Positions 1-39,915 of a stretch of 39,915 bases of DNA are shown piece by piece. Within the stretch, counting starts at the first letter, position 1. Each line of letters begins with the position of its first letter. The notes beneath the pieces are model-generated. The model was given only the letters and a program-made list of their open reading frames with translations, had not been told where the DNA came from and did no database searches. This stretch comes from a virus. Location: the IMG/VR virus record IMGVR_UViG_3300044699_000092, positions 1 through 39,915 of that record; one strand, written 5' to 3'. Position numbers and translations under genes: made by a program.

Positions 1-209
1 CGGGATCTCAGCGCGGGCGGCGGCGATGGCCTCGTCGTAGGCTTTACGGGCCTGGTTAGCCTCCCAGCGCTCCTGCAGCGCGAGCAGCCGCTCCAGGGTT
101 TCCGGGTGGCGCCGGATTGCAGCGCCCGCGACAGCATCTCCATCGGGGTGGCCGCAACGGTCGGCTCGGTCGGCCCCTGTGGGGTCAGGCGTTGTGCTTC
201 GAAAGTCAT
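1..209 (-). CDS. erf: ERF-family single-strand annealing recombinase, N-terminal part (gene continues from position 39915)
   Basis: This is the amino-terminal part of an ERF superfamily protein, which anneals single-stranded DNA in phage recombination. The start is the ATG at 209, preceded by GAGGA and overlapping the upstream stop as ATGA. It encodes a 'TPMEMLSRALQSGA' block followed by 'LERLLALQERWEANQARKAY', both typical of the family's N-terminus. One base is missing near 105-115 (ACCCGG where ACC CCG is expected), so the two blocks lie in different frames. The last codons (ATC CCG) run into the window edge and join in frame to CCG ATC AGA at 39915, giving the family's conserved segment before 'VSFGAGKTAY'. 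The window edge therefore cuts a single gene on a circle. Confidence 0.88.
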   Translation of the reverse strand, partial: MTFEAQRLTPQGPTEPTVAATPMEMLSRALQSGATRKPWSGCSRCRSAGRLTRPVKPTTRPSPPPALRS

Positions 210-409
210 TGGTTGTCCTCCGCGCTGTCCATGGCCTGCTCGCAGCATTCCTTGCACTCCCATGTCTCGTGGCCGAGGGGGGTGCGCGTCATGGCGAGCG
301 GAAGCCGCTCGCCGCAGCAATCGCAGGTTCCAAATCCGGTGTTGCCGTCGTCGGCCTCGTCGTCGGGGCTGGCCAGTTTCCAGTCGTCGTAGGTGCGGTA
401 GCGGGTCAT
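206..409 (-). CDS. Small zinc-finger-like protein
   Basis: A 67-residue protein with two cysteine pairs: CDCC around residues 29-32 and CKECC around residues 52-56. This spacing suggests one treble-clef or ribbon zinc site. The start at 409 has GGAGGG just upstream and overlaps the previous stop as ATGA; its own stop overlaps the ERF start in the same way. It therefore looks translationally coupled inside the leftward recombination operon. The function is not known. It could be a small DNA- or protein-binding accessory factor, but nothing in the sequence shows a partner. Confidence 0.75.
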   Translation of the reverse strand: MTRYRTYDDWKLASPDDEADDGNTGFGTCDCCGERLPLAMTRTPLGHETWECKECCEQAMDSAEDNQ

Positions 410-577
410 GACGTTCCCTCCGCTTTGGCGATGGCGGCGCGGATGCGCTCTAACATGGCGTTATCGTAGGGGCGGGTCTCTTCGGTATCTTCCAATGCGA
501 GCCCAAGGAATAGCTCTGCCTCCTTCAGCGCCGCCAGCATGTTGGCGTAGTTCCAATCGCGCGTCCAGATTGGTCAT
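406..577 (-). CDS. Small hypothetical early protein (one frame break)
   Basis: The ATG at 577 follows a strong GAGGAGG site and overlaps the upstream stop as ATGA. The first residues, MTNLDA, are in one frame. From about position 558 the coding-like sequence (DWNYANMLAALKEAELFLG, then a tail ending AKAEGTS) continues in another frame up to the stop at 406. One surplus base around 556-565 would explain this. Corrected length is about 57 residues: acidic, helical, no recognised domain. It lies in the leftward operon between two other small genes. The product and role are unknown. Confidence 0.55.
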
Positions 578-747
578 ATGCTTGCCCTCCTCGTCGTACT
601 GCGCCAGCAGCTTGCAGTACTCTTCGATCTCGCGGCGCAGTGCGAGCACCGCCTCGCGGTCCGTAGGGCATGCCCATGGCCGTGCTCGGCCTTGTAGAGT
701 TGGAATTCGAGCTGGCGGATGCGCTGGGCGTCTTGTTCGGGGGTCAT
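574..747 (-). CDS. Small coiled-coil-like early protein (frame break)
   Basis: It starts at the ATG at 747, one base after the preceding stop, and reads MTPEQDAQRIRQLEFQLYKAE. A second stretch that looks coding, EAVLALRREIEEYCKLLAQYDE, lies in another frame from about position 670. A missing base near 670-676 would join them into a roughly 57-residue, heptad-rich, mostly helical protein. The uncorrected frame ends in an arginine- and serine-rich tail that looks non-coding. It might instead be fused to the next gene at 577. I do not recognise the family. Confidence 0.5.
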   Translation of the reverse strand: MTPEQDAQRIRQLEFQLYKAEHGHGHALRTARRCSHCAARSKSTASCWRSTTRRASI

Positions 748-748
748 G

Positions 749-873
749 TCACAAACCCTCGATGAATTTCTTGGCGCTTCGATCGTGGGGAAGTAGTAGT
801 AGCCGTACATTCCGCCGGTGTGGACGAGGAATTGCGAGCCAATCGTTTCGATGGTGCGGTTGCGGTAGGTCAT
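749..873 (-). CDS. Small hypothetical protein, first gene of the leftward operon (frame break)
   Basis: The start at 873 is preceded by GGGAGCAGG. The protein begins MTYRNRTIETIGSQFLVHT and contains a tyrosine-rich 'GYYYFPTIEA' segment. One missing base near 775 separates this from the probable end, 'KKFIEGL' with TGA at 751-749. Corrected length is about 41 residues. It is the promoter-proximal gene of the leftward recombination operon, next to the divergent control region. Similar short proteins are common in phages of alphaproteobacteria, but I know of no assigned function. Confidence 0.6.
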
Positions 874-1065
874 GTCCTGCTCCCGTTCTGATGTCCCTTC
901 ATGTCACAGTCTGTGGACAACGTCAACAGGTAAACAGCCCGTGACCTAAATTATTTTACCGGGGCGGCGTGCGTCACCACCGCCCCGGGCCATGGTTGCG
1001 GGGGGCCTTACGTCGCAATGACATCACGGCTTGCGGCAATCCACAAGCCGTGTTATTTCCCGGCC
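874..1065. promoter_or_regulatory. Divergent early control region with inverted repeats
   Basis: This is the 190-base gap between the leftward recombination operon and the rightward early operon, so promoters for both should lie here. Seen directly: a perfect 9-base inverted repeat (959-967 with 980-988), flanked on one side by AT-rich sequence; a second perfect 9-base repeat, CACGGCTTG/CAAGCCGTG (1025-1033 with 1044-1052), 14 bases before the HTH gene; and a near-palindrome TGTCACAG/CTGTGGACA at 902-919. On the minus strand TTGACG (926-921) could be a -35 element, but I see no convincing -10. The repeats are plausible operators for the adjacent HTH protein. Confidence 0.55.
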
Positions 1066-1329
1066 ATGAAAATCACCTCCGCAAGTGGCGCGATCGACGC
1101 GCTCGGCGGCACCGCCAAGGTGGCGCAGATGTTCGGCCTGTCCTATCGGGTGGTGTCGAACTGGCGCTCGCGCGGGCTGCCGCCGGATACTTTCGCGGTG
1201 CTGTCGCCAGCGCTGCAGGCGCACGGCCACACCTTCTCCCCGCTGCTGTTCGGACAGAAATTGCTCGCCGGGCAGGCGCTGATCTATCGCCGCGGCAAAC
1301 CCACCCGCGAGCGCAGCACCAATCCGTAG
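1066..1329 (+). CDS. Helix-turn-helix regulator, Cro/YdaS-like
   Basis: An 87-residue protein with a helix-turn-helix near the N-terminus: 'IDALGGTAKVAQMFGLSYRV' followed by 'VSNWRSRGLPP', a pattern typical of small Cro/YdaS-type phage repressors, where VSNW begins the recognition helix. The start at 1066 (MKITSASGA) was chosen because the domain begins there; an upstream ATG at 1018 would run through the inverted repeat at 1025-1052. It is the first rightward gene facing the divergent control region, so it probably binds operators in that gap and sets early transcription. Whether it represses one or both operons cannot be read from the sequence. Confidence 0.75.
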   Translation: MKITSASGAIDALGGTAKVAQMFGLSYRVVSNWRSRGLPPDTFAVLSPALQAHGHTFSPLLFGQKLLAGQALIYRRGKPTRERSTNP

Positions 1330-1339
1330 GAGGGACAGG

Positions 1340-1612
1340 ATGGCTGACCGACTAAGCGAACTCGTGCTCGGATTGCAGCGCTTGGCCGAGAACGCCAAGC
1401 TGCGCGGCGACGATCTGCGCTACACGCAGGAGGAGGAAACCCGCGAGCACCTCGCGTGGCTGGATCATCTGCTGCACATGGTCGAGGAGGTGCGCGCCGT
1501 GTTCCTGCAGGAGCGCAAGCGGTTCATCCCGACCGAGCGCGAGCGGCTCCACCAGATCCAACAGCAGGACGAGAAGATCCCGCGCGTGGTCAAGCAGGGG
1601 CCGGCAGCATGA
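1340..1612 (+). CDS. Hypothetical helical early protein
   Basis: A 90-residue, charged, largely helical protein (MADRLSELVLGLQRLAE...) with coiled-coil character in its middle and a glutamine-rich part near the end (QIQQQDEK). GGAGGGACAGG lies directly before the start. The stop overlaps the next start as ATGA, so it is coupled to the downstream HTH-like gene. No domain is recognised. Its position in the rightward early operon suggests a regulatory or replication accessory role, but that is inference. Confidence 0.7.
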   Translation: MADRLSELVLGLQRLAENAKLRGDDLRYTQEEETREHLAWLDHLLHMVEEVRAVFLQERKRFIPTERERLHQIQQQDEKIPRVVKQGPAA

Positions 1613-1887
1613 GCAGCGACATTCCGCGCGCCCGCAACATCCTCAAATGGGCGCTGGACGACAAGCTTGATCTTGTGGCCACCCGCGATGCGATCCGCCG
1701 CGCGCTCCGCTTGATGACGCGCAAGCAAGCCGAGTTCCGCGCCCCCGACAATGTCGTGCCGATGACCACAGCGACCAAGCAGCGCGCCCGGGCGCTGCGC
1801 CACAAGGGCTGGCCGATCCGCCGCATCGCCGAGAAGCTGCACACCAATTCCGGGCGGGTGTCGGAAGCCTGCAGCGATGGCCGCTGA
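1609..1887 (+). CDS. Hypothetical protein with C-terminal HTH-like segment
   Basis: A 92-residue basic protein starting MSSDIPRARNILKWALDD at the ATG at 1609, which overlaps the previous stop. The C-terminal third, 'TKQRARALRHKGWPIRRIAE' followed by KLHTNSGRVSEA, resembles the resolvase/sigma-type helix-turn-helix in which a helical arm precedes the IAE..L motif. It is therefore a candidate DNA-binding early protein. There is no catalytic domain, so it is not a recombinase. The next gene begins inside its last codons. Confidence 0.65.
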   Translation: MSSDIPRARNILKWALDDKLDLVATRDAIRRALRLMTRKQAEFRAPDNVVPMTTATKQRARALRHKGWPIRRIAEKLHTNSGRVSEACSDGR

Positions 1888-2068
1888 ATTTAGCTTTGAT
1901 GAACTGCACAAATGCGCTGAGCGTGAGCTAAAGCTGCGCAAGCGGGTCTATGTCAGATGGGTGGAGGCCGGCCGGATGACCCAGATGCAGGCCAATCGCG
2001 AAATTGCGATGATGGAGGAGATTGCCAATCACTTAGCCCGGCAAGAGCTTTTGAACAGGCTGCTGTGA
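1877..2068 (+). CDS. Small conserved phage hypothetical protein
   Basis: A 63-residue helical protein (MAAEFSFDELHKCAERELKL...). The segment 'RVYVRWVEAGRMTQMQANRE' matches a pattern (R-V-Y-x-x-W-V-x-x-G-R-M-T) that I know from short uncharacterised genes in many alphaproteobacterial phages. It overlaps the gene before it by 11 bases, and its stop overlaps the next start as TGATG. No function is established. It sits in the early operon ahead of the ATPase. Confidence 0.7.
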   Translation: MAAEFSFDELHKCAERELKLRKRVYVRWVEAGRMTQMQANREIAMMEEIANHLARQELLNRLL

Positions 2069-2259
2069 TGGCCGCTGACGACCCCAATCGGTATTTCTCG
2101 CTGCTGCTGCAGGCCAAGCCGGGCAGCCCCAATCCCCATATCAGCATCCGCCACATCCTCAAGCTGGCATTGAGGCGTTATGGCCTCAAATGCGTCGAGG
2201 CGCGCGAACTGCCGCCGCCGGTCAGCGGGGAGAAGCCGCGCAAGCCTGCCGGGGAATAA
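2068..2259 (+). CDS. Small hypothetical early protein
   Basis: A 63-residue basic protein beginning MAADDPNRYFSLLLQAK and ending in a proline- and lysine-rich tail (VSGEKPRKPAGE). Its start overlaps the previous stop (TGATG), so it is translationally coupled. It is the last gene before an apparent non-coding gap of 180 bases. No motif is recognised. Confidence 0.6.
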   Translation: MAADDPNRYFSLLLQAKPGSPNPHISIRHILKLALRRYGLKCVEARELPPPVSGEKPRKPAGE

Positions 2260-2439
2260 TATTCTACACCAGATGTAGTGGTGTTAACTGTTATCCACAA
2301 CTAGTTGAAATTTCCGCATTTTACCGTTGCCGGCCGGACGCAAATCAGAGCCTATGGGTGGGCCGGGACAGCGGTTCGCGACCGTTGCCCCTCCGTCCGT
2401 CGTGGGGCTCACCGGCACCTTTCAGCGGGCGGACACCCA
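2260..2439 (+). promoter_or_regulatory. Early intergenic region, possible promoter and leader
   Basis: A gap of 180 bases between early genes. It opens with an AT-rich stretch holding an inverted repeat ACACCA-GATGTAG-TGGTGT (2266-2284) and the palindrome AACTAGTT near 2300. It then becomes GC-rich and contains a short CGGT/ACCG hairpin around 2373-2385. There is no T-run to mark a terminator. A promoter for the downstream replication genes is plausible, with the repeat as an operator, but no clear -35/-10 pair stands out. Confidence 0.35.
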
Positions 2440-2629
2440 TGACCACCACTCCGTTAGAGATATTTCGCGCACGTTGCCAGGCCCGCGCCCTGCTGTGGCA
2501 GGCCGGCGAATTCACCCTGCATCAGGCCGTCGACGAGCTGGAAGCTTACGGCCGGGCGCTCAAGCTCGATGTCGACGAAGCTCAGGGATCATGTCTCACG
2601 CCTTTGCCGCGGTGCGCCCCCATGACTGA
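2440..2629 (+). CDS. Small hypothetical early protein (one frame break)
   Basis: It begins MTTTPLEIFRARCQARALLW and has the sequence 'FTLHQAVDELEAYGRALKL'. This resembles short phage proteins that sit just upstream of replication ATPases. After '..VDEAQ' the reading frame probably shifts by one base near 2585 to end in IMSHAFAAVRPHD with TGA at 2627-2629, overlapping the next start as ATGACTGA. Without the shift, the frame runs on in phase into the next gene as one 127-residue protein. I prefer two genes because the linking residues (SCLTPLPRCAP) do not look coding. Confidence 0.55.
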
Positions 2630-2822
2630 CTGGAAACAGGTTGCCCAGGACGCCTGGGACCATCCCGACTGGGCCGAAGCGGCAAGAGAATTCAACCGCG
2701 AGCGGTCGCCGGATGATGAAAAGACCCTGTTCCTGCAATTGCTGCTGTCCGATGACGTCACGCTCGAGCAAACCTATCAGATCATCAACAGCCCGGAATA
2801 CCGGGCAAGGTATAAATCATGA
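2622..2822 (+). CDS. Small hypothetical early protein
   Basis: A 66-residue acidic protein (MTDWKQVAQDAWDHPDWAEA...) with tryptophan-rich helices and the C-terminus EYRARYKS. It ends with TGA overlapping the ATG of the ATPase gene (2819), indicating translational coupling. No domain is recognised. The coupling suggests it may work with the ATPase, for instance as a loader or inhibitor, but that is inference only. Confidence 0.6.
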   Translation: MTDWKQVAQDAWDHPDWAEAAREFNRERSPDDEKTLFLQLLLSDDVTLEQTYQIINSPEYRARYKS

Positions 2823-3958
2823 GCGAGGACCAGCGGCCGACCGCCCAAATCCTGCGCGACCTGCTGCGAACACGGGGAAACTATCGAGACGAGGCAAAAA
2901 CCAACGGATCGGGGGCTGAATTCCATGCGGAGTGGCTAAGGGCTTCTGATGTCGTGCCCCGCAATCCCGATTGGTTATGGCCGGGTTATCTGGCACGGCG
3001 CAAAATATCGATTTTCCACCGGCGATAGCTCACTGGGGAAATCGCAAATCTCATGCGCCTTTGCCGCAACAGTCACTAGCACCCATGAATGGCCAGACAA
3101 GGAGGCCGCCCTCGACGGCAGCGTGATTGTTCTCAGCGCCGAGGATGATCCCGAGGACACCATTGTGCCGCGCCTGCTGGCGGCCGATGCCAACCTCAAC
3201 CGTATTCATATTTTGAAATCGGTCCAGAACAAGGACCGCAAGCCGCTGGTCTTCAGCGTCCAAAGCAATCTGCAGATCATCGCGGACAAAATTGCCCAAG
3301 TTCCTGACACATGCTTGCTGATCGTGGACCCGATCACTGCGTTTCTGGGGCGGCAAGATCGATAGTTACAAAATCACCGAAGTGCGCGCCGCACTGCAGC
3401 CGCTCAAGGAAGCAGTCGAGGCTCTGAATGTGGCCGCCCTGATCATCGCCCATCCAGCCAAATCCACCGTGCTCAACGCCTTGAACTATGTGGCCGGCTC
3501 AGGCGCCTTCACCCACGGCCCGCGGCTCGCCTTCATGGCCATCACCGATCCCAAATTGCCCGATCGCCGGCTGCTCCTGCCGTACAAGAACAGCCTGGGG
3601 AAATTGCCCGACGGGCTGGGCTATTTCATCGAAAGCGCATTCGTGGGGGAAGACCGGAATATCCTGAGCAGCCGGATTGTCTGGGACAGCACGCCCGTCA
3701 CCATGACCGCCAACGAGGCCCTCGCCGCCACCGTCGAAAATCAGAAATCTAAATCGGCCCGCAATGAGGCCGGTGAATTTCTGCGCACCAACATGGCCGA
3801 TCCAGGCGAACCCTACAGCGCTGCCGAACTGATCGAGCAGGCCAAAGCCAAAGGCATCAATGAGCGGACCCTGCGGCGAGCGGCCGAACAAGATCGGTGT
3901 CAAGAAAAGCAAAAAAGGGTTTCGCGGGAAAATGTGGTGGAAAATTCCCGATGAGTAA
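2819..3958 (+). CDS. RepA/AAA_25-like replicative ATPase (helicase family), three frame breaks
   Basis: A RecA-fold ATPase of the RepA/AAA_25 type, used by many phages as a replicative helicase-like protein. After an N-terminal region (MSEDQRPTAQILRDLL...) comes a Walker A motif GDSSLGKS near 3024-3047, a Walker B TCLLIVDP around 3308-3331, and 'ALIIAHPAKS' near 3439-3468, which fits the motif after Walker B. The C-terminal half ends in a winged-helix-like segment (YSAAELIEQAKAKGINERTL) with a final WWKIPDE. The gene is read in different frames with breaks near 3020, 3352 and 3890. Corrected length is about 380 residues, normal for the family. It is the only replication protein evident in the genome. 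Confidence 0.8.
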
Positions 3959-3997
3959 AATAGCACCGTCGCGCGCGCGCGCGGGGGTTTCTAAATC

Positions 3998-4141
3998 TGT
4001 CCGGATAGCCGCATTGAGGACAACTACAAAAATGTAGATGTCCGGATTGGGTAAATATCTGAAAGAGGACAAAAAACAAGGCGTAAAGGAACCCAATCCG
4101 GCCAATCCGGACAAAATAATAGAAGGGGGTCAATCCGGACA
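3998..4141 (+). repeat. Iteron-like cluster of TGTCCGGATTG motifs
   Basis: Five copies of one short motif lie within 144 bases: TGTCCGGAT (3998-4006), TGTCCGGATTGGG (4039-4051), and, in reverse orientation, CCCAATCCGG (4092-4101), CCAATCCGGACA (4102-4113) and TCAATCCGGACA (4130-4141). The second and third copies face each other and can pair over ten bases. The cluster lies between the ATPase gene and the next gene, in AT-richer sequence than its surroundings. This is what an origin recognised by a RepA-like protein, or a multi-site operator, would look like. Confidence 0.6.
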
Positions 4142-4151
4142 GGAGAACAGA

Positions 4152-4455
4152 ATGGCAAAAATCATCCGACCGCGCGTCCCCTACCGCCCAATACCGCCAA
4201 ACCCGAACTTTAATCCCCCGCCGCTCAGCCGCATCCGCGAGCGTGCCCTGGCCGGCGAAGTCGATCAACCCGGCGTCCGATTTCGTGGCGCGGTTCGACG
4301 TTGTGCCTGCGGCGCGCACAAATTCGGCTTTGGCGAAAGCTTTATCGACATGCAAACCGGTGAAATCACCCCCGCAAAGGTGCGCCGAGTGTCGCCAACC
4401 TTACCACCGACGTCACCCCGCAAACCCAAAGCAGACGGTCGCCCAACATGAATGA
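4152..4455 (+). CDS. Small zinc-ribbon-like protein (frame break)
   Basis: It starts MAKIIRPRVPYRPIPPNPNF at the ATG at 4152, with AGGAG seven bases upstream; a longer frame from 4038 would pass through the repeat cluster and has no such site. The proline-rich N-terminus is followed by 'RCACGAHKFGFGE' and, after a one-base shift near 4380, 'CAECRQPYHRRHP'. The two cysteine pairs then make a CxC...CxxC zinc site, which supports the shift. The shifted frame stops at 4455, overlapping the next start (4448). About 101 residues. Probably nucleic-acid binding; exact role unknown. Confidence 0.55.
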
Positions 4456-4590
4456 CCTGGATAAAATCGTTCGCAGCCTTCCCAGCACCCGCAGTCTACT
4501 GCTAGTATTTGCGCAAATAGACCAATACAAGCGGTTGGAGAAGCGCAGGTTTAGACGGTTGCTCAACACGCTCAAGGCGGACACCGATGG
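4448..4590 (+). CDS. Small hypothetical protein, end uncertain
   Basis: It begins MNDLDKIVRSLPSTRSLLLV at 4448 and continues through a helical, arginine-rich segment (EKRRFRRLLNTLKADTDG). The frame stays open well beyond this point, but the following residues read like the start of the next gene in a wrong frame. I therefore place its end near the ATG at 4587, with a suspected indel hiding the true stop. No domain is recognised. Confidence 0.45.
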
Positions 4591-5171
4591 CGAGCAAGCG
4601 GCGCAGGGGCGGCCGAGGAAACTCGGCCACCGCTACAAATCGGGCAACCTGAAAGCTCCGAGCCATGAACCGGCGATATCGCCCGCGGCGATCGCGCCAC
4701 CCAGCCGCACCGCAAGGGTCTGGGCGAACACGCCGCTGACCAACTCGGCGAGAGCGAACTCGGCCGAATGGTCTTGCGCGGTCAGATCAGCCCGCTGCAG
4801 CATCTCGCCGGCCAGCGCTACGCCGCCCAGTGGCGAGCCTACATCGGCACCCTGGATGGCCCCAGGAGCCCGCGCCGAGGCCAAGGGCGCGGAAAACCTG
4901 CGACGGGTGTCTCGGACCGGCCCGGCCGGAAAAATGCGCCTGCGACCTCGCCCGGCGCTCCTGGCACCGATCATGGAACGTGCTCGTCGCCGCCGGTGCC
5001 TGCGTAGTGGTGGCCATGGTGGTGCTGCACGACGTGCCGTGCGCGCCGGCCGAGCGGCTCAAATTATGCGGCGCGCTCGATGCGCTGGCGCTCGAGCTTG
5101 GATTGACAAATAACCGCAAATCATTTTCTGTGGAAAATAACAATCCCAACCATGTCCGGGCTGAGCCATGA
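4587..5171 (+). CDS. Conserved phage protein with cysteine cluster (several frame breaks)
   Basis: Coding-like blocks lie in three frames. They are an AT-hook-like basic start (GRPRKLGHRYKSGNLK), a central block 'HRKGLGEHAADQLGE' leading to RMVLRGQISPLQHLAGQRYA, and a C-terminal block with a C-x2-C-x8-C-x-C cluster (TCDGC...KCAC) followed by 'RLKLCGALDALALELGL'. The central and final blocks match, from memory, an uncharacterised family found next to replication genes in alphaproteobacterial phages. Breaks are near 4600, 4675 and 4900. Corrected length is about 190 residues. The cysteines may bind zinc; the function is unknown. Confidence 0.5.
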
Positions 5172-5440
5172 GCGATCGTCTGTTCGCGGTGTCGGGCGAT
5201 TGGGCCATTGCGAGTGACGGGCTCCAATGGATGCTTATGCGACGACTTCCCAATACCTACACGGGCTGGAAGCCAGTTTCGTTCGTCCGTTCTACTCGGG
5301 ACGTCCTCGCTAGATGCATACAAGAGAAGGGCGTAGACGCGACCACATCGCGCCAATTGCTCTCCGGGCTCCCAGACACCTTCGATGAGTGGAAAAACGC
5401 ATCAGGCAATTCGCGACTAGCCGTGGCCGTGATGATCTAG
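5168..5440 (+). CDS. Small conserved phage hypothetical protein
   Basis: A 90-residue protein (MSDRLFAVSGDWAIASDGLQ...) containing 'WKPVSFVRSTRDVLARCI', a segment I recognise from small early proteins of alphaproteobacterial phages without assigned function. It is intact in one frame. The start overlaps the previous stop as ATGA. It closes the rightward early operon; the next feature is a 12-base inverted repeat and then leftward genes. Confidence 0.7.
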   Translation: MSDRLFAVSGDWAIASDGLQWMLMRRLPNTYTGWKPVSFVRSTRDVLARCIQEKGVDATTSRQLLSGLPDTFDEWKNASGNSRLAVAVMI

Positions 5441-5499
5441 CCGCGGCCGCGGCCTAGCGCCGGCGGGTGCCCTCCGACGCGGCCCGCCGGTTGGTTCCT

Positions 5500-5536
5500 A
5501 TGAAGGAAATTGATTTTCGCTCGGAATTTCCTTCAT
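5500..5536. repeat. Perfect 12-base inverted repeat in a convergent gap
   Basis: ATGAAGGAAATT (5500-5511) and AATTTCCTTCAT (5525-5536) are exact reverse complements around a 13-base loop. It lies between the end of the rightward early operon (5440) and the stop of the leftward gene at 5547. No T-run follows on either strand, so it is not a canonical terminator. The AT-rich stem in a GC-rich genome looks more like a protein-binding site or a bidirectional RNA structure. Confidence 0.6.
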
Positions 5537-5546
5537 GTCGCGTTCG

Positions 5547-6001
5547 TCATTTGTGCTTGCGCACCGGCTTCTTGACCGGCCGGCTGCGCTTCACGTCGTG
5601 CTTGCGGGCCGCGGTGTGGGCGCGCTGGCCCTTCTGCCGGTGCAGGGTGTCCTCGTCGTCCCGGGCCTCGATCTCGGCCTTACGGTCGTCAGCTTGCGAG
5701 CGCTTGTTGGCGTCGTCGTGCTGCTTCTGACCCTTGGCCTCCTTCTGGTGCTTGGCCTCGTAGCCGGGCTGGTGCTCCGGGGCGCGCTCGGGGTTGGCGC
5801 TCGGCTCCTGCCGGCCTTGGGCCTCGTCGGCCCGGCGCTTGGGTTCCGGCGTCTCGTAGGTCGTGGTGCCGGGTGGGTGCCGGGGGACTGGTGGCCGATC
5901 GGGAATTGGTGTTTCGTGCTCTCGGCGGTCTTACCCTCGGCGGGCTCGTTGGCTTGGCCGCGGGGCTTTTCCTGCTGGGTTTCGCCTGGCATGGTTGCCA
6001 T
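5547..6001 (-). CDS. Highly charged low-complexity protein (frame break)
   Basis: The start is the ATG at 6001 (MATMPGETQQEKPRGQ), with GAGGA eight bases upstream. After '..GHQSPGTHPA' a one-base shift near 5870 leads to TTTYETPEPKRRADEA and a long region rich in K, E, D, R, Q and H, ending VKKPVRKHK with TGA at 5549-5547. Corrected length is about 150 residues, with no hydrophobic core, so it is probably intrinsically disordered. The first part of the uncorrected frame degenerates into an arginine/serine/threonine string, which supports the shift. It could bind nucleic acid or be packaged. There is no recognised family. Confidence 0.6.
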
Positions 6002-6343
6002 GGTGTGTTTCCTCATTGTGGGGACTGAATGGGGTATTCAGTCTCACGAGGGTAACGCGGGGATGGCACTCGACGTTCAATTGGGGGATAGTGGGCCGGT
6101 TCGCACGGCCCTGCCGGTGACCCCCCGGCTGGCGTTTGCCGGTCAATGCCGCCAGGCGGCGGACTAGACCTTCGGGCGGCAACGCGATCGGCAACCAACT
6201 AACGGCGAACGCAAGGGGCAGGTCAGCGTCGCCGGCCGTCAACGCAATATGCGATAGCAGGTTCCGCGCTTGTTGGCAACAAGATGTGGACGCAATGTCG
6301 GGTTGCCGGCGTAACGATCTGTGGATTATGATATGCTGGCCAC
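6002..6343. promoter_or_regulatory. Divergent non-coding gap of 340 bases
   Basis: This gap separates the leftward gene ending at 5547 from the rightward gene at 6344. No convincing gene was seen in it; a minus-strand open frame across it has no family resemblance and no good start. It holds a perfect hairpin GACTGAAT-GGGGT-ATTCAGTC (6023-6043), just upstream of the leftward gene, a likely operator or leader structure. A sigma70-like promoter for the rightward gene lies near its right end. The rest shows nothing I can name. Confidence 0.45.
6303..6332 (+). promoter_or_regulatory. Sigma70-like promoter candidate for a nearly leaderless gene
   Basis: TTGCCG (6303-6308) and TATGAT (6327-6332) are separated by 18 bases. 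They match the consensus hexamers at 4/6 and 5/6 positions. Transcription would begin around 6338-6341, only a few bases before the ATG at 6344, and no ribosome binding site precedes that ATG. The message would be leaderless or nearly so. Confidence 0.4.
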
Positions 6344-6914
6344 ATGTCAAATCTCTTCCACGCATACAGCTTTGATTATCTCGACGAGGAGTTTGACGCG
6401 CCTGACGTCGCGGCCGACGCCGAGCTAATCCGCGCGCTCGCGGCCGGCCGGTGGGGGCTGCACCCCGATGCCTGGGGCAACTACGAGGCGATGCGGATTG
6501 CGGACAACGGTCGGTGGGAGCCGGCTAATGGAGAGCGGTCTTATGATCCCACGCCAGCGTACCAAGCGCCGGTGCAGAGGCCGCCAAAACCGCGGCGGAC
6601 GCTGGCCGGCGTGGTACCCGTCAGACGACGTGGTGCCCAGGCCCCAGCATGTGCCCAAGCCGCAGCAGGAGGGCGAACTCAAGCTCACTTGCGACGATTG
6701 CCCGGCGATGTATGCCGAAACGATGCCTTACATCCATGGCCGGCGCGAGCGGTCCGTTGCGGCGATCCGGCGGCGGGCGAAGAAACACGGCTGGACCTGC
6801 ATTGTCGGCATCGACCGCTGCCCGAAATGCTCACAGATTGCCCCGCCAGAGAAGATAGGCAACGGCGCAGGCCCACGTCAGGGCGATGAACAGCACGCCC
6901 AGCGCAGTCAGTAG
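6344..6914 (+). CDS. Zinc-ribbon protein of the accessory island (frame break)
   Basis: It begins MSNLFHAYSFDYLDEEFDAP with an acidic N-terminal half up to about 6600. There the frame shifts by one base and continues PAWYPSDDVVPRPQHVPKPQ. The C-terminal half holds a zinc ribbon: CDDC near 6690-6700 and CPKC near 6821-6832, separated by a basic helix (HGRRERSVAAIRRRAKKHGW). This fits a small nucleic-acid-binding protein of about 165-190 residues. The end is uncertain: the frame closes at 6914, overlapping the leftward micro-gene at 6831-6935, so another indel may hide an earlier stop. Confidence 0.55.
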
Positions 6915-6935
6915 CACGACGACATCGCCGCTCAT
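6831..6935 (-). CDS. Micro-membrane protein, 34 residues
   Basis: The ATG at 6935 follows the stop of the upstream 62-residue gene by two bases. The product MSGDVVVLLTALGVLFIALT then continues hydrophobic and ends LLWRGNL. It is one transmembrane helix with a short charged tail. Close coupling to the 62-residue membrane protein suggests that the two act together in the inner membrane. A 3' overlap with the rightward zinc-ribbon gene is possible. No family is recognised. Confidence 0.5.
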   Translation of the reverse strand: MSGDVVVLLTALGVLFIALTWACAVAYLLWRGNL

Positions 6936-6937
6936 TC

Positions 6938-7126
6938 TCACAAGACCCACAGCGCTATCATGAGCACGAGAATATACATGAGCCCGCCGATGATCGCGCC
7001 CTGCCAGCCGACGGTGATCCAGTAATAGGCGACGCAGGCGACAAAGCCGAGCGCGAGCACGACATCGATGCGTCGGAATTCGATCTGGCCGCGAGTATAG
7101 ATCGGATGATTGAGCCATTTGAGCAT
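6938..7126 (-). CDS. Small membrane protein, 62 residues
   Basis: It starts MLKWLNHPIYTRGQIEFRRI after GGCGGGG. Two hydrophobic helices follow (VVLALGFVACVAYYW and AIIGGLMYILVLMIALWVL), linked by a short glycine-containing turn. It lies between the leftward secreted-protein gene and the 34-residue micro-protein. Known analogues include small phage membrane proteins that block further infection and small holins. The distance from the amidase gene (28 kb) makes a lysis role less likely. Confidence 0.6.
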   Translation of the reverse strand: MLKWLNHPIYTRGQIEFRRIDVVLALGFVACVAYYWITVGWQGAIIGGLMYILVLMIALWVL

Positions 7127-7130
7127 GTGA

Positions 7131-7198
7131 CCCCGCCGGCATAGAGGGTCGCCAGTACCGGCGGGGCCTGTCAGCTAGAACGACGGTGGGGTTCTAGC
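7131..7198. repeat. Two hairpins between leftward genes
   Basis: Two perfect inverted repeats stand side by side: CCCCGCCGG/CCGGCGGGG (7131-7139 with 7158-7166, 18-base loop) and GCTAGAAC/GTTCTAGC (7174-7181 with 7191-7198, 9-base loop). The second includes the stop codon of the secreted-protein gene (7196-7194). No T-run follows on the minus strand. They could slow RNA decay, end the upstream message, or control translation of the membrane protein, whose RBS overlaps the first stem. Confidence 0.5.
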
Positions 7199-7971
7199 CG
7201 GCAACCTTGCGACGGCGGCGGACGCCGAAGCCCCACAGCGCCGCGCAGGCGGCGATCAGGCCGGGGATGCCGGCACCGGCCACTGGCCGGGAACAGCGGC
7301 GATACCGGCGTTGAAGGCGAGGAAGCTCTCCGCGCCGTCAGTTGAGGGTCCGCAGCCGACCGCCGGGGTCACGCATCCGAACGCAGCCTGCAAGCCTTCG
7401 AAGACGTTGGCCGCGCCGCCATTGGCGGCGAGGATGGCGTCATACTGGGCTTGCTGGACGAGGTCGAGGCGGATGTCGAACACCGAGTTGCCGTTGCCCT
7501 GCTGGGCCGCGAGCAGCGCCTGCGAGATGAACACCGGGCCGTCACCGGAGAATGATCCGAGTGCGGTTCCGCTGCTGTTGTAGAGTGTCAGCACCAATGA
7601 CTGAAACGTGAGGCCGGCAGTTGCGCCGATCTCGTTGGTGTCGAGGCCAATGCCGACATTGGCACCGGTCGTCCAGCCGAGTGCCGCTACACTGTAGACA
7701 AGGCTTTCGTTGGTTCCGGTGAGCGTGCTTTGGCAGGTGCCATTGCTGGTGCATACGGTTCCGGCTTGACCAGTGAAGCCGGTGCCGCCGCCTGCAGTGG
7801 CGAACGTCGATCCCTGTTCGAAGACGTTGTTCTGGATCGTCAGGAGCCGGGTGCTACACCGAAACCGGTACCGCCGAGATCGCGGAATACCAGTTCACTG
7901 AGCACAAGGTCGGCCTTTGCTGGCAGTGCAAGTGCCAGCACGGCCGCCGTAGCAAGTAGCAGTCGTTTCAT
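7194..7971 (-). CDS. Secreted protein with signal peptide and PEP-CTERM-like C-terminal tail (two frame breaks)
   Basis: The start at 7971 follows GAGAGG. Residues 1-20 (MKRLLLATAAVLALALPAKA) are a textbook signal peptide with an AxA cleavage site. The mature part is rich in G, T, N and S: TIQNNVFEQGSTF, CTSNGTCQSTLTG, VLTLYNSSGTALGS. The C-terminus, after a one-base shift near 7278, reads VPGPVAGAGIPGLIAA, then a hydrophobic stretch and RRRRKVAG. Motif, helix and basic end together resemble the tripartite sorting tails of PEP-CTERM/exosortase substrates. A second shift lies near 7855. Corrected length is about 258 residues. It probably ends up on the host surface. Unusual for a phage gene. 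Confidence 0.7.
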
Positions 7972-8117
7972 GTGAAGCCTCTCATATGAGGGGATGTTGC
8001 AACCCGAACAGGCTGCAACGGAACGTGGACAAAAGCAATTGCTGTTATTTGGACGGCCCTTGACGGCGGTCCACAGGTTGTGACACGATCCGTCCTCCAG
8101 TCATGCAGGAGGATATT
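7972..8117. promoter_or_regulatory. Divergent gap upstream of two secreted-protein genes
   Basis: This gap separates the leftward PEP-CTERM-like gene from a rightward secreted-protein gene. It contains the palindrome CTCATATGAG (7981-7990), which overlaps the region just upstream of the leftward RBS, and a GTTGCA/TGCAAC inverted repeat shortly after it. Both are candidate regulator sites. No strong promoter hexamers are obvious on either strand. Confidence 0.35.
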
Positions 8118-8480
8118 GTGAGCGTCATTAAGTCAGCAGTTTTTGGTGCCGTTCTTGCGTTTGCGGCAGGTCCGGCGCTGGGGCAATCGGCGGCCCCTGG
8201 ATGGATACCGACCGGCGAATGGCAATGCGGTCCCAACGTGCGCTTCGTGGTGTCCGTTGACGGCTACGGTGCGATGGACTTCCTCGTCATCGGCGCATGG
8301 TTCGATAATCACTACACGGTGCGCCGGGGACAGCTGTTCTACAACTCGATCCCGTGCGCCTCTGTCGGCAATGTGTGGCCACCGCAACCGTCACGCAAAC
8401 GGCAAACGTCTGAGCAGACGTCCGATCGACGCTGCAATGACAGCTTGAGCATGGAAGATCGCGAGAAATACTGCGAATGA
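8118..8480 (+). CDS. Small secreted protein with signal peptide
   Basis: The GTG at 8118 is preferred because AGGAGG lies six bases before it and it begins the signal peptide directly (MSVIKSAVFGAVLAFAAGPA, then LGQS). The mature domain has 'GEWQCGPNVRFVVSVDGYG' and 'DFLVIGAWFDNHYTV'. A very similar layout (aromatic-Q-C, then VFVV, then DFL) occurs in the secreted protein at 9164-9424, so the two are probably paralogues. The last 40 residues (PSRKRQTSEQTSDR...) are hydrophilic and may be frame-shifted. The cysteine-plus-beta-strand pattern loosely recalls small lysozyme-inhibitor folds, but I cannot support that assignment. Confidence 0.6.
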   Translation: MSVIKSAVFGAVLAFAAGPALGQSAAPGWIPTGEWQCGPNVRFVVSVDGYGAMDFLVIGAWFDNHYTVRRGQLFYNSIPCASVGNVWPPQPSRKRQTSEQTSDRRCNDSLSMEDREKYCE

Positions 8481-8491
8481 TCAGGTGACGC

Positions 8492-8818
8492 ATGCCCTAC
8501 GATCCGCGAATGCAGCAGCTGACCCGCATGGGCATCGGCATGCTGGGGCCGCAGGCTGGGCCGTTCGACCGCACCCAGCAGCCGCGCCAGTGGTGGGAGC
8601 AGCCGCCGCCGTCGCCGCAACAGCGGCCCGACGACAGCAACCCGTCCGGCCAGCCGGCCACCCAGCCGCCCAACACTGCCAAACCGCCGCCGAGCCTGTA
8701 CGACATGATGCTGAGCGTCGGCCGCATGACGCGCCCGCAATACGACCAGGCAGCCCGGCTCGGCCCGCTCGGATTTCTCGGCACGCTTGCCGGTTATTCC
8801 CAGGACAAGTACCGATGA
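8492..8818 (+). CDS. Proline/glutamine-rich hypothetical protein
   Basis: A 108-residue protein starting MPYDPRMQQLTRMGIGMLGP. A proline- and glutamine-rich linker (residues 25-68) leads to a small helical C-terminal part (YDMMLSVGRMTRPQYDQAAR). It lies at the head of the rightward virion gene block and its stop overlaps the next start. Composition suggests a flexible virion or assembly protein. There is no family match. Confidence 0.6.
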   Translation: MPYDPRMQQLTRMGIGMLGPQAGPFDRTQQPRQWWEQPPPSPQQRPDDSNPSGQPATQPPNTAKPPPSLYDMMLSVGRMTRPQYDQAARLGPLGFLGTLAGYSQDKYR

Positions 8819-9167
8819 GCGACACCTATTCGACGGAAGAGACAGCGCCGGGCGATGCGACCGAGCCAGGCGAAATGTCGGAGCCGGGCGAGGGCAAGAA
8901 GCAGTCGCAGCAGGAGGCCAACTATCCGCGAGGGCAACCCGCAGCGCAGTTGCGGCCTGTGCGGCCACTTCGACAGCAAGGGCCACAGCTGCGACGTGGT
9001 CGAGGGCGATATCTCGCCCTATGGGTTCTCCAATCTCTATCTGCGCCAAGGACAATCCGTTCCGCACCGGCGAGAGGGAAGGCTTCAAGGGCGGCACCAA
9101 GGTCGCGGTGGTTGCTCCTGCGGGGCCGGCCGCGCTGCGCATCGGCCGCAAACGGTATGGCGCATGA
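8815..9167 (+). CDS. Cysteine-cluster phage protein (frame breaks)
   Basis: It begins MSDTYSTEETAPGDATEPGE, an acidic N-terminus. A shift near 8930 gives 'CGLCGHFDSKGHSCDVVEGD' followed by ISPYGFSNLYC, where the last cysteine needs another shift near 9045. The C-x2-C-x8-C...C arrangement with a G-x-I-x-P-x-G motif resembles a small phage protein class that looks like a minimal high-potential iron-sulfur or zinc fold. The final part reads RTGEREGFKGGTKVAVVAPA. The stop overlaps the next start as ATGA. The metal content is inference. Confidence 0.5.
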
Positions 9168-9424
9168 GAGCGCTTGTGTTCAGCGTCGTGTTGCTCGTGC
9201 TTATGGCCATACCGGCCAATGCCGGCGTTTATAGCTATCAATGTGACGAGGATATTGTTTTCGTTGTCGAGTGGCCAAATCGCTATGATTTCTTGATGCG
9301 CGATCCGAAGACCGGCAGGGACAATAAAATCCGCCCGGAAGACAAGCGGATTAAATTCATCCACAAGTCTTATACGTTGTCCAAGGACGGAAAAGAGTGT
9401 GAACAGCGCGGCTATGAGCATTGA
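9164..9424 (+). CDS. Small secreted protein, probable paralogue of the 8118 product
   Basis: MRALVFSVVLLVLMAIPANA is a signal peptide with an ANA cleavage site. The mature domain starts VYSYQCDEDIVFVVEWPNRY, then DFLMRDPKTGRDNKIR, and ends in a charged tail with a second cysteine. The Y/W-Q-C ... VFVV ... DFL pattern is shared with the protein at 8118-8480. It is 86 residues long, intact, and coupled to the preceding gene by ATGA. Export to the periplasm or cell surface is likely. The role is unknown; superinfection exclusion or hydrolase inhibition would fit two exported small proteins. Confidence 0.65.
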   Translation: MRALVFSVVLLVLMAIPANAGVYSYQCDEDIVFVVEWPNRYDFLMRDPKTGRDNKIRPEDKRIKFIHKSYTLSKDGKECEQRGYEH

Positions 9425-9427
9425 ACC

Positions 9428-9790
9428 TTGAATTCGGTAGAATTCGATCGCTGCTGGCCGTGGCTCGAGGCGAGCCTGAACGAGTTCGGCGCCACCCATA
9501 CCAAGGATCAGGTTCGGGGCGCATTCTGATTGGCCACGCAATCCTGTGGCCGGGCGAGCAGTCCGTCATTCTGACCGAGATCATGAATTTTCCGATTGGA
9601 ATACGCTGCCTGCAATGTCTGGCTGCAGGGCGGTGATCTGGATGAACTCAAGACCATGTACTCGATGATCGAGAAATACGCGCGCGCGCAGGGCTGCGAC
9701 TGGCTGGTCGGCTGGGGCCGTGACGGCTGGGTCAAGGCCATGCCCGGCTGGCAGAGTTGCGGCACGCGGCGGAGGAAGATCCTGACATGA
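9428..9790 (+). CDS. Conserved phage protein, GNAT-like fold suspected (frame breaks)
   Basis: The probable start is TTG at 9428, six bases after the previous stop: NSVEFDRCWPWLEASLNEFG, then THTKDQV. After shifts near 9515 and 9600 it continues ILWPGEQSVILTEI, NVWLQGGDLDELKTMYSMIE and CDWLVGWGRDGWVKAMPGW. This resembles a short family upstream of virion genes in many podoviruses that looks like an acetyltransferase fold (gp13-like in position). The family link is from memory and weak. About 120 residues; the stop overlaps the next start. Confidence 0.5.
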
Positions 9791-11061
9791 TGCATCACCC
9801 GTGGGATCGCGCGCAGCCGGATGAATGGTTGCCGCGCAGCCTGCGGCTATGCTGGGGCGGCGATGGCAGCGGCGACAGCAGCGGTGGGTTCGGCGGCGAC
9901 GCTGGCTTTAGCGCCGCCACCGGCGGCGGTGACTGGGGTTCGGCCGGCTCCTACGATGCGTCGGGCTTCATGGGCTCCGATGCCGGGTTTTACGCCTCGG
10001 CGCTCGCGGGCAGTCCCGGCGGCTATTACGACACCGGCGGCCCGGGCCTTGCGCCGGGCGCGCTCGGCGCGGAGTTCGGCGGCACGTTTGGAACAAGCGG
10101 GATTTCGGGGCAACCGGGAGCACCATCGGGTGCTTTTGGGGCCGAACTCGACGCTGGCGGTGGCAACACTAGCGGGGTTGGTCGCGCCATAGCTTCGTGG
10201 AACGAGAGCACGCCTGCCGGTGGGCCGGGTGCCGGCACGAATGTTGCCTATGCTCTCAGCGGCGGCTTGTTTGGTGACTACGGCGGCGGCTTCACCGGCG
10301 GTAGCGGGTACACCGGCGGCGGCTTCACTGGCGGCCCGACCTACGGCGGCGGCTTCACCGGCGGCGGCGGCGGGTACACTGGCGGAGGCGGCCGCAGCGG
10401 CGGCCTTGGCAGCAGCAACTTCGGTGGCGAGGGCGGCGGACGAGGCTATGCGGGCAGTCTTACGGCCAGTCCCGGCTGGGCGCCGGACACTGGCGGAAAG
10501 GGCGCGTCCGAGGTATCCTCCCCCTACGGCGATGATACCGGCCCCGAAGGCCGCGGCGAGCAGGAGGGGCCGCCTTCCCCCACACCCGAGGCCCAGCCGG
10601 CGCCCAGCGAAGGCACATTGCCCGGCAGCGAAACAACATCCAAGTCCAGCGAGGACGCGGGGCCGAGTACGAGTACCAGCACGCCAGCCAGTCGGGGTGA
10701 AACGGCGGCGCCTTCGGCGTTCGGACCGCACACCCTCAGCCAGGTTGCCGCTGCGGTCTACGGGCCTGAGAGTTCTCAGGCCATCGAAGCTGCCGGACAG
10801 CAAGCAGCCGACACCACCGATTATAGTCACGCGGCGAATATCGTGGCCGCTGATCTGTACGGCAATCAGCCCGCCGATCAGGGTGGTCCTGAATGGGGTT
10901 CGGTGTTCGAGGGTGCTGCGGCCCCACCGACTGAACTTGGGTCTCGGGATTTTTTCAGTGTTCCATCGGTTTCTGGGGGAATGTTTTCACTTCCAATCCA
11001 GCATTTGGGCGAAATGCACCGCGATGTAACCAGCCTCAACACTTGGCTGTCGCCGCAATAA
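9787..11061 (+). CDS. Glycine-rich N-terminal part of a giant virion protein
   Basis: It starts MMHHPWDRAQPDEWLPRSLR at 9787, overlapping the previous stop as ATGA. About 90-210 residues in, it becomes extremely glycine-rich with GGGFTGG/YTGG repeats, then serine/proline/threonine-rich up to residue 310. A more ordered part follows (HTLSQVAAAVYGPESSQAIE). The open frame closes at 11061, but a one-base shift there (NNQTVPRAVYDFLSS) continues into more coding-like sequence. I think this is the first third of one protein extending to 14518, roughly 1,570 residues. Such elastic repeats suit a virion or ejection protein. Function is otherwise unknown. Confidence 0.6.
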   Translation: MMHHPWDRAQPDEWLPRSLRLCWGGDGSGDSSGGFGGDAGFSAATGGGDWGSAGSYDASGFMGSDAGFYASALAGSPGGYYDTGGPGLAPGALGAEFGGTFGTSGISGQPGAPSGAFGAELDAGGGNTSGVGRAIASWNESTPAGGPGAGTNVAYALSGGLFGDYGGGFTGGSGYTGGGFTGGPTYGGGFTGGGGGYTGGGGRSGGLGSSNFGGEGGGRGYAGSLTASPGWAPDTGGKGASEVSSPYGDDTGPEGRGEQEGPPSPTPEAQPAPSEGTLPGSETTSKSSEDAGPSTSTSTPASRGETAAPSAFGPHTLSQVAAAVYGPESSQAIEAAGQQAADTTDYSHAANIVAADLYGNQPADQGGPEWGSVFEGAAAPPTELGSRDFFSVPSVSGGMFSLPIQHLGEMHRDVTSLNTWLSPQ

Positions 11062-11309
11062 CCAGACTGTGCCTCGGGCTGTCTATGACTTTCTGTCCAG
11101 TATCCCCCGCACACTGGCCAAATGGGAGTCGACGTGGCGCCTCCGAATGAGGCCGAACTGGCGGGGGGGCCGATAAGCCAATTCGCGTTAGACCAGCAAG
11201 CGATCGGCGAGCAGGGCCGGGCCGGCCAATGGCCGACCCCACTGACTGGGGCTCGGTGTTCGAGGGTGCGCCGACCAGGCCCCGATTGGGGTTCAGTGTT
11301 CGAGGGTGC
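10894..11309 (+). repeat. Three copies of a 23-base repeat encoding WGSVFEGA
   Basis: TGGGGTTCGGTGTTCGAGGGTGC occurs at 10894-10916, with one change at 11247-11269, and with one change at 11287-11309. In the proper frame each encodes W-G-S-V-F-E-G-A. The last two are 40 bases apart, so the same peptide would be read from both only after a frame correction. They mark a short peptide repeat in the giant virion protein. Confidence 0.7.
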
Positions 11310-12009
11310 CGCGCCGGCAGAAACCGGCATCGAGCCTGGGGCCGAGCAATATGGTGTTGATGTTCAGCCGGACAGCCTGATCACATCGACCATTCCCGGC
11401 ACCATTCCGGGCGATCCCCGGACCTCAGTTCGAAGGCTCTACTGATCGGTCGGCCGAAGCCTTCATTCCTGGCGGCAGAGAAACCGATTTTGAATATGCG
11501 ACGCAACCCACGACGCCACCGATTGACTTGCCGCCGATCGATGTCGCAGAACCCGAAACAACGCAGCCTATTAATGTTGAGATTGTTCCAGCCAACCAAA
11601 TTCCTGGCTTGCCGCCCTTCCCCGGCACACAGCCGCAGGCCGATCCGGCTACTGTTGCCGCGGATGCGGCGCAACAGGCCGGCGCTCCCCCACAGGCGGC
11701 CGCCGCCGCTGCCGACGCCGGCGCAGGCTGCCGCTGCTCGCGGCTTCGATGCCGCCGATCAAGCCAATGCTGCCGCCCGCGCCGCCCAGGACGCCGGCGC
11801 AACTCCCCAGCAGGCCGCCGAGATAGCCGAGTGCGGTCTATGATGCCGCCCGCAGCGAGACCTCCATTCCCGGCGGCCGGGAGACGAAGCTTCGAATATA
11901 CTCGATCGACACAAGACCCTGCTCCCGGCCTGCTTGAGATGGCGCACCGGCGTGCCAACGCCGCAAGGCGCGGCCGGCCGAGGCGCCGCCAGCAGAATAT
12001 ACTGGGCCA
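11062..12009 (+). pseudogene. Broken middle section of the giant virion protein
   Basis: No single frame stays open here, but coding-like blocks follow one another in changing frames: VPRAVYDFLSSIPRTLAKWE, GVDVAPPNEAELAGGPISQF, the WGSVFEGA repeats, GAEQYGVDVQPDSLITSTIP, INVEIVPANQIPGLPPFPGT, and alanine/glutamine-rich DAADQANAAARAAQDAGATP. The motif IPGGRET appears twice (near 11466 and 11867). Block order, absence of start sites and in-phase continuation into the next section suggest one long linker disrupted by single-base errors. A genuinely decayed gene is possible but less likely. Confidence 0.5.
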
Positions 12010-12870
12010 TTAGGCGGCCCCGATGTCGTCGGTGATCGCGCCGCATCCGATCATAACGCGCCGGAACCCGAGGGGGATACAAGCCAGCCGCAGCAAGACC
12101 CCAACGCGCCCCGCCCGCCAGGCGACGTCCCCAATCAAATCATTGGATCGCGCGGCCAATATCACAACAGCAATGCCGACCGTCCGGGCAATCCGTATTA
12201 CCAGAACAACCCGCTTAATTATCCGCAAGGCCGACCTGGCGTTGATTTCCGCACCGCTCGGCAAGCCGGTATCGAACCGGCGTTCCGCACTGGCGACGTA
12301 AACGTGCGTGATCTGGATGCGCGATTGATCGAGAACCTCAACCGGTATCTCGCTGATCCGCGCACGCCGCAATTTGTCCGTGACGAACTGACCGCGACTA
12401 GCGGATGGCGTTCGGCAGATCGCCAAGGCGCACATGAGCATTTGATGGACGAGCGCACATCGCAACAAAGCGTTTGGGCGCGCTATCATGGCGGTCGCGA
12501 TGGGCCAGCCGCTCCGCCTGGCAGGTCAAATCATGCACCCGGCCGGGCGATAGATTTCCAGCCTGGTCGGGCGCTGGATCATCTTCGCGCCCATGCTAGG
12601 GAGTTTGGCCTCGAAACGCTCGGATATAGAAACGGCCGGCCCTTTGACGTCCCTCACATCCAACTGCCGCGGAGCGCTGGCGTTAACCGGCCGAGTGAGC
12701 AAGAGCGACAGGCACAAAGGGCCCTCGATGCGCAAAACCGACAAATTGCGATCGATCTTGGCCTGTTAGGTGGCAGGCCAACTCAGCAAGCGGCGGTGCC
12801 GCTGCCGCAGGGCCGGCCGAGCGATGCACCGCAGGTGCAGGAAGCCCAGCCCCTGCCGCCGACCGACACG
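12010..12870 (+). CDS. M15-type peptidoglycan peptidase section of the giant virion protein
   Basis: This stretch is open in one frame. A disordered proline/asparagine-rich lead (PNQIIGSRGQYHNSNADRPG) is followed by a domain with 'TSGWRSADRQGAHEHL', SNHAPGRAIDF and, further on, DVPHIQLP. S-x-H-x-x-G-x-A-x-D plus a later P-H is the zinc-ligand signature of M15 D-Ala-D-Ala or endolysin-type carboxypeptidases (two His and one Asp). The domain should cut peptide cross-links in peptidoglycan during DNA entry. There is no start codon with an RBS before it, so it is probably internal to the large protein. Confidence 0.65.
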
Positions 12871-14518
12871 CCCGCCGCGTACTGGACGGCATCGGCCGCA
12901 AACCGCCTGATCGTCCATTGCACGCGGCCGCCGCGGCGATATTCCCGATCGATATTCCGCCGCAGCCGATCGAGACGCGAACCACCCCGCCTATACCGGC
13001 GGCGCGCACAGAACGTGCGGGAATGCAGTTCGCCAAGTTCCTGGCGGACATGTTGCAGAGAAGTGGAAATACACCCACCAGCAGAGAGGAGGGGCAAAAA
13101 GCATTGAGTGCGCTGGCGCAAGAACTGGCCAAGGCAGGGTACCCCGCCAGCGCTGCGCAGAAGACGATCACTGAAACAGCGACGCAGGGATCGATCAAGG
13201 CGGGCTATGGCCCCAATAGTGCAGCCAACATATTCGGCAGTGTCACCCGCGCCATCAACGAGATGGTTGGCACGGCGATGCAGGGCTACCATGCGGGCAA
13301 AATGCCAGAGACGCAGGGCCCGCCGGCGCCGGTCGCGCCCGGCCGCCAAGGCGCGCTTCCATTTGGCCAACAATTCGCGGAGGCGCCCGGATCGCTGTTC
13401 GATATGCTCTCGGGTGCGCTCTCGCAGCTCAATCCGATCAGCACGGCCGAGGCGCGCGGCGCGCGGGGGCCATCGCGCGATGAGGTCGCCGCTATCCAGC
13501 TTGCCAGACAAGGCGGCAGCATGGGTGGGCAACCTGGCCGCAGTGTTGTCGGTGATAAGATATTTACGTTCTACGCCCCCGGTGCGAGCGGAGCAAAGGG
13601 CACAGAGGGGCCCAACGTCGGGTCAAAAGGAAATCCGCTGTTTGGCCTCGATGATGTTCGAGGCGGCCGATCGGATGTTGTTTCGCTTGCTGGTCATCCC
13701 AGTCAATTTGGTCCAAACGGTATTTATCGGAAACATTACCTATACGAGCCGATCGATGGCCAAAACCCATACTCTAAATAATGTTTGGGGCCGCGTTGAT
13801 GATACCGGCAGCGAATTCAGAGGAGGCAAGAACCCCGATCTAAATCAATTCGACATCGCCGTTGGTGATTTCAGCAAGGGTGGAACGATACGAGCGCAGG
13901 CAAATTTGTCAGCGGCAACAAGGTTGATGCCGTTCCGGGCCGCGGCATCGGCTCCGACGTTGCGCGCCTCGCCGGATGTATCATTGCCGGCGATTGCAGC
14001 GCAGCCGCCAGGCGTGCCGGTCGAGGCCCGCGCCGAGGGCGGAGCCAGTTAGAGAAGATCGGCCATATCTCGTTGGCGAGGAGGGCCCGGAATACTTCGT
14101 TCCGGATCAGCCGTGGCACGATCTTTCCCCATATGCCGCAGCCGGGTAAGGGCGATCCCAACATCGGCCGCTGGCCTAAGGTGCCGGCGCCGGATTATCC
14201 CGGCCGCTATCGGGTCTGGAAGGCGCAATCAAACAGCGGACAGCGCGCGGCACAGAATGCCGAACCCACCCTGATGGACCTGATCGACAGCGGGCGCTTG
14301 CGGCTCAATGCGGCCAACTGGCAGCGAATGCTCAGCGATCCGGCGCTGATCGCGCTGGGACAGTCGCCGTGTCGAGGATCGTCAGACACCATCGGACTAC
14401 GGCCCATCGGATATTCCCCGCGATCGACCGAACCCCGAATGAGTTGTCACAGCAACTCGGCTATGACGCCATCCGTAGGCCGCGGCCCACCGTGAATATC
14501 GGCCGCCAGCGCTACTAA
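12870..14518 (+). CDS. 3D-domain (lytic-transglycosylase-like) and C-terminal section of the giant virion protein
   Basis: The frame reads IFPIDIPPQPIETR, then a helical stretch (GMQFAKFLADMLQRSGNTPT). A domain follows with GDKIFTFYAPGASG, GNPLFGLDDVRGG and, after a shift near 13775, VWGRVDDTGSEFRG plus FDIAVGDF. The conserved aspartates match the 3D domain (double-psi barrel) of MltA-like transglycosylases. After shifts near 13890 and 14050 comes YLVGEEGPEYFVPDQP with GTIFPHMPQPGKG, the conserved C-terminal motif of tape-measure-type proteins. It ends LGYDAIRRPRPTVNIGRQRY at 14518 after more shifts near 14370 and 14440. Probable role: cell-wall cutting and DNA ejection. Confidence 0.6.
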
Positions 14519-14535
14519 GGAAGTGGGAGAGTTCA

Positions 14536-15271
14536 ATGCCAAATATGTCTGGCGGCGGCGCCATCACATCCGATCCCACGGCACCATCGTTGCTGCAGAT
14601 GGCCACGAGCGGTGAGGGCAGCATTCAAGACTGGGCACCGTCGTGGGTCAGGGAGCAATTGCCAGCCAACTTGGCTTACTGGGCCGCGCAGACCGGCGGT
14701 GACTTCGGTGGCGGCGGCGGCGGCGGCAGTGGCGGTGCGCCCGATTACAGCAATGCATTTGCGCCTATCGACAACGGTGACATGATCTTGGGCAGTGGTG
14801 CCGGTAAACTAGCGCCGTGGCTGAACCCGGCGAACTGGGGACCGCCGCCGGCCATCACCGAGCCGTTGGCCGCCAGCCCGAGAGGCTATTTCCCCAGCCA
14901 GTTTGCCAAGGGCGGCAGCAATCCCAACGATCAAGTTCTGGACCCAGAAATCCTTGCTGGAGGGATACAATCAGGCATTTCCCGGCGGCGCAACTGCCGG
15001 GCTCGACGAGCGGCCCAACACCCTCAACTCCCGGCTAATCGGGGGCGGTCCGGGTGATTTCATGTTCCTCGGGCATCACATCAACCAGGGCAGAATGATG
15101 CAGAATTTCCTTGAGGGCACCGATCCCAGTGTCGAGAGCGGCACCAGTCGGCCGCGGATGGGGTTCTCCACTCGATACTGGCCGGAAATGCCGGCAACCT
15201 TCTCCTACGGTAATGCTCTGAGCAGGATGGGTTTACCCGGACAGCTGGAGCCGTGGGCAACCGGCTGGTAG
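14536..15271 (+). CDS. Hypothetical virion protein (frame break)
   Basis: It begins MPNMSGGGAITSDPTAPSLL. A glycine run lies near residue 60. It continues NGDMILGSGAGKLAPWLNPA; after a shift near 14938 it reads SLLEGYNQAFPGGATAGLDE and MGFSTRYWPEMPATFSYGNA, stopping at 15271. Corrected length is about 245 residues. It follows the giant protein by 17 bases and precedes the terminase genes. Composition suits a structural protein. The family is not recognised. Confidence 0.55.
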
Positions 15272-15280
15272 GAGTGCCTG

Positions 15281-15517
15281 ATGCCCAGCCAGAAACGCAG
15301 CCTGTTGCGCATGCGCAAGCGCGGGCGACAGTTTCACCCCGATGGGGTGCGGGCCGAAATTCAGGCTCACCGGCTGGTGCAAACCCTGCAGGCTTTTATC
15401 TTTGGCGAAACCGACAAGAACGGCAGGAAGCTGGCCGACCTGAGCACGGCGCAGGTGCGCGCGATCGACGTGCTGTTGAAGAAATGCGTGCCCGACCTCA
15501 CCCGCACGTTGATCTAG
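15281..15517 (+). CDS. terS: Terminase small subunit, probable
   Basis: A 78-residue basic protein immediately upstream of the large terminase gene. The segment 'LSTAQVRAIDVLLKKCVPDL' matches the conserved helical end of small podoviral small-terminase proteins (x-x-Q-V-x-A-x-x-x-L-L-K-K-x-x-P-D-L). The N-terminus is rich in arginine (SQKRSLLRMRKRGRQF), suitable for DNA recognition. Small subunits choose the packaging start and regulate the motor. Assignment rests on position and this motif. Confidence 0.65.
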   Translation: MPSQKRSLLRMRKRGRQFHPDGVRAEIQAHRLVQTLQAFIFGETDKNGRKLADLSTAQVRAIDVLLKKCVPDLTRTLI

Positions 15518-15530
15518 CGCAGACGTCAAC

Positions 15531-17086
15531 GTGCGCTACGTTGCCGAGCTGCCGAAAGTGCTCACGAAGGAGGAGTGGATCAGGAAGTACGGAGTTCCTG
15601 ACACACTTGAATTGACGGCACTGCCGGCACCGGGCAACGGCAATGGACGCGCAAACTGAGCAAGTAAAACCATCTGGTCGCCCGGCGGCAACTTCGCGCA
15701 GTGGGCCCTGCTCGAATGTCCCGTGTTCGAGGTGTTCTTCGGCGGCGCCCGCGGCGGCGGCAAGACCTGATGGCGTGCTCGGCGAGTGGATGGTTCACGC
15801 CGACGCATACGGCATCAATGCGTCGGGTTGATGCTGCGGCGCACCCGCACCGAACTGATGGACACGGTCGAGCGCTCGCGGATGATCTACGGGCCGTTGA
15901 AATGGAGCTACAACGAGCAGGAGAAGACATGGCGCGATCCCCACGGCGCCCGGCTCAAGTTCAGCTATCTGGAGCGCGACGCCGACGCCGAGCTTTATCA
16001 GGGCCACAGTTACTCCAGGCTTTACGTGGAGGAGGCGGGCAACTTCCCGTCGCCTGCCCCTATCTTCAAGCTGTTTGCGACCTTGCGGAGTGGATCAGGT
16101 GTGCCGGTTGGGATCCGGCTAACTGGCAACCCGGGCGGTCCTGGCCACCAGTGGATAAAGACGCGCTACATTGACCCGGCGCCGCTCGGCAACAAGGTGA
16201 TTACCGACGCCGTCACAGGATTGCAGCGCGTTTTCATCCCGTCGAAGGTTGGCAACAACCAGTTCATCGACGTGGAGGCATACAAGCAGCGGCTGCGGTC
16301 GTCAGGATCGAAGGAATTGGTGCAGGCGTGGCTCGATGGTGACTGGTCGGTCACGCTGGGCGCGTTCTTCGACTGCTGGGACACCTCCCGGCATGTGATC
16401 CCGCCGTTCGAGATCCCGAAGGGCTGGATGCGGTTCCGCTCGATGGACTGGGGCAGCGCTTCACCGTTCTCGGTCGGCTGGTGGGCGATCGCCTCGGACG
16501 AGTGGCAGGTGCATGGCCGCATCATCCCGCGCGGCTGCATGGTGAGATATCGCGAGTGGTACGGCTGCCGGCCAGGCGAGCCCAATGTCGGCTTGAAGCT
16601 GCATGCCGGCGAGGTTGGCAAAGGAATTATGTCGAGGGAAAAGGACGAGGAAATATCCTATGGCGTGCTCGATCCTTCGGCTTTTGCCGAGGATGGTGGG
16701 CCGTCGATCGCCGAGCGCATGGGCACCGACACCGGCGGCAAGATCTGGTTTCGCAAGGCCGACAACAACCGGGTGCGGGTGATGGGCCACCTCGGCGGCT
16801 GGGATCAGATGCGTGCGCGGCTGGTCGGCAACGACGACGGTCACGCCATGCTGATGGTGTTCTCGACCTGCACCGATTTCATTAGAACCGTTCCATTTTT
16901 GCAACACGATCCCGACCGGCACGAAGATGTCATGACCGATAGCGAGGACCACGCCGCCGACGAGGCCCGCTATGCCTGCATGTCGCGGCCGTGGGTAGCG
17001 GTGAAAGAGCCGCAAAAGCCGGCCGACGTGTCGGGCTACGAGGTGTATCGCAAGAGCACTGCGCCGAGGACTGGAAGCAATTCTAA
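15531..17086 (+). CDS. terL: Terminase large subunit (several frame breaks)
   Basis: The DNA packaging motor ATPase and nuclease. The probable start is GTG at 15531 (RYVAELPKVLTKEEWIRKYG). Walker A is FFGGARGGGKT at 15735-15767, followed at once by a false stop (15768-15770) that needs a one-base correction. A long intact stretch follows from about 15830 (GLMLRRTRTELMDTVERSRM), with Walker B-like RLYVEEAGNF, then the nuclease-domain motifs SMDWGSASPFS and GVLDPSAF. The C-terminus needs a shift near 17060 to end AEDWKQF at 17086. Breaks are near 15650, 15768, 15825 and 17060. Corrected size is about 518 residues. Confidence 0.9.
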
Positions 17087-17095
17087 TCGCTACAC

Positions 17096-17114
17096 CGTGA
17101 CGATTAGCGTCACG
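17096..17114. repeat. Hairpin after the terminase gene
   Basis: CGTGACG-ATTAG-CGTCACG is a perfect 7-base stem with a 5-base loop, 9 bases after the terminase stop. An outer CTAATCG (17083-17089), overlapping the stop codon, can instead pair with CGATTAG at 17101-17107 or 17113-17119, so alternative folds exist. No T-run follows. It may serve RNA processing or weak termination. Confidence 0.45.
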
Positions 17115-17121
17115 ATTAGGA

Positions 17122-17206
17122 ATGAGCGCGGAGCACGCCGGGCGACGGTGTGGGTGTTCCCGGCAACGGGCCGGCCAGCCCGGCCCCGCGCCCGTCCCCA
17201 TCATAA
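17122..17206 (+). CDS. Possible very short protein (frame break), weak
   Basis: ATG at 17122 gives MSAEHAG and, after a one-base shift, GDGVGVPGNGPASPAPRPSP with a stop at 17204-17206. The product would be about 27 residues, proline- and glycine-rich. There is no good RBS and no family. It may be nothing more than leader sequence for the next gene. Confidence 0.25.
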
Positions 17207-17218
17207 CAGGGGCTGCCA

Positions 17219-17414
17219 ATGCCGCCAGTCAGCCAGGCGCAGCGGGCGGCGATGTACGCCGCGGCCGCCGGGCAAATCCACGCTCGGCATTCCGAAAAAG
17301 GTTGGCAAAGAATTCGTCGCCGCCGATGAGGGCGGCAAGCTGCCGGCCAAGGCCAATCCCAACAAGAAAAAGCCGAAACTGCGGATCGGCCGGCAAACCT
17401 ACGGCGAGGATTGA
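17219..17414 (+). CDS. Small conserved phage protein, MPPVSxAQ type (frame break)
   Basis: It starts MPPVSQAQRAAMYAAAAG at 17219 after CAGGGG. A shift near 17272 gives KSTLGIPKKVGKEFVAAD, a lysine-rich tail (NKKKPKLRIGRQ) and the end TYGED. The pair of motifs S-x-A-Q-x-A-A-M-x-A-A and STLGIPKxVGxxFVxAD is one I recognise from a small, basic, uncharacterised protein near portal genes in alphaproteobacterial phages. Corrected length is about 65 residues. Confidence 0.65.
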
Positions 17415-17418
17415 AATC

Positions 17419-17739
17419 ATGTCAGTGGTGGAAAAGTTCGCGGCATTTGTCGGCTCGCTGTCGCCCGATGAGCAGGGCCAGGTGATGCCGCTGATGATGT
17501 CCTACATGAAAGGCAATCTCGGTGCCGGCATGCAAGGACCGTCGATGGGCGGCCCTGATGCGCCGCCACCCCCTGCCGGCCCCGATGCCGGCGGCCCTCC
17601 TGGCGCTGTATCGGCGGTTCCTCCGGGTACGGCGCCAGGACCGGCCCCGTTGCCGCCGCCGCTGCCCGGCCTGCAGCCTGGCGGGCTGATGGGGCGGCCG
17701 CCGCTGCCGCCGACGCAAATCGGCAACAAGGCATATTGA
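17419..17739 (+). CDS. Proline/glycine-rich protein upstream of portal
   Basis: A 106-residue protein. The first 35 residues (MSVVEKFAAFVGSLSPDEQG...) form helices; the rest is almost entirely proline, glycine and alanine (GPDAPPPPAGPDAGGPPGAV). It is intact in one frame and ends one base before the portal start. It is probably a disordered head-assembly or packaging accessory. No homologous family is recalled. Confidence 0.65.
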   Translation: MSVVEKFAAFVGSLSPDEQGQVMPLMMSYMKGNLGAGMQGPSMGGPDAPPPPAGPDAGGPPGAVSAVPPGTAPGPAPLPPPLPGLQPGGLMGRPPLPPTQIGNKAY

Positions 17740-17740
17740 A

Positions 17741-19788
17741 ATGACGGTTTCCAACGTCACCAATTTCACCGGCTACAGTTCGGCCACGCGCAGCGGCTCG
17801 GTCGGCCGCTCGCCGGTCACCGACGATCCGCGCACGGGCGAGGACGATCAGGGTTTCTGGCCGCTCTCCAAGCTGGTGCTGGCCTACACCACGTATCTCG
17901 ACAGCAAGAGCCTGGAAATACAGGAGCAGCAGACCGCACGACGCTATCGCCACGGCGCGCAATGGACATCGGACCAGATCAAGACCTTCAATCTGCGGAA
18001 ACAGCCGGTCGTCACCTACAACAAGATCGGCCCGAAGGTGGACGGCATTGTCGGGACGGTTGAGCGGCTCAAGCAGGATCCCAAGGCATTTCCGCGCTCA
18101 CCGCAACATCAGGCCGGCGCTGATCTGGCGACCGCGGTGCTGCGCTATTTGATGGACAATAACAACTGGAACGCAATCTCGCCGTTTGTATCCGAAGCAG
18201 CGGCGGTGGATGGCCTGGGTGGGGTTGAGATCGATCTCAAAGCAGTGCCGCAAACGGTGCAATCGCAGCACGGCACACCACAGCAACAACCTGACTACGA
18301 CATCATGTTTGGACCCGTCGATAACGACGGGTTTTTTTATGACCCGCGTTCGTTCAAGAACGATTTTTCCGATGCGCGCTATCTCGGCGTCGGCAAGTTC
18401 GTGGACGAGGAACAGCTGATCGAAATGCTGCCGGGAATGGAAGAGGACATCAAGGCCGCCTGCGACGGCAATACCGAATTGATGTCGAATTCCGACCGCG
18501 ACAACCGATGGTTCGCGACCAATGGCGATTTCAAACAGGTCCGGCTGGTGGACTGCTGGTATCGATCGCGCGGCGGCTGGAAGTGGGCGCTCTATACCGG
18601 CTCGAAAATATTGATGCAGGGTGTGTCGCCGTTCGTTGACGAACTCGACCAGCCGATCAGCAAGTACATCATGTTTTCGGCCTGCGTCGATCATGATGGC
18701 GATCGCTACGGTTTTCCGCGCAATCTGATATCGCCGCAGGACGAGGTCAACCAGCGCCGATCGAAGGGGCTGCACGAACTCAACAACCGCCGCATCGTCG
18801 CCACCAAGGCGGCGGTGGCAGACGCCAATATCGAGGCGCTGCGGCGCGAGGCCGCGCGCGCGGACGGCATTGTGCTGCTCAACACCAGCCTGGACGACCT
18901 GCGCTTCGATGATCAGGCCAAGCAAGCGGCGGTGATGGGGCAGCTTGAGTTTATGCGCGATGCGGCAATGGAAATCGAAAAATTTGGCCCCAACTCGGCA
19001 ATGATCGGCGGCGATGCGGCGAGCAGCGGATCGAGCGGCCGCGCCATTGCGCTGTTGCAGCAGGCCGGCCTGGCCGGGCTCGGGCCATACATGTTCAATT
19101 GCGCGGCTTCAAGATGCGGCTGTACCGCGCGCTGTTCTGCGCGGCGCAGAAATACTGGACCAATCAGCGCTGGATCCGGGTGACCGACGCCGAGGGCGAG
19201 CCGCAATTCGTGGAAATCAACGCAATGCTCAACGGCCCGGATGGCCAGCCGACGGGGATGATGCGCAACGCCATCGGCGAATTGGACGTTGACATCATCC
19301 TCGACGAGGGCCCCGACACCATCACGCTGATGCAGGATACCTATGAGGCGATTTCGCAGGCGCTGCCGGCAGTGGCGCCGATGCTGTCGCCGGCGGCGGC
19401 GAAGGCGGTAATGGGCGTGCTGATTGAGACCTCGCCGTTGCCGGCCGATGTGAAGAAGAAATTCCGCGACGCCGACCAACAGCAAGCGCAGCAGCCCGAT
19501 CCGAAGCAGCAGGAAGCCGCGGCCAAGCTGTTGCTGCAGCAGCAGGAGGCGGCGGCGCGCATTGCCAGCGATAAGCAGAACGCGCAGTCGCAGTTGGAGA
19601 TCAAGCAGGCGGCTGCGGCAGCGGAAATCCAGATCAAGCGCGAGGCGGCCGCCAACGAGATCGCGATCGAGCGCGACAAGGCGCACAACGCCATGCAGCT
19701 CGAGCTATTCAAGGCCGGCAAGCAAGCGGAACTGCAGCAGCGTGAAGCGGAACTGCAGGTCGCCAGCGGCCACAACATCGCTCCGTAA
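17741..19788 (+). CDS. Portal protein, P22-like (one frame break)
   Basis: The ring protein through which DNA enters and leaves the head and to which the tail adaptor binds. It begins MTVSNVTNFTGYSSATRSGS. Typical portal segments include 'RKQPVVTYNKIGPKVDGIVG', 'DNDGFFYDPRSFKNDFSDAR', GFPRNLISPQDEVNQRRSKG and ARADGIVLLNTSLDD. A shift near 19098 joins the body to the part starting RGFKMRLYRALFCAAQKYWT. The last 110 residues are alanine-, glutamine- and lysine-rich and form a long coiled coil (AAAAEIQIKREAAANEIAIE), as in the P22 portal barrel. Corrected size is about 682 residues, close to P22 gp1. Confidence 0.88.
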
Positions 19789-19906
19789 TCGTCACCGGCA
19801 ACGATACAGCCGGGCGTTCGGGTAGCGCACTTCATACCCGTTTCGCATCGTCCAGGCGACATTGGGCGTTTCGTAGTGCGGCCACGATACGGCCGAAGGA
19901 GAACCT

Positions 19907-20857
19907 ATGAGCACAGAACCAGCAGGCGGCACGATCAGTGGTAACAGTACCGACACCAACACCATCACTGATCAACAGCTATTCGACCATGCAGTAACCA
20001 CCCCTGATCCGGCACCGGCAGCACCATCTGGCGGAGATGAACGTCCTGATGCAATGCCGTCGCCGGGCCCGTCGTCAGCCGACGCGCCGGCATCGACACG
20101 GCCGGACCTGCAACAGCCGCAGCAGCAGCCGCGAACCCCGCAAGGGCAATTCGCGCCCAAGCCAAAGGCTGAGCAGCAGGCGCCGCAACAGGGGCACAAC
20201 GTACCGCTGGCGGAATTGCTGAAGGAACGCGACGCAAGGCAGAGGCTGGAAGCGCACGCGGCAGAATTGACGCGGGCGGTGATGGAGCTGCAACAGCGTT
20301 TCAACCCCCAGCAACCGCAGCAACCGCAGCAACCGCAAGGACCACAGACCATTTTTGATGATCCTGACACCTATCTTCAGCAGCGTGTCATGGAGCCCCT
20401 GCGACAAGAGGGGCAGATGTACATCATGAAGGTCAGGGATGATCTGAGCCGCGAGCAGGCGAACATGCAGTACGGCGCTCAAGAGGTGAACGCCGCGCTT
20501 ACAGCAGATCGCGCAATCCGGCACACCCCGCAAGGCAACTTCGTGTTCAATCAGATCATGCAGCACGGGCATCCTTACGGTCAGTTGGTACAGTGGCATC
20601 GGACCACCCGAATGCATGCAGCGATCGGTGCCGATCCACAAGCATGGTTGCAGCAGCAGCAGAAGACGTGGGCCGAGAACGAAAAGGTTCAGGACTACGT
20701 CGCTGAATTGCGCGCCAAGCGTCTGGCTCAGCAGGGTCGTCCGCAGAATGTCGTGCAATTGCCGCCGTCACTATCGTCGGTGCGGTCGTCATCCGGCCGC
20801 ATGGACAACGGCGGCGATCTGAGCAGCGCGTCGCTTTACGATTTCGCCACCAAGTAA
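19907..20857 (+). CDS. Scaffolding protein, probable
   Basis: A 316-residue, glutamine-rich, acidic protein starting MSTEPAGGTISGNSTDTNTI after GAAGGAG. A disordered proline-rich N-terminal third is followed by helical coiled coil (LLKERDARQRLEAHAAELTR; QQPQQPQQPQ) and a C-terminal helical part ending DLSSASLYDFATK. It lies between portal and coat genes, the classic place of the P22 scaffold, and has the expected composition. Scaffolds guide coat assembly and leave the head before packaging. The 118 bases before it hold no gene. Confidence 0.75.
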   Translation: MSTEPAGGTISGNSTDTNTITDQQLFDHAVTTPDPAPAAPSGGDERPDAMPSPGPSSADAPASTRPDLQQPQQQPRTPQGQFAPKPKAEQQAPQQGHNVPLAELLKERDARQRLEAHAAELTRAVMELQQRFNPQQPQQPQQPQGPQTIFDDPDTYLQQRVMEPLRQEGQMYIMKVRDDLSREQANMQYGAQEVNAALTADRAIRHTPQGNFVFNQIMQHGHPYGQLVQWHRTTRMHAAIGADPQAWLQQQQKTWAENEKVQDYVAELRAKRLAQQGRPQNVVQLPPSLSSVRSSSGRMDNGGDLSSASLYDFATK

Positions 20858-20881
20858 ACCGACCGTCCGTCCGATTGAAAC

Positions 20882-20904
20882 ACCCGCCGCAAGGCGGGTT
20901 TTTT
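20882..20904 (+). terminator. Rho-independent terminator after the scaffold gene
   Basis: ACCCGCC-GCAA-GGCGGGT followed by a run of T (20899-20904) is a canonical intrinsic terminator. It lies 25 bases after the scaffold stop and 36 bases before the capsid start, so the capsid is partly or wholly set apart from the upstream message, perhaps by partial read-through. Confidence 0.9.
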
Positions 20905-20939
20905 GTTGGCTGCGGTCATAGCAGAAAGGGCACACGGCC

Positions 20940-22088
20940 ATGGCCGTCTCCGACGTTCACAACAACAACAAGCTGATCAAGTTCACCCAGCAGATCAATC
21001 GCGAATGGGTGCGTGAGAACATGTTTAGCCCATACATGGGCGATGATCTCAACTCCATCATCCGCCGCCGCATGGAGCTTAAGGCTGGCGGCGAGGTGAT
21101 GAATATCCCGATTGTCTCGCGGCTGCAGGGGGTCGGCGTTTCCACCGGCCCGCTGGTCGGCAACGAGGACAAGATCGACGATTACGGCTATCGGGTGTGG
21201 ATCGAATGGGTGAGAAATGCCGTCGTCACCACCAAGGCCGAAATGCAAAAGGATAGCGCCGATATCTTCGGCGAAGCGAAACCATTGCTTTCGGATTGGC
21301 TCAACGAGGTTACCCGCGATGAGATCATCGCGGCATTGATGGCGCTGCCGACAGAAAGCCAGCCGGCGGCCGGCACGAGTTCGTGTAACGGCATCCAGTA
21401 CGACTTGAGCACGGCAGCACAACGCAAACACCTGGCGGCTCGATAATGTGGACCGCATCCTCTACGGCGCGGCCACGTCAAACTCGGCCACCGACCACGC
21501 CACCTCGCTGGCCAACGTGGACGCCACCGCCGACAAGTTCACGGCGGCCAATCTGTCGCTGCTCAAACGGGTGGCGATGGGGGCTAATCCGCGCATCAGG
21601 CCGTTTAAAACGCGCGACGGTTACGAGTATTTCGTCTGTTTCGCCGGGTTGAACACCTTCCGCGATCTCAAGGTCGATCTGCAGGTCGTGAACAAGGATG
21701 CGAGATCGCGCGAGGGCCGCGAGGTCAACGGCGCACCGGATAACCCGCTGTTCCAAGACGGCGACCAGATGTACGACGGCGTGATCGTCCGGCTCATCCG
21801 GAAATCTCGCTGTTCGTATCCAACGTCTGGACCTCGCTCAAGACTGCCGGCAACGGCGGCACCCGCGTGGAGCCGGTGTTCCTGTGCGGCCAGCAAGCGG
21901 TCGCGCTGGCCTACGGTCAAATGGCGAAGCCCACTTTTAGAAAAGAAGACGACTACGGCTTCGTGACCGGAACTGGAATTGAAGCAGCTTTCGGAGTAGG
22001 GAAAATTTTCAAGAAACATCCCAAGTCAGGCACCAAGCTGGTGCAATGGGGTGTCGCAACCGGGTTCTTCAACTCGGCGTCCGACTGA
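20940..22088 (+). CDS. Major capsid protein, DUF4043/N4-gp56-type (two frame breaks)
   Basis: It begins MAVSDVHNNNKLIKFTQQIN. Family segments are 'VGVSTGPLVGNEDKIDDYGY', WIEWVRNAVVTTKAEMQKDS, DIFGEAKPLLSDWLNE and PFKTRDGYEYFVCFAGLNTF. Shifts near 21425 and 21790 join three blocks; the last ends KLVQWGVATGFFNSASD. Corrected length is about 383 residues, normal for the family, which has the HK97 fold. It stands alone between a strong terminator and a structured RNA region, as expected for the most abundant protein. Confidence 0.85.
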
Positions 22089-22098
22089 CCATTAAGCA

Positions 22099-22141
22099 TT
22101 CGCTAATGGTCGCGACTGATTAGCGAAAGCTATTAGTCGCG
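22099..22141. promoter_or_regulatory. Two mutually exclusive RNA hairpins after the capsid gene
   Basis: Fold A pairs TTCGCTAAT (22099-22107) with ATTAGCGAA (22119-22127), nine perfect pairs. Fold B pairs 22111-22124 with 22129-22141, thirteen pairs with one bulged base, closed by a GAAA (GNRA) tetraloop at 22125-22128. The two share bases 22111-22127, so only one can form at a time. There is no T-run. The structure stands between the capsid gene and a small capsid-associated gene, and may set their expression ratio by processing or stability. Confidence 0.55.
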
Positions 22142-22171
22142 TTAACAGATCAATGAAGAGGGAATAGAACC

Positions 22172-22567
22172 ATGGTTGCTAACCTGATGACCAACACGCC
22201 GGCCCGCGATCCGTTCAACAACGCGGTGATCTCGGTCAACGGCCGCATCACCGCCGGGGCCGGCGGGCCGGCCACGCTCAGCGTCAAGATCGGCACCATC
22301 CCCGCCGGCGCGCTGATCCTCGGCGTCAACACCAACGTGGAGACGGCGCTGGTCGGCACCACGCCGACCTTCAACATCGGCACCACCGCAGCCGGCACCG
22401 ACATTGCCGCCGGCATTGCGCTGACGGCTGGAACGGTGACCACGCCGGTGGCGGCGGCGCTGACCAACCCGGTGGCGGCCGACACCGACGTGTGGGCCAA
22501 CATCACCGGCACGCCAACCGCCGGCGATGCCTACGTGTCGGTGCAATTCGTCAAGCCGGTTTCGTAA
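22172..22567 (+). CDS. Probable head decoration or capsid-associated protein
   Basis: A 131-residue protein (MVANLMTNTPARDPFNNAVI...) composed mainly of alanine, threonine, glycine and valine in short beta strands (LSVKIGTIPAGALILGVNTN). It is intact and follows the capsid gene with its own GAGGGAA site. This position and composition are typical of decoration or cement proteins. I do not recognise the exact family, so the role is inference. Confidence 0.55.
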   Translation: MVANLMTNTPARDPFNNAVISVNGRITAGAGGPATLSVKIGTIPAGALILGVNTNVETALVGTTPTFNIGTTAAGTDIAAGIALTAGTVTTPVAAALTNPVAADTDVWANITGTPTAGDAYVSVQFVKPVS

Positions 22568-22967
22568 ATGGCCAGGATCACCTGGCTCGGCAGCAGCGAG
22601 GACTATCGGGAGGGCGAAAGCCCTCTCGAAGCCGTCACGTGGAACGGCGTGCTGTTCACCGCCGGCGACAAGGTCGAGGTGACCGACGAGTGGATGATCG
22701 CCAAGGCCAAGGGAAACCGGTTTTTTCTGGTGGAGGAGACTGGGGAAAATCCACCCCCCCATCTCCCTATGGGGAAAATGCACCCCCCAATTTCCCCAGC
22801 TTCCGGCCAAGCCGGAAATGTGGACCAACGACATGCCGGACGATGATCCGTTGCGCTATCCCGACAATCCACCGGACTATCCGCCGGAGGATGATCCTGA
22901 GCGAGAGCCCAAGAAACGGCGCGGCCGCCCGCCGCGCATAAGGGAAAACACCGATGGCGATCAGTAA
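22568..22967 (+). CDS. Small virion protein with AT-hook-like tail (frame break)
   Basis: It starts MARITWLGSSEDYREGESPL immediately after the previous stop. A small beta domain (TWNGVLFTAGDKVEVTDEWM) resembles short phage head proteins. A shift near 22810 links it to MWTNDMPDDDPLRYPDNPPD and a basic KKRRGRPPRI near the end, an AT-hook-like motif, stopping at 22967 inside the next gene. Corrected length is about 132 residues. The middle contains a 28-base-spaced repeat that may be a source of the frame problem. Confidence 0.55.
22741..22797 (+). repeat. Two copies of GGGGAAAAT-xx-ACCCCCC with a terminal inverted part
   Basis: TGGGGAAAATCCACCCCCC (22741-22759) and TGGGGAAAATGCACCCCCC (22770-22788) are direct repeats, followed by AATTTCCCCA (22789-22798), which can pair with either TGGGGAAA. 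The tract lies inside a small virion gene and encodes a proline-rich piece. The long C and G runs are also prone to sequencing error. Confidence 0.55.
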
Positions 22968-23586
22968 CTACGGCGAACTCAAAGCCAAGCTGTCGCGGTA
23001 TCTGTTCAATCAGCGGTTTGTCGCCGACTATGATGACTATGCGACCATGTTCGAAGCTGACGCCAATTCGCGGCTGCGGGTGCTGCCGATGGAAACATCG
23101 GTGCTGCTTACCACCAGCAATGGCGACGTGGCCTTGCCCAGCGATTACCTGGCGTGGCGCACGGTGCGACCGACCGTGGACAATCCAACTGCGCCGGCCG
23201 CCATTCCGCCCTATGACGAACTCGACTATGTACACCCGGCTTATCTGCCGCCGGTGGGGCGCGGCTTCGATCGGTTGTTCACCATCGAGGGCAATACGTT
23301 CAAGGTGCGGCCGGTGGACGATCGCACCGGCGCCTACGAATTCCATTACTACCAGAAAATCCCCACTTTGGTCGGCAGCGACCTCAACAGCAATTGGCTG
23401 CTGACCGAATATCCCAACGCCTATCTGTTCGGAGTGATGGTCGAGGCCGCCGGCCAAGGCCGCAATGTGGAAATGGCGCAACTCTACAAGGCGCGGCGCG
23501 ACGAGGTGATCGAGGAAATCAAGCAGCGTTATGCGCTCACCACCGGCGCCACCAGCCCGGCGGTGCGGACCGCGGAGTATTTCTAA
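22954..23586 (+). CDS. Head-tail adaptor protein, SU10-type
   Basis: A 210-residue intact protein (MAISNYGELKAKLSRYLFNQ...). The opening helical region with 'FEADANSRLRVLPMET', then VALPSDYLAWRTVRP and FHYYQKIPTLVGSDLNSNWL, then YLFGVMVEAAGQGRNVEMAQ, is the layout of the phage SU10 adaptor family, which sits under the portal ring and connects it to the tail. It is typical length and in the expected place, after capsid genes and before the gp10-like gene. Confidence 0.8.
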   Translation: MAISNYGELKAKLSRYLFNQRFVADYDDYATMFEADANSRLRVLPMETSVLLTTSNGDVALPSDYLAWRTVRPTVDNPTAPAAIPPYDELDYVHPAYLPPVGRGFDRLFTIEGNTFKVRPVDDRTGAYEFHYYQKIPTLVGSDLNSNWLLTEYPNAYLFGVMVEAAGQGRNVEMAQLYKARRDEVIEEIKQRYALTTGATSPAVRTAEYF

Positions 23587-23859
23587 ATGTTCGATATCTT
23601 CGACGGTGACGGCAACAACATCGGCGCGATCGAGCTGTCGGAAAAACAGCAGCGGCTGCTGGAGGACGACGGCGCCAGCGTCGTCACCATCTTCCACACC
23701 CCGCGCATGCTGCAGCATGTGCTCGGCAATGACAGCGGCTCGTTCGAGATCAGCCGCAAGTCAGCCGATCGGCTGGTGGTGCGGCCCGATAGTCTACCGG
23801 CGCTGCGGCGCTACATTGCGATGCAAGTGCAGATCAAGAAAATGCAGGGGACGCCCTGA
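23587..23859 (+). CDS. Hypothetical small virion protein
   Basis: A 90-residue intact protein (MFDIFDGDGNNIGAIELSEK...) starting right at the adaptor's stop and overlapping the next start by TGATG. It ends in a basic helix (LPALRRYIAMQVQIKKMQG). There is no recognised domain. Coupling suggests it is part of the head-tail connector. Confidence 0.6.
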   Translation: MFDIFDGDGNNIGAIELSEKQQRLLEDDGASVVTIFHTPRMLQHVLGNDSGSFEISRKSADRLVVRPDSLPALRRYIAMQVQIKKMQGTP

Positions 23860-25373
23860 TGCCGACGCCAAAGGCGCCGATCCCGTTTGGCGAATGGCGA
23901 CCCGACGTGGCATTGCTCGATAACAAGTTTGCCTCCGAAGCGCTCAACACCTTCGCCAGCTTCAACAGCTACAAGCCGTTTCCGGGGCTGATCGCGCTGC
24001 CCGGTGGCGTGTTGCCGGCCGAGGCGGTCGGCCTGACCTCGGCCCGCGACAGCGCGGGCACGTGGCAGATCTTCGCCGGCACCCGCACCCACCTCTACAA
24101 GTGGGGCATGGCCGGCTGGACCGATGTCAGCCGCACGGTTGGTGGTGCTTACAATGTCGCTGACGAGCATCTGTGGGTGTTCGAGCAGAGCGGTCCCTGG
24201 CTGATCGCGGTCCAGCAGAGCGACAATCCGCAGCGGTTCAACTTGGACAGCGGAACGGCATTCGAGGACTTGCCGGGCTCGCCGCCGAAAGCTGCGCATG
24301 TGCGCCAGATCGGTGACTTTCTGGTGCTGTCCGGTCTGCTGACCAACGATCGCATGATCCAGTGGTCGGCCATAAACGACATCACGGGGTGGGTGACCGG
24401 AACGAACCTGTCGGACATTCAGGAATTCCCGGACGGTGGCCCGTGCAGGGCGTGGCCGGCTCGGAGATAGGTTATGTAGTCCAAGACCGCAGCATCCGAT
24501 TGATGCAGTTCCTGCCCGGCGATGTGACGCTGATCTTCTCGTTCTCGCGGGTGCTGTCGAACCGCGGCGGCATCTCGCGCTATGCGTTTCTGACCATCGG
24601 CAACATTTTATACTTTCTGGCGGAAGACGGCTTCTTTGCCATGAGCGGATCGGAACTGCAGCCGATCGGCGAGGACAAGGTCAACATCTGGTTTCGCAAC
24701 CACTCCGACATCGACCGCTGGAGCGTGGTGCAAGTGATGATGTCGGTGCGCCACCGCTGCTGGCGTGGGCGTTCCACACCTCGTCCGGCAGTCAGAATTA
24801 CGATCATCTGGTGATCTACGACACCACGCACGGCTACTGGTCGCACGCCTACGGCGAGGCGCTGGGCGGGCAGGGCGGGGTGTCGGCGCAAATCTGGGCG
24901 TCGGGGCTATCGTCGCCGGGGCTCGATCTCGATACTGACGGCACCGAGCCGGGTGACGTCTTGCTCGACAGCACCGCCAAGAGCCTCGACAGCTTTGCCT
25001 ATCAAGGCGGGCGGCCGCTGCTCGGCGCGATCGATCCAGCCGGTAATGTCGCCTCGCTCAACGGCCCCAACATGCCGGCAATCATGGAAACGGTGGAAGG
25101 GCATCTGGTTGCCCGGACAACGCGCATTCGTGAGCGACGTTTATCCGCTGATCGACGGCGCCGCCAAACACCACGGTCGCCGCCGGCACGCGCGAACGGC
25201 TGCAAGACCCGGTGGTGTGGAGCCAGGCGGTCGACTTGGAGATCACCGGCTCATGCGCGCTGTATTCGTCATCGCGCTTGCATCGCTTCCGGGTATCGAC
25301 GCAGCCGGCGGCGGTGTGGACCGACAGCCAGGGCGTGCTGGTCGAAGCGCAGCAGGACGGCACGGTGGCATAG
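23859..25373 (+). CDS. Tail/packaged-DNA stabilisation protein, gp10-like (frame breaks)
   Basis: It begins MPTPKAPIPFGEWRPDVALL. Beta-rich repeats follow: FAGTRTHLYKWGMAGWTDVS, VFEQSGPWLIAVQQSDNPQR and IGDFLVLSGLLTNDRMIQWS. The P22 gp10-like hub section GVAGSEIGYVVQDRSIRLMQ and ISRYAFLTIGNILYFLAEDG follows a shift near 24440. More shifts lie near 24745, 25105 and 25160; the end reads VWTDSQGVLVEAQQDGTVA. Corrected length is about 504 residues. Proteins of this beta-propeller family close the portal-adaptor channel and bind fibres. The next gene starts directly after the stop. Confidence 0.7.
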
Positions 25374-25880
25374 ATGGCCGAGGACGCGCCGTTCCGCCGC
25401 GCCTTTGATGCCGCCCGCGATCCGCTCACGGCGCGCAATGCACTCGGCATCACCGGCACGGGAGGAGGCGGCTCGGGCTTCATCACCGCGGTTACCCCGC
25501 CGCTGCAAGTCACCGGCACCACGCTATCGATCGACCTCTCGGCCTACTCCACCACCGCGCAGATTGCTGCTGCCTATCAGCCGCTCGATGCCGATCTCAC
25601 CGCCATCGCGGCGCTGACCGGCACTAACGTCATTTACTACCGTTCGGCGGCGAATACGTGGGCTGCGGTCACGGTCGGCACTGGTCTGACCTTCACCGGC
25701 GGCACACTGTCATCCACGGTAACCAGCGGCATCAGCGATGCGCCGAGCGACGGCAGCTATTATTCCCGCCGCAATGCTGCATGGACGGCACTCGGCACCA
25801 TGGCGATCCAGAATGCAAGTGCGGTCGCAATCACGGGAGGAACGATCAACGGCTGCATCATAAACGGCGGGACGTTCTGA
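25374..25880 (+). CDS. Tail fibre or fibre-connecting protein
   Basis: A 168-residue intact protein (MAEDAPFRRAFDAARDPLTA...). The N-terminal helix is a typical virion-attachment segment. It is followed by short repeated beta units such as PLDADLTAIAALTGTN and GTGLTFTGGTLSSTV, and ends AVAITGGTINGCIINGGTF, a common motif in fibre proteins of alphaproteobacterial phages. Its stop overlaps the next fibre gene. Confidence 0.7.
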   Translation: MAEDAPFRRAFDAARDPLTARNALGITGTGGGGSGFITAVTPPLQVTGTTLSIDLSAYSTTAQIAAAYQPLDADLTAIAALTGTNVIYYRSAANTWAAVTVGTGLTFTGGTLSSTVTSGISDAPSDGSYYSRRNAAWTALGTMAIQNASAVAITGGTINGCIINGGTF

Positions 25881-27387
25881 TGGCCATCACTTGGAATTCG
25901 GCAGATGCGGCAACCATAACATTTAGTAACGGCAATCTGACCGCAACTTCCAATGCTGCAGGTGGTGGCGGTACTCGTGCCACTGTCAGTAAAAGCACGG
26001 GCAAATATTATTTTGAAGCTACGATGTCCACTTGGTCTGGCACCGGTGCCGAAACTGGATTGGCTACATCATCGGCGACTTTACTAGGGGGCGGATTAGC
26101 GGGACAGGCGGCAGTAACCAGAAGCCAAGGTGGCGTCAACGGCAGCATCTATATCAACGGCACGTATTCAGGGAGCAGTCTCGGTCCAAGGACCAGTGGC
26201 GATATAATCGGCATTGCATCTGATCTTGTTGCAGGTTTGATTTGGTTTAGAGCTGCACCGTCTGGTAATTGGAATGGCAGCGGTACTGCCAACCCGGCAA
26301 CCGGGGTCGGTGGGATCAGTTTAGGCGCCCTCGCTGGCAGCGTGTTGTTTCCATTTTTTGCTGCATCTTCTACAGGTCAGGTAGCTACCGCCAATTTTGG
26401 CGCCAGCGCTTTTTCCGGCGCAGTGCCGTCCGGCTTCATATCCTGGGAGGCCGGGTTACTCCCCCGGCCATCACGACCGCCGGCTATTCGTATCAAGCGC
26501 CGGGCGGCAGGCGGTGCAGCCGGTGCGCCAACTTCGCTGGCCAACGGCGAACTCGCCTATAACGAACAGGACGACACGCTTTATTACGGCAAGGGCGATA
26601 GCGGCGCTGGCGTAGCAACCAGTATCGTTGCGATCGGCGGCGTGTTGGCAGCAGGCGGCGGCGCTCCGGTCGGAGCGGAGTACATCACCTCGACGGCCAA
26701 TGCGACGCTGACTGCGGAACGGGTGCTGACCGACACCGCGACCGTCACGTGGGATCGCGCCACCGCAGGACAGATCAAGGCCAATGCGGCCGGGGCTGCA
26801 ATAGCGCCGCCACAGCGCACCGTCTTCACGTCTGGTTCCGGCACCTACACCACGCCGTCCGGGCCACTTGGATCGAAGTCGAACTAGTGGGTGGCGGTGC
26901 AGGTGGGGATGGTGGCGGCTCGAACAACATCGCCGGCGGAAACACAACGTTCGGCTCATTGACGGGGAATGGCGGAGGTAATGCCGGCGGCGGTGGTGGT
27001 GCGTCGGGTGGCGACATCAATATCGCCGGCGGACAGGCGGTCGTGGCGGCAACATCTCCGACAATCTCAATTATGGTAGCGGCAGCAATGGTGGCAATTC
27101 TTACTTTGGCGGTGCTGGTGCGGGATATTATGCGGGCTTTGGTGGGGCACGCTGCTGCTAATTCTGGTTCCGGTGGTGGCAGTGGCGGGACGGCAAGCGC
27201 CACACCTGTAACTCCTCTTTGGCGGGTGGTGCAGGTGGCTATTGCAAAAACTCTTTGCGCCGCCCAGTGCGACTTATGCTTATGCCGTGGGCGCTGGCGG
27301 TGCGGGTGGCGCTTCGACAGAAGTATCTACGGTGGCGGTAACGGTGCCGCTGGCATCATCATCGTGACAGCGCATTTCGGAGGGTAA
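25880..27387 (+). CDS. Tail fibre with SPRY-like domain and glycine-rich tip (frame breaks)
   Basis: It starts MAITWNSADAATITFSNGNL. Residues 30-185 look like a SPRY domain: STGKYYFEATMSTWSGTGAE, GVNGSIYINGTYSGSSLGPR, GDIIGIASDLVAGLIWFRAA and ATANFGASAFSGAVPSGF. After a break near 26455 comes PTSLANGELAYNEQDDTLYY and GAEYITSTANATLTAERVLT. After another near 26860 there is a glycine-rich region (IEVELVGGGAGGDGGGSNNI...) ending GNGAAGIIIVTAHFGG. SPRY and glycine-rich tips are binding modules, so this is a host-receptor binding protein. Corrected length is about 500 residues. Confidence 0.7.
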
Positions 27388-27394
27388 TATCCCG

Positions 27395-28506
27395 ATGCCC
27401 GGTGAAAATGTCTACGCATGGTCGCCACACGGCCGCCAACAACGCGACCTCCGACACGTTGATCAACTGGCAAGATGGCCAGGCGCGCGCGACCGTGAAC
27501 AACTCAGCGCGCAGCCGAACCGAAATGGCGGCCATTGCCAAATTCCGCCAATCTGATCACCGGCTCGATCACCACGGCTTTCATTGCGTACTGGCACCGC
27601 GACGGCAATGACATTTCGGTGTCGGGTGTCGCTTCACGGGCGGTGCCGACCAATATGCGGGTGCCTGCTCAAGGTCGGGGCGACCAACGGGCCCGGGCAC
27701 CTCGCTCAACATGGACGGCATCGGCGACCGTCGCTGATCAAGACCCAGAGCGGACAAAATCTGGTTTGGCGGCGACAATGGTCCTCAATTTCTTTCGCCG
27801 GAGCTGGTCCACGACGGCGCGTTCTGGGTTGCTGCATCACCTCGGCGGCACGGCGGGCGGTTCAACACCACGCAAGTATTTCACCGGCGGCAGCGGCCAC
27901 CTATCACCTCCCCGGCCGGGGTCAAGTGGATCGAGGGTGGAGACATGGTCGGCGGCGGCGGTGGCGGTGCCGGCCGGTGGCCGTGGTGGCGTACGGCACC
28001 AATGGCGGAACTGAGACGCCTGGGGCAGCCTTATTTTTTGCCTATGGCGGCCAACCTGGCGCCGCAGTGGTGGCAGCGCCAGCGGCGGTTATTTGAACCT
28101 CACCCGCACCCGCGGCGGCGGCGGGATCACCCTGCGGCGCCGCCGGCCCTGCTCAATGCCGTCGGCTGGCGGTATTGGCGGCGGCAGCAGTTACTTCGGC
28201 GGTGGTGGTGGCACCCAGCGCGGCGCCGAGGCCTTGCCAGCGGAAGTCAACACCGGCAGCGGTGGCAGGTTGGTGGCGCGCGCTGCGCTCGAAAACCCCC
28301 CAGCAGTCAGGAAAAAATTAAAATAGCGGCTTCGGCGGCAGGGCGCCGGCGGCTATTGTGCGCCGGCATCAGCGTGGCACCGGCGGCCACCTATAGCACG
28401 CGGTCGACGCCGGGCGGCAAAACAACGGCCAAATTCCGGGTTGATGGCGCACCACGGCGGCACCGGCCCGCTTGACGGCCATCATCATCGTCCACGTACA
28501 CTACTG
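27395..28506 (+). CDS. Second tail fibre with glycine-rich tip, heavily frame-broken
   Basis: It starts MPGENVYAWS after GGAGGG, then after a shift TTAANNATSDTLINWQDGQA. Later blocks are LIKTQSGQNLVWGGDN, VKWIEVEMVGGGGGGAG and GSSYFGGGGGTQRGAEALPA, ending in a segment with AIIIVHVHYW. These blocks match the last half of the first fibre (IEVE-GGG-aG, SYFGG, G-A-A-G-I-I-I-V), so it is a second receptor-binding fibre related to it. Sequence quality falls here, with at least eight breaks. The stop is inferred near 28506, at a likely TGATG overlap with the next gene. Confidence 0.55.
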
Positions 28507-28507
28507 G

Positions 28508-28985
28508 ATGCAATTTGCTGCCGATCCGGCTGACAACGAAACAATCCGGTCGCCTGCTTCCGCACTAGGTCATCCGGTTCTCAAGTACATCCGCCCCCCC
28601 CCCCCCCAAAAAAAGGGCCCCCCGGCTCGAAAGAACCGATTGCCGATCTTATCGCCAAGATCGCACGCCACGAGGTTGCTTGCATGCCGATCCTGATCTG
28701 GGACGAGCATCAGCACATGGCGGATACAGGCTGGTTTTAGGCTGCTCGGCTTTCAGCTACCATCGGCCGCGGCGATGATCACACATCGCGGGGAGTGGGT
28801 GTGGATGACAGGGTTTCACATGGAAGCACATGGACCCCCTGCTGCCGGGTCTGGAGCGCTATTTATTTCCGTGCATGAGGCGGGCTGTCGGAACTGCGGC
28901 CGATCTGCCGGCCGGGTATGGTCGCGTATTCTTGTCAAGTAACGGCTACCGCGTCACGCACTATCAAATGGATAAAAAACGATAG
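28508..28985 (+). CDS. Hypothetical protein, heavily frame-broken
   Basis: ATG at 28508 (MQFAADPADNETI). A C15-A7-G6-C6 homopolymer tract (around 28594-28625) interrupts it. Coding resumes as EPIADLIAKIARHEVACMPI with LIWDEHQHMADT, then LLGFQLPSAAAMITHRGEWV and WMTGFHMEAHG. In a further frame it ends GRVFLSSNGYRVTHYQMDKK at TAG 28983-28985. The block after the fibre resembles a short alphaproteobacterial phage protein of unknown function. Corrected length is about 160 residues. Confidence 0.5.
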
Positions 28986-28994
28986 GAGGCCCGC

Positions 28995-29987
28995 ATGGGC
29001 AAGTAGCGTGGTGGGCAGCACACCCCAACCGGTCGTCACCCAGGACCACGCAAAACAAAGAACCCGTGGTCGAGCGCAGCAGCCGTATCTGCAGCAGGCG
29101 ATGAGCGCGCCACCAAGACTACTTTCCAGCGCATAACATCGGCTATCAGGCCATTTCCCGATACCGACTGTTTGCCGGCATGGACCCGTTGCTGTCGCGC
29201 GGCTTGGTGCTGAGCATGCCACAGCAGGGCCGAGCGCATGATGGGCGGCTCGCCGGGGGTCAACGCAGCGCGCGCCTCGGCCTTGAGATGGATCCAGGAC
29301 GAGGGTGGTCTGAGCCCAGGCTTGTTGTTGCAATTGTTACAGCAGCAGCAGGGCCAGCTAAATCCCATATCCTGCAGTCGATACTGGACACCAGCAACCG
29401 GCGCATTGCCGACACAGGTCATTGCTGGGGTCGAGCGGCGCCGGCCGCTACGGTTCGGGCGCTCATACCGACATTGCGGCCCGCGCCATGTGCGGGTCGG
29501 GCCGCCGCTGACCCGATCCTGGCGCAGGACTATGCCCGCCCGGCAGCAGATGGCAGCAGGACATCATGCCGGGCGGCCTGCAAGCGCGCCGTGCTGTGGT
29601 CGCAGCTGATGCCGACCCTGGAGCGTGGCGCATTATGCGCCGGCTGAGCGGCTGGCCGCGGTTCGGGCCGATGTTTACACCGACCGCGATCCAGGCAGCG
29701 ATACAACGAAGCGGTCAAGCGCTAGGAACGTGCAGCGGCGCAGCCGTGGGAAAACCTGCAGCGCTATATTGCCATCCGCCACTGGCGCCGGCGGCCTCGG
29801 CCGCCACCAAACGACTAGGCACTGCCACCCTACCTGGCGCAGACGCCCAGCCCCTCCGACCGGCAGCGGCTGTTTGGCCGGTGCCCGCGCACGGCGCTGG
29901 CATTCGGCTCGATGGTGCGGCCGGTGGGCACCGGCGGACCGGCCGCCCTCGGCGGCGGCCCTGCTCGGAATTGCATGTGAGGGGTAA
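28995..29987 (+). CDS. Probable internal virion protein, heavily frame-broken
   Basis: A strong AGGAGG precedes the ATG at 28995. Coding-like blocks in several frames are ISRYRLFAGMDPLLSRG, SPGVNAARASALRWIQDEGG, LSPGLLLQLLQQQQGQLNP, RYGSGAHTDIAARAM, ERLAAVRADVYTDRDP, and a C-terminal glycine/alanine-rich helix (near 29880-29980, ALLGIA). This is the pattern of an alanine- and glutamine-rich internal or ejection protein of podoviruses. At least eight one-base corrections are needed. The end near 29987 is inferred from the next start. Confidence 0.45.
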
Positions 29988-29992
29988 CGAAG

Positions 29993-31323
29993 ATGCCCAA
30001 CAGCCTTATGGACATGTTTCAGCCGACCGATCCGCTGGGCAAGCATGCCGGCTGGAATGACGCCATCGCGCAGCGCTTCGAAAATTCGCTGATTCGGCTT
30101 GGGCGGGATGGGCCTCGCTCACACCCGACCCCGCCGGGCGGCAGGACGACCGGCTTCACGCAGGGGCTGCAGGCCTGATGGCGGGCGCACAGACCGAACA
30201 CCGCCAACGCCTTCCGGCAAGCGCAACTGGCGCACCAAGCGCGGCAGGAGGCTCTCCAGCGCTCGCCAGGCGCGGCGCCGCATCAGGCCAGATTTTCGTG
30301 CGAACATTTGCGGCTGGACATGTCAAAGCCCGTGTCTCGAATGGGTAGCAGCGGACTTGGGGTTCGCACCCGGCACGCCGGTAATACCTCGAAGCGGCCT
30401 AAACAGTATCATTCAGGCCAAAGACAGACCGGGCCTAGGGATACATATGTGTCATAATTCCTGATCCCCTCGGACCCGGAATAATAAAATTTCCGAATGT
30501 GGGCTTAACAAGCGCACGCCAGGAAAATGAGAGACCGCTACAGCCGGGTGATAGGTCGGAATGGCTGGAGTCAGCATAGGCCCAGCCACCGACCAACTGT
30601 AGATTGCCGGGTAAGCCACGAGATGGCGCGCGTTTACGGTATCGGGGCAGGGCGGCCTTCAGCGCCACCGGCCGCGCCCGCCGGAGGCCGACGTCGGCAC
30701 CGGACGTCCCTCATGTAGCGAGCTGCCGCCACGGGTCGGCCTGAAGGTCGTTCGAGCTCTGAGGAAAAGCTGCGCCAAGGAATAGCAAACGCCGCACCAC
30801 AAGCCACACAGGAGGTGAGACAATCCTATCAGCGTCTCTGCTTCGCCGCCAAGGATACGGCGGCCGCGATATTGCCGTGAATCTTCGGCTACCATGCGGA
30901 ATGCTCGATCCTTGGCAGGCGGTGGTGCGCGAGGGTGGAGTTTGCCACCGCCCAGACGCCGCCGGCAATCCCCGACATGGTGCGCAATATGTACAAACCG
31001 CGCGCGATATCGGGGAGCGGCTCAATCCGACCCAGGCGCAACAGTTCAAGGATCAGGCCGGCCTCGATCTACGAGAAATACGATCAGAATCAACGCTCGC
31101 GCCGGCAATTCCGACATATCGCCAAGCAAAACCGCATTGATCCATCGCGGTCATTCCTATCTAGTCCGGCGCCTAAGCGGCCGGAAAAGCCAGAAACGCC
31201 GGACCTGACATCAGCACCATAGACCCCGGGCCAGCCGGGCGCTTAAGGCCAATCCCAAACTGCGCGATGAATTCGACGCCAGTACGGCGAGGGTGCTGCG
31301 ACGCGGGTTCTGACTGGAAGTAA
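29993..31323 (+). CDS. Probable ejection protein, heavily frame-broken
   Basis: It starts MPNSLMDMFQPTDPLGKHAG and WNDAIAQRFENSLIRLG. Later blocks in varying frames are AFRQAQLAHQARQEAL, IIKFPNVGLTSARQENERPL, DIGERLNPTQAQQFKDQAGL and LKANPKLRDEFDA. The last motif (K-x-N-P-x-L-R-x-x-F-D-x-x-Y-G) often ends such proteins. The helical, glutamine-rich content and the place between two other internal-protein genes indicate an ejection protein of about 430 residues. Both sequence and boundaries are unreliable here. Confidence 0.45.
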
Positions 31324-31326
31324 TCC

Positions 31327-32984
31327 ATGGCCAACTATTTTGACCAGTTTGATCCGCCGCCCCCAAGACGGGCGGAAATTTCTTTGACCAGTTCGATCAT
31401 CTGCCGAGCCGCCCAGCGTTGCCGCCGATGTGGCCAAATCGGCGGCGATCGGCATTCCAAGGGGGTCATGGGGCTGGCGGCTTGCCCGCGAAGCCTCCAA
31501 TCTGATTGGGCCGCGGGTCAATGCTTGGCAACTGGCTCACCGGCAAGAACATGACTGCGGAGGAATTCGTAGGCCAAGCGGGCAGCGGCGCTCGGCGGGG
31601 CCGATATCGCTGGGCCCCACCGGCGAAACCGACCGCAAGGGCGTGGTAGAGCGTCACCGGCCGCTGGTACGAGCCAAAGACCAAGGCCGGCGAAGTTGCC
31701 CAACGGTGGGCGAATTTATACCGCCGGCGATGGCCGGCCCTGGCGGATCGCACGCCGCGCCATTACCGGGCTGTCATCCCAGGGGTTACCAGCGGAGGCC
31801 GCCGGCCAGCTCACCGAGGGCACGGCGGCGGAACCCTATGCTCGTATCGCCGGTTGCAGTGGTGCCTGTGTGTCGTTGCGGCTGGGGCCAAAGGGCTGGT
31901 GGAGTCACCCGCGGGGCGGGGCGGCACGGGCCGCTGAGGTGGCCAACCTTGAGGCCGGGGGGTACGCGACCTCACCGCCGGCCAGCGCACTGGCAGCCGG
32001 CCTGCTGGAATATCTGGAGCAAAGCCTCGGCGATGTCACCGGCGCTGGCACCCGCATGGTGGGAGCGCGGCAAGGATCAATTCACCAGGCGGCACTGCGA
32101 CGGCAGGCGAGGACGCGCACGGGCTACGCCTGAGTCTTCGACCGGGCATTCACCCGCATTGGCAAGCAATTCGATGATCTTGCCGCGCGCAACGTGCTGC
32201 ACCCCGATCAGACCATCGGGACCTACAAATCCGCATGTCGCTCGAGAATGAGTAACAATGGGATTGTGTCGCCACCCAACGCGGCACCAGGTGTTTTGGC
32301 AATTTCCGAGCAGGAAATTGCGCAGGTTCTGGCGCCAACAACAACACTATCCGGGCGCGGCCTATAAATCCTTGCGCTCCGCGCATGGAAAGTGCGGCCC
32401 GCAATGCGCCGTCGGAAGTGGGCCGATACCGTGCGCGGCATGAAAAATGCGCTTCGATCAGGCTATGGAGCGGCACCTGCAGCGCAGTAACTCACCCGAT
32501 CTCGGGGCGTGGCAGATTGCGCGACGGCAATATCGCAATCTATTGCCAATCGAGCGGCAGTTACCTCGGCCGGCAGTGAATGCTGCGACGGGGATATTTC
32601 TCCTTCGCGCGCTAAAAAATGCGGTGGTGACCAAGGCCGGCGTGGCTATGCCCGCGGCACTGACGACCTCGGCACGCTGGCTCGCTCTTGCGAAAGCCGT
32701 TATGCGGCCCATTACCGCAATCTGGCACCGCGTCCGCGCCGCCTATAAGGCATCACTACCGGCTTCGCTTGGCTTGGCAGCAACAGGATTAGTGGACCGG
32801 CAACCCGATCATGGCTATGAGCGGTGCCGCCGGTGGCTGGGCCCCCGATTGCCGGCCGCGCGCTGATGTCGCGACCGGTGCAAAACTGGCTGGCCCGCCG
32901 AGGGCCCGCAACTTCACGCCTGCGCTGGCGGCACGGCATCCCTATTCGACATGCAATGGAGCGGCACCATGGTCGAGCGAGTGA
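31327..32984 (+). CDS. Large internal virion / DNA-ejection protein, heavily frame-broken
   Basis: It starts MANYFDQFDPP, a motif repeated at once after a shift (GGNFFDQFD). Further blocks are TAEEFVGQAGSGARR, AEAAGQLTEGTAAEPYARIA, AGYATSPPASALAAGLLEYL-type sequence (31937-32030), LGDVTGAGTRMV, IGKQFDDLAARNVLHPDQTI, AAYKSLRSAMESAARNAPSE, QAMERHLQRSNSPDLGAWQI and ALMSRPVQNWLA. The NYFDQFD opening and alanine-rich helices with dispersed glycines are typical of podoviral ejection proteins that travel with the DNA into the cell. Corrected length is about 545 residues with ten or more breaks. Confidence 0.5.
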
Positions 32985-33158
32985 TCTATGCGCTGATCTA
33001 CATTTGCGGGATCGCGCTGTGCTACTTCCTGATCATCTGGTGCTGGGCGCGATTGGGCTGCATCTGCCAGTGATGGTCACCAACATCCTGCTGGTGTGCT
33101 GGTGCTGGTGGCGATCTTGGTGCTGTGGCGGCTGTTCGCCGGCTCGGGCATCCGCTAG
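32969..33158 (+). CDS. Two-helix membrane protein, holin-like (frame breaks)
   Basis: ATG at 32969 gives MVERVIYALIYICGIALCYF and LIIW. One-base corrections near 33045 and 33100 give VLGAIGLHLPVMVTNILLV and LVLVAILVLWRLFAGSGIR, stopping at 33158. Two hydrophobic helices and a short polar turn in about 63 residues is a class II holin-like layout. It precedes the amidase by 1.5 kb. Similar small membrane proteins occur in this place in related phages without tested function. Confidence 0.5.
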
Positions 33159-33169
33159 CCGAACGGGTC

Positions 33170-33287
33170 ATGAAACCGCTGGAGGAGCTGACCCTTGGGC
33201 TCAGCGCATCATGCTGACGGTGGTCATTTGCATCATCATCCTGTTTGCGCTCGCGCTCACCGGCTACCTCACCGGCGGCTGGGATGA
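33170..33287 (+). CDS. One-helix membrane protein (frame breaks)
   Basis: ATG at 33170 begins MKPLEELT; a shift gives WAQRIMLTVVICIIILFALA and LTGYLTGG. That is an N-terminal cytoplasmic segment and one transmembrane helix, about 40 residues. The stop is inferred near 33287, where an ATGA overlap with the next start would appear after one correction. Together with the two-helix protein upstream it could form a lysis or ejection membrane pair. Confidence 0.4.
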
Positions 33288-33511
33288 CGCGGCAGCGGAG
33301 CCATCCCCGTCCGAAGTGGCAGGACCGCCTGGTCGTGCTCGACCGGCAGGCGCTAGATCAAGCCTACACTGCACAGATGGCGCATGTGTTCCGGATCTGG
33401 AATCAAGGATGGCGTTACGCGACCCGTCGCGCGCCAGGGTGGGCTTTTCCAATGCACGTCGGGGGTACGACGCAGCAATGACCGAAAATCGAAAAACGCG
33501 AAGGGAAATGA
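33284..33511 (+). CDS. Small helical protein (frame breaks)
   Basis: ATG at 33284: MTRQRSHPRPKWQDRLVVLD and RQALDQAYTAQMAHVFRIW. After shifts comes FSNARRGYDAAMTE, then IEKREGK with a stop at 33509-33511. The ARRxYxxAMTxIEKRE ending is one I recall from small uncharacterised phage proteins. About 77 residues, all helical. A spanin is unlikely because no signal or lipobox is visible. Confidence 0.5.
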
Positions 33512-33512
33512 C

Positions 33513-33885
33513 ATGCGCTGACCATCATCAACGGGCCGATCATCGAGGCGGGCGAGAGCCTGAGTGATGGTAATTGACTGCTCGGCCGGGCCAATCGTCA
33601 AGATTACGATGCCGGCAACTGGTCGAGCGCCGCGCCGCTCACGTTCCAACCAGCAGTGATGGTGAACTCTACAACGACGTGTTCGAACCTGACGGGGAGG
33701 AGCTGAAGTTCACCGTGATGCGGGACCGGCATCATCGGCATGCGGCTCAATGTCGGCTTCGTTAAATTTCCGTTCTGGTACGCGCGAGCAACCGGATGCC
33801 GCAGCCGGAACTGCGCGAATTTGCGGTGGCGCTCGACAAGGGCCCCAGCGCGGAAGTCATGCCCACGAAAAAAAAGAGCAAGTGA
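33513..33885 (+). CDS. Conserved small beta-rich phage protein (frame breaks)
   Basis: ATG at 33513 after AAGGGA. Blocks are LTIINGPIIEAGESLSDG, IDCSAGPIVKITMPATWSSA, APLTFQPAV, DGELYNDVFEPDGEELKFTV, GIIGMRLNVGFVKF and PQPELREFAVALDKGPSAEV, with stop TGA at 33883-33885. The I-x-x-G-E-S-L-S ... V-K-I-T-M-P ... L-T-F-Q-x-x-x-D-G-x-x-Y-x-D sequence marks a frequent small beta-sandwich phage protein, often near tail genes. Corrected length is about 124 residues; five breaks. Confidence 0.55.
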
Positions 33886-34017
33886 CAAATCGAGCGAGAG
33901 GTAGAGACATTGGTCTACCCGTCGCTCTCCTATTCCGACCCTTGTGCATGAGGTAGGCCGCTCGCGCGCCTGACGGGGTGCCGGCGGGCGGCCGCTCACC
34001 CAACAATAGGAGTTGTT

Positions 34018-34574
34018 ATGCAGCCATATCTTGCATTGATCACCCCGCTCGGCAGCGGTGGCCAGCCCGACCACGGCCTTCCGTGCCGCCATATCCCGTC
34101 CCACAGGCCGGAGGTTCCCAACACATCCGATCGCGCCCGGGGTCGGCTCCAGGCATCTGGGGTGGTGACACCTCCCTACGTCGACATCGGTGGGCCTGGG
34201 CAGCAACCCGGATGTCTCGCACCCGATTGCGCCGGTGGACGCCCTCCTGGCATCTGGGGCGGGTGCGCCTACTTACCCTGACATCGGCGGTACCGGGGGC
34301 CGCAGCCGATCCCGACGCCGCCGATCTATCTGCCGCCGGGGTTCCTTCCGGGGCTGAAGCCGACGCACCCGATCTACATTCCGCCGAGCATCTGGCCGTC
34401 ACCTGGGGTGCCGACGCATCCGATCGTGCTGCCGCCGCCCGGTACGGATGAGAAGCCGGAAGTGTTGGAAAAAATTGGGATGTGAAGACGGCTTGGTCGG
34501 AGCAGACCGGCTGGGTTGTTGCGATCGTGCCCTCCGAGGAACACGAAGGCGTGCCGACGCCGTCTAAATTTTGA
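34018..34574 (+). CDS. Proline-rich HPI-repeat phage protein (frame breaks)
   Basis: It starts MQPYLALITPLGSGGQPDHG after AGGAG. Blocks are THPIAPG, GSNPDVSHPIAPVDALLASG, IPTPPIYLPPGFLPGLKPTH, PIYIPPSIWPSPGVPTHPIV and LPPPGTDEKPEVLEK, then a C-terminal small domain VKTAWSEQTGWVVAIVPSEE. Repeated HPI/PIYxPP units followed by a WVV tail define a proline-rich protein common in podoviruses of proteobacteria. It is probably extended and virion-linked. Corrected length is about 186 residues; about six breaks. A terminator follows at 34668. Confidence 0.6.
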
Positions 34575-34667
34575 GGAACTTGGGGACCGATCAGTCGGAC
34601 CCTCAAGTCGATCATAGAACCTTGACCCTCGGATCAGTTTCCTTCGATTTGCTGGCCCGAGGTTACT

Positions 34668-34693
34668 GGGCGCCAACCCGGCGCCCTTTTTTT
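34668..34693 (+). terminator. Rho-independent terminator between virion and lysis genes
   Basis: GGGCGCC-AACCC-GGCGCCC followed by seven T (34687-34693). It ends the long virion transcript. Only ten bases later comes the ATG at 34704, the original-looking start of the amidase gene. Confidence 0.9.
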
Positions 34694-34703
34694 GGAGCAC
34701 GCC

Positions 34704-34754
34704 ATGAAAGTCGTGATCAGCGCTATTTCTAGTCCCTGTTCTTTTTCCATCTGA
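34704..34754 (+). pseudogene. Severed 5' end of the amidase gene
   Basis: GGAG and the ATG at 34704 encode MKVVISA, the same opening as the intact amidase at 35341 (MLKVVISAGHSS). After AAAGTCGTGATCAGCGC the sequence departs into unrelated DNA and stops at 34754. The two copies use different codons (GTC/GTG/ATC/AGC against GTT/GTG/ATT/TCT), so the second start is not a simple duplication. It most likely arrived with the inserted HNH gene. Confidence 0.65.
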
Positions 34755-34762
34755 AGGGCCGT

Positions 34763-35253
34763 CTATTTTTTGTTTTGCTCGCTTGGTGTGGCCCAGCGAA
34801 CATTTCTCGGGAGCATAGGGGCCCATTCATTGTTAATGTCGATCAATCGAACGACCGGCAGGACATCGGCCCATGTCAGAAAGAAATTCTCATAGCTAGT
34901 CACCCAGCGGCTACAAACTGTGATGCCGCGTCCGCCATATTTGGCAAAGTCTTTATTGCAAGGGTTTTATGCAGCGTTCGCGCAGGCCTCTCCATGCTCG
35001 ATATTCGCGCGATGCTTGTCTATCTCCGTATCACCGTGCGTTCTATTTGCTTTCCCTCTTTGCCTAATAAGTTCAAGCTTAAGACAACCGCACGACTGAG
35101 TGTTGCCTTGACGCAGAACATTGGCACTAACCGTGATTTCATTTCCACAGTTACAACGGCAGCGCCACAGTGGCCGCCCGTTTCCTTCGTCCTGCCATGT
35201 AAAAGGACAGTCAGGCGCGCATATCGATGTCCTGTGATATCAATGAGGCGCAC
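34763..35253 (-). CDS. HNH homing endonuclease inserted beside the amidase gene (frame breaks)
   Basis: Start GTG at 35253 with AGGAGG six bases upstream: RLIDITGHRYARLTVLLHGR. Shifts give LWRCRCNCGNEITVSANVLR with QGNTQSCGCLKLEL (a two-pair CxC/CxC zinc-like module), THGDTEIDKHRA, then NKDFAKYGGRGITVCSRWVT with YENF, and the end ENVRWATPSEQNKK-type (here RNVRWATPSEQNKK) with TAG at 34765-34763. The YGGRGI-x-V-C-x-R-W ... E/R-N-V-R-W-A-T pattern is that of free-standing phage HNH homing endonucleases. About 160 residues; breaks near 35155, 34980 and 34850. AT-richer than its surroundings and opposite to them in direction. Confidence 0.75.
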
Positions 35254-35340
35254 GGCAAACCTCCTGGAAAAGGTTGCTTGTGAAGTGGCGGCCGAACGTC
35301 TCACCGTCCGCCGCTGCGCATTCTAACCGAGAGGGTATCA

Positions 35341-36328
35341 TGCTCAAAGTTGTGATTTCTGCGGGCCACTCCTCCAAGTGTCGGGGGATGTCGTCGGAGT
35401 GCTGGACGAGGTGGACGAGGCGCGTCGGGTGGTCACTGCGGTGGCCGACAATCTGGCGGACGCCGGTGTTGATGTCATCACCTATTGGGACGACGTTTCG
35501 ACCGGAACAACAGGAGTGCCTCAAGCGCATCTGTGATTTTCACAACGCGCAGGGCGCGCATACGCTAGATGTGAGCGTCCATTTCAACGCCAGCAACGGC
35601 CAGGGCCACGGCTGCGAGGTGTTTTACACCTCCAGCGCCGGCAAGGAATACGCCAAGCGGATCGTCGACGCCATCTGCGATGCATCGGGCCTGACCAATC
35701 GCGGTGCGAAGGATGATGATGACATCGGCGGATTGTATTTCCTGTCGCACACCAACGAGGTTGCGGTGCTCATCGAGGTCTGCTTCGGGGACAATGAGCA
35801 AGACACGGTGACCTATTACGATGAATTCGACAACATCTGCGAGGCCATCAGCAACGCAATCGCAGACGAAGAAGGCATGGTCCCCGAACCTGAGCCGGAC
35901 GACGACGATGTGTTGTTTCAAGCGACCGGCACGTGCAGCACCTTCGGAGGCCCCGACGATCTCGGTGTGTCGGCATCGGAGGGCCTCGCCTTCATTTACG
36001 ACTACGACGAGGCGCCCTATCTGTTCCTGCCGAAGCAGCCGCCCGGGACCACGGGCCTCGCTCGGCGACTATCGCCCGACGTGTTCTATCTGGCATGTCG
36101 TTGGGACTATGACCGGACCAGTAAGCTGATGTTGAAGAATAGCGGCTACATGGCGCTGGTCACCGCCAAGAAAACTGGCATCAGCCGGCTGGCGCATCCG
36201 GCCGACTGGGGCCGCATGAGGAGCAGACCGGCAGAGCCGCGGACCTCTCGCCGGCACTGGCTGAAAGCCTCGGCGTCGATACTGATGACGTGGTCGAGGT
36301 GATCTATCCGTACCACGCACCGAGCTAG
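35341..36328 (+). CDS. Endolysin: N-acetylmuramoyl-L-alanine amidase plus RlpA-like barrel domain (frame breaks)
   Basis: It cuts the bond between muramic acid and L-alanine in peptidoglycan. Start 35341 after GAGAGGG. Amidase_3 motifs are KVVISAGHSS (first zinc His), SVHFNASNGQGHGCEVFYTS (second His) and VAVLIEVCFGDNEQD (catalytic Glu). A linker rich in D and E (residues ~180-200) leads to a C-terminal domain with GTCSTFGGPDDLGVSASEGL, ALVTAKKTGISRLAHPADWG and AADLSPALAESLGVDTDDVV, a double-psi barrel of the RlpA/expansin type. Breaks are near 35380, 35498 and 36215. There is no signal peptide, so a holin is expected. Corrected length is about 328 residues. Confidence 0.8.
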
Positions 36329-36423
36329 TTCATTTTGCACGCGATCAGCGACGCCCACGTATAGGTGCCAACTACCAGCAACAGCAAGATGCACAGCACC
36401 AGTGCCTGCTCGCGTTTTGTCAT
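36325..36423 (-). CDS. Micro-membrane protein, 32 residues
   Basis: MTKREQALVLCILLLLVVGT, then YTWASLIACKMN: a short basic head and one transmembrane helix. The stop TAG (36327-36325) lies within the same CTAG as the amidase stop (36326-36328), so two convergent genes end on four shared bases. It is the last gene of the leftward operon. The function is unknown. Confidence 0.5.
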   Translation of the reverse strand: MTKREQALVLCILLLLVVGTYTWASLIACKMN

Positions 36424-36430
36424 CAATGCA

Positions 36431-36520
36431 TCACCACTGCCATGGCCATCGTCCCGATGCTATGCGGTAGCCCAACGCGAATATCGCCGCGCCGATGAAG
36501 AACCCCGCCGCCGTGGTCAC
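36431..36520 (-). CDS. Micro-membrane protein, 29 residues, GTG start
   Basis: GTG at 36520 overlaps the previous stop as GTGA, with GGAG eight bases upstream. The product MTTAAGFFIGAAIFALGYRI then ASGRWPWQW has one transmembrane helix with small residues and an aromatic tail. Small size, coupling and RBS support it. Perhaps a leaky-membrane or regulatory peptide; unknown. Confidence 0.5.
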   Translation of the reverse strand: MTTAAGFFIGAAIFALGYRIASGRWPWQW

Positions 36521-36699
36521 AGCTTTTGCTCCAGGGCGGCGCGCACTTGTGCCACTTCTCTCTTGGCTTCGTCGTCCATCGGTTGGAGCGGCATCCATTG
36601 CTGCGCGATCAGGAGCGCCGCCCGCAGCCGCTCGATCTTCGCATCGCGCTCTTTCAGCATTCGTTGTAGCCGGTGCTGTTCTCCGAATATGATAGTCAT
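36517..36699 (-). CDS. Small coiled-coil protein, 60 residues
   Basis: MTIIFGEQHRLQRMLKERDA, then KIERLRAALLIAQQWMP and a second helix (DDEAKREVAQVRAALEQKL). It starts with ATGA overlap at the end of the large coiled-coil gene and ends overlapping the GTG of the micro-membrane gene. It probably forms helical bundles. There is no recognised family. Confidence 0.6.
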   Translation of the reverse strand: MTIIFGEQHRLQRMLKERDAKIERLRAALLIAQQWMPLQPMDDEAKREVAQVRAALEQKL

Positions 36700-37436
36700 G
36701 GCTTTGGTTCCTGGGCGGCGCGGGCCATGGCACAAAGTTCCTCTCGGCGGTAGCGCCACGAGGACGGCTTTTCGGGGTCGCTCTCATCAATGGCCAGGAC
36801 TACCGCTCGCAGCCGCTCGTTGTCGGCCTCGGCTTTTCCAAGCAGGTTTGCAGCGTCTCCATTATTGGCAAACAGTTCTTCATTTTCCGCTTTCAGCCGC
36901 TCGATCTCGGCGCGCAGGCGTAGTGCTTCAGGTTCGTGCGAGGTGGCTACCAGCCGCAATGCGTCCACTTGCTCGCGCAGCCGCTTGATCTCCGCATACT
37001 GAGCGATCGACTGGGCTTGCCAGCGTTCAATCTTGGCCTGCATCTGCTCGATCTCGGCGGCGGCCTCGGCTAAGCACTTCTCAGTTTCCGCATCGTAACC
37101 GCAATCGCAGCTATATTGTCGGCCCATGCAACCCCTGACGTGATCGCTCGCGAGTTGGCCGTGCAGCCGTGCAGCGATGGCGCTCATGGCTTGGGCTCCA
37201 GTGTGGGCGCGGGCCCATTCAATGTCTTTCTCTGTGGGTTTGCCGGGGACAACATCAAGGGCTCGTCGCAACTGCTCGTTTTCCGCCCGCAGCCGCTCGA
37301 TCTCGGCGGCGGCCTCGGCTAACCACTTCTCGGTGTCCGCATCGTAACCGCAATCGCAGTTATATTGTCGGCCCATGCAGCCCCAGGCGTGATCGCTCGC
37401 GAGTTGGCCGTGCAGCCGCTCAGCGATGTCGGTCAT
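36696..37436 (-). CDS. Coiled-coil protein with an internal tandem duplication
   Basis: About 246 residues. Start 37436 is preferred because it overlaps the upstream stop as ATGA; an in-frame ATG at 37448 is the alternative. The first unit reads MTDIAERLHGQLASDHAWGC, MGRQYNCDCGYDADTEKWLA and EAAAEIERLRAENEQLRRAL. The second unit, about 80 residues later, reads MSAIAARLHGQLASDHVRGC with MGRQYSCDCGYDAETEKCLA. Each unit carries a CxxxxxxxCDC cluster followed by coiled coil. The C-terminal half is long coiled coil (LRLRAEIERLKAENEELFAN). Single units of this type occur as short genes in other phages. The role is unknown. Confidence 0.7.
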   Translation of the reverse strand: MTDIAERLHGQLASDHAWGCMGRQYNCDCGYDADTEKWLAEAAAEIERLRAENEQLRRALDVVPGKPTEKDIEWARAHTGAQAMSAIAARLHGQLASDHVRGCMGRQYSCDCGYDAETEKCLAEAAAEIEQMQAKIERWQAQSIAQYAEIKRLREQVDALRLVATSHEPEALRLRAEIERLKAENEELFANNGDAANLLGKAEADNERLRAVVLAIDESDPEKPSSWRYRREELCAMARAAQEPKP

Positions 37437-37442
37437 GGCTTG
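37050..37442. repeat. Tandem duplication within the coiled-coil gene
   Basis: The stretch 37050-37190 and the stretch 37310-37440 are nearly the same: both run from CTCGGCGGCGGCCTCGGCTA to a 3' end of GCGATG.CG.TCATGGCTT with roughly a tenth of bases changed. The repeat unit is about 250 bases including the non-identical spacer. Both copies preserve frame and an internal ATG. Confidence 0.75.
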
Positions 37443-37723
37443 TCCCATTTTCCTGCATCATTTGATGCAGATTTTTGGGACAAGGCGCACACGTTGAAGC
37501 TCGGCAACGCGCGCACCCGCTCGCGCATGACCACGAACTCGCCCGCAATCGCATACAGTTCCACCGCGGTTAGCGTCGGCGGATGTTCGATCAGAAGATC
37601 AAGCCCGCAGCACGGCAGACCCAGGCACAGATGTACCGTGACCTCGCCGTCGTCGCCGACCGAGTAGCCGCGCAAGCGCGGATAGTGATGCTGGTGGAAG
37701 GTGTCGCGTGGAAGGTTGCTCAT
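37433..37723 (-). CDS. Hypothetical early protein, 96 residues
   Basis: MSNLPRDTFHQHHYPRLRGY opens a small protein with 'GEVTVHLCLGLPCCGLDLLI' and a helical C-terminus (PSFNVCALSQKSASNDAGKW). It is intact in one frame, preceded by GAGGCAC, and coupled by ATGA to the coiled-coil gene. Cysteines at LC and PCC could hold a metal, but no family is recognised. Confidence 0.6.
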   Translation of the reverse strand: MSNLPRDTFHQHHYPRLRGYSVGDDGEVTVHLCLGLPCCGLDLLIEHPPTLTAVELYAIAGEFVVMRERVRALPSFNVCALSQKSASNDAGKWDKP

Positions 37724-37750
37724 GGCTGTGCCTCGCGGTTAAAGCCTAGT

Positions 37751-38079
37751 CTATCGTTCCCTCGGTTTGATCACTGGTGAGCCGTCAAATTTCCTCCAAG
37801 CGCGGATCTTGCGATCCTTCCTGATGCCGGCGTGGCGCGTGCGGATGCGGTTCGATTTGGCGATCGCCGGGATATCACGCTTGACGGTCTTGGCACCATG
37901 GCAACCAACGCATAAGCATTGGCAGTTTTCCAATGATGCATCGCCGGAAAACTCGGACGGGTTGCGGTGGTCATAGGCGAACTTTCCCGGCACCAGCAGG
38001 CCACCGCAGCCCTCGCAGCGGGCCCATCGCGCGGCGATAGGCGGCGAGCTTGGTGGCCTTGCTGAATTCAGCGCGCATG
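37751..38079 (-). CDS. HNH endonuclease of the recombination operon (frame break)
   Basis: Start 38079 (MRAEFSKATKLAAYRRA), overlapping the NinB stop. After a one-base shift near 38010 it reads RCEGCGGLLVPGKFAYDHRN, PSEFSGDASLENCQCLCVGC and HGAKTVKRDIPAIAKSNRIR. C-x2-C...DH...N...C-x2-C-H is the zinc-structured HNH nuclease fold; the D-H-R-N-P and final H-x-x-K-T carry the catalytic residues. Such nucleases act with NinB-type proteins in phage recombination or in packaging start. Corrected length is about 109 residues. Confidence 0.75.
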
Positions 38080-38500
38080 GTCGGCCGGATCGTCGGCAAA
38101 TTTCACGCCGCGTTTGACGCCCCTCGGCGAGGATAAATTCCAGAAAGCTGATCATGTCGCGTTTCGACATCTTGGAGGACTGGTTGCCGTAGGGGATGAA
38201 AGTATTGCCGTCGAGCGACGGCAGGAATTCAATCTCCTGGCCCCAGGCGTGCAGCAAGATCGCTTTCCAACGCTCCGGTTCGTAGTAGCGGCCGCCGTGC
38301 TCGAGTTGCTGCGAGAACTCGGTGAGCAGCGCCCACATCTTGGCGTTCTGCTCCAGCGAGCGGCGCTCCTCCTTCTCCTCGTCCACGATCATGCGATAGG
38401 CGTGGCCAGCGGTGAACGACTGCTCGGCCAGCCGCGAGAACCGCGCCACCGGCTCCAGGGCGTGGCCGTTCCACACGTAGATCATGGCCGGCGCATTCAT
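38069..38500 (-). CDS. ninB: NinB-like recombination protein (frame break near the end)
   Basis: MNAPAMIYVWNGHALEPVAR opens the protein. The core 'RSLEQNAKMWALLTEFSQQL', then ERWKAILLHAWGQEIEFLPS and GNTFIPYGNQSSKMSKRDMI is the NinB (Orf family) pattern: R-S-x-x-Q-N-x, W-K, P-S-x-D-G, S-K-x-x-x-x-x-x-x-E-F. A shift near 38120 ends it as GVKRGVKFADDPADHAR. NinB assists loading of recombinases on single strands, in keeping with the neighbouring exonuclease and ERF genes. Corrected length is about 144 residues, as in the family. Confidence 0.75.
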
Positions 38501-38763
38501 CGCTTGCGCCTCTTTGCTGTCGCTCGACTTTTTTTCAACGCGGCGAGCGAGCCGGCTAGACCCGTGGTAATCTCATCCACCGAAATACCATATCGGTCCA
38601 TCGTGATGACGACAGCCCTTAGCAACACCATTAAAACATCCGCATCGACATCGTGCGGGGTATAGGCCGCCCATTTCGTAAAGCTCGCCGGCATCCTTGT
38701 GCCAGCGGTGGTGAGTTTCGTGGATGCGGCGAAACAGATCGTCGCGTATTGCGAACGGGTCAT
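38497..38763 (-). CDS. Small hypothetical early protein (frame breaks)
   Basis: The C-terminal part is clear: HDVDADVLMVLLRAVVITMD, RYGISVDEITTGLAGSLAAL and a basic end KKSRATAKRRKR. The first part in the same frame does not look coding; a neighbouring frame reads FAIRDDLFRRIHETHHRWHK with DAGELYEMGGLY, so shifts near 38755 and 38660 are likely. The stop overlaps the NinB start as ATGA. About 88 residues. Possibly a small accessory of recombination. Confidence 0.55.
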   Translation of the reverse strand: MTRSQYATICFAASTKLTTAGTRMPASFTKWAAYTPHDVDADVLMVLLRAVVITMDRYGISVDEITTGLAGSLAALKKSRATAKRRKR

Positions 38764-39392
38764 GCCGCCACCGGCAGAAAGCGCTTGCGCAGCAGATCGA
38801 CGGTGTCATGCACGTCGGCCAGGAAGCGGCGCACTTCCTCCTCCATCTTGTCGATGATCTTCTCGACGCGATGCAGGCGCACGACGTGGACCTGCATTTC
38901 CGGTGGCATGGTTCGATCATAGGACACCAGATCGCACCATTCGCGCTCGGTGACCGCGAGCTGGAACTGGATCTGGCTGATGTATTCGAGCGGGATTTTG
39001 TCGCCGAGCAGATTGTCGATGTGAACGTGGCCGGTCGGGCTCGGGCACTTGATCTCGACCAGTCCGACGTCGCCGACCAAGCCATCGGGTGAGGCACCGG
39101 CCATCAGGATGGTGGGGTGGGGGATGAACCCGACCTCGGTGACGTGCACACCCTGATCGAGGGCATAGGCAAAGCGGGCCTCTGGCTCTAGCTCGGAACC
39201 GTTGAGCATAGCGGCGGACTGATAGGATTGTGTCGGCACGCCGGTGAGACGTTCGCGCACCAACTGCGACAGGTAGTTCTTGCGGCCGGCGGTGTAGCCG
39301 CCCGACTTGGTGGTGGCGACCACGTCGTGGACGCGGCTGGCGGTGACCTTGCCGAGCCGCGCCTGATGCCATTCCGGGCTACCCTGGATCAT
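38760..39392 (-). CDS. YqaJ/lambda-type recombination exonuclease
   Basis: A 210-residue intact protein, normal length for the YqaJ exonuclease family. It begins MIQGSPEWHQARLGKVTASR, the family's N-terminal W-x-x-x-R-x-G-x-x-T-A-S motif. It then has AAMLNGSELEPEARFAYALD, the catalytic SPDGLVGDVGLVEIKCPSP (D then E-x-K), and YISQIQFQLAVTEREWCDLV. It digests 5' ends to expose the 3' strand that the ERF protein anneals. It overlaps the ERF stop by 14 bases. Exo plus annealase plus NinB is a Red-like set. Confidence 0.88.
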   Translation of the reverse strand: MIQGSPEWHQARLGKVTASRVHDVVATTKSGGYTAGRKNYLSQLVRERLTGVPTQSYQSAAMLNGSELEPEARFAYALDQGVHVTEVGFIPHPTILMAGASPDGLVGDVGLVEIKCPSPTGHVHIDNLLGDKIPLEYISQIQFQLAVTEREWCDLVSYDRTMPPEMQVHVVRLHRVEKIIDKMEEEVRRFLADVHDTVDLLRKRFLPVAA

Positions 39393-39915
39393 CTTGTGAG
39401 GTCCCCTGCTGTCTGTTTTTCTTCACATAGGCGAGGGCGACATCGTAGCGCGCCGGCGGCAGATCGCGCAGCGTCTCGATCCGGGCGTAGTTCAGGAACC
39501 AGTCCAAAGTGACGGTGGAGGCTTTGATCGCCGCGTCGAGTTCGGCCACCTGCGCGTCATTGAGTTGGTCGGCGGTGGCACCGGTGCCGTCGTCGTCGTC
39601 AGTGGCCGACAGGCCCAGCGCAGCCTTGAGCGCATAGCGCGACAGGTAGGTGACGGCCGATCCCACCGCCTGGATTGGGTTCTTGGAGCCCGAGGTGTCG
39701 GCCGGCCCCGGCAGGCTGTTCTCCTCGCGGTAGCCGCCCTTGCTCAGGATGCAGGTGACGATGATCTGCTTGTCGGCGACGCTGGTGCGGAAGCGATAGG
39801 AGATGCCGTGACGGGCCAGCGCCGGCAGGATGGTGCGCTCGATCTCGGCCAAGTCTTCGTGCGTGTAGGCGGTCTTGCCGGCGCCGAAGCTCACTTGCTT
39901 ATTCTTTCTGATCGG
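39379..39915 (-). CDS. erf: ERF-family recombinase, central and C-terminal part (gene begins at position 209)
   Basis: This is the main domain of the ERF protein whose start lies at 209-1. From the edge it reads PPIRKNKQVSFGAGKTAYTH, EDLAEIERTILPALARHGIS and YRFRTSVADKQIIVTCILSK. The signature follows: GPADTSGSKNPIQAVGSAVT with YLSRYALKAALGLSATDDDD. The 3' end is an acidic tail. Total corrected length is about 248 residues, typical for the family. ERF proteins form rings on single-stranded DNA and anneal complementary strands. It is coupled to the exonuclease downstream. Confidence 0.9.
   Translation of the reverse strand, partial: PIRKNKQVSFGAGKTAYTHEDLAEIERTILPALARHGISYRFRTSVADKQIIVTCILSKGGYREENSLPGPADTSGSKNPIQAVGSAVTYLSRYALKAALGLSATDDDDGTGATADQLNDAQVAELDAAIKASTVTLDWFLNYARIETLRDLPPARYDVALAYVKKNRQQGTSQDDPG

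Follow-up and report, generated by a model that had tools for sequence, protein, structure and literature searches.

A phage HNH endonuclease cassette that probably brings a replacement start to a lysis amidase gene, with a predicted antisense RNA in its leader

Two openings of the amidase gene

Why should a phage lysis gene open twice, on both sides of an HNH endonuclease gene that reads in the opposite direction? This arrangement is found in the virus record IMGVR_UViG_3300044699_000092, which was analysed over its whole length of 39,915 nt (hereafter the window, to which coordinates refer unless another contig is named) and for which a DNA search gave no matches to named phages. On the plus strand, an intrinsic terminator (34668-34693; GGGCGCCAACCCGGCGCCC-T7, with seven G-C pairs, a loop of 5, and the T7 run) lies just upstream of a short piece of amidase sequence (34700-34723; CGCCATGAAAGTCGTGATCAGCGC), within which ATGAAAGTCGTGATCAGCGC (MKVVISA) opens with an ATG at 34704, 10 nt past the terminator end at 34693, and soon meets a stop codon. 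The HNH gene, which is of the PHROG 374 type, occupies 34763-35253 on the minus strand, with a GTG start at 35253-35251 and its 3' end near 34763. Beyond it, a second amidase opening (ATGCTCAAAGTTGTGATTTCTGCGGGCCAC) begins at 35340, reads ML-KVVISAGH, and has a ribosome binding site of its own (GAGAGGG, 35329-35335; recognized from the sequence, with a related leader in three other phages, namely L011, L219, and L020). Its first codons, ATG-CTC-AAA-GTT-GTG-ATT-TCT (35340-35360), include an extra codon 2, as judged from comparison with other carriers of the HNH gene, and lead into an N-acetylmuramoyl-L-alanine amidase (Amidase_3, endolysin; 35340-36328) that matches PF01520 (2.7e-17) and PHROG 435 endolysin (1.7e-38). 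The opening after the terminator, the minus-strand HNH gene, and the new start with its own ribosome site had all been named in the original prediction and were recovered here, except that the HNH frame is broken several times in the window and that the new start lies at 35340, not 35341.

The HNH gene of the window is recognizable only across several minus-strand frames, and the amidase frame is broken near 35385-35395, 35500, and 36219. Because the portal (PHROG 156) and major head (PHROG 334) genes are likewise each split over two frames (window 15786-21963), the frameshifts in the HNH and amidase genes are probably assembly errors, and the contig is probably indel-rich and derived from error-prone reads. 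Pseudogenization of either gene was considered as a reading of these frameshifts and set aside, such breaks being uninformative where portal and head genes are split in the same way. In the same 15786-21963 region, the match to the terminase large subunit begins part-way into its profile.

The element is classed as a free-standing HNH endonuclease, whose nuclease activity is predicted from PHROG profiles. The protein gave no Pfam match and no PDB sequence match, and comparison of its structure model (pLDDT 88.5) with PDB folds gave no match either. The gene lies outside any intron or intein: it is on the strand opposite to the amidase, and no Rfam intron was detected in 34600-35500. A group I intron or another catalytic RNA around the HNH gene was also considered and rejected, the sole Rfam match being to PtaRNA1.

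The two openings have KVVISA in common and differ at 5 of 17 nt, in agreement with the earlier remark that they share protein but not codons. The first opening is identical at 23 of 24 nt to the native start of the HNH-less relatives L005, L006, and L007, and when these 24 nt were used as a query, the good matches among all loci fetched were amidase starts only, a resemblance beyond chance. Thus, by sequence comparison, it represents the start that the window's amidase lineage originally had, left behind as a stub, as had been proposed. The window belongs to an amidase clade of eight (100/100 support) whose other seven members are non-carriers; in five of these seven, the native start differs from the stub at 1-3 of 17 nt and from the new start at 4-7. 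The stub is also favoured in L003 (5 differences, versus 8 for the new start), and L004, which has a TCA serine, is the exception.

Relatives of the amidase were sampled as 17 viral ones first and then as 80 loci with alignment. The non-carriers have one amidase start each, which in most close relatives overlaps the stop of the upstream gene (..GFAP* / ATGA). In these empty alleles, AAAGTxGTxATCAGCGC runs directly into CGGGCACGGC, which supplies the original continuation of the stub that alignment of such relatives had been expected to reveal; L005, for example, reads ATGAAAGTTGTGATCAGCGCCGGGCACGGC from its start onward. A second opening within 900 nt upstream of the start, which in a relative lacking the HNH gene would speak against the original prediction, was found in none of the 66 HNH-less amidase loci, compared with two of the four carriers (the window and L020).

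The HNH leader, its predicted promoter and antisense RNA

A single sigma-70-like match is present in 34400-35500, against 0.6 expected: a predicted HNH promoter on the minus strand (35347-35320; consensus match), with a -35 box TTGAGC at 35347-35342, a spacing of 16 nt, and a -10 box TAGAAT at 35325-35320. The conserved RNA block described below ends with the -10 box, and the -35 box is complementary to GCTCAA, thus to the extra amidase codon 2; therefore, the amidase start codons would double as HNH promoter. TTGAAG-17-TATGAT occupies the corresponding place in a related element, L206 (consensus match, read by eye). We infer from these sequences that the extra codon 2 may be present because of its -35 role for the predicted HNH promoter.

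A block of approximately 75 nt that spans the HNH start and its ribosome site was aligned from 23 leaders of IMG/VR contigs; almost all of these leaders precede HNH genes, at different insertion sites. On the strand antisense to the HNH gene (window 35246-35327, plus strand), this block can be folded into a small hairpin with an anti-Shine-Dalgarno loop, followed by a long hairpin of 14 bp, and compensatory changes were found at 14 of the 24 pairs over the 23 copies. Paired cells amount to 96.2%, versus 86.1% in shuffled alignments and at most 48% with slid partners. The window leader matches the RNA model R2 at 64 bits (E 2.3e-11), the window copy being one of the 23 rows of that model. This copy folds weakly (z -0.7 and -1.7), its long stem being one base short, and is partly degraded.

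With the Rfam model RF01811 (PtaRNA1), which matches over its full length (1-72) at the HNH start, the window leader scores 19 bits, and the leaders of L011, L020, L024, and L032 score 26-31 bits, none of them above the gathering cut-off of 47 bits. PtaRNA1 loci were also found in Pseudomonadota genomes (two over the cut-off, L229 and L230), where they are antisense to ORFs of 70-79 aa and have the same layout as the HNH leaders; conversely, a model built from HNH leaders alone recovers L229, L230, and L234 at 6e-4 to 1e-5 (rough E-values). The HNH leaders share with PtaRNA1 the position antisense to start codon and ribosome site, the two hairpins, and covariation. On these comparisons, a conserved RNA with a defined structure, complementary to the beginning of the HNH gene, is predicted to be encoded in the leader; neither this RNA nor the -35 role of codon 2 was part of the original prediction. 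A search for a promoter that could drive the antisense RNA gave nothing of standard form, and the sole candidate, TGTGATATC, is a weak extended -10-like sequence within the first HNH codons, where coding confounds the signal.

Alternatively, the leader might act on the sense strand, as a hairpin in the HNH mRNA that sequesters the ribosome binding site in the manner of T4 I-TevI or Aeh1 mobE, a restraint that has been described for phage homing endonucleases (PMC2988022). We consider this unlikely, since each of the 23 copies folds better as antisense than as sense RNA (mean z -4.9 vs -1.7), conserved U-G and G-U pairs of the antisense RNA become A-C mismatches on the sense strand, and the layout of the leader equals that of PtaRNA1.

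The antisense RNA, which we prefer to a sense hairpin, may form a portable module that could also serve non-HNH genes, because copies of it precede an unrelated HNH family and an ORF of another kind. The former is a second PtaRNA1-like RNA at 9073-9157 of L242/L192 (IMGVR_UViG_3300032001_000081; PHROG 1872/826/59), and the latter is found at 5052-5191 of L197 (IMGVR_UViG_3300047089_000323), ahead of a 114-aa ORF without a PHROG match. In L025, two copies of the antisense RNA with an HNH gene lie within about 2 kb (2400-2537 and 4333-4478). When model R1 was run over 266 Bradyrhizobium-genus genomes, one match was obtained; this lone 52-bit match (L228; genome G042, C1:6909525-6909672) lies upstream of a non-HNH ORF of 176 aa.

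Other carriers and the origin of the new start

An HNH gene is located at the amidase start in three further phages (L011, L020, and L219). L011 has an intact gene of 179 aa at the same place (PHROG 374 match, 1e-64); the L020 protein is 82% identical to that of L011, to which the next-closest HNH proteins recovered show about 52% identity or less. At the DNA level, the HNH genes of the window, L011, and L020 are 74-79% identical (about 74% for the window gene against the other two), and the leader reaches up to 90%. L219 (IMGVR_UViG_3300009156_000290, 8713-9300) combines an HNH gene of only about 50% DNA identity with a leader that is 93% identical to that of L011, and its HNH gene appears to have been swapped under a constant leader, as if gene and leader were exchangeable. 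Beyond the window, exact leader patterns at the amidase site occur in the L011 and L020 contigs only, and L219 was found through its hairpin pattern. Among the 95 starts inspected, leader and extra codon 2 are present in 4/4 carriers and 0/91 others, the start reading ATG-CTC-AAA in the window, L011, and L219 and ATG-CAA-AAA in L020. The L020 stub, RVVISS, lies 634 nt before its new start (633 nt in the window), and the amidase bodies of the two are only 50% identical. No clear stub is kept in L011 and L219, and the left junctions vary between carriers.

Carriers occupy at least three separate positions when amidase bodies are placed on a maximum-likelihood tree, whose well-supported branches force at least three changes. 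Because the HNH gene, leader, and new start are common to carriers in different amidase clades, sequence and tree support the view that the three travel together between amidase lineages. Two features of homing elements are evident here as well, namely absence from intact target alleles (66 single-start amidase loci) and an element phylogeny unlike that of the host gene (polyphyletic carriers, with the HNH genes of three of them 74-79% alike).

The imported coding part is very short by this comparison, about codons 1-7 with an approximate edge: nucleotide identity between the window and L011 is 17/18 in codons 1-6 and falls to 11/27 in codons 7-15. If CTC is left out, codons 1-6 of the new start are also 14/15 identical to L005, and, given the conservation of the protein, these codons taken alone are weak evidence of import; the case for import is carried by the leader and the tree, together with the TCN serine and the additional codon. 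The leader, codon 2, and TCN serine shared across clades support the earlier proposal that the endonuclease arrived with flanking amidase sequence, whereas transport by homing and co-conversion is what we infer by analogy with double-strand-break repair homing, with co-conversion, by free-standing phage endonucleases (reviewed in PMC2988022). It is likely that a mobile free-standing HNH cassette entered the endolysin gene about seven codons in, bringing a replacement amidase 5' end and leaving the native start as a stub.

A similar pattern was observed at other genes. In L206/L241 (IMGVR_UViG_3300009826_000024, contig 46318-46401), a related cassette separates an endolysin gene from a small holin-like one (both identified by eye). 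Its left side retains ATGACTTCAAT (an MTS stub), and its right side reads GTG-CTG-ACTTCAATG, also given as GTG-CTG-ACTTCAATGGAC, by which M-T-S-M-D becomes M-L-T-S-M-D (MLTSMDK); an exact 10-nt repeat, TGACTTCAAT, flanks the cassette on both sides. HNH-less relatives of the L206 locus were searched for and none was found. In L192/L243 (contig 12300-13632), a diverged copy of the 3'-terminal 56 nt of the neighbouring gene stands beyond the HNH cassette, with a new ATG (0/200 shuffles). Flanking repeats clearly above shuffles were found, among the other elements, only in L192 and L206.

Such repeats raise the question whether a staggered or slipped insertion might simply have doubled the first amidase codons at the target site, the copies diverging in place and no foreign start being imported in the window lineage. 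The exact repeat in L206 would suit this, and so would the shortness of the window repeat (17 nt) and the fact that the differences between its copies leave the protein unchanged. However, what the right copies have in common (extra codon, leader, and ribosome site) is also found in carriers from other amidase clades, whereas the left copy resembles the window's own clade; divergence in place would give no reason for such likeness of the right copy to other carriers. Target-site duplication thus appears decidedly improbable.

Vertical inheritance of one old insertion by the four carriers, with loss in many relatives, would account for the likeness of position, leader, and start in all four of them. 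It is nevertheless very hard to reconcile with the tree, in which at least three changes are forced and 0% of bootstrap trees have a single one, and it needs many precise losses that would each have had to give back MK and, for the majority of close relatives, the stop/start overlap as well; moreover, a stub or second opening is present in 0/66 non-carriers. Finally, frameshifts in several essential window genes could suggest that the doubled start is a chimera or polishing error of an indel-rich contig, an explanation of next to no probability that is refuted, for the arrangement, by the intact HNH gene, leader, and new start in independent contigs from other metagenomes (L011, L219, and L020) and by the double opening of L020.

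Proposed mechanism and relation to known systems

For the import of a replacement start, the following mechanism may be proposed. The cassette would comprise the HNH gene, oriented away from the amidase, the antisense RNA, the HNH promoter, and the replacement amidase 5' end, the last consisting of a ribosome site, ATG, the extra codon, and about five native-like codons in frame with the resident body. The HNH protein would cut the start-proximal sequence of empty amidase alleles, and repair from a carrier would copy the HNH gene, antisense RNA, promoter, and replacement start together, with the resident amidase body kept from about codon 7 and the old start staying as a stub on the far side. 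After insertion, the amidase would be dependent on the new leader. The antisense RNA, from a putative promoter inside the HNH start, would pair with the HNH mRNA, hide its ribosome site, and block translation.

We give roughly even chances to the broader view that at least two unrelated phage HNH families share a portable type-I-antitoxin-like module, kin to PtaRNA1, that restrains the nuclease, and that certain members bring along a new 5' end for the target gene, so entering an essential lysis gene without destroying it. If true, this would be an antisense-controlled, self-repairing homing element. The locus offers a sequence-level view of how a selfish endonuclease can settle in an essential phage gene, with a spare start carried along. 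The covarying antisense RNA, which recurs with HNH genes at many insertion sites, links homing endonucleases to a plasmid antitoxin-like RNA and provides a testable answer to how such nucleases stay quiet, and the RNA model is a handle for finding further elements of this kind. No report of a PtaRNA1-like RNA with HNH genes was found in the open-access papers searched.

The leader RNA resembles PtaRNA1 (RF01811; plasmid-transferred antisense RNA, an Rfam antitoxin) in its length of about 75 nt, in the reciprocal profile matches, and in the order of its parts, namely start-codon complement, anti-Shine-Dalgarno hairpin, spacer, and long GC hairpin. It differs in score (19-31 bits in HNH leaders, under 47) and in its target, an HNH endonuclease and not a protein of 70-79 aa. 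We know of no sequence kinship between the HNH-leader RNA and the SymR, EcoRI, or CfrI antisense RNAs. In SymR/SymE and with the EcoRI reverse promoters, antisense RNA covers the 5' part of the toxin or nuclease gene, and the proposed hiding of the HNH ribosome site resembles the action of SymR on SymE (PMC3874152). The cyanophage antisense RNA CfrI lies next to the F-CphI homing endonuclease and, according to PMC5931967 (citing Millard 2010), is tied to psbA of one phage. Unlike the HNH-leader RNA, SymR, EcoRI, and CfrI have to our knowledge not been described as a conserved RNA recurring with many mobile HNH copies.

T4-like mob genes, such as mobE in Aeh1 (PMC2988022), are comparable as free-standing HNH genes that interrupt or border a phage gene, and in the co-conversion and restraint by RNA structure that we propose for the window. 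The T4 seg and mob genes include several promoterless cassettes and others under sense hairpins (PMC2988022), whereas the window cassette has a predicted promoter of its own, a predicted antisense RNA, and a replacement start for its neighbour. Mobile ORFs of fungal mitochondria (Allomyces atp6; Glomus atp6, atp9, cox2, and nad3) bring a foreign gene end with them (PMC3630166). There, as in our proposal for the window, a free-standing endonuclease gene lies inside the host gene, whose function at that end has been taken over by a foreign homologous end, with the native end still present as a remnant. In the fungal cases, however, the carboxy-terminus is replaced and the endonucleases are of the LAGLIDADG or GIY-YIG type, whereas in the window the 5' end of a lysis gene is concerned, the enzyme is an HNH protein, and the cassette lies on the opposite strand with an antisense RNA. 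With an apparently foreign gene end fused in frame and the native one left, at the 5' instead of the 3' end, the phage case would mirror the hybrid genes of fungal mitochondria.
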